Both the position numbers and the translations under genes were made by a program. 64,000 nt of DNA from an uncultured Oscillospiraceae bacterium (GTDB lineage: Bacteria > Bacillota > Clostridia > Oscillospirales > Oscillospiraceae): assembly GCA_947629915.1 (NCBI GenBank), contig CANRFN010000019.1, forward strand, positions 1 to 64,000, in the 5' to 3' direction. The notes beneath the pieces are model-generated. The model saw nothing but the letters and a program-made list of their open reading frames with translations. It was not told where the DNA came from and did no database searches. Position 1 is the first letter of the stretch. Each line of letters starts with the position of its first letter. Shown here piece by piece: positions 1 to 64,000 of this stretch.

Positions 1-168
1 GCATCGGGGGTACCCCCTGGGGGGTCTCGGGTGGCTAGTGTCGGTTCCAATCAACAAATTTGTCGAATATCACCTTCCAAATTTCGCACTTTCCGCCCTT
101 CCGCAACATTTCTTTGGCCCAGGAAAAACGTCCTTTGGTTGCCTCTGCCCTGTTTCTGTCCGCCTCTC

Positions 169-197
169 TTGACAATTTCTCCCCGATGGTATATCCT
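169..197 (+). promoter_or_regulatory. Sigma-A-type promoter for the alpha/beta hydrolase gene
   Basis: TTGACA at 169-174 is followed after 17 bp by TATCCT at 192-197. A start near 204 would give a short leader carrying GGGAG at 214-218 before the GTG at 229. The 168 bases before it hold only a GGGGGTACCCCC palindrome at 6-17 and no gene that I can support. Confidence 0.6.
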
Positions 198-228
198 GAG
201 CCAAACTACGGATGGGAGCCCGAACACC

Positions 229-1251
229 GTGAAACAAAAGGTCAAAAAACCGAAAAAAGTACTAATCATTGTGCTGGCGGCGATTCTGGTCCTCGTCATC
301 GGCATTGTCCTCTTTGCCGGCAATTTTCTCTTTGAGTTTGCCGTCTACCCGGATGCCTCCTTCACCATGAACGATCTGACCGCCGGCGGCAGCGACACAG
401 ATCTGGAGACGCCCGCCGAGGAGCCGGAATACACCGAGGCCCAGCAGCAGTGGGTAGACTACTCCAAGGAGGCCAGCCACTGGTACAAGAACCAGGGGGA
501 GGAGATCATCCTGGAGCGCATGTCAGACAAGGGTGCCTCCCGCCGGCGGGGCGTGATCTTCCGCCAGGAGGGCCACCGCTATGCGATCCTCTTCCACGGC
601 TACACGGGCAATGCCGCCCAGATGGCCGCCTTTGCCAAGGTGTACTGGGATATCGGCTACACCTGCATCACGCCGGACGCCCTGGCCCACGGCGGCAGCG
701 ATGGCAAGTACATCGGCATGGGCTGGCTGGAGCGGCCGGACGTGCTGGCGTGGATCAACTGGATTCTGGAGAAAGACCCCACCGCGGAGATCGTCCTCCA
801 CGGCATCTCCATGGGCGGCGCCACCGTGATGATGGCCGCCGGCGAGGAGCTCCCCGCCAATGTGAAGTGCATTGTAGAGGACTGCGGATACTCCTCGGTG
901 TGGGATGAGTTCAAGCTGCAGCTGAAGTACATCTTCCACATGCCCGCCTTCCCCCTGCTGAACGCCGCCTCCTTCTTCTGCAAAATCCGGGCCGGATACT
1001 CCTTTGAAGAGGCCTCTGCAGTGAACCAGCTGAAAAAGGCAACCGTGCCCATGCTCTTCATCCACGGGGAAGAGGACACCTTCGTCCCCTACGAGATGCT
1101 GGATGTGGTATATAACGCCTGTGCCAGCGCAGAAAAGCAGAAGCTCTCCGTCCCGGGAGCATCCCATGGCGCCTCCTCCAGCACGGACCCCGAGCTCTAC
1201 TGGACCACCGTGCTGGACTTTGTGAACAAGTATGTGGCACCGGCGAATTAG
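229..1251 (+). CDS. Membrane-anchored alpha/beta hydrolase
   Basis: This 340-aa protein is a serine hydrolase of the alpha/beta fold, probably an esterase or acyl hydrolase acting outside the membrane. A lysine-rich start is followed by one hydrophobic helix (about residues 10-32), so it is likely a signal anchor with the catalytic domain outside. The oxyanion-side HGYTG lies near residue 125. The nucleophile elbow GISMGG is near 190, the acid is in HGEEDTFVP near 285, and the histidine is in GASHG near 315. The frame is open back to position 31, but GTG 229 is preferred because GGGAG lies 10 bases upstream and a promoter sits directly before it; the 66 residues added by the longer frame look untranslated. 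Its end overlaps the HAD gene by 20 bp, suggesting coupling. Substrate unknown. Confidence 0.85.
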   Translation: MKQKVKKPKKVLIIVLAAILVLVIGIVLFAGNFLFEFAVYPDASFTMNDLTAGGSDTDLETPAEEPEYTEAQQQWVDYSKEASHWYKNQGEEIILERMSDKGASRRRGVIFRQEGHRYAILFHGYTGNAAQMAAFAKVYWDIGYTCITPDALAHGGSDGKYIGMGWLERPDVLAWINWILEKDPTAEIVLHGISMGGATVMMAAGEELPANVKCIVEDCGYSSVWDEFKLQLKYIFHMPAFPLLNAASFFCKIRAGYSFEEASAVNQLKKATVPMLFIHGEEDTFVPYEMLDVVYNACASAEKQKLSVPGASHGASSSTDPELYWTTVLDFVNKYVAPAN

Positions 1252-1879
1252 TGCGCTGATCTGGGATCTGGACGGCACCCTGGTGGACTCCTATGCCGTC
1301 TCCATTCCCTGTCTTCAGCAGGCTCTCACAGAGAACCACTACCCGATCTCGTTCGAGGATGTGCGCCGCTGGGTGCTGCTCTCCTCGGTGCGCAAGGTCT
1401 TCTCCGAGCTGGAGGCCCAGAGCCAGCCCGTCCCCGCCATGACCCAGCGGTACAACGAACTGGTGGCCTCCCGCAACAGCTTGGTGGGGCCCTGTCCCCA
1501 TGCGGCGGAGACCTTGAAGACCCTCTCTGAGATGGGCATCTCCCACTACATCTTCACCCACCACGACAGCTTTACCCAGCTGCTCCTGGACCAGTGCGGC
1601 CTCTCCCCCTGGATCACCGAATCCGTGAACGCGGACTACGGCTTCCCAAGAAAGCCAGCCCCGGATGGCATCCGGTACCTGCTGGACAAGTACCAGCTGT
1701 CCCCGGAGGAGACCTTCTACGTGGGAGACCGGCACCTGGACATCGAGGCCGCGGTGGCGGCCGGCATCGGCGGCATCCTCTATGTGCCGGCAGACAGCCC
1801 GGTGGAGCCCACAGGCGCGGAGGCACTTGTGATCCAGGACCTCCGGGAACTCATCGACCTCACCGACCCAGTGGGATAA
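1232..1879 (+). CDS. HAD-family hydrolase, phosphoglycolate phosphatase-like
   Basis: The 215-aa product has all four HAD motifs. DLDGTLVDS is near residue 12 (nucleophile and acid aspartates), the Thr/Ser motif is near FTHHD (about 110), the lysine is in RKPAPDG (about 140), and the acidic motif is VGDRHLDIEAA (about 167). The cap is helical and inserted after motif I, as in the phosphoglycolate phosphatase/beta-phosphoglucomutase subclass. It is cytosolic. The natural substrate cannot be told from sequence; small sugar phosphates are usual in the family. The ATG lies inside the 3' end of the preceding hydrolase gene and has no clear ribosome site of its own, so translation is probably coupled. 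Confidence 0.88.
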   Translation: MWHRRISALIWDLDGTLVDSYAVSIPCLQQALTENHYPISFEDVRRWVLLSSVRKVFSELEAQSQPVPAMTQRYNELVASRNSLVGPCPHAAETLKTLSEMGISHYIFTHHDSFTQLLLDQCGLSPWITESVNADYGFPRKPAPDGIRYLLDKYQLSPEETFYVGDRHLDIEAAVAAGIGGILYVPADSPVEPTGAEALVIQDLRELIDLTDPVG

Positions 1880-1960
1880 CAAAGCCGCAGTGGGGCCGCA
1901 ACAGGTCACCTCTATGGATCAGCAGGTCTTTTCCATCCTTTCGTTCTTTTTCCCAAATTT

Positions 1961-1982
1961 GGGGGCCGGTGCGGCCCCCATT
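1961..1982 (+). terminator. Hairpin after the HAD gene
   Basis: GGGGGCC (1961-1967) pairs with GGCCCCC (1973-1979) across a 5-base loop and is followed by ATTT. The U-run is short, so termination may be partial. Confidence 0.5.
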
Positions 1983-2025
1983 TCCATCGTATTCGCCCAA
2001 CTGCACCGAAACCGGGGAAATTCTC

Positions 2026-2054
2026 TTGTATTTCCCCGGTTCCTTCGCTATAAT
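2026..2054 (+). promoter_or_regulatory. Promoter of glnS
   Basis: TTGTAT (2026-2031), a 17-bp spacer and a perfect TATAAT (2049-2054). The leader to the ATG is only about 70 bases, too short for a T-box. Confidence 0.75.
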
Positions 2055-2128
2055 GGCAGGCGCCCGGCAGATCGGCAGACCGGGCAAACGCTATCTCTAT
2101 TTTCTCACCAAAGGAGTGTGACGACGAC

Positions 2129-3829
2129 ATGGCCGAGGAGTTCAAAGCCCCCGAAACAGGGGAAGCCGAGAGCAAGAATTTCATCCATCAGTTCATCGAC
2201 GAAGACATTGCAGAAGGTGGGCAGTTCCAGGGCATGACGGTCCACACCCGTTTCCCGCCTGAGCCCAACGGCTACCTGCACATCGGCCACTGCAAGGCCC
2301 TCACCATCGACTTCGGCACCGCCGAAAAGTATGGCGGCATGTGCAACCTCCGCTTTGACGACACCAACCCCGCCAAAGAGGACACCGAGTTTGTAGACGC
2401 CATCCAGGAGGACATCCACTGGCTTGGCTTCGACTGGGGAGACCGCCTGTTCTACGGCTCGGACTATTTCGACAAGACCTACGAGTACGCCATCGAGCTC
2501 ATTAAGAAGGGACTGGCGTACGTCTGCGAGCTCACCCCCGAGCAGTTCAAAGAGTACCGGGGAGACACCCTTCATCCCGCCCGCTCCCCCTGGCGGGACC
2601 GCCCCATCGAGGAGAACCTGGACCTCTTTGAGCGGATGAAGAACGGCGAGTTCCCCGAGGGCAAGTACACCCTGCGGGCCAAGATCGACCTGGCCTCCGG
2701 CAACTTCAATATGCGGGATCCCGTGCTGTACCGGATCCGCTATATCGAGCACCATCGCCAGGGGACCAAGTGGTGCATCTTCCCCATGTACGACTTCGCC
2801 CACCCCATTCAGGACGCCCTGGAGGGCATCACCCACTCCCTGTGCTCCCTGGAGTATGAGGACCACCGCCCCCTCTACGACTGGGTTGTTACCCACGTCT
2901 CCATCCCCTATCACAAGCCCCGCCAGATCGAGTTTGCCCGCCTCGGCATAGACCACACCGTGATGAGCAAGCGGAAGCTCCGCAAGCTCGTAGAGGACGG
3001 CTATGTGTCCGGCTGGGATGATCCCCGGATGCCCACCCTCTGCGGCCTCCGTCGCCGGGGCTACACCCCCCAGTCCATCCGCAACTTCTGCGACCGCATC
3101 GGCGTGGCCAAGAACACCAACACCATCGAGTACGCATTCCTGGAGTACTGCCTGCGGGAGGACCTCAACGACCACGCCCGCCGTGTCATGGCGGTGCTGC
3201 GCCCGGTGAAGCTCACCATCACCAACTACCCCGAGGGCCAGAGCGAGACCTTCGAAGTGGAGAACAACCCCAACCACCCGGAGGAGGGCACCCGCCCCGT
3301 CTCCTTCTCCCGCACCCTGTGGGTGGAGGCGGACGACTTCCTGGAGGCCCCCGTGCCCAAGTACAAGCGGCTGTACCCCAACGGTCCGGAGTGCCGCCTC
3401 AAGGGCGCGTACCTCATCCGCTGCACCGGCTGCGTGAAGGATGAGAGTGGCAACGTCACCGAGATCCTCGCCGAGTACGACCCCGAGAGCCGGGGCGGCA
3501 ACCCGGCAGACGGCCGCAAGGTGAAGGGCGCCACCATTCACTGGGTAGACGCCGCCACCGCCGAGACCGCCGAGATCCGCCTCTACGACAACCTCTTCTC
3601 CGATCCGGAGCCGGACGCCGCGGGCAAGGACTTTTTGCAGTGCCTGAACCCCAACTCCCTGGAGGTCCTCGCGGACGCCAAGGTGGAGGCGGGTTTGGGC
3701 CATCCGGATCCCTCGGAGCGGTTCCAGTTCCTCCGCCAGGGCTACTTCTGCGCAGACAGCCGGGACAGCAAGCCCGGGCACCTGGTGTTCAACCGGGCGG
3801 TGAGCCTGAAAGACAGCTTCAAGCCCTAA
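2129..3829 (+). CDS. glnS: Glutaminyl-tRNA synthetase
   Basis: GlnRS of 566 aa charges tRNA-Gln with glutamine in the cytosol. The class I signature is complete: PPEPNGYLHIGH near residue 45 carries HIGH, and VMSKRKL near residue 275 is the KMSKS loop. The catalytic domain continues with RFDDTNP, and the C-terminal anticodon-binding beta-barrels follow from about residue 340. The length agrees with bacterial GlnRS (about 550 aa). AAAGGAG lies 11-16 bases before the ATG. Many Firmicutes lack GlnRS and use GatCAB amidation of Glu-tRNA-Gln instead, so its presence marks a lineage that acquired the direct route. A GluRS of the other subtype is unlikely because the HIGH-proximal PPEPNG block is the GlnRS form. 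Confidence 0.95.
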   Translation: MAEEFKAPETGEAESKNFIHQFIDEDIAEGGQFQGMTVHTRFPPEPNGYLHIGHCKALTIDFGTAEKYGGMCNLRFDDTNPAKEDTEFVDAIQEDIHWLGFDWGDRLFYGSDYFDKTYEYAIELIKKGLAYVCELTPEQFKEYRGDTLHPARSPWRDRPIEENLDLFERMKNGEFPEGKYTLRAKIDLASGNFNMRDPVLYRIRYIEHHRQGTKWCIFPMYDFAHPIQDALEGITHSLCSLEYEDHRPLYDWVVTHVSIPYHKPRQIEFARLGIDHTVMSKRKLRKLVEDGYVSGWDDPRMPTLCGLRRRGYTPQSIRNFCDRIGVAKNTNTIEYAFLEYCLREDLNDHARRVMAVLRPVKLTITNYPEGQSETFEVENNPNHPEEGTRPVSFSRTLWVEADDFLEAPVPKYKRLYPNGPECRLKGAYLIRCTGCVKDESGNVTEILAEYDPESRGGNPADGRKVKGATIHWVDAATAETAEIRLYDNLFSDPEPDAAGKDFLQCLNPNSLEVLADAKVEAGLGHPDPSERFQFLRQGYFCADSRDSKPGHLVFNRAVSLKDSFKP

Positions 3830-3855
3830 CCTCCAACATCCCAGCGGAAAACCCC

Positions 3856-3895
3856 AGGCACGGCAGGTTTCGCGAACAATCTGCCGTGCCTTTTT
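3856..3895 (+). terminator. Intrinsic terminator of glnS
   Basis: AGGCACGGCAG (3856-3866) pairs perfectly with CTGCCGTGCCT (3881-3891), followed by five T. Confidence 0.85.
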
Positions 3896-3998
3896 GTGCC
3901 TGCCCGCCCGCGGAAAAAAGAAATACGTTTTTCACTGGTTTGGGCCTGTTTTGGACATTTTGCACGGTTTTGTGGCATTTTTCGGCCAAAAGTAGGAC

Positions 3999-4027
3999 TG
4001 TACTTTTTCCGGGCTGCATGGTATAAT
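3999..4027 (+). promoter_or_regulatory. Promoter of rnj
   Basis: TGTACT (3999-4004), 17 bp, then TATAAT (4022-4027). Transcripts would begin near 4034 with a GGCCGG/CCGGCC hairpin at 4035-4050, which could shield the 5' end. Confidence 0.6.
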
Positions 4028-4063
4028 TCCCCGCGGCCGGCTCTCCGGCCCCAACGACATCGC

Positions 4064-4092
4064 TGAAGCACCTGGTGTCTCGGTGCTTTTTT
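4064..4092 (+). terminator. Terminator-like attenuator in the rnj leader
   Basis: AAGCACC (4066-4072) pairs with GGTGCTT (4082-4088) and runs into six T (4087-4092). It lies between the promoter and the rnj ribosome site (AAAGGAG at 4107-4113), so it should end many transcripts before the gene unless read through. It could instead terminate transcription from upstream, but the glnS terminator already does that. Confidence 0.6.
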
Positions 4093-4119
4093 ATAGAATT
4101 CTATGGAAAAGGAGTATTT

Positions 4120-5778
4120 ATGGCAGAAAAACTGAAAATCATCTCTCTGGGCGGTCTCAACGAGATCGGCAAGAACCTCACCGTGTATGAGTACGGCAAC
4201 GATATCATCCTGGTGGATGTGGGTATGGGTTTCCCGGACACAGACATGTACGGCATTGATGTGGTCATCCCGGACTTCACATACCTGCTGCAGAATCGGG
4301 ACAAGATCCGCGCCATCTTCATCACCCACGGCCATGAGGACCACATCGGCGGCATTCCATACCTGATGCGAGATCTCAACTGCCCCATCTACGCCACACG
4401 GATGTCCGCCGGCCTCATCAACCTGAAGCTGGAGGAGCACAAGCTGGTAAACAAGGTGAAGCTCATCACCTGCGAGGCCGGCGACACGGTGAAGGCGGGG
4501 CGCTTCTCGGTGGAGTTCATCCATGTGAACCACTCCATTGCAGACGCGGTGGCCTTTGCCATTCGCTGTCCTGTGGGCGTCTGCCTCCACACGGGAGACT
4601 TCAAGGTGGACGCCACGCCCATTCAAGGCGGCATGATCGATCTCACCCGCCTCGGCCAACTGGGCAACGAGGGCGTGCTGGCCCTTCTCTGCGACTCCAC
4701 CAATGTGGAGCGCCCTGGGTACACCAAGAGCGAGCGCAGTGTGGGCGCGTCCTTTGAGGCCCTCTTCCGGGGCTGCGAGCAGCGGATTATCGTTACCACC
4801 TTCGCCTCCAACGTGGACCGCATCCAGCAGATCATCAACGTGGCCGCCAAATACGGCCGCAAAGTGGCGGTAACCGGCCGGAGCATGGAGAACGCCATGA
4901 AGGTCTCCACCGAGCTGGGCTACATGCAGGTGCCCGATGGCACCATGGTGGACATCTCCCAGGTGAAGACCCTGCCCCAGGACAAGGTGTGCGTCATCAG
5001 CACAGGCAGCCAGGGGGAGACCATGAGCGCCCTCACCCGCATGGCGTTCAACACCCACAAGCAGCTGGAACTGCAGCCGGGGGACCGGATCATCATCTCC
5101 GCCTCCGCCATTCCAGGCAACGAGGACGCGGTGTCCAGCGTCATCAACGAGCTGTACCGGAGAGACTGCGAGGTGGTAAACGAGCGGGAACTGCCGCTGC
5201 ACGTCTCCGGACACGCCTGCCAGGAGGAGCTCAAGATCATCCACGCCCTGGTGAAGCCCAAGTACTTCATCCCCATCCACGGCGAGCAGCGGCACCTGAA
5301 GATCCACGCCAAGCTGGCCCGGGAGATGGGCATGGACCCCAACAACATCGTCATCAGCGATGTGGGCCATGTGATTGAGGTCACCCAAAACGGCATCCGC
5401 CAGAACGGCACCGTGCCCGCGGGCAAGGTGTTCGTGGACGGATACGGCGTGGGCGATGTGGGCGCGGTGGTCCTCCGGGACCGCCAGCACCTCGCCACAG
5501 ACGGCATGATCGTGGTGGTGGTCTCCATGTCCGGCGAGGACGGCCAGATCATCTCCGGGCCGGACATCATCACACGGGGCTTCGTGTACGTCCGGGAGTC
5601 TGAGGACCTGATGGACGAGCTGAAGGAAGTGGTATCGGACACCTTGTACTCCTGCGAGGACCGGAACATCCGAGACTGGACCACCATCAAGTCCGAGATC
5701 AAAGGCGATCTCTCCGCGTACCTCTATAAGAAGACCAAGCGAAATCCCATGATTCTTCCCGTGATCATGGAAGTGTAA
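4120..5778 (+). CDS. rnj: Ribonuclease J
   Basis: RNase J (552 aa) is a cytosolic 5'-3' exonuclease and endonuclease of the metallo-beta-lactamase/beta-CASP superfamily, central to mRNA decay and rRNA maturation in Firmicutes. The metal-binding motif HGHEDHIGG is near residue 75, and further ligands lie in HVNHS (about 142) and in HTGDFK (about 164). The beta-CASP part covers about residues 200-370 (GRSMENA near 255, STGSQGE near 290), HVSGHA is near 365, and the C-terminal domain ends at MILPVIMEV. Length is that of RNase J1/J2 (about 555 aa). ATG 4120 is chosen over the frame's earlier start because AAAGGAG precedes it by 6 bases. The leader contains a terminator hairpin, suggesting regulation by attenuation. 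Confidence 0.95.
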   Translation: MAEKLKIISLGGLNEIGKNLTVYEYGNDIILVDVGMGFPDTDMYGIDVVIPDFTYLLQNRDKIRAIFITHGHEDHIGGIPYLMRDLNCPIYATRMSAGLINLKLEEHKLVNKVKLITCEAGDTVKAGRFSVEFIHVNHSIADAVAFAIRCPVGVCLHTGDFKVDATPIQGGMIDLTRLGQLGNEGVLALLCDSTNVERPGYTKSERSVGASFEALFRGCEQRIIVTTFASNVDRIQQIINVAAKYGRKVAVTGRSMENAMKVSTELGYMQVPDGTMVDISQVKTLPQDKVCVISTGSQGETMSALTRMAFNTHKQLELQPGDRIIISASAIPGNEDAVSSVINELYRRDCEVVNERELPLHVSGHACQEELKIIHALVKPKYFIPIHGEQRHLKIHAKLAREMGMDPNNIVISDVGHVIEVTQNGIRQNGTVPAGKVFVDGYGVGDVGAVVLRDRQHLATDGMIVVVVSMSGEDGQIISGPDIITRGFVYVRESEDLMDELKEVVSDTLYSCEDRNIRDWTTIKSEIKGDLSAYLYKKTKRNPMILPVIMEV

Positions 5779-5820
5779 GGCCAAGAAGCCCTGTTTTTCT
5801 CAGCAGCATTATGGTACAAT

Positions 5821-5847
5821 GGACCTCCCGCGACCCGCGGGAGGTCC
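5821..5847 (+). promoter_or_regulatory. 12-bp perfect hairpin in the recG leader
   Basis: GGACCTCCCGCG (5821-5832) pairs with CGCGGGAGGTCC (5836-5847) around ACC. It directly follows a TACAAT -10-like hexamer (5815-5820) and precedes the recG ribosome site GGAGGTG (about 5870). Its left arm, ACCTCC, could also pair with that ribosome site. With no U-run it is not a good terminator for rnj. Confidence 0.45.
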
Positions 5848-5881
5848 ATTTGCAATCCAATCATCCGTCTGGAGGTGTCTC

Positions 5882-7963
5882 ATGTCCATCACCCTGGATA
5901 CGTCCCTGGCCTCGCTCCCCGGCATCGGCTCGGTGCGGGCCGCCAAACTGGCCAAATTGGGGCTCGTCACCGCAGGAGATCTGCTCTACCATCTGCCCCA
6001 GCGCTATGAAGACCGCCGGGAGTGCTGTACCATTCAGGGCGCACCCCGGGGGCGGCCCTGCTGCATCACCGCCATGGTGAAGGCAAAGCCCACCTCCGCC
6101 ATGCTCCGCAAGGGGATGGACCTGGTGAAGGTGCGGGCCTTTGATGACACCGGCTCTCTCAACATCACCTACTTCAACCAGCTCTGGATGAAGGACCTGC
6201 AGCCCGGGGAGAGCTACGTCTTCTTCGGCACCGTGGAGGACTACAAGGGCTCCCCTTCCATGACGAACCCTGTCACGGAGCCGGAAAACGCCCAAAAGGC
6301 CACCCGGTGCATCCTCCCGGTCTATCCCCTCACCGCAGGCATCGGCAACAACCTGATCTGCTCCCTCACCCAGAAGGCCCTCCCCTGTGCAGAGGACCTG
6401 GAGGAGTTTCTCCCGGAGGAGGTGCGGCAGGCCCACGGGCTCTGCGGCATCGCATTTGCCCGCAAGAACATCCACTGGCCCCAGGAGTGGGAGCAGCTGG
6501 AGATCGCCCGGAGGCGGCTGGTCTTCGAGGAACTCTTCACCCTCACCTGCGGCATGGCGCTTTTGAAAGGCCGCCGCACCCAGGGCACCGGCCGCAAGGT
6601 GGAGAGCAAGGTGGAGGACTTTCTCCCTCTGCTGCCCTTCGCCCCCACCAACGCCCAGCGGAAGGCCATGGAGGATATCGCCAGGGACATGGCCTCCGGC
6701 CGCAGCATGAACCGGCTGGTGCAGGGCGATGTGGGCTCCGGCAAGACGGCGGTGGCGGCCTTTGCAGCCTGGGCCGTGATCCAGAGAGGCCACCAGGCGG
6801 CGATGATGGCCCCCACGGAACTTCTCGCCGAGCAGCACGCCAACACCCTGGACCGCCTTCTCTCCCCCGCCGGCATCCATGTGGTGCTGCTCACAGGCAC
6901 GGTAAAGGGCAAGGCGCGGCGGCAGGCATTGGAGAACATCGCCCTGGGCCAGGCGGATCTCATCGTGGGCACCCACGCCCTCTTCTCCCAGGACGTGGTC
7001 TACCGGGACCTGGCCCTGGTGATCGCAGACGAGCAGCACCGCTTTGGCGTCACCCAAAGGGGTGCCCTGGCGGCAAAGGGCGGCGCCCTTCCGCCCCATG
7101 TGCTGGTGATGTCCGCCACCCCCATCCCCAGGACGCTGGCCCTCATCATCTACGGAGACCTGGACGTGTCCCTGATCCGGGAGTTGCCCCCGGGCCGCAC
7201 CCCGGTGGCCACCTTCACCGTGGGGGAGGACAAGCGGAGCCGGATGTACGGCTTTATCCGAAAGCAGGTGGAGCTGGGCCGACAGGTGTATGTGGTCTGC
7301 CCCTCGGTGGACGAGTCTGAACCGCTGCCCCAGTGGGCAGATGTGCCGCCGGACGACCAGAATCTGAAGGCGGCCACCCTCCACGCCAAGGAGCTCCAGG
7401 AGCAGGTCTTCCCGGACCTCCGGGTGGGACTGGTCCACGGCAAGATGAAGCCGGCGGACAAGGAAAAAGCCATGGCATCCTTCTCCCAGGGGGAGCTGGA
7501 TGTGCTGGTCTCCACCACAGTAATCGAGGTGGGGGTGGACGTGCCCAACGCCTCCCTGATGATCGTGGAGAATGCCGAGCGGTTCGGCCTCTCCCAGCTC
7601 CACCAGCTGCGGGGCCGGGTGGGCCGGGGCACCCACGAGAGCTTCTGCGTGCTGGTGTCCGCCTCCAAGAGTGCCTCCGCCCGGCAGCGGCTGAAAGTGC
7701 TCTGCACCACCAACGATGGCTTCGAGATTGCAGAGGAGGACCTCCGCCTCCGGGGGCCGGGAGACTTCTTCGGCCACCGGCAGCACGGCCTGCCCCAGAT
7801 GAAGGTGGCGGACTTCGCCTCTGATGAGGAGTTGATGGAACAGGCGAAAGAGGCCGCAGAGGAGCTGGTCTCCCGGGATCCGGAGTTGAAAGACCCGGAG
7901 CACGCCGGGCTGAAGAAGCAGATCCGGCGGATGTTCGTGGACAACGCAGACCTCTTCAACTGA
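5882..7963 (+). CDS. recG: ATP-dependent DNA helicase RecG
   Basis: RecG (693 aa) remodels stalled replication forks and branch-migrates Holliday junctions. The N-terminal wedge/OB region (about residues 1-250) includes LPGIGSVRAAKLAKLG and the junction-binding fold. The superfamily 2 motor has Walker A GDVGSGKT near residue 283, ADEQHRFG (DEQH box) near 380, SATPIPRT near 410, and the second RecA lobe ends with the QLRGRVGRG motif near 577. Length matches the family (about 690 aa). ATG 5882 has GGAGGTG 6-12 bases upstream; the frame is open further but without a ribosome site. It is probably transcribed from its own weak promoter near 5815 or by read-through from rnj. Confidence 0.95.
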   Translation: MSITLDTSLASLPGIGSVRAAKLAKLGLVTAGDLLYHLPQRYEDRRECCTIQGAPRGRPCCITAMVKAKPTSAMLRKGMDLVKVRAFDDTGSLNITYFNQLWMKDLQPGESYVFFGTVEDYKGSPSMTNPVTEPENAQKATRCILPVYPLTAGIGNNLICSLTQKALPCAEDLEEFLPEEVRQAHGLCGIAFARKNIHWPQEWEQLEIARRRLVFEELFTLTCGMALLKGRRTQGTGRKVESKVEDFLPLLPFAPTNAQRKAMEDIARDMASGRSMNRLVQGDVGSGKTAVAAFAAWAVIQRGHQAAMMAPTELLAEQHANTLDRLLSPAGIHVVLLTGTVKGKARRQALENIALGQADLIVGTHALFSQDVVYRDLALVIADEQHRFGVTQRGALAAKGGALPPHVLVMSATPIPRTLALIIYGDLDVSLIRELPPGRTPVATFTVGEDKRSRMYGFIRKQVELGRQVYVVCPSVDESEPLPQWADVPPDDQNLKAATLHAKELQEQVFPDLRVGLVHGKMKPADKEKAMASFSQGELDVLVSTTVIEVGVDVPNASLMIVENAERFGLSQLHQLRGRVGRGTHESFCVLVSASKSASARQRLKVLCTTNDGFEIAEEDLRLRGPGDFFGHRQHGLPQMKVADFASDEELMEQAKEAAEELVSRDPELKDPEHAGLKKQIRRMFVDNADLFN

Positions 7964-8002
7964 GGCCGAGAAAACCCATCCGCCCCACAGCAACCCCCAG
8001 CA

Positions 8003-8041
8003 AAAAAGAGGTGCCGCAGGTCTTCTGCGGCACCTCTTGCA
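8003..8041. terminator. Bidirectional terminator between recG and the aldo/keto reductase
   Basis: AAGAGGTGCCGCAG (8006-8019) pairs with CTGCGGCACCTCTT (8025-8038). The minus strand reads on into six T, so it is strongest for the convergent minus-strand gene. Confidence 0.85.
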
Positions 8042-8076
8042 CATCTATGATCAATAGGTGGATTCTCCGGCGCGGC

Positions 8077-9171
8077 TCAGCCCCGGAAGTACGCGGCGAT
8101 CTCCTTCATGCGCTCCGTCTGCTGCACATGGAAGGGGCAGCGCTCATCGCAGTGGCGGCACTGGATGCAGTCTGCGGCGGTCTTGGTGAGGGACCGGTAG
8201 TGCTCCTCCGCCAAGGGGTCTCCCGCCAGAGCGAGGTCGTAATACTTGTTCACCAGCCCCACGTTGATGCCCTGGGGACAGGGGGCGCAGTGGTTGCAGT
8301 ACACGCAGCGGCCCTGGGCGTCCTCCGGCATGAGCGAAGACACCTCGCTCCAGTCCCGCTCCTCCTCTGAGGCGTTCAGCCAGGCCAGGGCGGCGTCCAG
8401 CTCCTGGGGATTGGCGGCGCCCACCAGGGCGGTGAGCACCGCGGGCTTGTCCAGGGCGTACTGGATGCACTGGGCCGGGGTGAGGGCCTTGCCGAAGGGA
8501 GAGCGCTTCTCGTCCAGGAGAATGCCGGCGTTGTACGGCTTCATCACGGCGATGCCCACGCCCTCCCGCTGGCAGCGGCGGTACAGCTCCATCCGCTCCT
8601 GGGCAGAGCCGTTGGCGTACTCCCCCTGGCCCGCATCGTACATGGGGTTGATGGAGAACATCAGCATGTCCAGGATGCCCATGTCCAGCACCTTGTGCAC
8701 CACCGCCGGGTTGTGAGAGCTGAGGCCGATGTGGTGGACCACACCCGTCTCCTTCAGGTTCAGGAGGTACTGGAGCACCCCCTGCTTCTCGTAGTCTATC
8801 AGGTCCTGCTCCTCGTCCATGCAGTGGATGTAGCCGAAGTCGATGTAGTCCGTCTTCAGGCTGGTGAGCTGCCAGTCTATGGCCCGGAGGATCTGCTGCA
8901 GGCTGGTGGTCCAGGCGTACTCCCCCCGCTCATAGGTGGCGCCGAAGTGGACCTGCAGATAGACCTTCTTCCGGTATCTCCCCAGGGCCTTCCCGTACGC
9001 CGGGAAACAGGCCCCGTGGCCGGCGGCGAGGTCGAAATAGTTGATCCCGCACTCCACCGCGTGCTGGACGGTCTCCACGATGGCCTTCTCCTTGTTCTGG
9101 CCCACCACAGCGGAGCCCATGCCGATAACGCTGATCTGTTCGCCCCCGTGGGGCAGTGTTCTATACTCCAT
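8077..9171 (-). CDS. Aldo/keto reductase with C-terminal ferredoxin-type clusters
   Basis: This 364-aa protein joins an aldo/keto reductase (alpha/beta)8 barrel (about residues 1-270) to a C-terminal 4Fe-4S ferredoxin-like segment. The segment has two cysteine groups, CVYCNHCAPCP near residue 292 and CIQCRHCDERCP near 340. YFDLAAGHG near 45 carries the catalytic aspartate region, but the usual Tyr position reads as H/A-rich sequence, so the active site differs from classical NADPH reductases. This fused form is common in anaerobes, where it is thought to pass electrons between clusters and the barrel; its substrate is unknown. ATG 9171 is preceded by GGAGAAG. It stands alone, with the strong shared terminator after it. 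Confidence 0.85.
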   Translation of the reverse strand: MEYRTLPHGGEQISVIGMGSAVVGQNKEKAIVETVQHAVECGINYFDLAAGHGACFPAYGKALGRYRKKVYLQVHFGATYERGEYAWTTSLQQILRAIDWQLTSLKTDYIDFGYIHCMDEEQDLIDYEKQGVLQYLLNLKETGVVHHIGLSSHNPAVVHKVLDMGILDMLMFSINPMYDAGQGEYANGSAQERMELYRRCQREGVGIAVMKPYNAGILLDEKRSPFGKALTPAQCIQYALDKPAVLTALVGAANPQELDAALAWLNASEEERDWSEVSSLMPEDAQGRCVYCNHCAPCPQGINVGLVNKYYDLALAGDPLAEEHYRSLTKTAADCIQCRHCDERCPFHVQQTERMKEIAAYFRG

Positions 9172-9253
9172 AGTGCTTCTCCAATCTCTTCACCGATAGC
9201 GGTGGTTTCTATCCTTCCACTGCTTCCAAAGCCCGCCTGCAGGCGGTCATCCC

Positions 9254-9661
9254 TCAGAAGTCCAGCTTCTCGATCTCCGCCAAAAAGCTGTTGTATAGGG
9301 GATCCTGGATGTAGTCCAGCTCGTACATGCAGCGGTAGAAGCGCTTCAGGCTCTGCTTCATCAAGGTCCTATCCCTTGTCTTGGCACCCCACCGCTGGGG
9401 ATACCAGTACTTGAGGAAGGGCACCGCCGCGCTGGCGCCGTCTTCCATCGTGTGGTTGTCCTCCTGCACCAGGGCCTCCATCAGGTAGAAATGGACGTTC
9501 TGCATATGGCGCTGGATCGAGCTCTCCGCCATCTCCTTCTTCCGCATGTATCCCTCAAACTTGTGGAGATACAACTCGTTTTCCTCCCGAATCTGGGCTT
9601 CTCTGGCCTCCTGTGCCTGCTTGTTCCGCTGCCGTTCCCTCTGCTCTTCTTCCCTGTCCAT
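9254..9661 (-). CDS. Small protein resembling an integrase SAM-like domain
   Basis: This 135-aa protein of uncertain role begins with a highly charged segment (MDREEEQRERQRNKQAQEAR, likely a helix or coiled coil). A helical domain follows, containing FEGYMRKKEMAESSIQRH and TLMKQSLKRFYRCMYEL. The spacing of helices resembles the SAM-like core-binding domain at the N-terminus of tyrosine recombinases, but no catalytic domain follows, so it is not an integrase. ATG 9661 is chosen because AGAGGG lies about 10 bases upstream; an open frame back to 9808 has no ribosome site. Its promoter at 9841-9869 is convincing, leaving a leader of about 170 bases. Function unknown. Confidence 0.6.
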   Translation of the reverse strand: MDREEEQRERQRNKQAQEAREAQIREENELYLHKFEGYMRKKEMAESSIQRHMQNVHFYLMEALVQEDNHTMEDGASAAVPFLKYWYPQRWGAKTRDRTLMKQSLKRFYRCMYELDYIQDPLYNSFLAEIEKLDF

Positions 9662-9840
9662 GGCTACGATCCCTCTTTTGTCCGATTTTGTGGTCTGTGT
9701 TCCCAGCTTTTCCCCGGTCAGGCGTCCCCAATCATAGGGTCTCACGGGCATTGTTTGCATCCAATCTGGTACCAGACAATGTGCCCCTTTTCCAGGTGCG
9801 GACGCCACAGACCAACAGATCTGGAATTTCTACGGTTGCT

Positions 9841-9869
9841 ATTCTAACATATGGTTTCCGCCCTTGCAA
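9841..9869 (-). promoter_or_regulatory. Promoter of the 135-aa protein
   Basis: On the minus strand, TTGCAA (9869-9864), 17 bp, then TAGAAT (9846-9841). Confidence 0.7.
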
Positions 9870-9981
9870 GGGTTTTTGGCGCTCTGGTTCTCCTTTGGCG
9901 GCATGGAAATGGGGTAGATTTTGCCGAACGTTTGTGCTACTCTTTCCCACAGACAACCCACAGTAGCAAGGAGGGTCCCTC

Positions 9982-10674
9982 TTGGACGAACTCTGTACCG
10001 CGCTGATCGCGCTCGCCAATGCCCCGATGCAGCCCATGCCGTCTTCCCTCTGCAGGAGCGGCACCAGTCAGTACACATTCCGCAGCGGTGTGAACGAGCT
10101 CTTCAACGCCCGTCTCGCACCGGACAGGCCTCCCCTCTTCCCGGAGTCCGATGTTCTTCTGCGCCGGGCCTCCGATCAACTGGCAGACCGGCGGGAGCTC
10201 TTCGGCAGTTTGAAGATCAGCGAGGAAATCCAGGCCATGCACAAGAGCGTTCTGGCCCGGATAAAAACCCTGCAAAAGCCGCCGTATTCCAATGAACAGG
10301 CCATGGCATACTACGATGTTCTCCTCACCTTGTGTCTGCTGCGCACCAACGCCACCCACTGCCGGAACAAAAAGGGCCACACCATCATGCCCATGTCTCT
10401 CGGCATCGATCTCGCCGCTGTGGCAGAGTGGATTCGATCTCTGCAGGAGCGGAGCCGCATATGCATGGAGAAGCTGTGGGGTAAGGAAGCTGTATCCGAG
10501 ACCGGAAGTGACCCCATCACCGCCCTGATTCACCTCCTGCAGATCACGCCCCGCGGCCTGCAGGCCCGCATGGTCCTGGAGGACCTTCTGGAGACGGCGT
10601 ACATGGCGGACCTGCTGATTTCCGCCATGACCTTACATGAAGCAAGGAGGGAGCAAAACGGCTATGCCTGGTGA
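9982..10674 (+). CDS. Unknown protein, first gene of a two-gene operon
   Basis: I do not recognise this 230-aa, mostly helical protein. It starts at TTG 9982, supported by AAGGAGGG at 9968-9975. It contains no signal peptide and no clear membrane segment. A central block includes SLKISEEIQAMHKSVLARIK and a leucine/cysteine-rich helix (YYDVLLTLCLLRTNATHC, about residues 113-130). Its last codons overlap the start of the next gene by 11 bp, so the two are probably translated together and may act as a pair. GC and codon use look like the neighbours, with no sign of very recent transfer. Confidence 0.7.
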   Translation: MDELCTALIALANAPMQPMPSSLCRSGTSQYTFRSGVNELFNARLAPDRPPLFPESDVLLRRASDQLADRRELFGSLKISEEIQAMHKSVLARIKTLQKPPYSNEQAMAYYDVLLTLCLLRTNATHCRNKKGHTIMPMSLGIDLAAVAEWIRSLQERSRICMEKLWGKEAVSETGSDPITALIHLLQITPRGLQARMVLEDLLETAYMADLLISAMTLHEARREQNGYAW

Positions 10675-11704
10675 AGAAGTACAACTCATCTTCAGCATTA
10701 CCAAAGAGGCAGTGGAACTGGTGAAAAAGGGGGAGCTTGTGTTCAGCAAAGGCGGTGTCCGCCGGCACGATGGCACGCTGTTTGAACTTGCAAAGCCCGC
10801 GCTGCAGCCGGTTTTGCCCGGTCCGCCCACCTTGCCAAACCGGCTGATTCGGTATCTCGTGCGCCAGAACGAATCTCAGTCCTCCCTTCTCAGTGATCTC
10901 AACTACAAGATGGACCTCTCCTTGCAGCAGCTTCAGAACGTTGAGAAGTCCCTCTCCTCCATCGCCAGCATCAACGCCCTGAGTTGGGCCAACTGTGCAT
11001 TCAGCGTTGCCAACTGCGGCATCTCGGTGGCCGGGTTTGCCATGGTCCTGCAGCAGATGGACCGCCTCTCCGGCCAGGTGAGGGCATTGGCGGAGCTGGT
11101 AGACCAGGCGATTCGCAGCGATCTCATGGAGCGCTTCGACCGATATTGCCTGAACCTGCGGTCCTGCCTGCACAGCCTGGAGCTAGCCAGTTTCGATGCC
11201 GCATACTCTCTCACCCTTGAGAAGCATCTCAACGAGGCCGCCGCCTTTATGAACCGCCTGATCCGGGACATCCAGCAGTCCTGCGCCTACACGGATCTGG
11301 CCGTAAGCATGCTCTTCGGGATGGCCACCCCCTTCGCCCATGTGGTGCGGGAGTACTCGGTGAAGTACTTCTACGCCCACCAGTCTGAGCCGGCCAACCT
11401 CCAGTCCTGGATCTCCGTTCTGGCACAGCTCATCGCCTGGGACTTCACCAAGGCCCTGAAGCGCCACATGCTGTACTCCCACCTGGAGCTCACCATGGAG
11501 CAGCGGTACACGGCCTATTCCGGCGGGTACACCGCAGCCCAGCTGCAGTTGGGCAATCTGGCGTTCAGCCAGGCGCTCACAAAAGCCCTGCCGGAGAAGA
11601 CGTACATCACCCTGGACAAGGTCATCGCAGACGACCTGGATGCCGGCAAGTACATCGTCCAAGGGGATCGGGTGGGCATCCCCATCACGCAAATCCGGCA
11701 ATAG
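10664..11704 (+). CDS. Unknown protein with central hydrophobic segment flanked by helices
   Basis: This 346-aa protein is not recognised by name. ATG 10664 is preferred to ATG 10637 because AAGGAGGG at 10643-10650 sits 13 bases before it. A helical, heptad-like stretch (LLSDLNYKMDLSLQQLQNVE, about residues 75-95) leads into a 25-30 residue hydrophobic, small-residue-rich segment (CAFSVANCGISVAGFAMVL, about 107-125). A second helix with MDRLSGQVRALAELVDQAIR follows. This amphipathic-hydrophobic-amphipathic plan is seen in membrane-inserting helical proteins and in some defence effectors; that reading is inference. The remainder is helical with no catalytic motif that I can see. It is the second gene of the 9982-11704 operon and is followed by a terminator. 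Confidence 0.7.
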   Translation: MPGEEVQLIFSITKEAVELVKKGELVFSKGGVRRHDGTLFELAKPALQPVLPGPPTLPNRLIRYLVRQNESQSSLLSDLNYKMDLSLQQLQNVEKSLSSIASINALSWANCAFSVANCGISVAGFAMVLQQMDRLSGQVRALAELVDQAIRSDLMERFDRYCLNLRSCLHSLELASFDAAYSLTLEKHLNEAAAFMNRLIRDIQQSCAYTDLAVSMLFGMATPFAHVVREYSVKYFYAHQSEPANLQSWISVLAQLIAWDFTKALKRHMLYSHLELTMEQRYTAYSGGYTAAQLQLGNLAFSQALTKALPEKTYITLDKVIADDLDAGKYIVQGDRVGIPITQIRQ

Positions 11705-11710
11705 TGATAG

Positions 11711-11749
11711 AGCCCAAGGGATCGGATCTGCGGTCCCTTGGGCTTTCCT
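11711..11749 (+). terminator. Terminator of the unknown two-gene operon
   Basis: AGCCCAAGGGA (11711-11721) pairs with TCCCTTGGGCT (11734-11744), followed by TTCCTT. Confidence 0.75.
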
Positions 11750-11807
11750 TGCTCCCTCTGTCTGACATTTTCCTCACCCATTGTCCGTCTCTGTGCGATT
11801 TTTGGCC

Positions 11808-11836
11808 TTTTCAAGTGGGCGGCGGTGGGTTATAAT
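11808..11836 (+). promoter_or_regulatory. Promoter of the GTPase-NYN fusion gene
   Basis: TTTTCA (11808-11813), 17 bp and a perfect TATAAT (11831-11836); the gene starts about 45 bases after the expected transcription start. Confidence 0.65.
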
Positions 11837-11887
11837 CTCAGGGAGAGAACAACCGTACCGGGAGAACCGGCAGGAGATGAGCAATGG

Positions 11888-14482
11888 ATGGAAGATCACA
11901 ATGCCCCGCAGCGCAGACTGGTAGCCGGCCTGCTGGCCCATGTAGACTCCGGCAAGACCACCCTCACTGAAGCCATGCTGTATCGCACCGGCAGCATCCG
12001 CCGCCTGGGGAGGGTGGACCACAAGGACGCCTTTCTGGACACCAGCAACCTGGAAAAGGAGCGGGGCATCACCATCTTCTCCAAGCAGGCGATCCTGCGC
12101 CGGGGAGACCTGGAGCTCACCCTGGTGGACACCCCAGGCCATGTGGACTTCTCCGCGGAGATGGAGCGCACCCTGCAGGTGCTGGACTACGCGGTGCTGC
12201 TGGTGAGCGCGGCAGACGGCGTACAGGGCCACACGGAGACCCTCTGGAGACTGCTGCACCGCCACGGCGTGCCGGTCTTTCTCTTTGTGAACAAGATGGA
12301 CCAGCCCGGCGCAGACAAGGCCGCCGTCCTGGCCCAGCTGCAGGAGCGGCTCAGCGATGCCTGCACAGACTTCACCGCCGATCCCGCTGAGATCGCCGAA
12401 CAGGCCGCCCTCTGCGATGAGTCTCTCATGGAGCAGTACCTGGAGACCGGCGAGCTCTCCGATTTCGATCTGGCCTCCCTCATCGCAGAGCGCAAGCTGT
12501 TCCCGGTGTACTTCGGCTCCGCTCTGAAAGTGCAAGGCGTGGACGAGCTGCTGGACGGCCTCACCCAATACACCCTGGACCCGGACTGGCCCAGCCAGTT
12601 TGCCGCCCGAGTATACAAGATCACCCGGGATGAGAAGGGAGACCGGCTCACCTGGCTCAAGGTAACCGGAGGCCAGCTGAAAGTCCGGGAGATCATAAAG
12701 GGACCGGACTGGGAGGAGAAAGTGAACCAGATCCGGCTGTACTCCGGCAACCGCTTCACCCCGGCAGATGTGGCTCCGGCTGGCACCTGCTGCGCCGTCT
12801 CCGGCCTCAGCCAGACCCGCGCCGGCCAAGGACTGGGCGGCGAGGAGGACTGGGAAGGGCCTGAACTGGAGCCGGTTCTCACCTATCAGGTGCTGCCGCC
12901 GGACGGCATGGACCAGCACACCCTGCTGCAGAAGCTGCGGATCCTGGAGGAGGAAGATCCCCAGCTGCAGGTGGAGTGGAATGAGACCCTGGAGGAGATC
13001 CGAGTCCGCCTCATGGGAGAGGTCCAGTTGGAGATTCTCTCCCGTCTCATGCTGCAGCGCTTTGACACCGCCATCACCTTCGGCCCCGGCAGCATTCTCT
13101 ACCAGGAGACCATCGCCGCTCCCGCAGAGGGCGTGGGCCACTTTGAGCCCCTCCGTCACTACGCAGAGGTGCACCTGCTGCTGGAGCCATTGGGACGGGG
13201 TGAGGGCCTGCAGATCGCCTCCGCCTGCTCCGAGGACATTCTCAGCGGGCACTGGCAGAGATTGATTCTCACCCACCTCATCGAGAAGACCCATGTGGGG
13301 GTGCTCACCGGCTCTCCCATCACCGACATGCGCATCACCCTTCTGGTGGGACGGGCCCACCTGAAGCACACCGAGGGCGGAGACTTCCGGCAGGCCACCT
13401 ATCGTGCGGTGCGCCAAGGCCTCATGTGTGCCAAAAACGTGCTGCTGGAGCCCTGGTACAGCTACCGTCTGGACATCCCCTCAGACTGCGTGGGCCGTGC
13501 CATGACAGACCTCCAGCGTATGGGCGGCACGGTGGAACCGCCGGAGACCGCAGGCGACACCGCCATTCTCCGGGGCACGGTGCCGGTCTCCGCCTGCACC
13601 GGATATTGGACAGACGTGGCAGCCTATTCCGGCGGGCGGGGCCGATTCTCCTGTGAGCTGGACGGATACCGCCCCTGCCACAACCAGGATGAGGTAGTGG
13701 CCGCCATCGGCTATGACCCCGAAGCAGACCTGGCCAATCCCCCGGGGTCTGTCTTCTGTGCCCATGGTGCGGGATACACCGTCCCCTGGAACGAGGTCCG
13801 GGGCCACATGCACCTGGACTCCGGCTGGCGGGAGACGGCAAAGTCCATTCAGGACACCCCGCTCCCCCCGCCCCGCCGCACCATGTCCTACGGCTCCCAG
13901 CTGGCCCTGGACAAGGAGCTGGAGGCCATCTTCTCCAAGGTGTATGGGCCGGTAAAGCCGCGGGCATTCCGGCCCACCCCGAAGGCGGCCCCGCCCAAGG
14001 AGAAGCCCTGGAAAGGCCTGAAGCTCCGGGACGGCGAGGACTACCTCCTGGTGGACGGGTACAACATCATCAACGCCTGGCCGGATCTGAAGACGCTGTC
14101 CAAGACGGACCTGGACGGCGCCCGGATGAGGCTGGTGGACCGGCTGAAAAACTACCAGGGCTGGACGAAGCGCAATGTGATCGTGGTCTTCGATGCCTAC
14201 CGGGTGAAGAACAACCCCGGCAGTGTGGAGCAGCACGGCGAGGTCTCTGTGGTGTACACGAAAGAGGCGGAGACCGCGGACATGTATATTGAGAAGGTGA
14301 CCTACGCCCTCCACAGGGAGAAGAAAGAGCACCGGGTGCGGGTGGCCACCTCAGACGGCCTGGAGCAGCTCATCATCCTGGGCCACGGGGCTGTGCGGGT
14401 CCCGGCGGCGGAGCTGGCCTTTGAGCTGGACCAGGTGGAGGCGGAGATCCGGGACGCCATCAAACCCGGCATTGGCCGCTGA
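11888..14482 (+). CDS. TetM/EF-G-class translational GTPase fused to a Rae1/YacP-type NYN endonuclease
   Basis: An 864-aa fusion. Residues 1 to about 650 form a translational GTPase of the ribosomal-protection (TetM/TetO) class: G1 AHVDSGKTT near 18, G2 EKERGITI, G3 DTPGH near 83, G4 NKMD near 137, then domains II-V. The tip loop of domain IV, where TetM carries the YSPVS tetracycline-displacing motif, reads HLKHTEGGDFR and appears shortened, so tetracycline resistance is doubtful. Residues from about 718 form a complete NYN domain closely resembling B. subtilis Rae1 (YacP), a ribosome-associated A-site mRNA endonuclease. It shows LLVDGYNIINAW, VVFDAY, TKEAETAD and VATSD with their conserved acidic residues. 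Inference: a factor that enters the A site and cuts mRNA on stalled ribosomes. ATG 11888 has AGGAG 11 bases upstream. It is monocistronic, with a strong terminator. Confidence 0.88.
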   Translation: MEDHNAPQRRLVAGLLAHVDSGKTTLTEAMLYRTGSIRRLGRVDHKDAFLDTSNLEKERGITIFSKQAILRRGDLELTLVDTPGHVDFSAEMERTLQVLDYAVLLVSAADGVQGHTETLWRLLHRHGVPVFLFVNKMDQPGADKAAVLAQLQERLSDACTDFTADPAEIAEQAALCDESLMEQYLETGELSDFDLASLIAERKLFPVYFGSALKVQGVDELLDGLTQYTLDPDWPSQFAARVYKITRDEKGDRLTWLKVTGGQLKVREIIKGPDWEEKVNQIRLYSGNRFTPADVAPAGTCCAVSGLSQTRAGQGLGGEEDWEGPELEPVLTYQVLPPDGMDQHTLLQKLRILEEEDPQLQVEWNETLEEIRVRLMGEVQLEILSRLMLQRFDTAITFGPGSILYQETIAAPAEGVGHFEPLRHYAEVHLLLEPLGRGEGLQIASACSEDILSGHWQRLILTHLIEKTHVGVLTGSPITDMRITLLVGRAHLKHTEGGDFRQATYRAVRQGLMCAKNVLLEPWYSYRLDIPSDCVGRAMTDLQRMGGTVEPPETAGDTAILRGTVPVSACTGYWTDVAAYSGGRGRFSCELDGYRPCHNQDEVVAAIGYDPEADLANPPGSVFCAHGAGYTVPWNEVRGHMHLDSGWRETAKSIQDTPLPPPRRTMSYGSQLALDKELEAIFSKVYGPVKPRAFRPTPKAAPPKEKPWKGLKLRDGEDYLLVDGYNIINAWPDLKTLSKTDLDGARMRLVDRLKNYQGWTKRNVIVVFDAYRVKNNPGSVEQHGEVSVVYTKEAETADMYIEKVTYALHREKKEHRVRVATSDGLEQLIILGHGAVRVPAAELAFELDQVEAEIRDAIKPGIGR

Positions 14483-14493
14483 AGAGACAGCAA

Positions 14494-14540
14494 AAATTGC
14501 CCAGGACATATGTGCAGATGCACATATGTCCTGGGCGCTA
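14494..14540. terminator. Bidirectional terminator, 17-bp stem
   Basis: A perfect inverted repeat, GCCCAGGACATATGTGC (14499-14515) and its complement (14520-14536), separates the GTPase gene from the convergent DUF5131 gene. The minus strand continues AATTTTTG. Confidence 0.85.
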
Positions 14541-14547
14541 CTTTGTC

Positions 14548-15456
14548 TCAGAAGGTATCCGTCTGGGAGAAGCCGCTGCCCTTCCCCATGCACTTGCCGC
14601 ACCGGGAGCAGCCGTTGCAGGTGGGCCGCATGCCGCAGGTCTCGCAGCGGAGGCTGAAGTACGGGCGATACAGCTCCGCCTCCGGGATGGGGAGGCCCCA
14701 GTTGTCTCGGAGGTCGAAAGACATGGGCCTGCCCTGAAAGAACAGGTTTGCCTTGTACGCCTGCTGGCTCTGGAGCCCGCTGCCCTCGATCTTGTACAGC
14801 TTTCCGTCCTTGATGAAGCGCCGACCGGTGCCGAGAAAGGCGAAAGTGACGTTGTTGTCCACGCACTCCTGATGCAGGCTCTGCACCCAGGCAAAGTCCA
14901 GGGGCCGGGCGCCATCGTAGTTCTCGCCGTCCACGATCACCCGCTCAATCTGTCCGGTCTCCAGGTATTGCCGCATGGACACCGGGCCGATGAAGGGGGC
15001 GCACATCACGCCTTTGTGGCGGAATGGCAGGTCCAGCAGGATGGGCAGTCTCTCATCCGCACGGCGCTGGTTCTCCGTGGAGACGTTGAAGAAGATGTTC
15101 TCCCAGCCGTCTCCCCAGTTGTCTGGCAGGTGGTCTGCCACCCGCTCCGGCCGCTTCGTGAGGAGAAAGAAGATCACATCCCGGCGCTGGTCCATGATGT
15201 CCCAGGCCTCATCCCGCCAGGGATCCGCCTCCTCCAGGAAGAAGTCCGATGTCATGCAAACCCGGATCATCTCCCCGCTCTTGACCTTGTATGCGCCCTT
15301 CCGATCCTTCTGCAGCGGGTATGTAAAGCCGGCGGCGGTGCGGTAGATGTCTGCGCCGTTCTTGCCCCGGAGGCCGTCCAGAAAGTACATGTAGCAGTGC
15401 TCGCAGCCCTCGCTCTTCTTCCGGCAGCCGTGCCAGGGATTCCAGATGTCGTGCAT
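14548..15456 (-). CDS. DUF5131/phage Gp37-Gp68-like protein
   Basis: This 302-aa protein starts with the family signature WNPWHGC and a cysteine pair in GCEHCY (about residues 6-22), and ends with a zinc-ribbon-like CETCGMRPTCNGCSRCGKC (about 270-292). DUF5131 (phage Gp37/Gp68) members are found in phages and bacterial chromosomes, and their clustered cysteines suggest a metal or Fe-S centre; a radical-SAM-like role has been suggested for the fold but is unproven. The extra C-terminal cysteine cluster is notable. It lies 9 bp after the DUF815 ATPase gene and is surely cotranscribed with it. The function of the pair is unknown. Confidence 0.8.
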   Translation of the reverse strand: MHDIWNPWHGCRKKSEGCEHCYMYFLDGLRGKNGADIYRTAAGFTYPLQKDRKGAYKVKSGEMIRVCMTSDFFLEEADPWRDEAWDIMDQRRDVIFFLLTKRPERVADHLPDNWGDGWENIFFNVSTENQRRADERLPILLDLPFRHKGVMCAPFIGPVSMRQYLETGQIERVIVDGENYDGARPLDFAWVQSLHQECVDNNVTFAFLGTGRRFIKDGKLYKIEGSGLQSQQAYKANLFFQGRPMSFDLRDNWGLPIPEAELYRPYFSLRCETCGMRPTCNGCSRCGKCMGKGSGFSQTDTF

Positions 15457-15465
15457 GGACCGTTC

Positions 15466-16803
15466 TTAGGCCTGGTCTGGCTCCTCGCCCTGTCCCTGGA
15501 GGGAGAGGATAAACTGCAGAGCGGTTCTGGGGGTCTGGGCGCCGTGGAGCCGCTCCCAGATCACCGCCTGGCGGTGCAGCTCTTCCAGATCCATCCTCAG
15601 GCCGTGGCGCTCTGCCAGGAAGTCCACCACGTCCAGAAACTCGCTCTTGGCCAGGCCCTGGAACAGGATGCGCACGCCGAAGCGATCTGCCAGAGATGTC
15701 TTCTCCCGGATGGTCTCAGACCGGTCCATCTCGTCTCCGGCCCGCTCCGAGATGGTCTGCCGCACCAGGTGGCGGCGGTTGGAGGTGGCATAGATGGCCA
15801 CGTTGTCCGGTCTCCGCTCCAGGCCGCCCTCCAGGATGGTCTTCAGCACAGAATAGGTGGGGTCATCGCGGTCGAAGGCGAGGTCATCGATGAAGACGAT
15901 GAACTTCTGCCGCCGGCCGGCGAGGTCCCGGATCAGGGCGGGCAGACCGCCGAGGTTTTCCTTGTCCGCCTCGATGATACGGAGCTCCTCCATGCCCGGA
16001 AGCGTGAGCAGCTGCTTCACCGTGGCGGACTTGCCGGTGCCGCTCTCGCCGTACAGCAGCACATTATTCACCCAGTGGCCAGACATCAGCAAGCGGGTGT
16101 TCTGCAATACCTCATCCCGCTGCCGGGTATAGCCCAGCAGTTCCTCTTTTGTGGGGCAGTCCGGGTGCTCCACCGGCACCAGCGTTCCGTTCTCCCAGAC
16201 AAAGGCCTTGTACCGGGCGAAAACGCCTACGCCGTCTCTCACGTACTCCGTCATGAGGGCCTCCAGGGCCGGGCTGAAGGGGGATTCCCTGCCCATGGTC
16301 TCGGCATAGATCGGGCCAATCGCCTTCTTCTCCAGCTTTCCTGTGAACCGCAGCACGCCCATGCGCTGGACCAGCTTCTGCTCCACCTCAGAGGGCAGCA
16401 GCTCCTGAATCCAGGTGATCCACCTGGCGCTGCAAGTGCGCACCAATGCCTCCAGATCCCGCTCTGCGGTATAGATCAGCCTCTCGTCCATGCGGTTGTA
16501 CCACGCAATCGGGCCCTCCTTCGCGTTCCCAGACTGACCGGCGTTTCGTTTCTCCACCATTTTGGCAAAGGGGCCCTCAGACCAGCGGAGTGCCCTCCAC
16601 AGGTAGTCTCCCAGGGTAAAGCAGTTTTCCCGCTGCAGCAGATAGAGTAGCGACCCATATTCCTCTACCGCGGCCAGGCCGTCCTTCTCTGCGATGCAGT
16701 CCACCAGCCGCTGGACGCACTGCATCACCGGTGTCTCCAGCACATCCCGAAAGGCAGACATTCCCCGCAGGGAGACGCGCAACGCTAAAATCTCTTCGTT
16801 CAC
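15466..16803 (-). CDS. DUF815-family AAA ATPase
   Basis: The 445-aa protein has a C-terminal ATPase core (about residues 190-440) with Walker A GESGTGKS near 245, Walker B FIVFIDDL near 290 and a sensor-like ATSNRRHLV near 330. The N-terminal half is helical and unrecognised. DUF815 proteins are cytosolic AAA-type ATPases of unknown role. The start is GTG 16803, with GGAGGT about 7 bases upstream. The frame opens at TTG 16818, but that would include the ribosome site in the coding region. A consensus promoter lies just upstream at 16831-16859. It forms an operon with the DUF5131 gene. Confidence 0.85.
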   Translation of the reverse strand: MNEEILALRVSLRGMSAFRDVLETPVMQCVQRLVDCIAEKDGLAAVEEYGSLLYLLQRENCFTLGDYLWRALRWSEGPFAKMVEKRNAGQSGNAKEGPIAWYNRMDERLIYTAERDLEALVRTCSARWITWIQELLPSEVEQKLVQRMGVLRFTGKLEKKAIGPIYAETMGRESPFSPALEALMTEYVRDGVGVFARYKAFVWENGTLVPVEHPDCPTKEELLGYTRQRDEVLQNTRLLMSGHWVNNVLLYGESGTGKSATVKQLLTLPGMEELRIIEADKENLGGLPALIRDLAGRRQKFIVFIDDLAFDRDDPTYSVLKTILEGGLERRPDNVAIYATSNRRHLVRQTISERAGDEMDRSETIREKTSLADRFGVRILFQGLAKSEFLDVVDFLAERHGLRMDLEELHRQAVIWERLHGAQTPRTALQFILSLQGQGEEPDQA

Positions 16804-16830
16804 AGCAAGCACCTCCAAAGGTTTCGCCGT

Positions 16831-16859
16831 ATTCTATCAAAAGCCGGGACGGGATGCAA
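16831..16859 (-). promoter_or_regulatory. Promoter of the DUF815-DUF5131 operon
   Basis: On the minus strand, TTGCAT (16859-16854), 17 bp, TAGAAT (16836-16831). The same promoter, with the same spacing and flanks, recurs at 25643-25671 behind the paralogous surface gene, so it was copied in the same duplication. Confidence 0.75.
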
Positions 16860-16892
16860 CCGCAGATTGTCTCTTTGCTTCGAAACAGTGCG

Positions 16893-16929
16893 AAAAGTGC
16901 CCTGCAGATCGGCTCTGCAGGGCACTTTT
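16893..16929. terminator. Terminator of the large SLH protein gene
   Basis: AAAAGTGCCCTGCAGA (16893-16908) pairs with TCTGCAGGGCACTTTT (16914-16929), U-rich in both directions. It is related in sequence to the terminator at 25742-25776. Confidence 0.85.
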
Positions 16930-16972
16930 GCCGTATCAAGGTATCGTTCTTGCAGTGGTCCGCTTTTCGCCC

Positions 16973-19900
16973 TCAGGCTGGTTCTTCCTCGTCCTCCGCA
17001 TCCTTCTTCAGATACTGGGTGAGGATCGCCGCCATCTCGGCCCGGGTGGCGTGTCCCTTGGGATCCATGAGCTCGTTGTCCTTGCCGGTGATCACATCCC
17101 GCATATAGCACCAGGCCACTCCCTCATAGGCCCATTCGGAGATCTGGTCCAGATCGTTGAAGGGCATGCGGAACATCCAGGTGCCGGTAAAGCCGCCGTC
17201 TCCGTACTTTTTCTCATACTGATAGATCATGGTGGCCATCTGTTCCCGGGTGATGGTGTCCTCGGGGCCGAAGCTGCCGTCTCCGCAGCCGGACACAATG
17301 CCCTCGCTGGTGGCCCAGCGGATTGCCTCGGCATACCAGACCTCTTCGCTCACATCGGAATAGGTCATGTAGAAGTTCACCACGGGCTTGCCCTTTAGAT
17401 TCCAGAGCAACGTCACCATCTGAGCGCGGGTGACGGTGCCATCCGGTTCAAAGAGACCTTTCTCATTGCCGTTCATAAGGCCATGGCTGATGACGTAGTC
17501 TGTGTGCTCGTGGTACCAGGCAGTGGGATCCAGGTCCGGGAAGGACAGCGTAGAGCACTTCACGAAGGTGGCCTGTACGGAAGCGGCGCCCTTGTGCATG
17601 GTGAAGGTATAGGTGCCGTCCTGGTTGTCTTGGAGTGCAACCGCCTTGCCGTCCTGATCCAAGACAGTGAGTGCATCCAGATGATAGCCGTCCTCCGCCT
17701 TTACGGTGAGCTTCACGCTGGCGCCCTCCGCAGCACGCTCGGGATCCGCTGTTACACTGCCGCCCGTAGTTGCCGCAGGGACCGTGATGCTGTATGTGGC
17801 AGGCGCGGGATTGGAGGGCGTTGCGGGCGTAGAGGGAATGACAGGCGTAGTGCTGGGTGTGGGAGTAGGCGTTGGTGTAGGTTCGGGCTCACTGTATTGG
17901 ATCACGGCAAAAGTGGCATTTACCGTGACGTCTCCTGCCGGCATGGTGAACGTATATTTGCCGTTGCCAACGTATGTCCAGGACACCAATTCGCCGTCCG
18001 GGCCCACCACGCCGAGTGTGTACAGGCGGAACCCGGCATGTGGGGTAACCGTGAGAGTAACGGTCTCCCCTTGTTTGGCCGAGGTGGTGCTTGCCGTAAC
18101 CGTGCCATAGCTGCCAGCCTGCACCGTGATGGTGTAGCTGGGCTCTTCAACTGCTTGTCTGCACCCGATGGCATAGGTGCCGGAATGCTTCACATGGAGC
18201 ACGATGGCATTGTCCCGCACCTCGATGTACTCTCCGTCTGCGTTGGGCGTAGTGGTTAAGGTCTCCACCGTGCCGTCCGCGCTGCGATATACCACGATGT
18301 TCCCCTCGTCTGGGACCTCATAGGGGATCACAATCTCCAGAACCGTCTTGGTCTCCGCCATGGTCTCTTCGGTGCCGCCATTCTCAGACTTGGCCACCTG
18401 GATATCCAGGAAGGTGAGTTCTGTGTTCTCCCCCGTCTCCTTGCGGATGTCTTCCCCGTGGGTGGCCTGGTTCTCCGGCTTGCTCTCCACGGTAAGGGTT
18501 AGGGTGACGGTGCTGCCGTCCGTCTGTTGGGCCTCCGCCTCTTCTGTGAGGCCACCAACCACCACTTTCGGGGTGTCCTCGCCTTTCACTTCCAGTTTGG
18601 ACTTCACACCCTTTGCCGGCATCGTGACGTTCTCTGTCGTCTCAGAGTCTGTGTCCTCCCCGACCGTAGTGAGGATTGTGGTGGAACTGTCTTCCATCTC
18701 CACCACCAGGTTGTATGTGCCCGGCTCCACATCGGGGAAGACGTAGTTGCCGTTCTCATCTGTGATGGTCTCTGCGACCACTGTATCGCCTTGCATCAAT
18801 TGGACATGGGCGCCGGCTGCCGGGGTGCCATCTTTCTGTACCACCTTGCCGGACACACTGCGCTCGCTGCCGCGCTCGGTCTTGGTGGCACCGCATTCAC
18901 AGATATACGTCTTGTCTGCGGTGGTCTCATCTGTGCTCTGGAGCGTCCAGTCGTGATCTTCACGGGCGAACTCTGCCTCACAGACATCGCAGGTCTTATA
19001 GTGCTGGCCAGTGGCATCATCAACGTGCCAGGTGTCACTCGCATGTGCGGCGCGGGCAAACTCCTCTTTGCACTCATCGCAGGTCTTGTAGTGCTGGCCG
19101 GTGGTATCATCAATGTGCCATGTGTCACTCGCATGAGTGGCGTGGCCAAATTCAGCACCGCAGTCGTCACAGGTCTTATAGTGCTGGCCGGTGGCCTCAT
19201 CAACGTGCCAGGTGTCACTCGCATGAGTTGCGCGGGCAAACTCCTGTCCACAGACATCGCAAGTCTTGTAGTGCTGGCCGGTGGCTGCGTCCGCATGCCA
19301 GGTGGTGCCCTTATGGGCGGCGCGGTCGAATTCTGCACCGCAGACATCGCAGATCTTATAGTGCTGTCCAGTGGCCTCATCGATGTGCCAGGTGTCAGAT
19401 GAATGCTTGGTATGTTCCTGTCCTTCCAGGTAGTACCCGATGGCGTAGGTAGAGAAGTTCTTCACGGTGAGCACAATGGTGTTGTTCGCTGGATCCAGGG
19501 TGATGAATTCGCTCTCTGCGTTCGGTTTCTCGGTAAGAATGTCCACTCCACTGCCGTGGTACCGATATACCTGTACCTCGGTCTTCCCGGTAAAGTCGAA
19601 CGTGAGGATGATGGTAAGCGGTTCCTTGGTGGCAGTGATCGGCTCCTCTTTCAAAGTGCCGCCGGTCTCTGTGATCTTTTCCAGGCCGATCTCATAGAAG
19701 TCCAGATATCTGCCCTTGGCCGCGTCTTGAATCTCCTTCGCATGCGCAGCGGCACTTACGGGTTCTTCTGACACGGTTAGTGTGACGGTAACGGGGTTGC
19801 CCGCCGGATCGGCATGCTCTACTGCCAGGTCGTCCAGGCCGTCCACAGCAAGAAGGGTGTCCTCTGCGTTTGATCCGTCCAGCACCGAGCTGACGTTCTG

Positions 19901-22900
19901 GTCCGGTATGGTGAGATCCTGTTCATTCCCTGTCTCCTCGGTGATCTCCAGCATGGAGGTGGTGACTTTTCCATCTGCCTCAATCACGACTTCGTAGATT
20001 CCCGGCGGAACCTCGCCAAAGACGTAGTTGCCCTCTGCATCCGTGGTAGTCTCATAGGTGGTATTCCCTTGCTTGAGGGTAACAGTAGCGTCCTCTACAG
20101 GGGTATCGTCCTTCTTTACGGTGCCTTTCAGGGTACTGGGGAGCTTGGGGAGAAGCTCTGTCACGGTACCGTATTCGGAGAGGTAGGTCTGGAAGCCGTC
20201 TTTCCCCGGCGCCGGATCAACCCGCTCCCCCTTGGTCCAAACAGTCTCATCGGCCAGTTTGGGCAAGTCCGCCGTGTCCGGAGCAGTGTTATCTCCAAAC
20301 GCACAATTGCGCTCTGCTTTGCCGCCCTCGGTCTGGGTGGGCTCTTCCGTAATGGTCCAGGAGCCCCAATCATGGGTTACCGTGAAGTCCGACGTGACGG
20401 TTGTCTCCGTGTAGTTCGTATTGGCCGGAAATACAACCTGTACTGTGTATTCGCCTGCTTGTGTTGGCTTCGCACTGCTGTACGCGGAGTCGTCTGCACT
20501 CTTTGACTTGTACGTGATAACTGCGGTCTCAGTATCATTGGTAGAGGACGAAAAGACGGGATTCACGCCGGTCTCCCCGCAGGTGTAATCGGCCATTGAA
20601 ACACTGCCGCTTCCTGGGATCTGCAAGACCGTGATGGCGACATGTGTGATTGCGGTGTAGGTATCTCTGGGGGCTGCAAGGATTGTCATCATCTGCAAAT
20701 CGGGACTCTTGTCCCTTGCGGCAATGGCAATGGAATAGGTACCGGCATCCAGGTCTTCGGACACCGTCAGGGTAGCCCCGTCTATTGAGACCTTCCCGTC
20801 TGCCCTATCATAATCAACGATCTCGAACTCGAATGCCCCTTCCGGGTCAGTCTCATCCAGGTAGGCGATATAGGAACTCAGGTCGATGGTCAGGCCGGCA
20901 CCGTAGTTTACCTTCTCCTGCGCGATTGGATCGCCAGACCATGCAAAGCCTTCTTGCCCCACTGCATATAGCACGAGGTCGTCTGTGACTTTCATCGTCT
21001 CATCGAATGCTTCACCATTGATATCATTGGTCTTGGCCCACTTCGCCAGCACGAGATCCCCTTTGGTAGGACTCTCTGGGAAGGCAGCATACCCGTTGTT
21101 ATTGACATACTGGACATTGTACACCGTGTCCTGCAACATGAATGTGACCTTCCGCACTGCTTCATCCTCATCGGTGGTGAGAATTGGGGTTGGATCAGCA
21201 TCGTCCCCGCTGAGCTTTTGTCCCCAAACCTGATCCGCCGGATCTCCCTTCTGAGCACTTTGCAGCTCGTGTGCCACCACACCGGAGGCAAATTGGTCTG
21301 CTGTCATCGGGGTAGCAATGCTGTCCGGGATTAGAGTGTCCAGGTAGTAGCAGTTTTGTATTGTGCCTTGGTACATCAGCTCGCCGCCAAGTTCCTCGAT
21401 GACAAAACCATTGGCCCCTACAACACTGCCTCCATTCGCTTTTGCCGAGACTTCCCCCGTGTTATAGCAGTTTTCTACGAGGCTGTCCTCACCTGCGTTC
21501 ATGCCCACGATGCCGCCTACGCCAGCCATTGATACCCCGTACTCTGACATCCATTCCGGCGCTACACCATCCCCGGAGATCGTGCCCGTGTTATAGCAAT
21601 TACTCACACTGGCGCCATTCTGTCCGGTGATGCCGCCGACACACATGGTACCTGTTACATCGCCGGTGTTGCTGCATTGACCAACACCCTGAGGCAAATC
21701 TGGACGCGACAATTCCGTATAATCGTCCAGCATGCATTGCCCAACAATGCCTCCAGCAACATCCCCTTGGATCGCCCCGGCATTGGTACAGCCATAAATC
21801 GCCCCGCCATAATTATCCGCCGCTATTCCGCCTGCCATAGCGTACTTAGTGCTAAAAGAAGGATCGGTTTCCATCGAGGCAAAAACAGTTCCGGTATTTG
21901 TACACTCCAAAATATATCCATCTTGATTCACTCCTGCGATGCCGCCGGATGCTGGACCAGACACCGCACCGGCATTGGTGCACCGGACAATGCTTCCCTC
22001 CTCCCCATTGTGACCTACAATACCGCCGCTTCTGCCACCATCGTTATTGCTGTCAGCGTTATGGACAATTCCGGTAAAGGAACAGTCCTCTATCGTCCCT
22101 CCTTCGTTCTCAGCCGCAATGCCGCCAGTCGATGCCGCTATTTCACTTCTCACAATTCCAGACACACGCAGGTCCCGGACAGTGCCTCCACTTAAGCGGC
22201 CGAAGAGGCCGAAGAGGCCGGCTACCTTGCTGTCACTGTCGTCAATGAACAGCCCGGATATGAGGTGGCCGCGTCCGTCAAAATTGCCGCAGAAAGCATT
22301 GTTTCCGGATCTTGCTGCACCAATCGGCATCCAGGATACCTTCTCTCCGCCGATATCCTCGCCGTAACGATCCGAAAGGTCAATGTCAGCCCCTAAAGCA
22401 AAGCACTGATTCTCACCGTCGTTTTTTTGATTGATGTAATCCCGTAAACTCTCCAGTTGCGTCAGGGTTGAAATGACATATGGATTCCCCTCTGTGCCGT
22501 CTCCGCCGTCAAAATCAAAGACCATGAAGACAATCTTTGCCGTGGCTGTTCTGCCGCCATTGTAGGCTACCAGGATATCAGCGGAGTATATCCCGGCGGT
22601 CAGGTTCGGCTTGGGCTGCACCATCCAGGTTTCCATTGTGTCGCCTGCCTTCACAACCGTTCCGCTGCCGCTGAGGAGGAAGTCCTCCCCCGAGACGGTC
22701 ACTTCAGAAATGTCGGCGGCACAAACGCCCCGGTTTTTGATTGAAATCGGCACAGGGGCTTGTGTGTAATCTAACGTTGCCGTGGAGAACTCCAAGTCTG
22801 TGATTTCCAGCAGATAGTCTGTGATCGGACCTGGTCCTATAATAATGCCGTTGTTTTTGATGATACCGTGCTCTACTATTGTGCCATTGTTTCTAATGGT

Positions 22901-25387
22901 TCCTTTATTTTCCAGTGTTGCATTCGCGTCCACGATCAGTGATCCACCCTCAGGCACGGTAAGTGTCAGCATACGCGAAAGGGAGACATCATGGGTAACA
23001 TGCGCGTCTCCGATCACCTCTCCTTTGTTTTGGTCGATGATGACGCAGTTGCTCGCAGCCGCAGCGTGGAGTGAATTTGCATTTGCCTTTGAACTCTCGT
23101 AGGTGTATTCGATCACGCCGCCATTAATCACATTGTAGCCATCACCAAAGGCGCCCTCTCCTTGTCCGCCGCCGCTGTAAAGCTTGAGGTAGCCATCATT
23201 GATGATAACGGTACCCCTTCCTCCGTTCCATCCTCCATTGCCAATGCATGAGCCGCCTGGGCTATTCTTTGGCTCGGTGACTTTTGCGGTAATGTTGCCG
23301 CCGTTGATGGTAATGGTTCCAGCGGTCTCTGAACGTCCGGCGCCAATCGCTGCCCCGCCATAGTCCAGAACGTTATGCGCGGCTATAAGCGAACCGGTGC
23401 GGCCGGACTGGCAAGTGATCGTGAGCTTGCTTGGGTATTCGACGTTGATCCCTTGCTCTGCAACAAGTTCGCAGCCGTCTTCCAGAACCAGAGTAACATC
23501 GCCATTCACGATGATCCTGTCTTGTATCGTGATATCACCCCGGACGAGATACCACCCAGCCTCCAGCGTGATATCGTGTTCCGTAAGGAGGTACGCGGTG
23601 TCATGGGATTGCTCTTCACCGTGCTCATCAATGTATGGAATCGTTGAGATCGTTACGGTAAAAGAGACCTCTTTGGAAAGTTGAACGGCTCCATTGATGG
23701 TCACCGACACAACTGCCCTGTACGTGCCAGGCTGCAGTCCCGGCTGCGGTTGAATCGTTCCAATTGTGCCAGTAGTAGATGCCGATATACTGCTTTCCCC
23801 TGATTGAACGAAGGTAAAGTCGGTTCCTTGCACCTCTACATCTGTTATCGTAATGGCGCGGGTGCCATTGTTGGATACAGTGACCGCCATCGGCTCTACG
23901 CTGTAATCCTCGCTTTCTTCAGGAAAGCTGGGAACCGAGAGCACCGCACGGACAGCAATGTCGACTTCCCCGCTGACCTCACCGTTGACGAGAACGACGC
24001 CTTCGCCTGTGACTACGCCTTGGTTGTCCAGCCTGGCCCCTTCTTCTATGGTGAGAATGACTCCCTCGGCCACGGTAAGCGTACGTCCAGATGGAACTGT
24101 CAGGGTCACGCCGGACGGGATTGTGACATCCGATGTGATGGTGGGATTGCCGAGGAAGTTCACATTGTTATTACGATCTACGATGATAGCATTATTCTTA
24201 TTGACCGTTTTAGCGCCAATTCCCCGGTCATGGTTTCCTTCCGTGAAAATGACGCCTCCGGTAATATTTATCGTGCTTGTGAAATCACTTGCTCTATGGG
24301 CATAGCCAATTGCATACGCCTGGTTATTTGGTGCGCCTGACTTGGCATGGATCTCACCACCGCTGATGGTGATTGATCCCATTGCTTTCGCCCAGCAGCC
24401 ACATCCAATGCCAGCACCATTTCCGGCACTTTCTGCAGTGACCTTTCCGCCTTTGATAGTAATGGACTGGAACCTTCCGTATTGCTTTGACTTGCTATCG
24501 TTCGCATGTCCCCCGCCAATACCTGCACCATCATTATTGCTACGAGCTACAATAGTACCGCTATTGATGGTGATATTGCCAGCATTGCTGTTATGATCCC
24601 CGCCAATGCCCGCTCCATATTTGCTGCTTGTAGCATACAATGTTCCCTCTCCTTGAATTGTGAGAGATGCACCTTCAAGCACATGGATACCAGCGTATTC
24701 GCTACCACTTTCAAAGCTGTTGACACCTGTCAAATTCAAAGTGACATTGCCTTTTTGAATGTCAAAAGCAGTTCCGCCACTCGTTACAGATACATCACGC
24801 AGTGTGATATTCACCGGGTCTCCTGAGGTGACATTCACCGTGATTGTATTTGTAGAAGATTCCCCTGTCACGGTGTAGTCTCCGCCTGCTGTGATGTTCA
24901 GGGGACCAGTGGACATGTCATGCTCACCGGACAGCGGGGCGATTTCGTTGGACCCCTGTATGCTGTCCAGCGCATACAGTGCGTCTACCGCCGCCATGTA
25001 CCGTGTGATGTCCAAGGCGTCCTGCTCATCGTCAGTCAGCGACAGTCTGGCCTCGTCAATGGCAGACAGCTGTGCTTCTACATCGGTCCGATTCCAGAGC
25101 CCGATGTCTCCGGCATCCGGAAGCGCATCAATCAGCGTCTGCACCTGTTCCATGGCAGACGGTTCCCGGAGCGTGGAGTCATCACCTACGCTGTAAGTCT
25201 CATCTCTTTCTGTTGTTGTCTGATCGAAAAAAGCAGTACCCCCCCCCGAGTGATCACCGAGGGTGCGCTCTGTCTGGTTTCCAGCGGGTGTTCCGCTGTC
25301 CGCTGCCAACGCCCCCACAGGCAGCATGGTAAATACCATCGCCAAGGTCAACAGCGCAGCAAGCCCTTTTTGCCAGGTACGTCTCAC
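16973..25387 (-). CDS. Giant SLH-domain surface protein with beta-helix, GLUG and cysteine-repeat regions
   Basis: A 2804-aa secreted cell-wall protein. A signal peptide (residues 1-29, cut after GALAA) is followed by a run of nine G in the gene (residues about 47-50). Right-handed beta-helix-like repeats cover about 165-480 and 580-760, with GAGIGG turns typical of pectin-lyase folds. GLUG-type repeats cover about 956-1360 (GGIAGVN, GGIVGHN). Carboxypeptidase-regulatory/Cna-B-like domains lie near 1750-1810 and 2173-2260. Five 30-aa CxxC/His repeats lie at 1995-2144. Two InlB-like bacterial repeat domains flank a Pro-Thr linker (about 2410-2610). Three SLH domains (2610-2790) bind secondary wall polymer. 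The GTG start has AAGGAGG 7 bases upstream. The likely role is adhesion or surface display; its ligand is unknown. It is a tandem paralogue of the gene at 25828-30504. Confidence 0.92.
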   Translation of the reverse strand: MRRTWQKGLAALLTLAMVFTMLPVGALAADSGTPAGNQTERTLGDHSGGGTAFFDQTTTERDETYSVGDDSTLREPSAMEQVQTLIDALPDAGDIGLWNRTDVEAQLSAIDEARLSLTDDEQDALDITRYMAAVDALYALDSIQGSNEIAPLSGEHDMSTGPLNITAGGDYTVTGESSTNTITVNVTSGDPVNITLRDVSVTSGGTAFDIQKGNVTLNLTGVNSFESGSEYAGIHVLEGASLTIQGEGTLYATSSKYGAGIGGDHNSNAGNITINSGTIVARSNNDGAGIGGGHANDSKSKQYGRFQSITIKGGKVTAESAGNGAGIGCGCWAKAMGSITISGGEIHAKSGAPNNQAYAIGYAHRASDFTSTINITGGVIFTEGNHDRGIGAKTVNKNNAIIVDRNNNVNFLGNPTITSDVTIPSGVTLTVPSGRTLTVAEGVILTIEEGARLDNQGVVTGEGVVLVNGEVSGEVDIAVRAVLSVPSFPEESEDYSVEPMAVTVSNNGTRAITITDVEVQGTDFTFVQSGESSISASTTGTIGTIQPQPGLQPGTYRAVVSVTINGAVQLSKEVSFTVTISTIPYIDEHGEEQSHDTAYLLTEHDITLEAGWYLVRGDITIQDRIIVNGDVTLVLEDGCELVAEQGINVEYPSKLTITCQSGRTGSLIAAHNVLDYGGAAIGAGRSETAGTITINGGNITAKVTEPKNSPGGSCIGNGGWNGGRGTVIINDGYLKLYSGGGQGEGAFGDGYNVINGGVIEYTYESSKANANSLHAAAASNCVIIDQNKGEVIGDAHVTHDVSLSRMLTLTVPEGGSLIVDANATLENKGTIRNNGTIVEHGIIKNNGIIIGPGPITDYLLEITDLEFSTATLDYTQAPVPISIKNRGVCAADISEVTVSGEDFLLSGSGTVVKAGDTMETWMVQPKPNLTAGIYSADILVAYNGGRTATAKIVFMVFDFDGGDGTEGNPYVISTLTQLESLRDYINQKNDGENQCFALGADIDLSDRYGEDIGGEKVSWMPIGAARSGNNAFCGNFDGRGHLISGLFIDDSDSKVAGLFGLFGRLSGGTVRDLRVSGIVRSEIAASTGGIAAENEGGTIEDCSFTGIVHNADSNNDGGRSGGIVGHNGEEGSIVRCTNAGAVSGPASGGIAGVNQDGYILECTNTGTVFASMETDPSFSTKYAMAGGIAADNYGGAIYGCTNAGAIQGDVAGGIVGQCMLDDYTELSRPDLPQGVGQCSNTGDVTGTMCVGGITGQNGASVSNCYNTGTISGDGVAPEWMSEYGVSMAGVGGIVGMNAGEDSLVENCYNTGEVSAKANGGSVVGANGFVIEELGGELMYQGTIQNCYYLDTLIPDSIATPMTADQFASGVVAHELQSAQKGDPADQVWGQKLSGDDADPTPILTTDEDEAVRKVTFMLQDTVYNVQYVNNNGYAAFPESPTKGDLVLAKWAKTNDINGEAFDETMKVTDDLVLYAVGQEGFAWSGDPIAQEKVNYGAGLTIDLSSYIAYLDETDPEGAFEFEIVDYDRADGKVSIDGATLTVSEDLDAGTYSIAIAARDKSPDLQMMTILAAPRDTYTAITHVAITVLQIPGSGSVSMADYTCGETGVNPVFSSSTNDTETAVITYKSKSADDSAYSSAKPTQAGEYTVQVVFPANTNYTETTVTSDFTVTHDWGSWTITEEPTQTEGGKAERNCAFGDNTAPDTADLPKLADETVWTKGERVDPAPGKDGFQTYLSEYGTVTELLPKLPSTLKGTVKKDDTPVEDATVTLKQGNTTYETTTDAEGNYVFGEVPPGIYEVVIEADGKVTTSMLEITEETGNEQDLTIPDQNVSSVLDGSNAEDTLLAVDGLDDLAVEHADPAGNPVTVTLTVSEEPVSAAAHAKEIQDAAKGRYLDFYEIGLEKITETGGTLKEEPITATKEPLTIILTFDFTGKTEVQVYRYHGSGVDILTEKPNAESEFITLDPANNTIVLTVKNFSTYAIGYYLEGQEHTKHSSDTWHIDEATGQHYKICDVCGAEFDRAAHKGTTWHADAATGQHYKTCDVCGQEFARATHASDTWHVDEATGQHYKTCDDCGAEFGHATHASDTWHIDDTTGQHYKTCDECKEEFARAAHASDTWHVDDATGQHYKTCDVCEAEFAREDHDWTLQSTDETTADKTYICECGATKTERGSERSVSGKVVQKDGTPAAGAHVQLMQGDTVVAETITDENGNYVFPDVEPGTYNLVVEMEDSSTTILTTVGEDTDSETTENVTMPAKGVKSKLEVKGEDTPKVVVGGLTEEAEAQQTDGSTVTLTLTVESKPENQATHGEDIRKETGENTELTFLDIQVAKSENGGTEETMAETKTVLEIVIPYEVPDEGNIVVYRSADGTVETLTTTPNADGEYIEVRDNAIVLHVKHSGTYAIGCRQAVEEPSYTITVQAGSYGTVTASTTSAKQGETVTLTVTPHAGFRLYTLGVVGPDGELVSWTYVGNGKYTFTMPAGDVTVNATFAVIQYSEPEPTPTPTPTPSTTPVIPSTPATPSNPAPATYSITVPAATTGGSVTADPERAAEGASVKLTVKAEDGYHLDALTVLDQDGKAVALQDNQDGTYTFTMHKGAASVQATFVKCSTLSFPDLDPTAWYHEHTDYVISHGLMNGNEKGLFEPDGTVTRAQMVTLLWNLKGKPVVNFYMTYSDVSEEVWYAEAIRWATSEGIVSGCGDGSFGPEDTITREQMATMIYQYEKKYGDGGFTGTWMFRMPFNDLDQISEWAYEGVAWCYMRDVITGKDNELMDPKGHATRAEMAAILTQYLKKDAEDEEEPA
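16985..17905 (-). repeat. Duplicated 3' cassette, copy 1
   Basis: This encodes the Pro-Thr linker, last InlB-like repeat and three SLH domains. It is nearly identical to 25840-26745 except for the last 30 residues before the stop. The similarity continues, weaker, through the terminator to the promoter at 16831. Confidence 0.85.
18956..19405 (-). repeat. Five tandem 90-bp repeats encoding CxxC/His modules
   Basis: Five consecutive 30-aa units, each with TGQHYKTCDVC-type sequence, a CxxC pair and bracketing histidines (HASDTWH). The pattern suggests one metal or disulfide site per unit. The second surface protein has a single diverged unit near 28850-28990. Confidence 0.9.
25239..25247 (-). 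repeat. G9 homopolymer in the coding strand of the large SLH gene
   Basis: Nine C on the plus strand, read as GGG GGG GGG (Gly-Gly-Gly) just after the signal peptide, in the context DHSGGG. A change of one or two bases would shift the frame near residue 50 and abolish the protein. Confidence 0.9.
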
Positions 25388-25642
25388 AATAAAACCTCCT
25401 TAATATCTCGAATTACCTTTTTGATTCCAAAAACAATGGCTCTCCATACGAAGAGCGAATTCCTTCTGATGCGCAAAAATCCTATCATGCGGCAGCATCG
25501 CCTGACTAACCGTTCGCGCAATTGATTGGACGTTTGGGAATTGTTTTCACTTCAGTAAGCGCCCGCCCATCTACGTAGAAGAGTTCCATCTCAGGTTCTC
25601 CATTCTCCCTGACCAATGCAGGAAATGCTTCGTCTGAACAAC
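25388..25642 (-). other. Long leader of the large SLH gene
   Basis: About 250 bases between the promoter at 25643-25671 and the GTG at 25387. I see no gene and no known riboswitch motif; AAGGAGG lies at the 3' end. Confidence 0.4.
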
Positions 25643-25671
25643 ATTCTATCAAAATCAACAGATCGATGCAA
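25643..25671 (-). promoter_or_regulatory. Promoter of the large SLH gene (copy of the DUF815 promoter)
   Basis: TTGCAT (25671-25666), 17 bp, TAGAAT (25648-25643), with the same ATTCTATCAAAA flank as 16831. It presumably drives the SLH gene 250 bases downstream. Confidence 0.65.
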
Positions 25672-25741
25672 CCAACTCGCATCTATTTCAGAGCGAAAAT
25701 CTTTCCAACTTTCTTGGACCTCAAACAGTGGTAAACCATGT

Positions 25742-25777
25742 AAAACGTCCTGCAGATTTGCTCTGCAGGACGTTTTT
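25742..25777. terminator. Terminator of the second SLH gene
   Basis: AAAACGTCCTGCAGA (25742-25756) pairs with TCTGCAGGACGTTTT (25762-25776). It shares the CTGCAGA core with the terminator at 16893-16929. Confidence 0.85.
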
Positions 25778-25827
25778 CAGCGCAATCGCTCGATCCTTTA
25801 TGTGCTCACTCTGCTTCACAAGGCAGC

Positions 25828-28800
25828 TTATTCCAGTGTAAGGTACTGTGTGAGGATGGCTGCCATCTCTGTGCGGGTGGCGATGCCCTGTGGGTCAAAG
25901 AGATCCGCGCTCTTGCCGGATATCACCTGATTCATATAGCACCAGGCCACTCCCTCATAGGCCCACTCGGAGATCTGGTCCAGATCGTTGAAGGGCATGC
26001 GGAACATCCAGGTGCCGGTAAAACCGCCGTCTCCATACTTTTTCTCGTACTGGTAGATCATGGTGGCCATCTGTTCCCGGGTGATGGTGTCCGCGGGGCC
26101 GAAGCTGCCGTCTCCGCAGCCGGACACGATGCCCTCGCTGGTGGCCCAGCGGATCGCCTCGGCGTACCAGACCTCTTCGCTCACATCGGAATACGTCATG
26201 TAGAAGTTTACGACCGGTTTGCCCTTCAGATTCCAGAGCAGCGTCACCATCTGGGCGCGGGTAACGGTGCCATTGGGTTCAAAGAGGCCTTTCTCATTGC
26301 CATTCATAAGGCCATGGCTGATGACGTAGTCTGTGTGCTCGTGGTACCAGGCGGTGGGATCCAGATCCGGGAAGGACAGCGTAGAGCACTTCACGAAGGT
26401 GGCCTGTACGGAAGCGGCGCCCTTGTGCATGGTGAAGGTATAGGTGCCGTCCTGGTTGTCTTGGAGTGCAACCGCCTTGCCGTCCTGATCCAAGACCGTG
26501 AGTGCATCCAGATGGTAGCCGACCTCTGCCTTTACGGTGAGCTTCACGCTGGCACCCTCCGCTGCACGCTCGGGATCCGCTGTTACGCTGCCGCCCGTGG
26601 TTGCCGCAGGAACCGTGATGCTGTATGTGGCAGGCGCGGGATTGGAGGGCGTTGCGGGCGTGGAGGGACTGACAGGCGTGGTGCTGGGGGTGGGCTTGGG
26701 GGTAGGCGTTGGTGTAGGCTCGGGCTCACTGTATTGGATCAAGGCAAACGTGGCCGTAACCGTGACGCCGCCCGCCGGCTGGGTGAAGGTGTATGTGTTC
26801 CTGCCAGTGCGCGTGAGGGCAACCGGTTTGCCGTCCTGATCCAGCACTTTGAGGGAGTACAGATAGTACCCTCTCTCCGGGGTGACGGTGAGAGTAACGG
26901 TATCGCCTTCCGCCGACTCGGCACGGTCTGCTACCACAGAGCCGGAACCGAAGATACTCTCACTGGGGATGAGAACGGGATACTTCTGGGGTTCTTTCTT
27001 CACAAAAGTAGCAGTAACCGTGACATTGCCAGCGGGCTGCGTAAAGGTGTATGTGCCGTCTCCGTTGTCTGTAACGGGAACAACGTTGCCGGTAGAATCC
27101 GTCACAGTAACGGACTCGGTCTTGTACCCGTCATCTGGGGTGGCCGTGAGGGTGACGGTGTCCCCTTCAGTCGCATCGGTAGGGTCTGCCACCACTGAAC
27201 CGCTGCCGGTGATGTTCTCGCTGGGGATATAGATCGGATACCGCTGGGGTGCCGGCGGTGTTGGCGTCTGCTCCAGTGTGAAGACGGCGGTCACCGTGAC
27301 GTCTCCAGCGGGCTGCGTAAAGGTATATGTGCCATCTCCGTTGTCTGTGACGGGAACGTCTTTGCCGTTCGAATCCTTCACGGTAACGGACTTGATCTTG
27401 TACCCATCATCCGGGGTAGCGGTGAGGGTTACGGTATCCCCTTTCGCTGCGGTAGTGGGACTTGCATCCACAGTACCGCTGCCGGTGATGTTCTCAGCGG
27501 GTATACTCACCGCATATTGCTTCTTTGTAAAAGCGGCTGATACTGTCACATCCCCGGAAGGCATGGTAAAGGTATAGGTGCCGTCCTTGTTGTCCGTGAG
27601 TGTTACCTCTTTGTCGCTGGCGTCTTTTACCGCAACGGATCCGATCTCGTATTCGTCACCCGGGGTAGCTGTGAGGGTTACGGTATCCCCTTTCGCTGCA
27701 GTAGTGGGACTTGCAACCACAGTACCGCTGCCTGTGATGTTCTCGGCGGGTATGCGCACCGCGTATTGCTTCTTTGTGAAAGCGGCTGATACAGTCACAT
27801 CCCCGGAAGGCATGGTAAAGGTATAGGTGCCGTCCTTGTTGTCCGTGAGGGTTACCTCTTTGTCGCTGGCGTCTTTTACCGCAATGGATCCGATCTCGTA
27901 TTCGTCAGCTGGAGTAACGGTGAGTGTCACGGAATCGCCTGCGGAGGCGAAAAGCTTGTCTGCTGTTACAGTGCCGGTAGTGTTTTCCTCAGGCAGTTTC
28001 ACTGCAAACAGCCGGTAGCCAATGGCGTATACGGAGAAGTGCTTTGCGTAGATCTCCAGGGTACCTGGCTGTCCGGCCTCACCTGGGGTGAAGATAAAGT
28101 GCTCTTCCGCATTCTTATCCTCTGTGAGGGTATCCACTATGCCATCGTGGAGTCTGTACACCACGATGTTCGTCTTGCCTTTGGTGTCTAACGGTACCAC
28201 AATTCGGATATCATTTTTCGTCTCGTGGAGCTCACTCTTCGTCTCTACTTTTGATGTTTGGTCCACGACAACCTTCTCCAGGGAGAGATCCAGGTACTGG
28301 AGAATGCCCGCCTTGTTCTCCACGGCCGTGTTGATCTGATCCAGGTCCTTTTGGATTTCGGGTGTGTTCCCGGCAGCACCGTCAGTGAGTCCCTTAACGC
28401 TCATCACCACGGTAACAGTCTTGCCGGGCATCTCCTGAGCCTGTGCCTCTTTGTCCAGACCGCCTACCACTACGGCAGGTGTATCCGCACCATCCTGCAC
28501 GTTCAGCTCAGAGTTCACATTCTTGGAATTCAACGTCACCGGTTCCATATCCACATCTGCATCCGCTGTAACAGTCTCCAAGACAGTGGTTGTAATAGAA
28601 GTTCCATCGATTTCATACTCGACAACAATATCGTAGGTACCCGGTTCCACTTTGGTGAAGACGTAGTACCCATTGTCATCAGTTACAGTTTTTCCGAGCT
28701 CCTCGCTGCCCTTCATTAGCTTAACGGTAGCACCAACTGCATTTGATACTCCGTCATGCTGCAGGACCCTACCGGATACAACACGCTGATCGCCTTTGAG

Positions 28801-30504
28801 AATACGTTCTATCTTACAGGCAGTACAGACATATGTTCTGGTTCCGGTAGTCTTATCCTCACTCTTCTGTTCCCAGCTGTGATTGCCGCGGTCTAGCTCC
28901 TCACCGCAGCCTTCTACATCGCAGATCTTGTAGTGCTGATCTGTATCAGGATCCTGCCGCCATGTCTCGGAGTAGTTATCGTGGTGGTAGATGGTCACCA
29001 TGCCGAGGTAAGTCGGAGGCTCATCAATATCCATGTCTCCATCCAGGATCCGCCACCAGACATAGTAATCGCCTATTTTGTCCCCCACAGGTGGGATCGG
29101 GCTGAATGCAGAGTCTTCAGGCGCTGTTGTGTCATCTGCTCCCAGTGCATATTGGAATTGGTAGCCTTCGTTTTCCACGGTTCCCGGCTTAGAGAGCAGG
29201 TTTTTATCGGTGCTGGTGTCAGTAAGCCGCTCTTTCGTCAGCTCCGGCATCGTGTAGATGACCTTCTCATCCACAATGATATTCTCATTCTTGTGTCTGA
29301 GGGCCAGACCCTCGGCTCCAATGAGGCCAAAGGTATCGCAATGCTCTTCCAACGAATTGGAGACCACTACATCTCCAGTCTTCCATGTACCGCTTTGTGC
29401 GATGGTCAGGGGATCATCGCTATTTCCATAGTATGGATTTCCATCACTGTCTTGGGCGGAGATATTACCCTTAGCTGTGTCCACCGACCACAAGAAGATA
29501 TCAGCATCCTCTTCGCCACCTGAAATGGTCGGAGTTCCACTCAAAAGGAGGTAGTGGTTCACACCCAAGCTGGCGCCATATGTCGAGCCGGTGATTGACC
29601 CGCCGCTGACGGTGATCATATTTCCCCCGTCATTAGCTCTGATCCCGTAGCCATTATGCTTCTCAGATGTGGCAGAAACATTTCCCCCAGATATATACAC
29701 AAACCCCTGTGTAAATTTTCCAGAGTAAGAATCGTAGTAGCCGCTACAATCAACACCTACAGCAGTGGCATTGCTGTTTTTGGCAACTGCGCAAATCTCA
29801 GCAGCATCCTCAATGCGAAGCTCCGCATAATCAACACCAACACTGATGACATCAACAGCACCAAATCCATCATCCCATGCGGACTCAGCATATATTTTTG
29901 CGCTTCCGCCGATCTTTACAGAGCCATAGAATTCATCGCAGATTCCATAGCAGTTGTGTCCGGTTTTGCCGATCACGCTAATTGTCCCGCCAGAAATGAC
30001 TACATTTACTTTTTTATTTTGTACATATACACCCCTGAGCATGGCGCTTCCTTTTTCAGACACATGAAGCGTCCCGCCAGTCATTGTAAAATGGCCTTCG
30101 CACTTGATCCCGGCATCATACAGATATCCACTCAGTTCGATCTCCAATGTGCCGAAACGTTCGGAGCAATCAGAGAGAGTAAGACTCGCGCCTTCTCTGA
30201 TAAGCATTCCGACATTATCTGATTGAATGGTCAGCGTCTTACCGTTGAGACAGAGCGTGGCGTTCCCCGTCACATTGATCGTGCTCGTCACCGTGACGTC
30301 CCCGTTCAGATAGTAAATTCCGTCTCCTAACTCTGTCAGATCAGCAGAAACGATACCCCCCCCCGAATGATCATCGGGGGTGTGCTCCGCCTGGTTATCG
30401 GCGGGTGTTCCGCTGTCTGCGGCCAGCGTTGCAGCAGGCAGCATGGTGAATGCCATTGCCAGGGCCAGCAGCGCAGCCAGCCAGTGTTTCCAGGTTCGTC
30501 TCAC
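25828..30504 (-). CDS. SLH-domain surface protein with InlB-like repeats
   Basis: A secreted wall protein of 1558 aa. The signal peptide (residues 1-29, ending ATLAA) is similar to that of the large paralogue, and a G9 run follows at the same place. Residues about 50-330 form a beta-helix-like region (GGNVSA, GGSITG turns). One diverged CxxC/His unit lies near 520, and a Cna-B-like domain (RVLQHDGVSNAVGATVKLM) near 580-660. Five 83-86 aa InlB/bacterial-repeat domains (about 830-1250) follow, then a Pro-Thr linker, a sixth repeat and three SLH domains (about 1370-1550). GTG 30504 is chosen because AAGGAGGG lies 6-7 bases before it; the frame opens further upstream at 30531 without a site. Likely an adhesin or S-layer-associated protein. 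Confidence 0.92.
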   Translation of the reverse strand: MRRTWKHWLAALLALAMAFTMLPAATLAADSGTPADNQAEHTPDDHSGGGIVSADLTELGDGIYYLNGDVTVTSTINVTGNATLCLNGKTLTIQSDNVGMLIREGASLTLSDCSERFGTLEIELSGYLYDAGIKCEGHFTMTGGTLHVSEKGSAMLRGVYVQNKKVNVVISGGTISVIGKTGHNCYGICDEFYGSVKIGGSAKIYAESAWDDGFGAVDVISVGVDYAELRIEDAAEICAVAKNSNATAVGVDCSGYYDSYSGKFTQGFVYISGGNVSATSEKHNGYGIRANDGGNMITVSGGSITGSTYGASLGVNHYLLLSGTPTISGGEEDADIFLWSVDTAKGNISAQDSDGNPYYGNSDDPLTIAQSGTWKTGDVVVSNSLEEHCDTFGLIGAEGLALRHKNENIIVDEKVIYTMPELTKERLTDTSTDKNLLSKPGTVENEGYQFQYALGADDTTAPEDSAFSPIPPVGDKIGDYYVWWRILDGDMDIDEPPTYLGMVTIYHHDNYSETWRQDPDTDQHYKICDVEGCGEELDRGNHSWEQKSEDKTTGTRTYVCTACKIERILKGDQRVVSGRVLQHDGVSNAVGATVKLMKGSEELGKTVTDDNGYYVFTKVEPGTYDIVVEYEIDGTSITTTVLETVTADADVDMEPVTLNSKNVNSELNVQDGADTPAVVVGGLDKEAQAQEMPGKTVTVVMSVKGLTDGAAGNTPEIQKDLDQINTAVENKAGILQYLDLSLEKVVVDQTSKVETKSELHETKNDIRIVVPLDTKGKTNIVVYRLHDGIVDTLTEDKNAEEHFIFTPGEAGQPGTLEIYAKHFSVYAIGYRLFAVKLPEENTTGTVTADKLFASAGDSVTLTVTPADEYEIGSIAVKDASDKEVTLTDNKDGTYTFTMPSGDVTVSAAFTKKQYAVRIPAENITGSGTVVASPTTAAKGDTVTLTATPGDEYEIGSVAVKDASDKEVTLTDNKDGTYTFTMPSGDVTVSAAFTKKQYAVSIPAENITGSGTVDASPTTAAKGDTVTLTATPDDGYKIKSVTVKDSNGKDVPVTDNGDGTYTFTQPAGDVTVTAVFTLEQTPTPPAPQRYPIYIPSENITGSGSVVADPTDATEGDTVTLTATPDDGYKTESVTVTDSTGNVVPVTDNGDGTYTFTQPAGNVTVTATFVKKEPQKYPVLIPSESIFGSGSVVADRAESAEGDTVTLTVTPERGYYLYSLKVLDQDGKPVALTRTGRNTYTFTQPAGGVTVTATFALIQYSEPEPTPTPTPKPTPSTTPVSPSTPATPSNPAPATYSITVPAATTGGSVTADPERAAEGASVKLTVKAEVGYHLDALTVLDQDGKAVALQDNQDGTYTFTMHKGAASVQATFVKCSTLSFPDLDPTAWYHEHTDYVISHGLMNGNEKGLFEPNGTVTRAQMVTLLWNLKGKPVVNFYMTYSDVSEEVWYAEAIRWATSEGIVSGCGDGSFGPADTITREQMATMIYQYEKKYGDGGFTGTWMFRMPFNDLDQISEWAYEGVAWCYMNQVISGKSADLFDPQGIATRTEMAAILTQYLTLE
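25840..26745 (-). repeat. Duplicated 3' cassette, copy 2
   Basis: Near-identical partner of 16985-17905. The encoded end differs (QVISGKSADLFDPQGIATRT against DVITGKDNELMDPKGHATRA), so divergence is concentrated at the extreme 3' end. Confidence 0.85.
26755..28010 (-). repeat. Five tandem InlB-like repeat units (about 249-260 bp)
   Basis: Units start at IPAENITGSGTV-type sequence and end TFTMPSGDVTVSAAF. The two central units (about 27530-28020) are nearly identical at DNA level with a 249-bp period, which makes the region prone to unequal recombination. Confidence 0.88.
30356..30364 (-). repeat. G9 homopolymer in the coding strand of the second SLH gene
   Basis: Nine C on the plus strand, again encoding DHSGGG immediately after the signal peptide, at the position equivalent to 25239-25247. 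Confidence 0.9.
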
Positions 30505-30694
30505 AGTAAACCCTCCTTGATGTCCTTCCACAGGCTGATTTTTGGTCTATGTATCCAGAAAGAAAGCAAGTCCGTTTGCTCTGAGAGCGCACTCTCTTCG
30601 GGATACATTTGGGAAATATTATCACACCACCATTGCCCTTTGATTGACGTTCGCGAAGCCGTTTGGAGCTTCAGGTGGTGTTTCAGCGCTTAAA

Positions 30695-30737
30695 AAGAGC
30701 CCGTCAGCCTTTGCTGCAACGCAGCAAAGGCTGACGG
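30695..30737. terminator. 17-bp-stem terminator after the BlaR1 locus
   Basis: CCGTCAGCCTTTGCTGC (30701-30717) pairs with its complement (30721-30737). The minus strand continues GGGCTCTTTTTAAG, so it ends the minus-strand transcript. Confidence 0.85.
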
Positions 30738-30788
30738 TTTGAAAATCAGAACGTCAAAAATAATCGTTGCATACAGCTTATTTTCCCG

Positions 30789-31460
30789 TCAATTTTGCAG
30801 TACCTCTGCTGCCTGGGCGATGGGATAAAAGCGCACAGGCTCCCCCTCCTCGAGCACGCTCAGCGGGACCGGTGCCTTGCCGGTGAAGAGCGCGAATCTG
30901 CCTCCGTTCAGCAGAGGGTCGCCCAACAGGATGAGCCAGGCAGACACACGCGCCCCACTCTCGTCCTGATACAGGAAGCTGCCATCGGTCCGGAGGTCTG
31001 AGATGGCGCCTGCCGAGACTTCCAAGCCCGCAAGCGTCCCCACCTGCCAGGAGAGCAGCAGCTGCGCAGCCGGTGCGCCGGTGCTGTCCTGGAGGTTGAG
31101 CAGCAGTTCCGGGATGCCGTCTGTGTCCAGGTCCTGCAGCGCAAAGTCCGCTGCCGTGAGGGAGTCCCCGAGGTCCGAGACAGTATGGGATTCTGTGAAG
31201 GGATACGGGCAGTAGGGGGCACCCTGGGTGAGGACATCGTAGTACTCCGCCAACGCGGTGCTGGGCGGCTCCGCCTCTGGCGCCGCAGCTGCCAGTGCCT
31301 CCAGATTCTCCTCAATGCTGAGGTCCTCCCGATAGGTGAAGCCGGGGTTGTCTCTGTCCCAGGGATACAGTACCCAATCTCCAGTGTCCTGATAGGCCTC
31401 ATTCATCTCATCACTGGTGGAGACCAGAAGATGGGCGTTCTCCAGGTAGCCCCGCAGATT
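30789..31460 (-). pseudogene. C-terminal part of the BlaR1-like protein, cut off by an in-frame TAG
   Basis: This segment continues the BlaR1 reading frame without any shift. After the TAG at 31461-31463 the same frame reads NLRGYLENAHLLVSTSDE and runs on to the stop at 30789. No ribosome site precedes the first ATG (31406), so it is unlikely to be a separate gene. It resembles secreted domains with repeated DLDTDGIPELLLNLQDSTG-type, EF-hand-like acidic loops, also present in the part before the stop (DLNHNGVPETVQVL). About 220 residues are lost if the stop is real. Alternatives are read-through of the TAG, a sequencing error, or re-initiation. Confidence 0.65.
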
Positions 31461-32990
31461 CTACAGAAACACCGCTCCGGCGGCGGGTTGGAAGGGGATG
31501 TGATACTGCGGCGTCAGGTCGTCATCAAAGCGGAGCTCAATGGTGTCCAAGAGCTTCTCGCTGTCCCCATCCACAGAGAAGACGGCGTAATTCCAGTAGG
31601 TAGAGAGCGAGGAACTGACCTGGTATCGGAGCAGGTAGTCCTCCCCGCCCACTGTACAGAGAAACAGTGCCTCCTGTTCCCCCGGATACAGCTCTGCGGA
31701 TTTGCTGTACAGCAGCCTGCCCTCTTCTGAGGCGGAGACGGCCCAGGCCTCACTGTTCTCCAGATAGAGCACCTGGACGGTCTCCGGTACCCCGTTGTGG
31801 TTCAGGTCCGCAGAGACCGGCTCTGCGATGCCCAACACGCCCTCCGAGAGCTCTTGCATCTCCGGGAAGACGGCAGGGACGGCCTGGGTTGGCGCCACAG
31901 CGGGTGGCTCGGTATTGTTCGGCGTCTGGCTGGGGGAGTTGGCATCGGAGACACTGGGGTTGCCAAAGGAGCACCCCGCCAGGAAGGCCACGAAAAGCAC
32001 GGCGGCGAGACACAGTGCCATGGCCGTCCTCGGCGGCGCGGTGATGCGGGTGAACCGCTCCTTCAGTTCCCGTTTGCCCCCGCCCATGGTGGACACGATC
32101 TGCAGCACCGGCTGCGGTTCTGCCGCCACCTGGAGCACCGTCCTCCCATAGGCGGCGCGGTCCTGTTCTCCCAACAGCCGGATGGCGGTGGCATCACAGG
32201 CGAGCTCCCCGTCTGTTCTACTGCAGGAGACCGCCGCCCACACCAGGGGGTTCCACCAGTGCAGCACCAACGCCGTACACCGGGCGAGATTCCAGATGTG
32301 GTCCCCATGGCGGGCGTGAGCACACTCATGGGCCAGCACATGCCGCAGGGCAACGGGATCTTCCGCCACTGCCGGGATGAGGTAGATCGCCGGCCGGATG
32401 AGACCATACAGACAGGGAGAAGGTATCCCCTCCACTACATACACTGGCAGCGCACAATCTGGGCAGTCCAACACCTTCCTCCGCCGTCTCAAGTCCATAG
32501 AGAACCGGATGTGTACCCCGACCAGCCAGACCGCACCCAACACCGTCCCGATCCGCCACACCCACAGGAGCACCGTACCCCACGGCACATCCAACCCATC
32601 AGAAGGCGCAGAAGCCGGCGCATTTTCCTCTGGTACAGTACCCGAAGACTGCTCTGGGATAAGAACAGAGTCCGCTGGATTCCCCGGCACATCCGCTCCC
32701 TGGAAATCCACCACCCCCGATGGGTGTTGTCCCTGCTGAAGGCCATCCGCCGGCGATGTCTGCACGGCATCCGCCGGCTGCAGATCGAGCCAGTCTGTCA
32801 TCCCCGCCGGGACAGGAAGGGAGAACAGCGTAATCGGCAGCAGCAGCCGCACCAATACCATCCCCCAGAGGGCATACCGAACCCCGGCACTGCCTCTTCG
32901 GCCCAGGACGGCCCGCAACAGCAGCACTGCCAGGATGAGCGCACTACCGGAGACCGCCCAGGCAGTGCCAGAGAGAAGGGAGATGCTCAC
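31461..32990 (-). CDS. BlaR1-type M56 membrane metallopeptidase, probably truncated
   Basis: The 509-aa protein has N-terminal membrane helices (about residues 5-25, 33-55, 145-165 and 325-345), and the M56 zinc-peptidase motif HECAH near residue 222 in LAHECAHARHGD. Conserved LHWWNPLVW and ELACDATAIRL follow. In BlaR1/MecR1 systems such proteins sense an external signal and inactivate the paired BlaI repressor. Here the external part is not a penicillin-binding sensor but an unrelated domain with acidic loops. The frame ends at TAG yet continues in phase, so this is probably the 5' part of a 730-residue protein. It overlaps the blaI-like gene by 4 bp (ATGA). Confidence 0.85.
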   Translation of the reverse strand: MSISLLSGTAWAVSGSALILAVLLLRAVLGRRGSAGVRYALWGMVLVRLLLPITLFSLPVPAGMTDWLDLQPADAVQTSPADGLQQGQHPSGVVDFQGADVPGNPADSVLIPEQSSGTVPEENAPASAPSDGLDVPWGTVLLWVWRIGTVLGAVWLVGVHIRFSMDLRRRRKVLDCPDCALPVYVVEGIPSPCLYGLIRPAIYLIPAVAEDPVALRHVLAHECAHARHGDHIWNLARCTALVLHWWNPLVWAAVSCSRTDGELACDATAIRLLGEQDRAAYGRTVLQVAAEPQPVLQIVSTMGGGKRELKERFTRITAPPRTAMALCLAAVLFVAFLAGCSFGNPSVSDANSPSQTPNNTEPPAVAPTQAVPAVFPEMQELSEGVLGIAEPVSADLNHNGVPETVQVLYLENSEAWAVSASEEGRLLYSKSAELYPGEQEALFLCTVGGEDYLLRYQVSSSLSTYWNYAVFSVDGDSEKLLDTIELRFDDDLTPQYHIPFQPAAGAVFL

Positions 32991-33370
32991 GAGGAGGTCC
33001 TCCCCTCTGCGGCATCCAGAATGGCCCGGAGCTCTGCGATGTCCGCCGCACTGAGCTCCCGCCGCTGGGCCATGGCACTCATCATGAGGCCAATGCTGCC
33101 CTCATACACCCGATCCAAGAAAGAGCGGGTGGCAGTGGCTGCGGCGCCGCTCTGTTCCACCGCCGGACTGTACGATTTCCCCCGAGGCGTCTGGGCGCAC
33201 CGGACCAGTCCCTTGGCCTCCATTCGGCGCAGGGTGGTGATAGTGGTGCTCTTGCTCCACCCCGCACTCTCTTTCAACGCGGCCACCAGCGCCATCAGCG
33301 TCTGGGGGCTCTCCTTCCAGAGGCAGGACATCACCCGCCACTCGCCGCCGGTGAGATGGGTCTCTTCCAC
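32987..33370 (-). CDS. BlaI/MecI-family repressor
   Basis: A 127-aa winged-helix repressor. The N-terminal DNA-binding domain (about 1-75) contains LTGGEWRVMSCLW and STTITTLRRMEAKGLV, typical of BlaI, followed by a C-terminal dimerisation helix region. GTG 33370 is the likely start, with AGGAGT 7 bases upstream; an alternative GTG at 33379 would touch the ribosome site. Two TCTACAATGTAGA-like operators lie at 33388-33432, just upstream, so it probably represses its own operon with the BlaR1-like gene. No beta-lactamase gene is nearby, so the target is not evident. Confidence 0.88.
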   Translation of the reverse strand: MEETHLTGGEWRVMSCLWKESPQTLMALVAALKESAGWSKSTTITTLRRMEAKGLVRCAQTPRGKSYSPAVEQSGAAATATRSFLDRVYEGSIGLMMSAMAQRRELSAADIAELRAILDAAEGRTSS

Positions 33371-33387
33371 GGATACCACTCCTTTGG

Positions 33388-33400
33388 TCTACAATGTAGA
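33388..33400. promoter_or_regulatory. BlaI operator, proximal
   Basis: TCTACAATGTAGA is a 13-bp palindrome with the TACA...TGTA core of BlaI/MecI operators, directly upstream of the blaI-like ribosome site. Confidence 0.75.
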
Positions 33401-33419
33401 CCAAAGATAGCACGCTCGG

Positions 33420-33432
33420 TCTACATTGTCAA
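33420..33432. promoter_or_regulatory. BlaI operator, distal half-conserved
   Basis: TCTACATTGTCAA is a second copy, imperfect on one side, about 32 bp from the first (three helical turns). Confidence 0.6.
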
Positions 33433-33451
33433 CCGAGAGGAGAAAAAAAGT

Positions 33452-33518
33452 GCAGGCAGAGCCGGCCCTTGGCGGAGATGCCGGGCTCTGTCATGGAGAA
33501 GGGATACCAGATCTTGTT
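33452..33518 (-). pseudogene. Fragment of the aspA 3' end and its terminator
   Basis: The sequence copies 34741-34757 (left arm of the terminator hairpin) joined directly to the aspA 3' end around 34830-34880, with about 70 bp missing at a CCT microhomology. The minus strand reads YPFSMTEPGISA, as at the end of AspA (DPFSMTEPGISA). Confidence 0.75.
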
Positions 33519-33519
33519 C

Positions 33520-33670
33520 TTACCGAGAGTTTCAAGCCCTCAATCGTCCCCATCTGCCAGGAAAGAAGCAGCCGGCGTCCCAGTGCTGTCCTGTAAGCGG
33601 ACCAGCGGTTCCGGGATCCCATCGGCATGCAAGTCTTGCAGCGCAAAGTCAGCTCCCGCGAGGGAATTCT
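33520..33670 (-). pseudogene. Frameshifted fragment of the BlaR1 C-terminal domain
   Basis: The minus strand encodes ADFALQDLHADGIPEPLVRL then, after a frameshift near 33560, LLLSWQMGTIEGLKLS. It parallels ADFALQDLDTDGIPELLLNL and LLSWQVGTLAGLEVS of the intact copy at about 31010-31170. It has no start and no complete domain. Confidence 0.75.
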
Positions 33671-33805
33671 GCCAGCGTAGCCGGGGTGGAAGCGTGTTGG
33701 CTCTTTGTGCAGGCGCAGCGCATGAGACCAGGCCACCCGGGCTGCAGATGGTTCGATTCAGACCGGCGAAACAGGCAGACGCCCACGGTTCTGTCCAAAT
33801 CCGCT

Positions 33806-33814
33806 CCCCCCCCC
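33806..33814. repeat. C9 homopolymer in decayed intergenic DNA
   Basis: A third run of nine C, in non-coding mosaic DNA, with the context TCGGGGGGGGG on the minus strand as in the two SLH genes. Confidence 0.8.
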
Positions 33815-33851
33815 GACTCAAACAAAACGGTATTTTTGGATATTCTGCCCA

Positions 33852-33880
33852 TTGTCGTTTTGGGAATCTCGGTGTAACAT
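33852..33880 (+). promoter_or_regulatory. Promoter of the 209-aa membrane protein
   Basis: TTGTCG (33852-33857), 17 bp, TAACAT (33875-33880). Confidence 0.55.
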
Positions 33881-33894
33881 AGTGCTGTCCTACA

Positions 33895-33906
33895 TGAAAC
33901 GTTTCA
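33895..33906. promoter_or_regulatory. LacI/Cra-type palindromic operator candidate
   Basis: TGAAACGTTTCA is a perfect 12-bp palindrome with the central CG of LacI-family operators and matches the E. coli Cra consensus TGAAWCGNTTCA. It lies just past the expected start of transcription, where a bound repressor would block initiation or early elongation. Confidence 0.5.
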
Positions 33907-33980
33907 GTTCGATGCTCCGTGATGACTGCACATTTTTCCTGCCACCATTTTCTGCATCCATCTTGAGGAGGCGCATCTAC

Positions 33981-34610
33981 ATGAAAACCTATCCATCCAT
34001 TGCCCTCGGACTCAGGATCACGCTCTACTCCGGGGTCCTGATGCTGCTGATCGCCGCGTACAGCGTGGTATGCTTCTTCTTTGACATCGGAGAAGCACTT
34101 CGCGTCCCGGTTTACATTCTGGACATTCTGGCATGCACGGGTCTCGCAGCAGGCATGATGTTCTGTGTGCGCTCAGACAAGAAATACATGCCGGCGCTGG
34201 GGCTTGCCGTTGCCTCTATGGTGCTCTCCATTGTGGCGATGGTCTCCAGTTTTGCCACCTCTATCTTCTTTATCTGGTTCATACAGTGCTTTGCCACCTG
34301 GCTCTGCATCTACCTTCTCTGCAGTCGGACATCCCAGCTCCTGATGGAGCGGGACAAGCCAAAAGCCAGTTTCGGGGATAAACTCTCTCTGCTGGTATTG
34401 ATCCCATGTGCCATTCGGTACTACACGTTCGGCCGGTCTTTGGGCGTCTATACAGACGGCATTGTTGCATCCATCACGTATGTTCCCTTTGGGGTAAGAC
34501 TTGGGGGCGCTGTTGTCTGCTTGGCAGTCACCGTGGTCATAGACTGCATGCTGCTCCGCTACCTGAACACAGCCAGCGCTCTTCTCTCCTATCAGACGAA
34601 GACAACCTGA
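33981..34610 (+). CDS. Polytopic membrane protein of unknown function
   Basis: A 209-aa integral membrane protein with about six hydrophobic helices (about residues 12-32, 42-62, 72-92, 96-118, 135-150 and 172-195) and a short basic loop with ERDKPKASFGDK. I do not recognise a family. ATG 33981 is supported by GAGGAGG about 12 bases upstream; the open frame extends to 33852 but without a site. It is monocistronic, has a palindromic operator just after its promoter, and is followed by a strong terminator. Confidence 0.75.
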   Translation: MKTYPSIALGLRITLYSGVLMLLIAAYSVVCFFFDIGEALRVPVYILDILACTGLAAGMMFCVRSDKKYMPALGLAVASMVLSIVAMVSSFATSIFFIWFIQCFATWLCIYLLCSRTSQLLMERDKPKASFGDKLSLLVLIPCAIRYYTFGRSLGVYTDGIVASITYVPFGVRLGGAVVCLAVTVVIDCMLLRYLNTASALLSYQTKTT

Positions 34611-34652
34611 ACTCTCCAGGGGCTCGTCCCAAACGGTGGCAGGGAAAATTGC

Positions 34653-34692
34653 ACGGAGCCTCCCGGTTTCCAATCCGGGAGGCTCCGTTTTG
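34653..34692 (+). terminator. Terminator of the membrane protein gene
   Basis: ACGGAGCCTCCCGG (34653-34666) pairs with CCGGGAGGCTCCGT (34675-34688), followed by TTTTG. Confidence 0.85.
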
Positions 34693-34738
34693 CATACAGC
34701 CCCCGCACGCCGGACCGCAAGAGCCCTCTCTCAGAATA

Positions 34739-34776
34739 GCGCAGGCAGAGCCGGCCCTCGCCGGCTCTGCCTGCGC
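34739..34776 (-). terminator. Terminator-like hairpin after aspA
   Basis: GCGCAGGCAGAGCCGGC (34739-34755) pairs with its complement (34760-34776) across 4 bases; the U-run on the minus strand is weak. Its left arm is duplicated at 33452. Confidence 0.65.
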
Positions 34777-34810
34777 ATATGTCTGCAGTGAAGTCAGACT
34801 TGCACTCCGC

Positions 34811-36238
34811 TCAGAGGTCCAGCAGCTCCTTGGCGGAGATGCCGGGCTCTGTCATGGAGAAGGGATCCAGGATCTTGTCCAGGGCGGCCTCGTCCAGAAG
34901 CCCCGCCCCCAGGATCAGCTTCCGCACCGAGATGCCGGTGTCGATGGCCTGTTTGGCCAGCTGCGCCGCCTTCTCATAGCCCACATGGGGCACCAGGGCG
35001 GTGATGATGCCCACGCTGTGCTCCACCATGTCCTTGCAGCGCTCCCGGTTGGCGGTGATGCCCACGATGCAGTTGTCCACCAGGGTGTGCACCGCGTAGG
35101 TCAGGGTCTCGATGTTCTGGGTGAGGTTGTAGAAGATGATGGGCTCAAAGGCGTTGAGCTCCAGCTGCCCGGCCTCCGCCGCCATGGTGATGGTCATGTC
35201 ATTGCCGATGATGTTGAAGGCCACCTGGTTCACCACCTCGGGGATCACCGGGTTCACCTTGCCGGGCATGATGGAGGAGCCGTTCTGCCGGGGCGGCAGG
35301 TTGATCTCGTTGAGCCCGCACCGAGGTCCGGAGGAGAGCAGGCGCAGGTCGTTGGACATCTTGGAGAGATTCACCGCACAGGTCTTCACGGCGCTGGACA
35401 CGGCCACGAACTCGTCCAGGTTCTGGGTGGCATCGATGAGGTTGAAGGCCTGCACCAGGCTGAGGCCGGTCACCCGGGAGAGGTTGGGCACGATGCGGCG
35501 GAGGTACTGCTCGTCCGCGTTGATGCCGGTGCCGATGGCGGTGCCGCCCATGTTCAGGCAGCGCATCTCGTCCTTGGCGTGCTCAAAGCGGGCGATATCT
35601 CGGCGGACGGCCTCGCTGTACGCCCGGAACTCCTGTCCCAGGCGGATGGGCACCGCGTCCTGCATCTGGGTGCGGCCCATCTTGATGACGTCATCGAACT
35701 CCTCGGCCTTGTTCACCAACGCCTTGTAGAGCCGCTCCAGCTGGATCTGGGCCTGGACCAGGAGCTTCAGCACCGCCAGCTTGCCCGCGGAGGGGTACAC
35801 ATCGTTGGTGGATTGGCCGCAGTTGACGTGGTCGTTGGGGTTCACCAGGGTGTAGTCCCCTTTTTCGCCGCCCAGAAGCTCAATGGCCCGGTTGGCGATG
35901 ACCTCGTTGGCGTTCATGTTCATGCTGGTGCCGGCGCCGCCCTGGATGGGGTCTACGATGAAGGCCTCCCGGAGTTTGCCCGCCAGGATCTCATCGCAGG
36001 CCATCACAATGGCGTCCGCCACCCGCTTGTCCAATAGGCCGATCTCGTAGTTGGTGATGGCGGAGGCCTTCTTGATCTCGGTGATGGCGTTGATCATCTC
36101 CGGGTGCATGGTGAGGCCGGTGATGTGAAAGTTCTCCGCGGCCCGGAGGGACTGCACGCCGTAGTACACGTCTTTGGGGATTTCCCGCTCCCCCACGGAG
36201 TCGTGCTCGGACCGATAGAGTCTGTCTGTGGTGTTCAT
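34811..36238 (-). CDS. aspA: Aspartate ammonia-lyase
   Basis: AspA (475 aa) reversibly deaminates aspartate to fumarate and ammonia in the cytosol, linking amino acid and C4-dicarboxylate metabolism in anaerobes. It has the full superfamily pattern: TSMNMNANEVIANRA near residue 105, the substrate loop QSTNDVYPSA near 142, and the catalytic-loop signature GSSIMPGKVNPV near 320. Length matches aspartases (about 470 aa). Features such as GNDMTITMAAEAGQLELNAF fit aspartase better than class II fumarase, but these are close relatives. A consensus promoter (36303-36331) lies about 65 bp upstream. A small fragment of its 3' end is duplicated at 33452-33518. Confidence 0.93.
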   Translation of the reverse strand: MNTTDRLYRSEHDSVGEREIPKDVYYGVQSLRAAENFHITGLTMHPEMINAITEIKKASAITNYEIGLLDKRVADAIVMACDEILAGKLREAFIVDPIQGGAGTSMNMNANEVIANRAIELLGGEKGDYTLVNPNDHVNCGQSTNDVYPSAGKLAVLKLLVQAQIQLERLYKALVNKAEEFDDVIKMGRTQMQDAVPIRLGQEFRAYSEAVRRDIARFEHAKDEMRCLNMGGTAIGTGINADEQYLRRIVPNLSRVTGLSLVQAFNLIDATQNLDEFVAVSSAVKTCAVNLSKMSNDLRLLSSGPRCGLNEINLPPRQNGSSIMPGKVNPVIPEVVNQVAFNIIGNDMTITMAAEAGQLELNAFEPIIFYNLTQNIETLTYAVHTLVDNCIVGITANRERCKDMVEHSVGIITALVPHVGYEKAAQLAKQAIDTGISVRKLILGAGLLDEAALDKILDPFSMTEPGISAKELLDL

Positions 36239-36302
36239 CTGTCTTCAGAGCCCCTTTGCAAGTTTTTCGCAATGTGCAGCACTGTCCTCGAATTCGCCGG
36301 CG

Positions 36303-36331
36303 ATTTTATCACTTCTGCCCATCCTTTGCAA
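36303..36331 (-). promoter_or_regulatory. Promoter of aspA
   Basis: On the minus strand, TTGCAA (36331-36326), 17 bp, TAAAAT (36308-36303). Confidence 0.75.
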
Positions 36332-36364
36332 CAGAGCTTGCAAAATATTTAGACATCCAAAATA

Positions 36365-36391
36365 CAAGTGTCCGTCTACGGCGGACACTTG
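36365..36391. other. Hairpin between divergent aspA and Nudix genes
   Basis: CAAGTGTCCG (36365-36374) pairs with CGGACACTTG (36382-36391). It lies upstream of both promoters with no U-run; it may be an operator-like inverted repeat or a relic terminator. Nothing else is seen in 36392-36541. Confidence 0.4.
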
Positions 36392-36518
36392 CCGACCAAT
36401 CCCCAAAGTCCCCACTTCCAGGAGGCCCGCAGATCAGACAGGGCAAATTCCAGACGGATTTCCCGTCCATTGCCGGACATCCCGCCGGCGGGGCGCGAAA
36501 AAAGGAACTGTTTGGGAC

Positions 36519-36547
36519 TTCCCTTTCCCGCCGCTGCGTGCTATAAT
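36519..36547 (+). promoter_or_regulatory. Promoter of the Nudix-wal operon
   Basis: A perfect TATAAT (36542-36547) with only a weak TTCCCT at -35 spacing; activation by another factor is possible. Confidence 0.5.
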
Positions 36548-36589
36548 CGGGGCGAAACTGCAAGTCATGCAAACGGAGGTTTTCACATC

Positions 36590-37144
36590 ATGGACTTATT
36601 GCAGGAAAAGAAACTCAGCAGCAAGCTGGTATATGATGGCGGCCTGCTCAAGGTCTATTACGACACCGTGGAGCTGGCGGACGGCCACCAGGCTTGGCGG
36701 GAGATCATCCGCCACCCGGGGGCCGTGGTGATGGTCCCTGTAGACGACGAGGGCAATGTGTATCTGGAGCGCCAGTTCCGCTACCCGTACAACCGGGTGG
36801 TGATCGAGGTGCCCGCAGGCAAGCTGGAGTGGGGAGAGAACCCGGACGATGCCGCAAAGCGGGAGCTGAAAGAGGAGATCGGCGCCGATGCCGCCCAGTG
36901 GACCAACATGGGCGAGATGCTGCCCACCCCGGGATACTCCGATGAGCTGCAGCACGTCTACCTGGCCAGGGGCCTCACCTTTGGGGAGACCCACCCGGAC
37001 GAGGGGGAGTTTTTGGACATCTTCAAGATCCCCCTCCAGGAGGCCCTGGAGATGTCCGCAGACGGCCGCATCCAGGACTGCAAGACGGTGGCGGCGCTGT
37101 TCAAGGCAGATATGGTGATGAGAGGAGAAAAGAAGCATGGATAA
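36590..37144 (+). CDS. Nudix hydrolase, ADP-ribose pyrophosphatase type
   Basis: This 184-aa enzyme probably hydrolyses ADP-ribose or related nucleoside diphosphates. The Nudix box is complete: GKLEWGE, seven residues, then RELKEEIGA (about residues 82-104), with magnesium-binding glutamates. Upstream ERQFRYPYNRVVIEVPAG and the downstream TPGYSDE motif are those of ADP-ribose pyrophosphatase NudF. The ATG has GGAGG 11 bases upstream. The first gene of a long operon, it overlaps walR by 8 bp. It looks like a housekeeping passenger rather than a part of the wall-signalling system. Confidence 0.9.
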   Translation: MDLLQEKKLSSKLVYDGGLLKVYYDTVELADGHQAWREIIRHPGAVVMVPVDDEGNVYLERQFRYPYNRVVIEVPAGKLEWGENPDDAAKRELKEEIGADAAQWTNMGEMLPTPGYSDELQHVYLARGLTFGETHPDEGEFLDIFKIPLQEALEMSADGRIQDCKTVAALFKADMVMRGEKKHG

Positions 37145-37835
37145 GACCATCCTGATCGTAGAGGATGAGCGCAATATCGTGGACATTCTGGCCTTCAACC
37201 TCCAGCGGGAGGGGTACACCACCCTGGAGGCGCTGGACGGACAGGACGGGCTGGACCTGGCCCTGGCCAAGGACCCGGACCTGATTCTGTTGGACCTGAT
37301 GCTGCCCCGGATGGACGGCTTTGAGGTGTGCAAGCGCATCCGGGCCGCCGGGCGCACCACCCCGGTGATCATGCTCACCGCCCGGGAGGAGGAGACGGAC
37401 AAAGTCCTGGGCCTGGAGCTGGGCGCCGATGACTACATCACCAAGCCCTTCTCCATGCGGGAGCTGCTGGCCCGGGTAAAGAGCAACATCCGCCGCACGG
37501 AGATGCTCACCAAGGCCGCCGCCCCGGGACCCAACCACATCGTGGTGGGCCGGCTCCGGGTGGACCCGGACGCCATGGCGGTCTATAAGGACGACCGGCT
37601 TCTGGACCTCTCCCAGCGGGAATACGAGATCATCCGCCTTCTGGCCTCCAACCCCGGCCAGGTGTTCTCCCGGGAGGACCTTCTCAAGAAGGTGTGGAAC
37701 TACGGGGACTACATCGGAGACACCCGCAGCGTGGACGTGGCCATCCGCAGGCTCCGCGAGAAGCTGGAGGACGACCCCGGCGATCCCCGGTTCATCATGA
37801 CCAAGCGCGGCGCCGGGTACATCCTGGGCACCTGA
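37137..37835 (+). CDS. walR: Response regulator WalR-like (OmpR family)
   Basis: A 232-aa regulator with an N-terminal receiver domain (about 1-118) and a C-terminal winged-helix DNA-binding domain (about 130-230). The acidic pocket is VEDERN. The phosphoacceptor aspartate is in LLDLMLPRMDG (about 52), the switch threonine in MLTARE (about 80), and the lysine in DDYITKPF (about 102). RSVDVAIRRLREKLEDDP and TKRGAGYILG are typical OmpR DNA-binding sequences. The WalR assignment rests on the following walK, yycH and yycI genes. In Firmicutes this system controls peptidoglycan hydrolases and wall growth and is usually essential. Confidence 0.88.
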   Translation: MDKTILIVEDERNIVDILAFNLQREGYTTLEALDGQDGLDLALAKDPDLILLDLMLPRMDGFEVCKRIRAAGRTTPVIMLTAREEETDKVLGLELGADDYITKPFSMRELLARVKSNIRRTEMLTKAAAPGPNHIVVGRLRVDPDAMAVYKDDRLLDLSQREYEIIRLLASNPGQVFSREDLLKKVWNYGDYIGDTRSVDVAIRRLREKLEDDPGDPRFIMTKRGAGYILGT

Positions 37836-37904
37836 AAGAGATAAGCCCGGCAACTCGCAGAGCTATCCAATAACCACTCTAACCATGAAAAGGAGGTGCC
37901 CGCC

Positions 37905-39698
37905 TTGCGGCGCAGTCTGCATGTGAAACTGATGCTCATCATGGTGCTGCTCATCATCTCCCTGATGGTGGTGGTGGGCGCCTTCCTGATGAACTCTGTC
38001 ACCCGATACTACATCGATGACTTCTACGCCCAGATCGAGGACGCCTTCGGCCAGAGCCATGTGGACTTCGTCCGGGACCTCCAGAACGCCACGGAGGGCG
38101 AGACGGACGGGGCCGCCAAACTGGACGAGGTCTTAGGGGCATACGGCGGCGTGCTGGGCATCGATGGGCGCAACCGGAACTACTACGTGCTGGACGGGAC
38201 CACGGGCAAGTATCTCGCGGGCTCCGCGGAACCCCAGGAGGGCGGCATCTCGGTGACACCCAACATCACCTCCGCCATTCTGGGCAAGATCGGCCTTGCC
38301 AGCAGCGCCGCCTCAGACTACATGGACGCGGCCATCCCCATCACCCGGGGCGGGCAGCAATACATCATCTACATCCTGGACAACCGGGCCACCGCCCAGG
38401 CCCTGAATGCGGAGATGTTCACCCTGATCCTGGAGGCGCTGGTGTTGGGCCTCATCATCTCGGTATTGCTGTCCTTCCTGCTGTCCAAGACCATGATCGC
38501 CCCCCTGCAGCGGCTCACCGCCGCCATCGAGCAGGTGGCCGAGGGGGACTTCTCCCGGACGCTGGAGGTGACAAGCGGAGACGAGATCGGCCAGCTCACC
38601 GAGAGCTTCAACGCCATGGCCGGCCAGCTGAAGACCACCATCGCCGCGGTGGAGAACGAGAAGGACAAGCTGAACACCCTCTTTCTCCACATGGCGGACG
38701 GCGTGGCCGCTTTCGACAGGCAGCAACTGCTCATCCACTCCAACCCGGCGGCGTCCAACCTGCTTGGCCGCACCTTCACCCCGGTAGACCGGTACTCCGA
38801 CCTGTTTCCAGACCTGGGGAACTTCAATGAGATTCTGAACGCCTCCGCGCCCCAGACCGAGCAGCGCACCGTGGGCACCAAGATCCTGGAGTTCCTGGTG
38901 GCCCCCTTCTCCCGGCAGAAGGAGGGCGGCGTGCTGGTGCTGATCCACGATGTCACGGAACAGGTCACGGCGGAGCAGCAGCGCAAGGACTTTGTGGCCA
39001 ACGTCTCCCACGAGCTGCGCACGCCCCTCACCAACATCAAGAGCTACGCCGAGACCCTCTCAGACAGCGTGGGGGACCTGCCTCCCAGCATGCAGAAGCG
39101 GTTCTTAACGGTGATCCTGAACGAGTCCGATCGCATGACCCACATCCTCCAGGACCTGCTCACCCTCTCCCGCTTCGACTCCGGCCGCAGCGAGCTCCGC
39201 CTCACCACCTTCCCCTTCCTCCGGATCCTGGACGACACCTATCAGGCCATCCGGCTGGACGCCCAGAACCACTCCCACACCCTGGAGCTGTCCCTGCCCC
39301 CGGAGCTGCCCGACGTCACGGCAGACCGGGAGCGGATCATGCAGGTGCTGATGAACATCGTGTCCAACTCCATCAAGTACACCCCGGACGGCGGCCGCAT
39401 TGTGATCTCCGCCGGCGTGGAGGGCAAGAAAGTCTGGGCCCAGGTGGAGGACAACGGCATCGGCATCCCGGCGGCAGACCGGGAGCACATCTTCGAGCGC
39501 TTCTACCGGGTGGACAAGGCCCGCTCCCGGAAGTCCGGCGGCACCGGCCTGGGGCTCTCCATCGCCACGGAGATCATGAAGCAGCACGAGGGCCGGCTGT
39601 ATCTCGTGGACAAGTCCGGCCCGGGCCTCATCGTCCGCATGGAGCTGCCCATCGCAGGCCCCTCCAAGGGAAAGGGAGGCAAGCATGAAAAAGCCTAA
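37905..39698 (+). CDS. walK: Sensor histidine kinase WalK-like
   Basis: This 597-aa membrane kinase has TM1 at about residues 8-32, an external Cache/PAS-like sensor to about 178, TM2 at about 178-200, a HAMP linker, and an internal PAS domain (about 265-360). It then has HisKA with the phospho-histidine in NVSHELRTPLTNIKSY (about 368) and a HATPase domain (N box NIVSNSIKYTPDGG, G1 DNGIGIP, G2 GGTGLGLS). This is the WalK architecture. TTG 37905 is chosen because AGGAGG (37891-37896) lies 8 bases before it; the in-frame GTG at 37896 overlaps the site. The gap after walR is 69 bp. Confidence 0.88.
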   Translation: MRRSLHVKLMLIMVLLIISLMVVVGAFLMNSVTRYYIDDFYAQIEDAFGQSHVDFVRDLQNATEGETDGAAKLDEVLGAYGGVLGIDGRNRNYYVLDGTTGKYLAGSAEPQEGGISVTPNITSAILGKIGLASSAASDYMDAAIPITRGGQQYIIYILDNRATAQALNAEMFTLILEALVLGLIISVLLSFLLSKTMIAPLQRLTAAIEQVAEGDFSRTLEVTSGDEIGQLTESFNAMAGQLKTTIAAVENEKDKLNTLFLHMADGVAAFDRQQLLIHSNPAASNLLGRTFTPVDRYSDLFPDLGNFNEILNASAPQTEQRTVGTKILEFLVAPFSRQKEGGVLVLIHDVTEQVTAEQQRKDFVANVSHELRTPLTNIKSYAETLSDSVGDLPPSMQKRFLTVILNESDRMTHILQDLLTLSRFDSGRSELRLTTFPFLRILDDTYQAIRLDAQNHSHTLELSLPPELPDVTADRERIMQVLMNIVSNSIKYTPDGGRIVISAGVEGKKVWAQVEDNGIGIPAADREHIFERFYRVDKARSRKSGGTGLGLSIATEIMKQHEGRLYLVDKSGPGLIVRMELPIAGPSKGKGGKHEKA

Positions 39699-40944
39699 AG
39701 TCCCCTGGACGGAGCGCCTGAAGTCTCTGCTGATCCTGCTGCTCACGGTGTCCGCAGTGTGGATGCTGATCCTGCTCTTTGTGGGCAGCCGCGGCCGGCC
39801 GGGGCTGATCCCCCAGCAGGCGGCGGCAGAGCAAGTCCCCACCTACGCAGACACCCAGGGCCCCCCGCTGCCCGCGGTGATCGTGATCACCTCCCCCGCC
39901 GGCCGGTATGGGGTGCAGCAGGACCGGGCCATCATCGGCAGCCTCTTCGCCCGGGTGAGCCCGCTGCTGGAGGACGCCCTCACTGCGGCGGGCCCGGCGG
40001 CGGAGATCTCCGAGGCGGACTGGCAGCAGGGCCTCTCCCAGGAGGGGCTGTACCTGGACTTTCGGGGGGAGATCCCCTTCTCGGTGCTGGCGGGCAGCCT
40101 CGCCAACGCCGAGGGCCCCCTGGCAGGCAGCACCCGGAGGCTGCTGCTCTGCGCCGGCGCGGAGGAGGACCAGGTTCTCCTCCGCTGGCAGGACCCGTCC
40201 ACCCACCTCTTCTACTCCAGCACCACCGCGCTGAACCGCTCGCTCCACCTCTCCGCCCTGGCGGCGGAGTACAACGGCAACGGCACGTACTTCGCCTACG
40301 AGAGTGAGGAGCTGTCTCAACTGGTCTCCCCCTATACGTTAGTTACCGGAGACAGCTCCACGGGAGAGTACACCGCCTCCAACCCGCTGTCCGGCACAGA
40401 CCTCTCCGCCGTGCTCTCCACCCTCTCCTTCTCCAGCCAGAACCACACCCGCATCAGCAGCGGGGAGGTCTACGTGGACGGGGGAGACCGGCTGGAGGTC
40501 CGGGACAACGGCACCCTCACATACCGCTCCTCCGTGCCCGGGAAGTACCCCGCGGGCAACACCCTGGCGGAGTCTGTCCAGGCCGCCCGCACCCTGGCGG
40601 AGCGGGCGCTGTCCTCCCTCTCGGGCAGCGGGGAGGTGTGCCTGCTGGACGCCACCCAGTCTGAGGACGGCATCTCCATCCACTTTGGGTACCGGCTGGA
40701 CGGCAGCCCGGTGGTGCTGGCCAACCAGGACTGGTGCGCCAGCTTCACCGCAAGGGGCGGCTATCTCACCGAGTACACCCTGGTCTTTCGGACCTATACC
40801 CCCTCGGACAATCACATCCCGCTGCTGCCCATCAGCCGGGCCGCCCTGATCCTCCCGGACCTCACAGACCAGCGTCTGGAGCTCTACACCCAGTACCGGG
40901 ACAGCGGGGATGGACCGGTGGCCCTGGAGTGGGTGGCCCGCTGA
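39685..40944 (+). CDS. yycH: YycH-like regulator of WalRK
   Basis: A 419-aa protein with one N-terminal membrane helix (about residues 13-34) and a large external domain. Sequence similarity to B. subtilis YycH is not obvious by eye. The assignment comes from position (14-bp overlap with walK, followed by a YycI-like gene), size and topology. In B. subtilis YycH and YycI bind WalK through their membrane helices and restrain it. Here both probably serve as external modulators of the kinase. Confidence 0.75.
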   Translation: MKKPKVPWTERLKSLLILLLTVSAVWMLILLFVGSRGRPGLIPQQAAAEQVPTYADTQGPPLPAVIVITSPAGRYGVQQDRAIIGSLFARVSPLLEDALTAAGPAAEISEADWQQGLSQEGLYLDFRGEIPFSVLAGSLANAEGPLAGSTRRLLLCAGAEEDQVLLRWQDPSTHLFYSSTTALNRSLHLSALAAEYNGNGTYFAYESEELSQLVSPYTLVTGDSSTGEYTASNPLSGTDLSAVLSTLSFSSQNHTRISSGEVYVDGGDRLEVRDNGTLTYRSSVPGKYPAGNTLAESVQAARTLAERALSSLSGSGEVCLLDATQSEDGISIHFGYRLDGSPVVLANQDWCASFTARGGYLTEYTLVFRTYTPSDNHIPLLPISRAALILPDLTDQRLELYTQYRDSGDGPVALEWVAR

Positions 40945-40968
40945 TCCCCCAGGAAAGGAGGTGCCGCC

Positions 40969-41823
40969 GTGGAGTGGCCCAGGCTGAAAAACATCATCCT
41001 CATCCTCCTGGTCTTTGTGAACGTCTTTCTGCTGGTGTTGGTGCTGGCCAGGCAGCTGGAGGCCGAGGCCTACGACCGCACCGCTGTCACCCAGGCGGTA
41101 CAGGCCCTGGCAGACAGCGGCATTGAGGCGGACCCGGAGACTTTGTCCAAGGCAAACGGCCTCACCCCCATCGTCTTCGTCCGGGACACCACCCGGGAGC
41201 AGGTGATCGCCGGGGCGCTGCTGGGCGGCACGGTGAACGGCGGCAGCCTGGGCGGCGGCATCACCCAGTACAGCAACAGCGATGGGGAGGTCATCTTCCG
41301 CTACGGCGGGGAGTTCAGCGCCACCTTCCAGCAGACCCAGCGCTGGCACACAGAGGAGTACTTCGAATTCGCAGTGCAGCTGTTCCAGGACATGGGCCTG
41401 GAGGCGGAGTGCCTCACCAGCATCCCCACGGTGGCGGGTACAGACTATGTGTTCTGCCAGTGCTGGAACGGCTCCCCCCTGTTCTCCTGCATCATCAACA
41501 TATCCTATGAGTACGGATATCTGAAGTCCATGCGGGGCACCCTGATGGCCTCCAACACGGTGTATCAGGACAGCGGCACCGTTCTCACCGTGCCCACCGC
41601 CCTGATGCGGTTTCTGGACGGCATCCAGGACAGCGGCGATGTGTGCTCCTCCATCCGCTCCCTGAAGGCGGGGTACACCGTGGTCCAGTCCTTCTCCTCC
41701 GATGTGCGCATGAGCCCGGTGTGGCTGGTGTCCACCAACACCGGCGAGTACTACCTGGACGCCATCACGGGAGCCCTCACCCGGGTGGAGGGGGAGACCG
41801 CGGCCCTCCTGGCCCCGGACTAA
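40969..41823 (+). CDS. yycI: YycI-like regulator of WalRK
   Basis: This 284-aa protein starts at GTG 40969, after AAAGGAGGT, with EWPRLKNIILILLVFVNVFL, a typical YycI beginning with one membrane helix (about 6-28). The external domain has two similar alpha/beta halves. The last part (YYLDAITGALTRVEG) resembles the YPEB/PepSY-like fold seen in YycI. It forms the fifth gene of the operon, 24 bp after yycH. Confidence 0.85.
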   Translation: MEWPRLKNIILILLVFVNVFLLVLVLARQLEAEAYDRTAVTQAVQALADSGIEADPETLSKANGLTPIVFVRDTTREQVIAGALLGGTVNGGSLGGGITQYSNSDGEVIFRYGGEFSATFQQTQRWHTEEYFEFAVQLFQDMGLEAECLTSIPTVAGTDYVFCQCWNGSPLFSCIINISYEYGYLKSMRGTLMASNTVYQDSGTVLTVPTALMRFLDGIQDSGDVCSSIRSLKAGYTVVQSFSSDVRMSPVWLVSTNTGEYYLDAITGALTRVEGETAALLAPD

Positions 41824-41880
41824 ATTCATTCATGTGGGACAGCCCCTCTTTCATAGGATACCGTGAAAGGGGGGCTTCTC

Positions 41881-43422
41881 TTGTCTTCCATCCTGGCCGG
41901 CACCCTGCTGCTCACCGCCACCGGCCTCTTCTCCCAGGCGGTGGGGTTTGGATACCGGATGCTGCTGTCCCGGCTCATCGGGGCGGAGACCATGGGGCTC
42001 TATCAGATTGTGATGCCGGTGTACTCCATGTTCATGTCCGTCACGGCGGTGGGGCTCACGGTGGCGGTGTCCACCCTGTCCGCCCGGTACCACGCCCTGG
42101 GGGACAGCGGCGCGGTCCGGGCGGTCCTAAAGCGGGCCCTGGGCTGCTTCTTTCTGCTGGCCGTGCCCTTAGGCATCGGGATTGTGGTCCTCTCAGACCC
42201 CATCTCGGTGTATCTGTTGGGGGACGCCCGCACCCGCCTCGGGGTGGCGCTGCTGGTGCCCTGCATGCTCCTCACCGGGGTAGAGAACCTGCACAAGCAC
42301 TGCTTCTACGGCATCGGCCGGGTGAGGCCGCCTGCCGCGGTGGAGACCTGCGAGCAGCTGATCCGCTCCGGGGCGGTGCTGTCTCTGCTGGTACTGCTCC
42401 TCCCCCGGACGGCGGAGCAGACCGTGGGCATCATCGTCTTCGGCATGGTGCTCTGTGAGGTGTTCTCCGCCTGTGCCCTCACCCTGCTCTTCCGCCAGCA
42501 CTGGCGGCAGCATCCCCCCGGGGAGACGAGGGTATCCCTCACCCGGCGGCAGATGTTTGCCATCGCCCTGCCGGTGGGGGCCACCTCCCTTCTGGGCACA
42601 GTGCTGGGCACCGCCAACTCCGTGCTGATCCCCGCCAAGCTGGTGGAGGGCGGCCGCACCCTGTCTGAGGCCATGGCGGAGTTCGGCGTCCTCTCCGGCA
42701 TGACCATCCCCCTACTGAACCTCCCCACCGGCTTTATCGGGGCGCTGTGCCTCGTGATGGTGCCGGATCTGGCCCGCAGAACCGCCCGGGGGGACAGGCA
42801 CGCCGCCGGGGGCTTTCTGGATCGGGTGCTCTCCGCCACCTCCCTGCTCATCGCCCCGGCCATGGCCTTTCTCACGGTGGCCGGCGCACCCCTGGGCCAG
42901 CTGCTGTTTCGGGACCCCCGGGTGGGACAGTACATGCTGCCCCTGTCCCTCGGCACCCTGCTCGGCTGCTACCAATCCGTGCTCTCCGGCGCCCTGAATG
43001 GCCTGGGGCTCCAGGGGAAGGCCGCCCGCAACGCCATTCTCTCCGATGGGGTGCAGCTGCTCTTCACCTGGGGCACGGTGGCCCGGTACGGCCTGGCGGG
43101 GTTTGCCGCGGGGTATCTGCTCAGCAACTTCGCCGGCATGGCGCTAAATCTGGGCTCGGTCCTTAAAGCGGCCTCCCTGCGGCCCCGGCTGTTTCGCTGG
43201 TTCGGAAGGCCTCTGCTCTCCGCCCTCTTCATGGGGCTCTGGTGCCATCTCTTCTTCCAGATCCTCCTGGACAGCGGCTGGGCGGTGCTCTCCGCCGCCG
43301 GCCTCATCGCCCTTTTGGGCGCCATTCTGTACACGGCGGCGCTGCTGGCCCAGGGGATCTCGGTAACAGATCTCCTCCAGCGGCTGCGCTCTGCCCTTGC
43401 CGAAAGGAGTCTCTCCCCTTGA
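41881..43422 (+). CDS. SpoVB/MurJ-type MOP-superfamily flippase
   Basis: This 513-aa polytopic membrane protein with about 14 hydrophobic helices belongs to the oligosaccharidyl-lipid/polysaccharide exporter superfamily (SpoVB, MurJ). Such proteins move lipid-linked wall precursors outward across the membrane. Typical features are MLLSRLIGAETMGLYQIVMP near residue 25 and conserved charged residues inside helices. TTG 41881 follows AAAGGGGGG; the frame's GTG at 41863 precedes the site. It lies 57 bp after yycI, so wall-stress control by WalRK of its own operon would include this flippase. Sporulation-specific SpoVB and vegetative MurJ-like roles cannot be separated here. Confidence 0.85.
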   Translation: MSSILAGTLLLTATGLFSQAVGFGYRMLLSRLIGAETMGLYQIVMPVYSMFMSVTAVGLTVAVSTLSARYHALGDSGAVRAVLKRALGCFFLLAVPLGIGIVVLSDPISVYLLGDARTRLGVALLVPCMLLTGVENLHKHCFYGIGRVRPPAAVETCEQLIRSGAVLSLLVLLLPRTAEQTVGIIVFGMVLCEVFSACALTLLFRQHWRQHPPGETRVSLTRRQMFAIALPVGATSLLGTVLGTANSVLIPAKLVEGGRTLSEAMAEFGVLSGMTIPLLNLPTGFIGALCLVMVPDLARRTARGDRHAAGGFLDRVLSATSLLIAPAMAFLTVAGAPLGQLLFRDPRVGQYMLPLSLGTLLGCYQSVLSGALNGLGLQGKAARNAILSDGVQLLFTWGTVARYGLAGFAAGYLLSNFAGMALNLGSVLKAASLRPRLFRWFGRPLLSALFMGLWCHLFFQILLDSGWAVLSAAGLIALLGAILYTAALLAQGISVTDLLQRLRSALAERSLSP

Positions 43423-44084
43423 AACCCAGCATTCTCATCTCCGCCGGCACCGCCCCGGCCGTGCGCTATCTGGCGGCCCTGGAGGCCGCCGGCTGCCGCC
43501 CAACGGCGGCCTATCTCCCCCACGCAGACCCCAGGTGGGACGGCCTCGTGCTGGCCGGCGGCGGGGACGTGGACCCGGTGCGATACGGCGAGCTGTGTCA
43601 GGGGTCCACCGCCATAGACCCGGACCGGGACGCCTGCGAGCTGGAGCTGCTGGACGCCTTCGCCGCCTGGGGCAAGCCCGTCCTGGGGATCTGTCGGGGC
43701 CTGCAGGTGCTGAACGTCTGGGCCGGCGGCACCCTGGTCCAGGACCTGGGGGATCTGGTCCCCGGCCACCAGAGGGCGGGCGGGGACCTGCCCCACCCGG
43801 TGTATCCGGTGCCGGGCAGCGTCCTCCACCGGCTCTACGGGGACCAGTTTCTCTGCGGCAGCGCCCACCACCAGGCCATCGCCCAACTGGGGCACGGCCT
43901 CACCGTGACCGGCACGGCGCCGGACGGGGTGATCGAGGGCGCGGACCACGACACCCTCCCCATCCTGGCGGTGCAGTTTCACCCGGAGCGGATGTTCCCC
44001 CCGGAGACCGCGGACGGGGGCGTGCTCTTCCGGCACTTCGCCGCCCTGTTCTCCCCCGGGCCGGGCGGCCGCCGGCCAGAATGA
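43419..44084 (+). CDS. Class I glutamine amidotransferase, PuuD/gamma-glutamyl-GABA hydrolase-like
   Basis: A 221-aa enzyme of the peptidase C26 group. The oxyanion GGGDVDP is near residue 45, the nucleophile cysteine in LGICRGLQ (about 88), and the His-x-Glu pair in VQFHPER (about 186). The family cleaves gamma-glutamyl amides such as gamma-glutamyl-GABA. The start is TTG 43419 in a TTGA overlap with the flippase stop, with AAAGGAG 9 bases upstream. It is the last gene of the wal operon. Its link with wall biology is not clear; a role on gamma-glutamyl peptides is possible. Confidence 0.85.
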   Translation: MKPSILISAGTAPAVRYLAALEAAGCRPTAAYLPHADPRWDGLVLAGGGDVDPVRYGELCQGSTAIDPDRDACELELLDAFAAWGKPVLGICRGLQVLNVWAGGTLVQDLGDLVPGHQRAGGDLPHPVYPVPGSVLHRLYGDQFLCGSAHHQAIAQLGHGLTVTGTAPDGVIEGADHDTLPILAVQFHPERMFPPETADGGVLFRHFAALFSPGPGGRRPE

Positions 44085-44211
44085 CACCGTTTTTCCGCAA
44101 TCCCCTATGGCCATCCGCGGGGAGACGTAGTATACTTTTCCAAAGAGACGGCACAGCGGTGCGCCGGTCCCCCGCAGCGCTGTGTGCAAATCAGAAACAG
44201 GAGGCATCGCC

Positions 44212-45702
44212 ATGCGGCCATACACAGACCTTACAGAATCCATGGAGCGCACCCAGGACAGCAGCAATCAGAAGACCATAGCGCGGGTATCGGCCATCCC
44301 ACCCGCAGAGCGCACCCCGGAGGACGTGCTCCAGCTGGTCCAGGCCGTGCTGGGCAAGAACGACTGGCACACGCCCCAGTATCTCCGGCAGCTGGAGGAG
44401 CTGCCGGACATGGTGAAGTCCCTTAGGGGCAAGCGGCAGCTTCTCTCCGTAGACAACACCACCCTGGACGCGCTGCTGGGCAAGGCGTACTATCAGCTGG
44501 GGGAGTACAAACAGGCCCTCCCCCTTCTCAAGAAGGCCCAGCAGCGGCTGATGGACCCCTGGATCGATGGGATGATCGAGGAGTGCTCCTATGCCGCCCC
44601 GCGTCCCGCGGAGAAGGAGACCTTCCGGGTGCTCACCGCCAAGATCTGGGAGGACTTTGCCCAGCAGAGTGACCACTTGCTGGATCTGATCCAGGACACG
44701 GAGAACCGCAAGAGCCAGAGACAGGCCACCGCCATTCTCAAGCGGATCCTGCGCACCGCCTTCCCCGAGCCGTCTTTCTCCTTCGGCCCCGCCAAGGGCT
44801 CCACCCGGGCCTGGCTGCAGATCGATGTCTTCTCCAAGACGGAGCTGCTCGCGGTGCAGTACTTTGTCCGCCACGCGCCAAAGAAGGCGGTGAAGGGCTG
44901 GCTGCTGTTCCCCGGCTGGCCCACCGGCACCCGGACAGATCTGAAGCGCATCCTGGAGGCCTGCCACGCCCCGGTGTATGAAACCGTGGAACCAGAGGAC
45001 AGCGGCAAGGTGCGGATCCAGCTGTACTGTCCGGACACAGATCTCTCCATCCGAGACCTGGAATTGGAGCCGGGCTCCCTGCGGTCCGTCCGCACGCTGC
45101 TGGGCTCCCTGGTCCAGACCACCTTTGTGAGCAGCGCCTCCTTTGTGGGCGGACCGCCGCCGGAGGGCGCCATGCCATTGGAGGACCTGCCCTACGACCT
45201 CTACCAGCGCAAGCTCATCGACCCCTACCATCCGGAGGCCATGGAGGCCCTGGAGCGCCATCGCTTTCCCTTCACCGTGGAGGAACTGCCGGACGAGCAG
45301 CTCATGAGGCTGGAGCGGGGCTGGCGGCAGGATGTGCTGGAGGGCTACACCGTGGACCTGGACCTGGAGCCGGACTACATCTTAGATATGGGGGAGATCT
45401 GCTCTCGTCTCGCGGGCAGTGGCGCCATCCCAGGCTTTGCCGTGTTTCCCCTCGCCGCCCCTGCGGGGCGGCGGGAACAGATCCTGGCAGACCTCAACGC
45501 AGCGCTGGAGGAGACCTTGAAACCGGTGAGCGGCATCGTGCTGGGCTACGCCGTGGGCACCCACTTCGGCTATCTGGATGTGCTCGCCTTCGATCTCCCG
45601 GCGGTCCAGGGGGTTTTGAAAAAGCTCCTCCAGCGGCAGAAGTTCTCCTGGGCCTGCTGGCACTCCTTCTTTCGCTTTGACCGCACCTTCCCCCTCTTCT
45701 GA
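44212..45702 (+). CDS. Unknown 496-aa protein with TPR-like N-terminus
   Basis: Not recognised. It is soluble, without signal peptide. Residues about 80-110 (LLGKAYYQLGEYKQALPLLK) look like one tetratricopeptide helix pair. The rest appears to be two similar alpha/beta halves (about 150-320 and 330-496), each ending in a hydrophobic strand and a segment with conserved glycine (GKAKG / GTHFGYLDV). ATG 44212 has CAGGAGG 7-13 bases upstream. A TATACT at 44131-44136 may be the -10 of its promoter. It is monocistronic with a 17-bp-stem hairpin after it. Confidence 0.7.
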   Translation: MRPYTDLTESMERTQDSSNQKTIARVSAIPPAERTPEDVLQLVQAVLGKNDWHTPQYLRQLEELPDMVKSLRGKRQLLSVDNTTLDALLGKAYYQLGEYKQALPLLKKAQQRLMDPWIDGMIEECSYAAPRPAEKETFRVLTAKIWEDFAQQSDHLLDLIQDTENRKSQRQATAILKRILRTAFPEPSFSFGPAKGSTRAWLQIDVFSKTELLAVQYFVRHAPKKAVKGWLLFPGWPTGTRTDLKRILEACHAPVYETVEPEDSGKVRIQLYCPDTDLSIRDLELEPGSLRSVRTLLGSLVQTTFVSSASFVGGPPPEGAMPLEDLPYDLYQRKLIDPYHPEAMEALERHRFPFTVEELPDEQLMRLERGWRQDVLEGYTVDLDLEPDYILDMGEICSRLAGSGAIPGFAVFPLAAPAGRREQILADLNAALEETLKPVSGIVLGYAVGTHFGYLDVLAFDLPAVQGVLKKLLQRQKFSWACWHSFFRFDRTFPLF

Positions 45703-45743
45703 CACTTTCTGGGACAAGCCCTTTCATCCGAACAGCACAAACG

Positions 45744-45780
45744 GCACCGGCGCCTGTGTCCGAGACACAGGCGCCGGTGC
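45744..45780. terminator. 17-bp-stem hairpin between convergent genes
   Basis: GCACCGGCGCCTGTGTC (45744-45760) pairs perfectly with 45764-45780 around CGA. U-runs are poor on both sides, but the position fits a shared terminator. Confidence 0.65.
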
Positions 45781-45789
45781 ATTGCATGT

Positions 45790-46708
45790 TCAGCCGCCCA
45801 GGCGGCTTTTGAAGTCCAGATAGCCGAAGGAGGCCAGCCGCTGCAGGGCGCCGTCCTGCCGGAGGGCGTAGATAGGCGGCAGGGGCATCCCGTTGAAGGT
45901 GTTGTTCTTGCAGGTGCTGTAGATGGCCATGTCCCCGAAGAGCAGCAGGTCTCCCTCGCTGAGGGGCGCATCGAAGGAGTAGTCCCCCATCACGTCCCCC
46001 GCGAGACAGGTGGGGCCCCCCAGCCGGACAGTACAGCGCCGCTCTCCCGGCTCCCCCGCCCCGTACAGGGGCGGGCGGTACGGCATCTCCAGCACGTCCG
46101 GCATGTGGCAGGCGGCGCTGGCGTCCAGGATGGCGATGTCCGTCTCCCCGTTGCGCAGCACATCCAGCACCCGGGTGATGAGATAGCCGGCGTTCAGGGC
46201 CACCGCCTCCCCCGGCTCCAGGTACACCTGCAGGTCCCAGGTCTGCTGCGCCCGGGTGATGCAGCGCTCCAACCGGGGGATATCGTAGCCGGGGCGGGTG
46301 ATGTGGTGTCCCCCGCCGCAGTTCAGCCACTTCATCCGGGGCAGCACATCCCCGAACTGCGCAGACACCGCCGCCAGGGTGGTCTCCAGGGCGTCCGCGT
46401 CCTGCTCGCAGAGGGTGTGGAAGTGGAGGCCGTCCAACAGGGACAGCAGTTCCGAGGTGATGCCGGCGTCCCACTGGGCCCGGGTGGTGCCGAGGCGGCT
46501 GCCGGGGGCGCAGGGGTCGTAAAGGGGAGGGCCGTGCTGGGTGGAGTACTGGGGATTGATCCGCAGGCCCACGCTCTTCCCCGCAGCCTTGGCCACGGGG
46601 CCGAATTTCTCCAGCTGCCGGGGGGAGTTGAAGACGATGTGGTCTGCATACGCCAGGATCTCCGGGAAGTCCCGGTCCCGGTATGCCGTGGAGAACACAT
46701 GCACCTCT
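45790..46708 (-). pseudogene. nspC: Carboxynorspermidine decarboxylase, 5' end lost
   Basis: The remaining 305 codons encode most of the PLP-dependent decarboxylase that converts carboxy(nor)spermidine to (nor)spermidine. They cover HVFSTAYRD, LRINPQYSTQHG, the GGGHH loop, the EPGEAV motif and the catalytic-cysteine region ILDASAACHMPDVLEMP. Intact enzymes are about 375-400 aa; here roughly the first 70 residues, including the PLP-lysine region, are missing. The frame ends upstream in a C8 run at 46709-46716, where an inverted fragment of another gene begins. Without the lysine the product cannot be active. Confidence 0.85.
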
Positions 46709-46716
46709 CCCCCCCC

Positions 46717-46990
46717 GGCATGGCCTCCGCCATCTACGAGAAGCGCTGTAAGGAGGCCGGCTTCTCCGCCTATTTTGACTACTGCAGTGGGCCTACCGGG
46801 AGCGGTTTGCCCAGGCGGGCCTCACCGCGCTCTTAGGCTGCGGCTTCGACCCCGGCGTCACCCAGGCGTACTGCGCCTACGCCAAAAAGCACCACTTTGA
46901 CGCCATCCGGACCATCGACATTCTGGACTGCAACGGGGGAGACCACGGCTACCCCTTCGCCACCAACTTCAACCCCGAGATCAATCTGCG
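46717..46990 (+). pseudogene. Internal fragment of carboxynorspermidine dehydrogenase, inverted
   Basis: The plus strand encodes AIYEKRCKEAGFSAYFDY and then, in another frame, WAYRERFAQAGLTALLGCGF through DILDCNGGDHGYPFATNF to INLR. This is about 90 residues from the middle of a saccharopine-dehydrogenase-like carboxynorspermidine dehydrogenase. A small deletion (about 4 bases, near 46786-46790) breaks the frame. It lies in the opposite direction to the rest of the polyamine genes and is cut at both ends inside codons. Confidence 0.8.
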
Positions 46991-47112
46991 GTGCCGAATC
47001 GGGCGCCGGGGCGAAAGCTGGTGGTGGAGTCAAAGGGGGCGCCGAAGAGGACGATGGCGGCCTCTGCAAAGGGGGCATCGCAGCCGATAAAGGTCTCAAC
47101 GTTGGGGCCCAT
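46991..47112 (-). pseudogene. speB: Agmatinase, first 41 codons only
   Basis: The minus strand begins MGPNVETFIGCDAPFAEAAI and continues to FRPGARFGTA, the N-terminus of a bacterial agmatinase/ureohydrolase, then is cut at 46990 by the inverted fragment. All metal-binding motifs of the enzyme are absent. Its ATG follows the speE stop by one base, as in an intact operon. Confidence 0.8.
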
Positions 47113-47113
47113 C

Positions 47114-47645
47114 TCAGCGCTCCACCTCCTCCAGCATCTCCTCCAAAAAGGCCGGGAGGAAGAAGGCCCCCACATGCAGCCGGGGCGTGTAGTACCGGGT
47201 GTAGAGGTTCAGCTTCTTCCAGGCCTCCGGGTCCAGATCATCGATGGGGTGGTACTTCTTGCTGGCAAAGCCGAACAGCCAGTACCCAGCGGCGTAGGTG
47301 GGGATGTGGGCCTGGTACACCCGGCTGATGGGGAAGGTGCTCACAATCCGCTTGTGGCTGCGCTGCATGGCGGAGGCGTCCTCGGCGTAGAAGAGGCTGC
47401 CCTGCTGATTCACCATGATGCCGTCTTCCTTCAGGGCGTTGTAGCAGCTGCCGTAGAACTCCCGGGTGAAAAAGCCCTCCGCCGGGCCGAAGGGGTCTGT
47501 GGAGTCCACGATGATGAGGTCGTAGGTGCCCTCCCGGCGGCGCATGAACTTCAGGGCGTTCTCAAAGAAGAGGTGCACCCGGCGGTCGTCCATCCGGCAG
47601 GCGTTGCTGGGGAGGTATGCCCGGCAGGCCTCGATCACCTGGGGC
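47114..47645 (-). pseudogene. speE: Spermidine synthase-like, 3' half
   Basis: About 176 codons of the aminopropyltransferase family from VIEACRAYLPSN to the natural stop. They include YDLIIVDSTDPFGPAEGFFT (the DSTDP active-site region), FPISRVYQAHIPTYAAGYW and YYTPRLHVGAFFLP. The N-terminal half with the GGGDGG decarboxy-SAM site is missing, replaced by the speA 5' part through an out-of-frame join near 47645. Confidence 0.82.
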
Positions 47646-48199
47646 CCGGAGGTCGCTGCAGATGCCGTAGTACGTGGGGTTGTTCACCAGCACCGCCACC
47701 GCCTTGGGGTGTTCGTCGATGGCCCGGGCCACCTTCTCCAGGCGCATACCCAGGGAGATGCCCAGATGCTGGTCCACCCCGGGTTCACATACACCGGGAC
47801 GGCGCCGCAGAGCACCAGGGCGTTGATCACGCTCTTGTGGACGTTCCGGGGCAGGATGATCTCGTCTCCCCGCTTACAAGCCGTGAGCACCATGCTCTGC
47901 ACGGAGCTGGTGGTGCCGCCCACCATCAGGAAGGCGTGGGCGGCACCGAAGGCATCGGCGGCCAGGTCCTCGGCGTCCCGGATCACGGACACCGGGTGGC
48001 ACAGGTTGTCCAGGGGCTTCATGCTGTTGACATCCACGTCCACGCACTGCTGCCCCAGAAACCGGGTGAGCTCCGGGTTGCCCCTGCCCCGCTTGTGCCC
48101 GGGGACGTCAAAGGGCACCACCCGCATGCGCCGGAAGTGCTCCAGGGCCTCGTAGATCGGGGCCCGGCTCTGGTCTAATCTCGTTCTGCGAATGATCAC
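47646..48199 (-). pseudogene. speA: Orn/Lys/Arg decarboxylase (SpeA type), 5' part, frameshifted
   Basis: The start is GTG 48199, with GGGAGG 7 bases upstream, followed by IRRTRLDQSRAPIYEALEHF and the family motifs VPFDVPGHKRGRG, DVNSM.PLDNL and ILPRNVHKSVINALVLCGA. At 47777-47783 one G is missing from a G run, after which the correct protein continues in another frame (LGISLGMRLEKVARAIDEHP to NNPTYYGICSDLRA). The gene stops abruptly at the speE join. About 185 of some 480 residues remain; the PLP lysine is lost. Confidence 0.82.
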
Positions 48200-48224
48200 G
48201 ATGCAGCCTCCCTTTGGGGGTAAT

Positions 48225-48260
48225 GAAAAGCGCAGGCCGTGCTCTCGGCACAGCCTGCGC
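48225..48260 (-). terminator. Terminator-like hairpin in the leader of the speA remnant
   Basis: On the minus strand GCGCAGGC-GTGC-type arms (48253-48260, 48248-48251 with 48239-48242, 48230-48237; one bulge) precede CTTTTC. It lies between the candidate promoter and the speA start, so it may have been an attenuator of the polyamine operon. Confidence 0.55.
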
Positions 48261-48344
48261 AAAATCCGACCTCAGTCTGTCCTGCCCCGGCGGAGGCAGG
48301 TGGGAAACGGGTTCCCGGCGGATGGGACGGATATGAGTCTATAC

Positions 48345-48353
48345 AGTATACCA
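48345..48353 (-). promoter_or_regulatory. Extended -10 promoter of the polyamine operon
   Basis: On the minus strand TGGTATACT (TG-n-TATACT) without a good -35. The region 48354-48623 otherwise holds nothing that I recognise. Confidence 0.45.
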
Positions 48354-48623
48354 CTTTTACTACTCGCACCGCTTTGGCAAATCTGTGCTGCTGCGCAGGT
48401 TCCAAAACAACGTTTGGTGGACTCCCAAGGATTTTCCAGAGCAGGGCCTTTTCCCGGCCAATTTGTGGCATTCTTGCCCTTATTTCGCCTTTTTGTTGTA
48501 ATTTTTATCAGCCCGATTCCGGTGCCTTGGAGAGCGGGGCAAAGCGTATCACAAAGGGGGAAGTGTCAAGAACATCTTTTTGGCCGGTTGCCCCGGGAAA
48601 TTCATGCATTTTGTGCAGGGAGA

Positions 48624-49646
48624 TCAGCCGGTGCTGTCCCGGACGATGGGGGTGGAGGCCACATAGATGATCTCGTTGGCCCGCATGGGGTCCTTGTTCC
48701 GGTTCATGAGCAGGCTGATGATCCGCTTGCCCAGCTGATTCTTGTTCACATGGATGGTGGAGAGCAGGGGCTCGCAGCGCTTGGACTCCACGATGTTGTC
48801 AAAGCCGAAGACCTTCACCTGTCCCGGCACCGGGATGCCCATCTCTTTGAGGGCGATGAGCATGCCGATGGCCACGGTGTCGTTGGCGGCCACAAAGCAG
48901 TCCGGCAGCCGGGGGAACTTCTGCATCTCCTGCATCAGGGCCTCCGGGCCGAAGGGAACGGCATCTGTGATAGAGTACTGCAGGTCCAGGGGCAATCCCG
49001 CCTGGAAGAGGGCCTCCCGCATACCCATGTACCGCTCGTGGAAGGATCGGCAGTGGTTGGGATCCCCCACAAAGCCGAAGGTCTTGCACCCCTGCTCCCG
49101 GATCAGCCTGGTACAGAACCGCTGCACAGACTCCCGGCTCTCCGGCAGGACGATGTCGTAGCTGCCGGGGATCTCTCTGTCCGTCACGGGAAAGTCTAGG
49201 AAGATCACGGGGAACTTGAAGCGCAGCAGCTCCTGGATGTACTCCGGGGTGAAGAACTCCACGTAGACGATGCCGTCCACCTGGTTGCGGGAGAGGAACA
49301 GCTTGAACTGCTGGAAGGAGTCCGGGCTGGAGACACAGAACTGCACGAGATCGATGCCCCGGTTGTCCAGGCTCTCCTCCATGCCCCGGAGCACCGCCAC
49401 ATAGTAGTTGATGTTGATGAGATGGCAGGAGGAGCAGATCACAAACCGCTTGGGCCCGTTGGCGTCCGGGTCTGCGGCGGCGGCAGAGGCCAGGCTGTAT
49501 CCCCGGTACCCCATCTCCACCGCGGCGTTGATCACCGCCGTTCTGGTCTTCTCCGGCACGTATTTCCCGTTCAGCGCCTTGGACACCGTGTTCCGGGAGA
49601 TGCCCAGCGCGTTGGCGATATCCTGTACGGTTACGGCGTTCTTCAT
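48624..49646 (-). CDS. LacI-family transcriptional regulator of the fructan locus
   Basis: A 340-aa repressor. The N-terminal helix-turn-helix AVTVQDIANALGISRNTVSK (about residues 3-23) and hinge LNGKYVPEKTRTAVINAAVE are typical LacI family. The C-terminal sugar-binding domain (about 60-340) includes VDGIVYVEFF, KTFGFVGDP and CFVAANDTVAIGML. ATG 49646 is preferred (AGGAGG 10 bases upstream) over ATG 49652. It is divergent from the secreted GH32 gene, with a TGTGCAAATGCACA palindrome between them. It probably senses fructose, sucrose or fructo-oligosaccharides and represses the hydrolase and transporter genes; the effector is inferred from context only. Confidence 0.88.
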   Translation of the reverse strand: MKNAVTVQDIANALGISRNTVSKALNGKYVPEKTRTAVINAAVEMGYRGYSLASAAAADPDANGPKRFVICSSCHLININYYVAVLRGMEESLDNRGIDLVQFCVSSPDSFQQFKLFLSRNQVDGIVYVEFFTPEYIQELLRFKFPVIFLDFPVTDREIPGSYDIVLPESRESVQRFCTRLIREQGCKTFGFVGDPNHCRSFHERYMGMREALFQAGLPLDLQYSITDAVPFGPEALMQEMQKFPRLPDCFVAANDTVAIGMLIALKEMGIPVPGQVKVFGFDNIVESKRCEPLLSTIHVNKNQLGKRIISLLMNRNKDPMRANEIIYVASTPIVRDSTG

Positions 49647-49736
49647 ACCCATCCATCCTCCTGGTTTGTGTACAATCATTCCGGCATTTTCCATTCTGCA
49701 CGCACCGCCGAAATGCCCAAATTCCCGGTGAAAAAA

Positions 49737-49750
49737 TGTGCAAATGCACA
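49737..49750. promoter_or_regulatory. Candidate operator of the LacI-family regulator
   Basis: TGTGCAAATGCACA is an inverted repeat (TGTGCA, AA, TGCACA) 26 bp upstream of the -35 of the GH32 gene, in the regulator-enzyme intergenic region. Confidence 0.5.
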
Positions 49751-49776
49751 AGTTCCAACATATCTGCAGATTTTCT

Positions 49777-49805
49777 TTGACACCCTCTCCCCTACCCCAT
49801 ATAGT
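49777..49805 (+). promoter_or_regulatory. Promoter of the secreted GH32 gene
   Basis: A perfect TTGACA (49777-49782), 17 bp, TATAGT (49800-49805). This is the strongest promoter match in the window. Confidence 0.85.
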
Positions 49806-49888
49806 ACCCTCACGAGAGCGGCACACGCTTCTTTATAGAGAGAGAAGCCCCTGTGCGGCACCGCAAAATCCGAGTAGGAGGAGATCGT

Positions 49889-52360
49889 ATGAAATTGAAG
49901 CAGATCATCGCCCTGGTGATCGCTGCCATGCTGCTGGTCTCGCTGCTCCCCGGCTGTAACAACAGCGCGGGCGGAGATAACACCAGTGCCGGCGCGGAAA
50001 ACACCGAGGCGCCATCCAACGAGACCAATCCCCCCGCCGAGGCCACCCTTCCAGACCACTGGACGGAGGCGGACAGCGCCTACACCTATGACGGCGAGGG
50101 CGGCGAGAGCTTTTTCCTCAGCGACACGGTTCTGAAGGATCAGGACTTCGTGTACAGCGCAGACGTCACCTTTGAGGACCCGGAGTACGGCCTGGCCGCC
50201 CTGATCTTCCAGTCCAGCGATGACTCCTCCAACTGCTACATCGCCAGCTTCTCCGCCATGACCAAGTCCGGAGACCTGAACAAGATCGAGAACGGCCTGC
50301 AGTTCACCCTGGGCAAGGAAGTGGGCATGCAGGAGGAGGCCACCTCGAATACCTACCACCTGCAGGTAGTCATGGTGGACACCCACATCGCCTTTTACGT
50401 GGATGACGTGCTCATCTGCAGCACCGGAGACTACACCATGGTGAACGACATCGGCCAGGGCGATGCCCTCATGAGCGGCAAGCTCGGCCTCTACGGCGCC
50501 GCCGGCAAGGTGACCTACTCCAACGTGCAGCACACCGTATACGGCGAGGGCGAGGCCCCGGTGCTCACCGGCGTCACCCTCACCCCGGGCAACGGCAGCG
50601 TGGAGCCCAACGATCTCACCTACACCAACGGCTGGTTTGTGACCCAGGAGTACGTCTCCGCCGATTGCGACTCCCTCACCATTGCACCGGAGGCCACTGC
50701 CGGCACCGACACCGTGGTTCTGGATGCCGCCGGCGCCCCCGTGTCCGGCCCCGTCTCCCTGAACCCCGGCCAGAACAGCTTCCAGATCCTCACCCAGACC
50801 GGCGGCCAGACCATGCTGTCCTATCGGCTGAACATCATCCGCCGGGGCGAGGAGCCGTACTACGAGGAGCCCACCCGCAACCTCTATCACTACTCCGTGA
50901 AGGAGGGCTGGGCCAACGATCCCAACGGCCTCATCAAGATCGGGGACACCTGGCATTTCTTCTTCCAGTCCTATCCCGGCGGCACGGACTGGGGCCCGAT
51001 GCACTGGGTCCACGCCGTGAGTAACGACCTCATCCACTGGGAGGAGAAGGGCATCACCTTCTACCCCAATGAGTACGGCACCATGTTCTCCGGCTGCGCC
51101 GTGGCGGACCCAGACAACGTCTCCGGCCTCTTCTCCGGCGACACCGGCGTGATCCTGTACATCACCGCCAACGGCAACGGCCAGCGGATCATCGCCGCAT
51201 ACAGCGAGGACGGCGAGCACTGGTCCTACTACCACGGCACCGATGCAGACGGCACCCGCAACGGCGATGACGTGCTCATCGATTACCGGGACGATGCCCT
51301 CCGGGATCAGGCCTTCCGGGATCCCAAGGTCTTCAAGTATCAGGACCAGTGGTTCATGGTGATCGCCGGCGGCCTGCTCCGCATCTACTCCAGCACGGAC
51401 CTCATCCACTGGAACCTGGAGTCCACATACAGCGGCAACCCCGGCGAGGCGGAGAACGCCGCAGGCCTCCGGGTGGAGACCGAGTGCCCGGATCTGGTGC
51501 GCCTGCCCATCGAGGGTGAGGACGGATACGGCTGGGTGCTGAGCTACGGCGGCCGCCGCTATCAGGTGGGAGACTTCAACAACGACAGCGGCAAGTGGGA
51601 ATTCGTGGCCTCCGGCGAGGTCCTCCCCATGAACTTCGGCAATGACTCCTATGCCGCCATGACGTACTATCTGGGCAACTCCTTCAACGGGGACACCCAG
51701 GACCGGGTCATCGAGCTCAACTGGATGAACTCCTGGGACTACTGCAACCGCGTGGACGACCTCAGCGGCAACACCCGGTTCAACGGCGTGTACAACCTGA
51801 ACTTAGTGGAGTCTCTCGTCCGGGATGAGAACGGTAACCTGGTGCTGAAGCAGGTCCCCGCGGAAGAGTACGATGCGGCCTTCCCGGAGAGCAACCCCGG
51901 CCTGGACACCACCGTCTCCGCCGCAGCCGATGAGACCGTGACCCTGGACTACACTGGCAAGGCGTACCGGATGGACGTCACCATCACCCCGGACGCGGGC
52001 ACCTCCAAGGCCGGCGTGTGGGTGCGCACAGACGGCGAGAAGGGCGTCTCCATCTCCTACGACTTCACCGCAGACATCATGGAAGTGGACCGCAGCACCT
52101 TGGGCGGCTTCTCCACCTCCGTCCGGTTCAGCCAGGTGGTGGCCGAGCCGGGAGATGATGGCGCGGTAACGCTGCACATCTACGTGGACACCACCTGCGT
52201 GGAGGCCTTCTCCGGCGGGTACACCGCGGCCTGTGCCGCCCAGATCTACCCCAACCAGGAGACCAACAACGGCGTGGCCGTGTTCTCCGAGGGCGGTGCC
52301 AGCACCTTCCAGGTCTCGCTCCGGGAGGCCATCAACACCTGGGCAGACCAGGCAGCCTGA
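49889..52360 (+). CDS. Secreted GH32 fructan hydrolase lipoprotein
   Basis: An 823-aa lipoprotein (lipobox LLPGC near residue 29) that should hydrolyse levan or inulin at the outer face of the membrane. A Ser/Thr/Asn-rich linker is followed by a beta-sandwich (about 65-235) resembling CBM66/laminin-G-like modules, and a small Ig-like domain (about 240-335). Next are the five-bladed GH32 propeller (about 345-660) and a C-terminal beta-sandwich (about 675-823). The nucleophile is in WANDPNG near 355 (usual form WMNDPNG), the transition-state aspartate in FRDPKVF near 485, and the acid/base glutamate in ETECPDLVRL near 535. ATG 49889 has TAGGAGGAG upstream. The CBM suggests an insoluble or polymeric fructan. 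Confidence 0.92.
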   Translation: MKLKQIIALVIAAMLLVSLLPGCNNSAGGDNTSAGAENTEAPSNETNPPAEATLPDHWTEADSAYTYDGEGGESFFLSDTVLKDQDFVYSADVTFEDPEYGLAALIFQSSDDSSNCYIASFSAMTKSGDLNKIENGLQFTLGKEVGMQEEATSNTYHLQVVMVDTHIAFYVDDVLICSTGDYTMVNDIGQGDALMSGKLGLYGAAGKVTYSNVQHTVYGEGEAPVLTGVTLTPGNGSVEPNDLTYTNGWFVTQEYVSADCDSLTIAPEATAGTDTVVLDAAGAPVSGPVSLNPGQNSFQILTQTGGQTMLSYRLNIIRRGEEPYYEEPTRNLYHYSVKEGWANDPNGLIKIGDTWHFFFQSYPGGTDWGPMHWVHAVSNDLIHWEEKGITFYPNEYGTMFSGCAVADPDNVSGLFSGDTGVILYITANGNGQRIIAAYSEDGEHWSYYHGTDADGTRNGDDVLIDYRDDALRDQAFRDPKVFKYQDQWFMVIAGGLLRIYSSTDLIHWNLESTYSGNPGEAENAAGLRVETECPDLVRLPIEGEDGYGWVLSYGGRRYQVGDFNNDSGKWEFVASGEVLPMNFGNDSYAAMTYYLGNSFNGDTQDRVIELNWMNSWDYCNRVDDLSGNTRFNGVYNLNLVESLVRDENGNLVLKQVPAEEYDAAFPESNPGLDTTVSAAADETVTLDYTGKAYRMDVTITPDAGTSKAGVWVRTDGEKGVSISYDFTADIMEVDRSTLGGFSTSVRFSQVVAEPGDDGAVTLHIYVDTTCVEAFSGGYTAACAAQIYPNQETNNGVAVFSEGGASTFQVSLREAINTWADQAA

Positions 52361-52416
52361 GTTCACACCAAGACAGCTCCAACACACCGGAGCATCCCTA
52401 TTCTTGCTTCTTTTCA

Positions 52417-52456
52417 GCCAGCAGCGCCGGGCATTGGTCCGGCGCTGTTGGCTTTT
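52417..52456 (+). terminator. Terminator of the secreted GH32 gene
   Basis: GCCAGCAGCGCCGG (52417-52430) pairs, with one mismatch, with CCGGCGCTGTTGGC (52439-52452), followed by TTTT. Confidence 0.8.
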
Positions 52457-52566
52457 GTATGGGGCTTACATGAGGACGGATTGCCTCCACTCCGCCCTCC
52501 GGTCCCGGGAACCTTCTCAGGAGGGAGCCCCACTGGCGTGCCGGATCGCACCGTTTTTTGTGCGGA

Positions 52567-52596
52567 AAATGCTGTGGCCTCAGCCGAGGCCACAGC
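52567..52596 (-). terminator. Terminator of the minus-strand fructan operon
   Basis: GCTGTGGCCT (52571-52580) pairs with AGGCCACAGC (52587-52596); the minus strand continues ATTTTCC. Confidence 0.7.
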
Positions 52597-52654
52597 GTCT
52601 TCCGGGGTGCTTCAATTGTTATGGGCTGAGAGGGACAGAGGAGGAAGGTGCCCC

Positions 52655-54148
52655 TCAGTCCAGGACAATGTCGTATTTCTCCACATCCATCATCACGGAA
52701 CCGGTGGCCTCGAAGCCGATGCCCACGGCGTCCTGGCGGGTGAAGATGGCCACGGAGGCCGCCACCTCGCCGTCGTTCACAAAGACCTCGATGCTGTTGC
52801 GGTCCATGATGAGCCGCAGCTTTAAAGCCCCGTCTTCTCTGGGCTTGATCAGAATGCTGCGGGTGTGGACGGTGTCCGCGTTGCTGCCGCTGCGGGTGCG
52901 GTCCATCTTCAGGATGCTGGTGTCCGGCTTGTACCGGAGGGTGGTCTCAAACTGGCCGTCCCGGGCCAGGTGCAACCGGAAGCAGCTATAGGAGCTGGGG
53001 CTCACCGGGCGGATCTTCACGGTCATGTCAATCATGCGGCCGTACACGCCCACGAGGCTGATCTCCCCGCTGAGCAGCACGTTCTGGTACACCACGGGGT
53101 TACGCCGATACTGCTCGATCTCCCGGACGGGGGTCTGGATCAGCCGGCCGTCCTTGTCCAGGGTGAGCTCCCGGGGCAGGGTCATCTGGCCGAACCAGCG
53201 GGCGTTCCGGGGCTTTACGCTGAGGGTGTTCCAGTTCTGCATCCAGCCGATCATGATCCGCCGGCCGTCTGCGGCCTCCAGGGTCTGGGCGGCGTAGAAG
53301 TCGATGCCGTAGTCTATGGCCTGGATCCGCTCCCGGACGAAGATGTTGCGCTCTTTGTCGTAGTGGCCCACGATGCACACGTTGCCGTGGCCGGCGTGGA
53401 ACTCCAGGCCGATGGGACTCATCTCCTGAGGGCTCACCAGCAGCACCTGTTTGCCGTCCAGGGGGAAGAAGTCCGGGCACTCCCACATCATACCGTACAG
53501 GTTGCGGGAGGCGTCGACGGTGCCCACATAGGACCAGTCTGTGCCGTTTTTGCTCTCATAGAGCAGCACGGCGCCGCTGCCGTCCGGGGTGCGGTTGCCC
53601 GCCACCAGCCGGTAGGTGCCGTCCGGCTCCTGCCAGATCTTAGGGTCTCGGAAGTCGATGGGGCTGCCGCCCTCCGGCAGGTCCTTCTCCTCCAGCACCG
53701 GGTTATTGGGCCACTTCTCGTAGTCCACCCCGTCCCCGATGGCCACGCACTGGGTCTGGCAGTCGTGAAGCTCGCCGTCCACCTCCCGGATCTGGCGGAC
53801 CGCGGTGTATACCAGCAGCTGTCTGCCATCCGGCAGCTCGATGGCGCTGCCGGAGAAGACGCCGTTTTTGTCGTAGGGCTGGTCCGGGGCCATGGCGGCG
53901 GGGAGCCGCTCCCAGTGCAGGAAGTCCCTGGTCTTCACATGGCCCCAGTGCATGTCGTTCCACTCGGTGGAATAAGGGTAGTACTGATAGAAGAGGTGAT
54001 ATTCTCCCTTGTACATGGAGAAGCCGTTGGGATCGTTCATCCAGCCGATGGTGGGCGTCAGGTGAAACGCCGGCCTGTGTTCAGGGGGAATAAAGGGGGC
54101 ATAGTGCGCTTCAAAGTCCCGGGCTTTTTGCAGCATAGGGCTAATCAT
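52655..54148 (-). CDS. Cytoplasmic GH32 beta-fructosidase
   Basis: A 497-aa GH32 enzyme without signal peptide, so it acts inside the cell on imported sucrose or fructo-oligosaccharides. All three acidic motifs are present: WMNDPNGF near residue 36, FRDPKIW near 170 and WECPDFF near 222. The C-terminal GH32 beta-sandwich includes RLIMDRNSIEVFVNDGE near 440. Length fits sucrose-6-phosphate hydrolase/fructosidase (about 480-500 aa). Since transport is by ABC importer, unphosphorylated substrate is more likely. ATG 54148 with GGAGGAAG upstream overlaps the yesL-like stop by 4 bp, so it is the last gene of the operon. Confidence 0.92.
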   Translation of the reverse strand: MISPMLQKARDFEAHYAPFIPPEHRPAFHLTPTIGWMNDPNGFSMYKGEYHLFYQYYPYSTEWNDMHWGHVKTRDFLHWERLPAAMAPDQPYDKNGVFSGSAIELPDGRQLLVYTAVRQIREVDGELHDCQTQCVAIGDGVDYEKWPNNPVLEEKDLPEGGSPIDFRDPKIWQEPDGTYRLVAGNRTPDGSGAVLLYESKNGTDWSYVGTVDASRNLYGMMWECPDFFPLDGKQVLLVSPQEMSPIGLEFHAGHGNVCIVGHYDKERNIFVRERIQAIDYGIDFYAAQTLEAADGRRIMIGWMQNWNTLSVKPRNARWFGQMTLPRELTLDKDGRLIQTPVREIEQYRRNPVVYQNVLLSGEISLVGVYGRMIDMTVKIRPVSPSSYSCFRLHLARDGQFETTLRYKPDTSILKMDRTRSGSNADTVHTRSILIKPREDGALKLRLIMDRNSIEVFVNDGEVAASVAIFTRQDAVGIGFEATGSVMMDVEKYDIVLD

Positions 54149-54816
54149 GAATCTTCCTCCGTTTCGCTGTTGCCTGCGTTGTCTGTCCCGGTATCCGCCG
54201 CCAGATCCTCCGGTGTCATATGCATGCGAAACACCTCTTCCAGGGGAATGCTGGTGAGCCAACAGATGGCTGCGGGGGCAATGGGAAGCAACAAGGGAAT
54301 AGTCAGGATGAGGGCTGTGCACGCGATCAGGATGAGCACCACCTTCAGGGTCTTCCCCGGGTGGTACAGCATCAGGGTGGCGCTGATGCGCAGCACCTCT
54401 TTTACGCTGCCGTTAAACTTGGCACAGTAGGCGGAGAGATACGCCGCCCACGCGGCAGCCACAAAGAACAGGATGATCACCACGTAGTAGAGGAAGCCCA
54501 GGGCCTCCTTCCGCACCCACATGCCCCGAAACACCCCGATGTCCAGGATGAGCAGGACAAACAGGACCAGCACCGGCAGCCAGGCCAGAAGGGACCGCCT
54601 CAGGTTGTCCTTCATGGCGTCCCGGTAGGTCCTCCAGAGGTATCCCTCATTTTTCCGGATGTAGCGGAACACGGTGGTGTACATGGCCGCTGAGGCCACA
54701 CCCATGGTTACGATGGGGATCGAGCTGATGAACCAGAGGATGCTCAGGCAGATGATGTCTGTAAAGCGAACCAGAAACCGCATCAGCGGGCTATCCATGT
54801 CGAGAAACTTTTTCAT
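54145..54816 (-). CDS. YesL-like (DUF624) membrane protein
   Basis: A 223-aa protein with five to six membrane helices (about residues 18-45, 72-95, 104-128, 145-185). MDSPLMRFLVRFTDIICLSI is the typical DUF624/YesL start. YesL-type genes regularly accompany ABC sugar importers of the LplB/LplC class and glycoside hydrolases in Firmicutes; their function is unknown. ATG 54816 is chosen with GGGGAC as a weak ribosome site; ATG 54831 is the alternative. It sits between a GH32-like lipoprotein gene and the cytoplasmic GH32 gene. Confidence 0.82.
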   Translation of the reverse strand: MKKFLDMDSPLMRFLVRFTDIICLSILWFISSIPIVTMGVASAAMYTTVFRYIRKNEGYLWRTYRDAMKDNLRRSLLAWLPVLVLFVLLILDIGVFRGMWVRKEALGFLYYVVIILFFVAAAWAAYLSAYCAKFNGSVKEVLRISATLMLYHPGKTLKVVLILIACTALILTIPLLLPIAPAAICWLTSIPLEEVFRMHMTPEDLAADTGTDNAGNSETEEDS

Positions 54817-54900
54817 GCAGGTTGTCCCCATTTCGTACAGGGCAAGGCCTTTTCCGGGGCGTTTTCATACCCCGGAAAAGGTCTGCCGTTTTATTTCAGA

Positions 54901-56634
54901 TCAGGTATACTCTCTCAGCGAGCTGAAGAGCACGGTGTTGCCCTCGGCGAAGACCTTGATGGTCTTGCCGCTGGCGCCATACAGGCGGACCGTGAGGGCC
55001 GCCAGGCCGTCGATGTAGAAGATGCCCACAGAGCCCTCCTGGATATAGGTGAAGGAGTAGGTCTTCCCCGCCTCCAGGGTCACCGCAGTCTCGGTGATGG
55101 CGGTGCTGCCCTCGTTGAAGAGCAGGCTCAGGGTGCCGTTGGCCGGGCTGATGGAGATCAGCTTGTTCTTGTCGTTCCGGCCGTTGTAGTCGAAGCTGAG
55201 ACCGAAGCTGCCGGTGCCGGTGAAGCGGAACTCGCCGGTGAGCATGAAGCGCTCATAGCAGGTGAAGGCGTCCTCGTAGGCGTAGATGGAGCCGGACTCC
55301 ACGGAGACGTGGGTGCTCTCAATGGGGAGGGCGCGGCGATTGGGGAAGCTCTGCACCACGCTGTCCACCGGGGCCAGTGCCAGGGTGCCGTCCGCGTTCT
55401 GGATCAGCTTCTGCACGCAGAGGTTGCCGGCCCAGCCGGAGACATCCTGGGTGGAGGAGGCGGACTCAGACCGTCTCGCCCAGCCCACCATGTAGTAGTT
55501 GGAGCCGTCCTCGACGTGCTTGGCCGCATAGAACAGCTTGGCGTCCAGCCGGACGGGGTCCCCATACGGCCCGTACGGGGTGTCCGAGGAGGCATACCAC
55601 AGGGTGTCGTCCTGGGCGGAGTAGGTGATGTAGTACTTGCCGTTGATGCAGAAGGTGTCGCTGCACTCCAGGTTCCAGAAGTCCCCCACGGGGTTTGTGA
55701 AGATGATGCCGTCATAGTGGACGTTCTCCAGGTCCGGGCTCAGGGTGTACTTCAGGATTCGGGCGGTGCCCTCCTGGCTGGCCGTGATGGTGAGGATGAT
55801 GTTGCCGGTCTCCGGATCCACATAGCCCTGGGGATCCCGGAAGTCGTTCTTCTGGCCCAGGCTGGCGTCCGGCGTGATCTCCCAGCCCTCTTTCTTCTCG
55901 AAGGAGGTGGGGGTATCGCCGATGGCAACCATCACCTTCTCGGCGTACTCCAGGATGGCGCCATCCCCGTGGCCGGTGTAGAAGAACAGGTACTTGTCTC
56001 CCACTTTCACCACAGAGCCGGTGCCGATCCAGCTGTCCTGTCCGCCGGAGCGGTTGGCCTCCAGCACCACGTCATCCACTTCGGTATAGTTCACGAAGTC
56101 CGTGGTGGTGGCGAGATACACGGAGTGGTTGTACGAGTCCCCGGCCTCTTTCAGGTAGTAGATGTAGTACGTGCCGTCCTCATAGAAGGGCATGGTGTCC
56201 CCCACGTAGGGCTGGCTGCTGCCGTCCACCGCTGGGCGGAAGAAGGTCTTGTACTCGTAGGCGTCCTCCTGGCTGCCGGGGGTGCGCAGGTCTGTGAAGT
56301 CCTTGTCGTTGCCGGGGTCCGTGATCTGGTCCCCGGTGTTCTTGTCCCAGGCCGCATACAGGGTGAGGTCTCCCTCCACCTTGTCCGCGGACGCATCCCA
56401 CGGCATGGTGAGCCCGGCGTCCTGATACCAGCCCGCGAAATTATACCCGTCCCGGGTGGGCGCGGCAACATCTGCAAGCGTGCTGCCGGATTTCACGGTC
56501 TGGCTCTCATAGCTCTCGCCGCTGTCCAGGTTGCTCTGGAAGGACACCGTGTACTCCGTGGTAGAGCAGCCGCTCAGAAGGATGCCGAGAGACAGAACGG
56601 CTGCAATGGCCGATTGAATCGTCTTTCTTCTCAT
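54901..56634 (-). CDS. GH32-like lipoprotein with N-terminal InlB repeat
   Basis: A 577-aa lipoprotein (lipobox LLSGC near residue 23). An InlB/Flg_new-type repeat comes first (about 28-95, GYNFAGWYQDAGLTMPWD). A five-bladed propeller follows (about 125-445), then a C-terminal sandwich like GH32C (about 455-577). The nucleophile position reads GDTMPFYEDG rather than NDPNG, FRDPQGY supplies the middle aspartate, and LECSDTF the acid/base glutamate. It therefore belongs to a divergent GH32/GH43-like clan-J group seen in anaerobes. It may cut fructan side chains or other furanosides; activity is not certain. ATG 56634 has GGAGG upstream; an ATG at 56646 would include that site. Confidence 0.82.
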   Translation of the reverse strand: MRRKTIQSAIAAVLSLGILLSGCSTTEYTVSFQSNLDSGESYESQTVKSGSTLADVAAPTRDGYNFAGWYQDAGLTMPWDASADKVEGDLTLYAAWDKNTGDQITDPGNDKDFTDLRTPGSQEDAYEYKTFFRPAVDGSSQPYVGDTMPFYEDGTYYIYYLKEAGDSYNHSVYLATTTDFVNYTEVDDVVLEANRSGGQDSWIGTGSVVKVGDKYLFFYTGHGDGAILEYAEKVMVAIGDTPTSFEKKEGWEITPDASLGQKNDFRDPQGYVDPETGNIILTITASQEGTARILKYTLSPDLENVHYDGIIFTNPVGDFWNLECSDTFCINGKYYITYSAQDDTLWYASSDTPYGPYGDPVRLDAKLFYAAKHVEDGSNYYMVGWARRSESASSTQDVSGWAGNLCVQKLIQNADGTLALAPVDSVVQSFPNRRALPIESTHVSVESGSIYAYEDAFTCYERFMLTGEFRFTGTGSFGLSFDYNGRNDKNKLISISPANGTLSLLFNEGSTAITETAVTLEAGKTYSFTYIQEGSVGIFYIDGLAALTVRLYGASGKTIKVFAEGNTVLFSSLREYT

Positions 56635-56666
56635 GTGGGCCTCCATTTCTCACATTTCTCCGGATA

Positions 56667-56700
56667 CGCACAGAGGGGATGCGATCATCCCCTCTGTGCG
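56667..56700 (-). terminator. Intercistronic hairpin before the GH32-like lipoprotein gene
   Basis: CGCACAGAGGGGA (56667-56679) pairs with TCCCCTCTGTGCG (56688-56700). Lacking a U-run, it may stabilise the upstream mRNA rather than terminate fully. Confidence 0.5.
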
Positions 56701-56719
56701 TCCCCAGTGTTTGCGGTGG

Positions 56720-58588
56720 TTACACCACGCTGCTCTGCCAGATCGTGATGTTGCTGAAGTCGATGGTCACCTCGCCCATGGAGGCCAGATCTGCCGAACC
56801 GAACTGGAACAGCATCTCAAAGTCCATATCCATGATCAGGGTCTCGGTGGTGGTGAAAGAGAAGGTCTGCTCCTCGGTGGTGAAGTCGATGCCCTCCTGG
56901 AGCCGCGGATCCCAGCTGCCAGCCGGGTTCAGGGCGAAGCTGCAGGACACCGGCTGGGAGGCCTTGGCGGTGATCTCCACGGTGAAGTAGCTGTCTGCGG
57001 GAAGGGTCATGTTCATGTAGAGCTTGTTGTGCCAGTCTGTGGCGCCGCCCTGGTCGATGCGGTAGCTGAGCACGCCGTCCTGGGTCCAGATGGTGCCAAC
57101 GCCCCGCTCATTGTCCTCATCGGTGCCGTTGTACACGCCCCACTTATAGCTGTCTCCGTTGTAGGGGGCGGCGAAGCTGTCTATGGTCTTCACGGTCTCC
57201 AGGTCGCCCTCCATGGTGCCGAACTCCAGGTTGGTCACGGTGATGGTGTTGGAGGTAACGCCTGCGCTGGGGTTGCCGATCTGCATCCGGACCACGGGGT
57301 CGGAGACAGAGGCGCCGGCGGTGAAGCTGTGGGTGATGGTGATCTCCTCACCCGCGGTGAGGTTCAGGCTGTAGAAGTCTGCACGGGCCGCATCGTTCTG
57401 GCTCAGGCTCTCCACCAGCAGCTCGCCGGTCTGGTCCTGCTCAGACTTCACGGTGAACCGGTAGTAGTACTTGGTGCCGCTCTCGATGGTGTTGCCGCCC
57501 AGGGTCATGTCGGCCTTGATGCTCCAGATGCCGCCCTCGGTGGGATAGTTGTCGATCTGGAACACACCGGTGCCGTCCCCGGCGCAGGTGCCGGAGCCGT
57601 TGGCGCCATCGCCGGCGCTGAGGCTCACCGCGTCAATGCTCATGGTGGAGAAGTCGTTGTTGTACACGGGCACCTCGTGCTCTTCGCCGCTGATCTCATA
57701 GATTTCGATCTTGTCGATGGTAACGGTGAAGTTCTCCGGGGTGGTGTCTGTGGGGTTGTCCGGGTTGGGGGTGATCTTGCCCAGGTTGAGGATCAGCTCT
57801 ACGGTGCCCTCAGCGGGGGCGGTGAAGGTGAGCTCGATGGGGGCGATCTCGGTGCCGATGGGGGCGTTGTAGGTGCCGCCGAAGGTCTCCCACTCCTCTG
57901 CCTGCTCATTGCGGGCCAGCAGATGCGCATAGGTGGGGGCGGTGGACTTGGCCCAGACCTTCACTCTGTAGTCTGCGGCCTTGATCTCCATGCCGGACTT
58001 GATGAGCTGGATGTCGCCATCGCCCTGGCCGGGGTCGGTGATGTCAAAGACAAATGCGCCCATCTTGTGCTCGCCGGTGGCGGCCACGCCCTCTGCGATG
58101 TGGGCGGCCCAGCCGTGGTCATCCACATCGCCGGGCTGGGTGAAGTCCAGGTTGAACAGTTCCACTGCATCGGCGGTGGCCTTAGTCACGGTGAGGGTGG
58201 CATAGGCGTTGCCCTCCAGGCCGCCCTTGTCCACCACGGAATAGGTCAGCTCATAGTCCCCGGGGTCTGCGGGGGTCACCTTGCCGTTGGAGAAGGTGAG
58301 CTCGGGGACGGAGGTGATGGTGATCTTCGCCGTCACATCGCCGTCTTCCGCATCGTTGGCAGTGACGCCGGCCATGGCATCGAACTCGTTGCCGGCCTGG
58401 ACGGAGGAGTCCATCACGCCGCTGATGGTGGGGGCGGTGTTGTCGCCGGTGCTGGCATTGTTATTGCCGCTGTTGCCGCCGTTGTCGCCGGTATTGCCGC
58501 CGCCCTCGCCGCCACCGCCGCAGGCGGCGGTGGAGAGCAGCATGGCGGCGCTGAGAAGGATCGCCGCTACTTTACGCAGTTTCAGCAT
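56720..58588 (-). CDS. Carbohydrate-binding lipoprotein
   Basis: A 622-aa lipoprotein (lipobox STAAC near residue 22, then a Gly/Asn-rich linker). Residues about 50-125 form a DUF5011/Ig-like domain (AEDGDVTAKITI, PGDYELTYSVVD). Three beta-sandwich domains of CBM4/9-like type follow (about 130-300, 310-460 and 470-622). There are no catalytic motifs that I recognise, so it is probably a surface glycan-binding protein that holds fructan near the enzymes and importer. ATG 58588 has AGGAGCG 8 bases upstream; earlier in-frame ATGs have none. It lies directly downstream of the solute-binding protein gene. Confidence 0.8.
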   Translation of the reverse strand: MLKLRKVAAILLSAAMLLSTAACGGGGEGGGNTGDNGGNSGNNNASTGDNTAPTISGVMDSSVQAGNEFDAMAGVTANDAEDGDVTAKITITSVPELTFSNGKVTPADPGDYELTYSVVDKGGLEGNAYATLTVTKATADAVELFNLDFTQPGDVDDHGWAAHIAEGVAATGEHKMGAFVFDITDPGQGDGDIQLIKSGMEIKAADYRVKVWAKSTAPTYAHLLARNEQAEEWETFGGTYNAPIGTEIAPIELTFTAPAEGTVELILNLGKITPNPDNPTDTTPENFTVTIDKIEIYEISGEEHEVPVYNNDFSTMSIDAVSLSAGDGANGSGTCAGDGTGVFQIDNYPTEGGIWSIKADMTLGGNTIESGTKYYYRFTVKSEQDQTGELLVESLSQNDAARADFYSLNLTAGEEITITHSFTAGASVSDPVVRMQIGNPSAGVTSNTITVTNLEFGTMEGDLETVKTIDSFAAPYNGDSYKWGVYNGTDEDNERGVGTIWTQDGVLSYRIDQGGATDWHNKLYMNMTLPADSYFTVEITAKASQPVSCSFALNPAGSWDPRLQEGIDFTTEEQTFSFTTTETLIMDMDFEMLFQFGSADLASMGEVTIDFSNITIWQSSVV

Positions 58589-58619
58589 TTTGCTCGCTCC
58601 TATTTCATTCATTTTAGCT

Positions 58620-58649
58620 GGCGGGGGCTCCACGGATGGAGCCCCCGCC
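58620..58649 (-). terminator. Intercistronic hairpin after the solute-binding protein gene
   Basis: GGCGGGGGCTCC (58620-58631) pairs with GGAGCCCCCGCC (58638-58649). Such hairpins after binding-protein genes commonly protect that part of the message and reduce downstream expression. Confidence 0.6.
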
Positions 58650-58691
58650 TTGATTCAGGGAGGACGCCCTGAGGGATAGGTTCAGTCTGTA

Positions 58692-60422
58692 TTAGGCGTT
58701 GCCGGCATACCGGTCATAGGCTGCCTGGTACACTTCCTGGATGGCGGGCAGGTTGGTCCGGCCGTTCAGGTCGTTCACGAAGCTGGTCCAGTCTGCATCG
58801 GACACGCCGCCGTTCATCAGCCAGCGGATCAGGTTGGTGCGGATGTAGTCGTTCAGGTTGTTCTCATAGGAGCTCAGAGTGTTCTGCTCTGCGCTGGTGA
58901 ACTGCAGGTTGGGGGTGGGGATGGTGTTGGCCGGGACGTACGGGGTGACGTACTTCTCCAGGCGCTCCAGACGCAGCTGGGCGCGGGGCTCCATGTTCAC
59001 CACATGCTCCCAGGCGTAATCATTCAGGTAGATGATGCCCAGAGGGGCGTTCTGCAGGCGCAGCTCATCGGAGGTGAGCTCGCCGGTGAGGGGCTTCTGC
59101 ACCAGCATGCCGTTGGCGTCCAGCTCTTCCTCATACACGATGCCGATGGGGCCGTAGTTGATCTGCGCGGAGATCAGAGGATCATAGTAGCGGTCGAAAT
59201 AGGTCAGGAGGACTTCCACATTGGGGACGTCTGCGAAGAACACCAGCTCGCCGGTGCTGATCTCGGGGTTGTTGGACAGGCACACGGTCTGGTCGCCGTT
59301 GGGGCCAACCAGCGGGCAGCACACGATGTAGTTCTCGGGGTTGGAGACAACGGTCTCACTCTCCCACCAATAGAAGGCGCCGTAGGTCTCAAGGCCCTTG
59401 CCGTTGGCCAGGAAGTTGTCCTGGGAGATCTCGAAGGAGACTTTGTCGATGAGGCCCTTGGTCACCCAGTCTGCGATGAAGTTGGTGGCATCCTTGAAGC
59501 GGTCGTCCTGCACGGTGTAGGTCACCTTGCCGTCCACGATCACACGGTGCTCCAGGTTGTCGTTCAGGCCGAACATGCCGTAGAGGTCGCACTGGTTGCC
59601 CTGCCAGTTGTTGTACACAAAGCTCAGGGGACGCTCGTCATCGGCCTTGCCGTTGCCGTTCATGTCGTTGTCCCGGAAGTAGGTCAGCAGGCTCTCCATC
59701 TGGGCGGAGGTGAGGGTGATGCCGTCCACCAGGTCTGCCTCGGTGATGCCGTCCACGGCGCCGGCGTCAATGGCCACCTTGGCCCACTCTTTGTTCAGGA
59801 ACAGGATGTTGGGGTTCTGCAGCAGGCCCATCTCCTCTACACGGGGAAGGGCATAGATCTTGCCGTCCTCAGAGGTAACCATGGCCTTGATGTCCGGGCG
59901 GTCATTGAGGATCTTGGCGAAGTTGGGCATGTACTCCAGATAGTCGCTGATGGGCAGGAGCACTTTGCGCTGGGCGTACTTGTTGATCTCGCCGGCGCTC
60001 ATGCCTGCGTGGTAGATGGCATCGGGGCGGTCCTGGGCGTTGCCGAAGATCAGGTTCTTCTGCTGGCCGTACACGGACTCGGAGACGTTCTCCCAGTTCA
60101 CATACACGTTGGTGCTGGCATAGAGATCCTGCATGATCTTCATGTCGTTGTAGTCCAGAGCGGACGCGTTCTTGGAGGAGTAGACGGTGAAGGACAGGGC
60201 CTGCTTGCCGGCGTCATTCAGGATGGGGGCGCTGGTGTCCGCCCACTGATAGCCGTAATCGGAGACCAGCTGGTCTACGCCGCTGGCTGCTGCGCCGCCG
60301 CCGTTGCCGCCATTGTCGCCGCTGGAGTTGTTGCCGCCGCCGGAGCTGTTGCCACCGCCGCCGCACGCGGCCAGGGACAGGAGCATGCCGCCGAGGACAA
60401 GGGACGCAAGGAACTTTTTCAT
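58692..60422 (-). CDS. ABC importer solute-binding lipoprotein
   Basis: A 576-aa extracellular binding protein with lipobox LAAC near residue 19 and a Gly/Ser/Asn linker. The rest is a large family 1/LplA-type sugar-binding fold (QALSFTVYSSKNASALDYND, YMPNFAKILNDRPDIKAMVT, DGKIYALPRVEEMG). Its size (about 550 aa) is typical of the LplA/YtcQ group that works with LplB/LplC permeases. ATG 60422 has AGGAGGT 8 bases upstream. Its position with GH32 enzymes suggests import of fructo-oligosaccharides. Confidence 0.9.
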   Translation of the reverse strand: MKKFLASLVLGGMLLSLAACGGGGNSSGGGNNSSGDNGGNGGGAAASGVDQLVSDYGYQWADTSAPILNDAGKQALSFTVYSSKNASALDYNDMKIMQDLYASTNVYVNWENVSESVYGQQKNLIFGNAQDRPDAIYHAGMSAGEINKYAQRKVLLPISDYLEYMPNFAKILNDRPDIKAMVTSEDGKIYALPRVEEMGLLQNPNILFLNKEWAKVAIDAGAVDGITEADLVDGITLTSAQMESLLTYFRDNDMNGNGKADDERPLSFVYNNWQGNQCDLYGMFGLNDNLEHRVIVDGKVTYTVQDDRFKDATNFIADWVTKGLIDKVSFEISQDNFLANGKGLETYGAFYWWESETVVSNPENYIVCCPLVGPNGDQTVCLSNNPEISTGELVFFADVPNVEVLLTYFDRYYDPLISAQINYGPIGIVYEEELDANGMLVQKPLTGELTSDELRLQNAPLGIIYLNDYAWEHVVNMEPRAQLRLERLEKYVTPYVPANTIPTPNLQFTSAEQNTLSSYENNLNDYIRTNLIRWLMNGGVSDADWTSFVNDLNGRTNLPAIQEVYQAAYDRYAGNA

Positions 60423-60497
60423 GTGTAGTACCTCCTGATGTTTTTCCAATAATATTCTTCTATCGAATGAGAATTGCTTGGGAATACCGCTGGGGGA

Positions 60498-61400
60498 TTA
60501 GCCCTTCAGGGAGCCGATCATCACGCCCTGTGCGAAGTACTTCTGCACGAAGGGGTACAGGCAGATCACCGGGGCGCTGGACACGATCACGGAGACATAC
60601 TTGATCTGGTTGGCCATGCGGTACTGCTCGATCATGGTCTCGCCGGAGCCGCCGGTGGTGTTCTCGGAGGCGATGAGGATCTCCTTCAGCACCAGCTGCA
60701 GCGGGTACTGGGCCTCGTCCTGCAGGAAGATCATGGCGTTGAAGTAGCTGTTCCACTGGCCCACGGCGTAGTACAGAGCCATAACCGCCAGGATGGCCTT
60801 GGACAGGGGGATCACCAGTCCGGTGAAGATGCGGAACTCGCCGGCGCCGTCAATGCGGGCGGCCTCCACCAGGCCCTCGGGGATGCTGGACTCAAAGAAG
60901 GTTCTGGTCATGAAGAGGTTCCACACGGAGAGGATGGCGGGGAGAATCACGGCCCACATGCTGTTGAGCAGGTGCAGGCTGTTCATCACGTTGTAGAAGG
61001 GGATCAGGCCGCCGCCGAAGAACATGGGGATGATGAAGTAGATCATGAGGAGCTTCTTGCCCATGAGGGTCTTGCGGCTGAGGGCCCAGCCGGCGGGGAT
61101 GGTAACCAGCAGGGACAGGATCACGGTGATCACGGTGTAGATGATGGTGTTCAGGTAGCCGGTCCACACATCGGTGCGCTCCAGAATCTTCTGGAAGCCG
61201 TCCATGGTGATCTTCACGGGATACAGCACCACTTCGCCGGCCAGAACGGCGTCCGGATCGGAGATGGAGGCGATGATGATGAAATAGATGGGGTAGAGAA
61301 TGATGAGAGCCATCAGGCCCAGGAAGAGCCAGTTGAAGAAGTAGAAGACCTTGTCTCCCATGGAGCTCTTCATCAGAACGGGTTTCGCTTTCTTAGCCAT
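60498..61400 (-). CDS. ABC sugar importer permease, LplC/YtcP type
   Basis: A 300-aa inner-membrane permease with six predicted helices. The EAA loop EAARIDGAGEFRIF (about residues 192-206) contacts the ATPase. The beginning and the ending FAQGVMIGSLKG are typical of the LplC/YtcP family. It is the second permease of the importer. No ATPase gene is in the window, so a shared MsmK/UgpC-type ATPase encoded elsewhere probably energises it. Confidence 0.92.
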   Translation of the reverse strand: MAKKAKPVLMKSSMGDKVFYFFNWLFLGLMALIILYPIYFIIIASISDPDAVLAGEVVLYPVKITMDGFQKILERTDVWTGYLNTIIYTVITVILSLLVTIPAGWALSRKTLMGKKLLMIYFIIPMFFGGGLIPFYNVMNSLHLLNSMWAVILPAILSVWNLFMTRTFFESSIPEGLVEAARIDGAGEFRIFTGLVIPLSKAILAVMALYYAVGQWNSYFNAMIFLQDEAQYPLQLVLKEILIASENTTGGSGETMIEQYRMANQIKYVSVIVSSAPVICLYPFVQKYFAQGVMIGSLKG

Positions 61401-61419
61401 ATTCGTATCCTCCCTTATC

Positions 61420-62376
61420 TTAGAAGAGGCTGGTCTCGGAGAACTTCTTGGACGTGGTGTTGGCGATGATCAGCAGCACTACGTTGATAATGGAGTTGAA
61501 GAGGCCGATTGCCGTGGCGTATGCCTGATCGGGCACGCCGGTAAGACCTTTCTTATACACGTAGGTGGCGATCAACTCGGAGACCTGCAGGTTGCCGTCT
61601 GTCTGCATCAGCAGGGCCTTCTCATAGCCAACGCCCATCAGGCCGCCGATGGACATGATCAGCATCACGCTCACCATGGGCATGATGGCGGGGAAGTCCA
61701 CATGGATCACCCGCTGGAACCGGGATGCGCCGTCCAGGATGGCCGCCTCGTGGAGGCCGGGGTCTACGTTGGACAGAGCTGCGATGTAGATGATGGCGCT
61801 CCAGCCGAAGTCCTGCCAGTTGCTGGAGAGGATGTACATGGGACGGAAGGCGGCGTTCTCCAGGAAGTAGGAGTACCGCTCACCGCCAAACTCGGCGACG
61901 ATGTTGTTCACGAGGCCGTAGCGGCCGAAGAACAGGGTGAGCATACCTACCATAACCACCAGGGAGATGAAGTGCGGGGCGGTAAAGATGGTCTGCAGCA
62001 CTTTGGCGCTCTTTCTGCTCTTGAGGGCGTTGAGGCAGAGGGAGATGATGATGGGGAGCGGGAAGCCGATGATGAAGCCCAGGATGCAGAGGATGAAGGT
62101 GTTCTTCATCAGGGGCCAGAACTGGACATCGGTGAAGAACCGGGTGAAGTTCTTGAAGCCAACCCAGATGGTGTACGGGCCCAGGATGGGGTCTCCGGGC
62201 ATGAAGTCCTGGAACGCGATGAGCACGCCGTAGATCGGCAGGTAGTTGAACAGGAACACCACGAGGACTGCCGGGAACACCATGAGCAGCCATGGGGCAT
62301 TCTGTTTCATTCTCCGGGCGAAGCTGCCATCCTGCAGGGAGTTGGCCTTCTTCGCCGGTGCGTTGGTTTTTGCCAT
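61420..62376 (-). CDS. ABC sugar importer permease, LplB/YteP type
   Basis: A 318-aa permease with about six membrane helices, starting with a cytoplasmic basic segment and WLLMVFPAVLVVFLFNYLPI. The EAA loop appears as EAAILDGASRFQRV (about 218-232). It pairs with the LplC-type permease 19 bp downstream. First gene of the minus-strand fructan operon, with a promoter about 180 bp upstream. Confidence 0.92.
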   Translation of the reverse strand: MAKTNAPAKKANSLQDGSFARRMKQNAPWLLMVFPAVLVVFLFNYLPIYGVLIAFQDFMPGDPILGPYTIWVGFKNFTRFFTDVQFWPLMKNTFILCILGFIIGFPLPIIISLCLNALKSRKSAKVLQTIFTAPHFISLVVMVGMLTLFFGRYGLVNNIVAEFGGERYSYFLENAAFRPMYILSSNWQDFGWSAIIYIAALSNVDPGLHEAAILDGASRFQRVIHVDFPAIMPMVSVMLIMSIGGLMGVGYEKALLMQTDGNLQVSELIATYVYKKGLTGVPDQAYATAIGLFNSIINVVLLIIANTTSKKFSETSLF

Positions 62377-62555
62377 TTGAATCCCTCTTTGCTATTAAAT
62401 TTTTCGAGCTGTGCGGTTGGAAGGTAGGTCTGGCTGCGATGGATACAGCACAATGTGCATGCCATTGGACAGAATGCGGATGATGGCGTAGCCTTATGCA
62501 GCAAGAGCCGGAAAGCTCTTCTTCTGGATCGGCCTTTGGTTGCGTGGCTTGAAAG
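62377..62555 (-). other. Leader of the fructan importer operon
   Basis: About 170 bases without a gene. It contains a GCACAATGTGC inverted repeat (62448-62458), which may be a regulator site but does not match the palindrome at 49737. Confidence 0.4.
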
Positions 62556-62585
62556 ATAGTACCCTTTTTCTATTCCATGTGTCAG
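62556..62585 (-). promoter_or_regulatory. Promoter of the fructan importer operon
   Basis: On the minus strand, CTGACA (62585-62580), 18 bp, TACTAT (62561-62556). Confidence 0.6.
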
Positions 62586-62638
62586 CCTCAGCTGGGGGTG
62601 CCGCTTGCAGACGCAGGATATAATTGGACAGGTTCATC

Positions 62639-62671
62639 GAGCGGAGATGTTTGGCTCCGCTCTCTTTTTTT
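62639..62671 (+). terminator. Plus-strand terminator at the border of the AT-richer ORF
   Basis: GAGCGGAG (62639-62646) pairs with CTCCGCTC (62655-62662), followed by TCTTTTTTT. No plus-strand gene precedes it; only a lone TATAAT at 62619-62624. It may be what remains of a lost gene, or end a very short transcript. Confidence 0.75.
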
Positions 62672-62673
62672 GC

Positions 62674-62702
62674 TTGCATCTAACCGTCATTCATGATATA
62701 CT
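62674..62702 (+). promoter_or_regulatory. Promoter of the terminal ORF
   Basis: TTGCAT (62674-62679), 17 bp, TATACT (62697-62702), immediately after the terminator. Confidence 0.75.
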
Positions 62703-62733
62703 CTAAGAGCGTATTTAAGAGGAGGTGGGAAGG

Positions 62734-64000
62734 ATGTCACGGGTCGCAGCAAAAATAGAGTGTTCCAAAGAGGTATTTAAAGAACTCCAGGATCTGGCAA
62801 ATGATCAGTCGAATCCACGCATAGCACTCCGTGCTTCCATGGTGCTTGAGTCAATGGGGGAAGAACAGATCAAAGACGTTGCGAGCAGGCACTCATGGCG
62901 TCCAGCAACCATTATCAAATGGAGGCAGCGCTTTTCGGAAAGTGGAATCGCCGGTCTTAAAAACCTGCCTCGAGGAATATCAGGAGGGATGTATGGAGCG
63001 CCCTTTCGGGAACAGCTATTGGAGACGCTTGGTACTCCACCTCCAGATGATCAATTGTACTGGACGGGCCAACTGCTCGCCGAAGCACTAGATGTACCAA
63101 TATATATTGTTACACGGTATTTGCGCCAAGAGGGCATTCGCTTATTGGATGAACGCAGAAAACGGATTGGTCCTCTAGTCAAAGGAGAAGGGAAACAGCA
63201 AGACCCCAAGCGGATCTGTGAGGACAAGAAAGAATCAACAAACCTGGTTGAAGAAGATTCAAGCACTAAGAACACCCCATCTAAATGCACGTCGATAATT
63301 CCGCTAAAAATCACATGGGAGGAAAACTCAATGGAAAATGGCAGTAAAAAGTTAGATGTTGAAGTAATCGTTAGGGTAAAAGACGAAAATGGCGTTATAT
63401 TCGAAGAAAACGCTGAATCGAAGGGCGTATTACCAAGCATTGAGCAGTTTAACATTGAAACCATGGAAGGCTATCTGGAGGATCTTGATACCGCAGAAAA
63501 GGCATTTTCTTCCACTAGCGATGCAGCTATCCGGGGTGCGTTCGGGAAACTCAGCAGCGAAATTGTAAAAAAAAACCTGATTGCCCCTCGGAATGATGTG
63601 GCAACGCAGTTGAGAGAAGCTGAAACGATGCATGGACGAACCACGATCTTGGTACCTCGCAGCCTCACGGTGAACATGAAGCCGAAAGAGCGTATCATGA
63701 CGTTGGAAATGCGGGATACCATCAAGGAGTACTGCGAAGTATTGAGCTATCGTGATGCAGCTTACTTCTGTAACAAACACCAGCGCCGCAAGAGCGATAC
63801 GGCGTTTAGCTACAGAACAATTGCTGATTACATAAACAGAGAGGGACAGGCTATCTATTCCTATGTTGTCCTATGGGCAGATGGCGTTCTCCGTGAACAC
63901 AACTACGATCTCGATACTTTGCAGCCTCCAGAGGATAGTGAATACCGTGACGGTCCTGCCAAGTATATGGACATGTTCACCCTTTACGAATCACGAATAG
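62734..64000 (+). CDS. IS630-like helix-turn-helix protein, possibly a transposase (3' end beyond window)
   Basis: At least 422 codons are open from ATG 62734 (ribosome site GAGGAGGTGGG) to the window end. The first 110 residues resemble the helix-turn-helix module of IS630-family transposases (RIALRASMVLESMGEEQIKD, then RPATIIKWRQRFSESGIAGL). A second winged-helix-like part has YWTGQLLAEALDVPIYIVTR. After a charged, low-complexity linker (about 160-200) the rest is unfamiliar: PSIEQFNIETMEGYLEDLDT, then TTILVPRSLTVNMKPKERIM, with no visible DDE catalytic triad before the cut. Codon use is more AT-rich than the neighbours, suggesting transfer. It could be a transposase or a domesticated DNA-binding protein. 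Confidence 0.65.
   Translation, partial: MSRVAAKIECSKEVFKELQDLANDQSNPRIALRASMVLESMGEEQIKDVASRHSWRPATIIKWRQRFSESGIAGLKNLPRGISGGMYGAPFREQLLETLGTPPPDDQLYWTGQLLAEALDVPIYIVTRYLRQEGIRLLDERRKRIGPLVKGEGKQQDPKRICEDKKESTNLVEEDSSTKNTPSKCTSIIPLKITWEENSMENGSKKLDVEVIVRVKDENGVIFEENAESKGVLPSIEQFNIETMEGYLEDLDTAEKAFSSTSDAAIRGAFGKLSSEIVKKNLIAPRNDVATQLREAETMHGRTTILVPRSLTVNMKPKERIMTLEMRDTIKEYCEVLSYRDAAYFCNKHQRRKSDTAFSYRTIADYINREGQAIYSYVVLWADGVLREHNYDLDTLQPPEDSEYRDGPAKYMDMFTLYESRI

Follow-up and report, generated by a model that had tools for sequence, protein, structure and literature searches.

We found that a single gene in the window (the whole 64,000-nucleotide stretch of DNA analyzed here) encodes an EF-G/TetM-like GTPase, a linker, and a Rae1/YacP-type NYN endonuclease domain in one polypeptide of 864 amino acids. 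With moderate confidence, we propose that this protein would be a GTP-timed endonuclease, in which an EF-G-like GTPase carries a linker-borne Rae1-type nuclease that cleaves mRNA on ribosomes stalled with an empty A site. The fusion architecture itself has been known since the work of Atkinson in 2015. What the present comparisons appear to add is that the GTPase is filed anew, that the fusion substitutes for free Rae1, and that the Rae1 tail has been lost.

The original prediction had placed the GTPase and a complete NYN domain with the acidic motifs of Rae1/YacP in one reading frame, and both points were borne out. The frame is uninterrupted from 11888 to 14482, which rules out a sequencing join or frameshift as the source of the fusion. 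A Pfam search of both halves returned, in order, five EF-G-type domains (residues 13 to 600) and a NYN domain (residues 720 to 858) that has the YacP-type fold and keeps all of the catalytic acids. The features of the gene and its flanks are as follows.

11808 to 11836, forward strand: promoter-like site TTTTCA-17-TATAAT, a weak candidate (one found against a mean of 0.5 in shuffled sequence)
11888 to 14482, forward strand: the fused gene, 864 amino acids, EF-G/TetM-like GTPase, linker, and Rae1/YacP NYN endonuclease domain (intact frame, Pfam)
11924 to 12574, forward strand: GTPase (G) domain, residues 13 to 229, with the P-loop AHVDSGKT and the motifs RGIT, DTPGH, and NKMD intact
12599 to 12829, forward strand: EF-G domain II, residues 238 to 314 (Pfam)
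12869 to 13084, forward strand: EF-G domain III, residues 328 to 399 (Pfam)
13091 to 13432, forward strand: EF-G domain IV, residues 402 to 515 (Pfam)
13349 to 13423, forward strand: domain IV tip motif GRAHLKHTEGGDFRQATYRAVRQGL, residues 488 to 512, which replaces YSPVS of TetM and is common to fused and unfused members (alignment)
13439 to 13687, forward strand: EF-G domain V, residues 518 to 600 (Pfam)
13676 to 13813, forward strand: subfamily-specific C-terminal extension CHN...SVFCAHGAG...W, residues 597 to 642, in fused and unfused members (alignment)
13814 to 14038, forward strand: linker, residues 643 to 717 (structure model, alignment)
14039 to 14461, forward strand: Rae1/YacP NYN domain, residues 718 to 858, with the acids D723, D769, D798, and D823 (Pfam, alignment, structure comparison)
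14498 to 14537, no strand assigned: inverted repeat of 18 pairs that lies between convergent genes and resembles a terminator on either strand

An AGGAG, read by eye, lies upstream of the ATG at 11888, and the start is near residue 8 in five of the six homologues inspected; by the frame alone, a 914-amino-acid product from a TTG further upstream is possible. An Rfam scan of positions 11000 to 15000 gave no convincing regulatory RNA leader (best E value 0.022, under the gathering score). The most common neighbor cluster was found at 5 of 32 fused loci and 5 of 21 unfused loci, and because the neighbors do not recur, the gene context yields no function. Anti-phage defense was ruled out, as the PADLOC models gave no match. 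Just upstream of the fusion (10637 to 11704, forward strand) is a 355-amino-acid frame without any Pfam family, and at 16973 to 25387 on the reverse strand is a 2,804-amino-acid frame that, read by eye, apparently encodes a secreted repeat protein whose C terminus carries S-layer-type repeats.

The GTPase half was scored against family models. On the NCBIfam tet_protect model (NF012153), the fusion reached 416 bits against a cut-off of 775 and three of its unfused kin reached 374 to 458 bits, whereas the controls TetO (848 bits) and TetM (879 bits) both passed. The fusion also fell below the cut-off of the EF-G model TIGR00484 (288.6 versus 659.4 bits), and the host genome has a separate 702-amino-acid EF-G-like gene besides it. 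Identity to TetM and TetO was about 30%, compared with 40 to 60% to the unfused GTPases of clostridia, Bifidobacterium, Collinsella, Neobacillus, Intestinibacter, and Ligilactobacillus, and a GTPase tree (quick method, long branches) set TetM and TetO apart from the subfamily by a branch of 4.7 changes per column. Members of both kinds, fused and unfused, have in common the tip GRAHxKHTxGGDFRxA where TetM has YSPVS, the loop HFEPLRHYAEV where TetM has PFWAS, and the C-terminal extension (CHN...SVFCxHGAG), for which there was no counterpart in the aligned TetM, TetO, and EF-G rows. Residues H494, T495, D499, F500, C597, and S621 were invariant in all 62 rows (46 fused and 16 unfused), and H491 was kept in 45 of the 46 fused and 15 of the 16 unfused proteins, with Ligilactobacillus among the exceptions. 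In the alignment, H491 corresponds to a histidine of the EF-G tip, a residue that is important for EF-G. A more distant Paenibacillus homologue (L134, 35% identity) has a different tip.

Judged from these alignments and scores, the GTPase is a subfamily of its own. Its first description as a ribosomal-protection-type GTPase therefore captured the EF-G/TetM shape and the five domains but was too narrow, given the tet_protect score and the low identity to TetM and TetO. The lack of YSPVS at the domain IV tip, put forward earlier as an argument against a simple tetracycline resistance role, was confirmed, loop III of domain IV not being of the YSPVS type in our alignment. However, the argument is a weak one, as Tet(M) carrying S508A, P509A, and V510A is reported to be active, with the conformation and length of the loop being what matters (PMC4750697). 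If the protein protected ribosomes from tetracycline or another A-site drug, the nuclease would be a second, RNase-based resistance step, as in Atkinson 2015. Against this stand the failure of the fusion at the tet_protect cut-off, which TetM and TetO clear, the low identity and different conserved tip, the neighbors of fusion loci, which show no recurrent resistance element, and the apparent replacement of the free nuclease gene by the fusion (see below); we consider this explanation quite unlikely.

Two further observations concern the unfused GTPases. Those of the actinobacteria Bifidobacterium and Collinsella (L122, L124, and L128) are 55 to 60% identical to the fusion GTPase and the clostridial ones 43 to 50%, which suggests that the GTPase may have been transferred without the nuclease. 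On Ligilactobacillus salivarius pMP118 (L044, 5526 to 7917), the unfused GTPase adjoins a plasmid-borne rpsN, the gene for ribosomal protein S14.

For the nuclease half, we compared 46 fused NYN domains with 49 free YacP proteins. Of the latter, 25 came from 30 loci of the class, the other 5 being fusions, and 24 came from 29 new loci of other classes, after 4 fusions and one 242-amino-acid frame were dropped. The acids D723, D769, D798, and D823, together with N726, were present in all 95 sequences. In contrast, the tail motif LEK(W/I)RR, with both basic residues in the aligned columns, was found in 47 of 49 free proteins and in none of the 46 fused ones. A tail of at least 20 residues past position 858 was present in all 49 free but only 19 of 46 fused proteins, and the fusion under study ends at 864. 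An earlier count with a regular expression (22 of 25 free; 1 of 46, 26 of 120, and 0 of 13 in three fused sets) was rejected as too loose because matches to the pattern may also lie in the helix before the tail. Basic residues (K/R) dropped from 40 of 49 free to 4 of 46 fused proteins at position 763, from 37 of 49 to 0 of 46 at 779, and from 49 of 49 to 32 of 46 at 837, whereas at 772 they rose from 7 of 49 to 46 of 46; residue 771 is His in 38 of 49 free proteins and Tyr in all 46 fused ones. There is no general loss of charge, since the basic positions 746 (45 of 46), 792 (42 of 46), and 803 (44 of 46) are kept in the fused domain; the median net charge of the NYN core is -3 in fused and -2 in free proteins. 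Column 833 was discarded as a docking residue: it is basic in 22 of 25 free proteins of the class but in only 8 of the 24 from elsewhere.

The tail of free Rae1 has been touched by earlier work. In the free homologue L214, it comprises W164-R165-R166 of 170 residues, and the deposited Rae1 structure 5mq9 is that of the W164L mutant. In B. subtilis, Rae1 R166P is reported as a suppressor of an efp mutant, one of a class concluded to disrupt YacO or Rae1 activity (PMC6613710), although a proline at this place may simply unfold the tail. The absence of the tail, together with the fixed Y771-K/R772 pair beside D769, means that the substrate of the fused domain may differ, and the tethered nuclease might then cut or trim rRNA or tRNA on the ribosome, in quality control or maturation, instead of mRNA. 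We think this unlikely, in that the catalytic acids are unchanged and the characterized relative is reported to act on mRNA during translation (PMC10632193, PMC10100781, and PMC6613710).

To describe how the two halves are distributed, we drew 391 genomes evenly from the class. A YacP match was present in 249 and a GTPase match (E ≤ 1e-90) in 166. A fusion was defined as a frame of at least 780 amino acids with a YacP match (the GTPase frame being used where the YacP frame was unlisted), a free YacP as a frame of 160 to 220 amino acids, and an unfused GTPase as one of 640 to 675 amino acids at E ≤ 1e-140. By these definitions, the fusion is widespread, occurring in 130 of the 391 genomes; free YacP occurred in 107, the unfused GTPase in 20, and none of the three in 132. 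Sixteen genomes with fragments, contig ends, or ambiguous hits were left out of the cross-table. Four genomes (G117, G147, G168, and G249) were counted for free YacP only, their GTPase hits being weak or partial (E values of 1e-91 to 1e-108), and four loci (L108 to L111) were repeats of genomes already in the set. In G221, the fusion gene (L095, 3119 to 5833) is broken within the GTPase part into two frames of 285 and 540 amino acids; it was counted as fused by frame length and excluded from the alignments and trees.

Free YacP and the fusion hardly ever occurred together. Only 1 of the 130 fused genomes (G330) had a free YacP beside the fusion, compared with 13 of the 20 genomes with an unfused GTPase, the other 7 of which had no YacP match; the difference (Fisher P of 6e-13) is a description and not a count of independent events, given shared ancestry. 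Among the matches listed for the class sample, no unfused GTPase accompanied a fusion. Second YacP matches in G136, G201, and G242 were discounted, as they lay under the family cut-off (about 21 bits). In the host's own family, sampled as 61 genomes with one per genus, the YacP domain was present in 34, in a full fusion frame in 31 of these and in short frames in the other 3 (602, 266, and 160 amino acids, the last beginning 40 bases from a contig end); 27 had no YacP match. In the host genome, the fused domain is the sole YacP match. Free rae1 lay beside rlmB at 20 of 25 class loci, and yacO (rlmB) and rae1 are reported to be adjacent and cotranscribed in B. subtilis (PMC6613710); the rlmB of the host genome has no YacP beside it. 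These results suggest that the fusion stands in for free Rae1. In a sample of the phylum, 208 of 398 genomes had a YacP match, with free and fused frames among the matches listed. The best named locus of the scan was in a Lawsonibacter metagenome-assembled genome (60%), and others were in Lachnospiraceae and Oscillospiraceae. Two unannotated fecal records labeled "Bacteriophage sp." (L244, MT835563.1, 5001 to 7535; and H32, MT835514.1) hold near-full-length fusions with 57% and 50% identity and may be misbinned bacterial DNA.

A clade of all 46 fused sequences was not rejected by either the GTPase part (p-AU 0.67) or the NYN part (p-AU 0.64), and for both parts the constrained trees scored above the free trees, each of which had one nonfused row among the fused ones (L044 in the GTPase tree and L032 in the NYN tree). 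Because neither part rejects a single clade, one fusion event would be the simplest reading. In one genome, G243, a free YacP and an unfused GTPase lie on separate contigs (L086 and L032); this YacP has the fused-type Y771 and K772 and keeps most of the tail, so G243 may represent either an earlier, intermediate stage or a fusion that has split.

The linker bears on whether the halves work together. In the structure model, the C-terminal extension that precedes it forms strands at residues 621 to 625 and 628 to 632, and the linker is of low confidence, with residues 651 to 713 mostly at a pLDDT below 50; it is predicted to be flexible. A low-confidence helix (669 to 686) falls within the conserved stretch DKELEAIFSKVYGPVK (675 to 690). 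A flexible linker would suit two halves that act separately, the GTPase as a translocase in a back-up or pause-relieving role, with the NYN domain carried for coexpression only. The occurrence of the GTPase alone in Clostridia, Bifidobacterium, Collinsella, Neobacillus, and Ligilactobacillus and the retention of the EF-G-like tip histidine in fused and unfused members alike favor the same explanation. However, the linker has a conserved motif of its own, with I681 in all 46 fused proteins, the fusion is kept in a third of the class sample (130 of 391), and the fused nuclease lacks the tail that free Rae1 keeps, so that we regard independent action of the halves as very improbable.

We therefore return to a GTP-timed mRNA endonuclease. 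TetM-type factors are reported to overlap the EF-G site, reach into the A site, and require GTP hydrolysis in order to leave (PMC8161019). In the proposed mechanism, the GTPase body would occupy the factor site of a paused ribosome and place domain IV in the A site, supplying the docking that free Rae1 would supply via its own tail, its presumed ribosome dock. Once the GTPase was attached, the tail would have become superfluous and been lost, with the chemistry kept, and the linker of about 70 residues would bring the mRNA within range of the NYN domain. It is implausible that the A site could accommodate domain IV and a Rae1-like NYN domain together, so a sequential step or another place of cleavage must be assumed: the cut would be made either in the A site, once GTP is hydrolyzed and domain IV has withdrawn, or where the mRNA enters the ribosome. 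Ribosomes stranded on cleaved mRNA would then pass to tmRNA, and the tmRNA of the host genome (145 bits) is ordinary and consistent with such a rescue step. Several points complicate this proposal. The GTPase must have its own job, since 7 of the 20 unfused-GTPase genomes have no YacP match, and the function is dispensable, given the own-family genomes without a YacP match. As the fused sequences are consistent with having arisen once, the losses of free Rae1 and of the tail may amount to a single event rather than many. Another possible meaning of the missing basic residues is that the fused nuclease has ceased to act on the ribosome. As a wider history, held at somewhat less than even confidence, an overlooked GTPase subfamily might have taken over Rae1 in a forebear of many clostridia and become its docking machine, the tail being lost and mRNA cutting coming under the gating of GTP binding and hydrolysis; it would then be the first mRNA endonuclease of the bacterial ribosome to be driven by GTP.

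We found no functional study of the fusion in the literature; work on the distribution of Rae1 may mention fusions. The Rae1 studies considered here concern B. subtilis. In a lineage that lacks the tail and carries a tethered GTPase, docking would be separated from cutting, and both are testable. A caution for annotation also arises, in that tetracycline resistance labels on some clostridial proteins may be misplaced. A fused relative on the Agathobacter rectalis plasmid NZ_CP143948.1 (L243, 2974 to 5775) is annotated as a TetM/TetW/TetO/TetS family tetracycline resistance protein, possibly a false call.

The closest precedent is the report by Atkinson in 2015 (BMC Genomics, PMC4342817) that Tet proteins of ten clostridial species bear a YacP-like NYN RNase domain, with the suggestion of RNase-based resistance. 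Those proteins have the same architecture, an EF2-family translational GTPase with a YacP-like NYN domain, and were filed as tetracycline resistance; the proteins described here fall short of the Tet cut-off, are widespread, seem to stand in for free Rae1, and are without the Rae1 tail. The same subfamily, with the HT-GGDFR tip and the SVFC-HGAG extension, includes proteins annotated as "Translation factor GTPase family protein" (a public name borne by some of the kin, unfused as well as fused, such as those of Ligilactobacillus salivarius and Monoglobus), and the GTPases of Ligilactobacillus, Bifidobacterium, Collinsella, and Neobacillus lack both linker and NYN domain. TetM and TetO share the five EF-G-like domains and the overall fold with the fusion but differ in the domain IV loops and the C-terminal extension, at about 30% identity and with the fusion below their family cut-off. 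B. subtilis Rae1/YacP (PDB 5mq8 and 5mq9) has the NYN fold and all of the catalytic acids in common with the fused domain. Free Rae1, however, is about 170 residues long and has FEKWRRG as its tail (homologue L214), whereas the fused domain, joined to a GTPase, is missing this tail as well as several basic residues.
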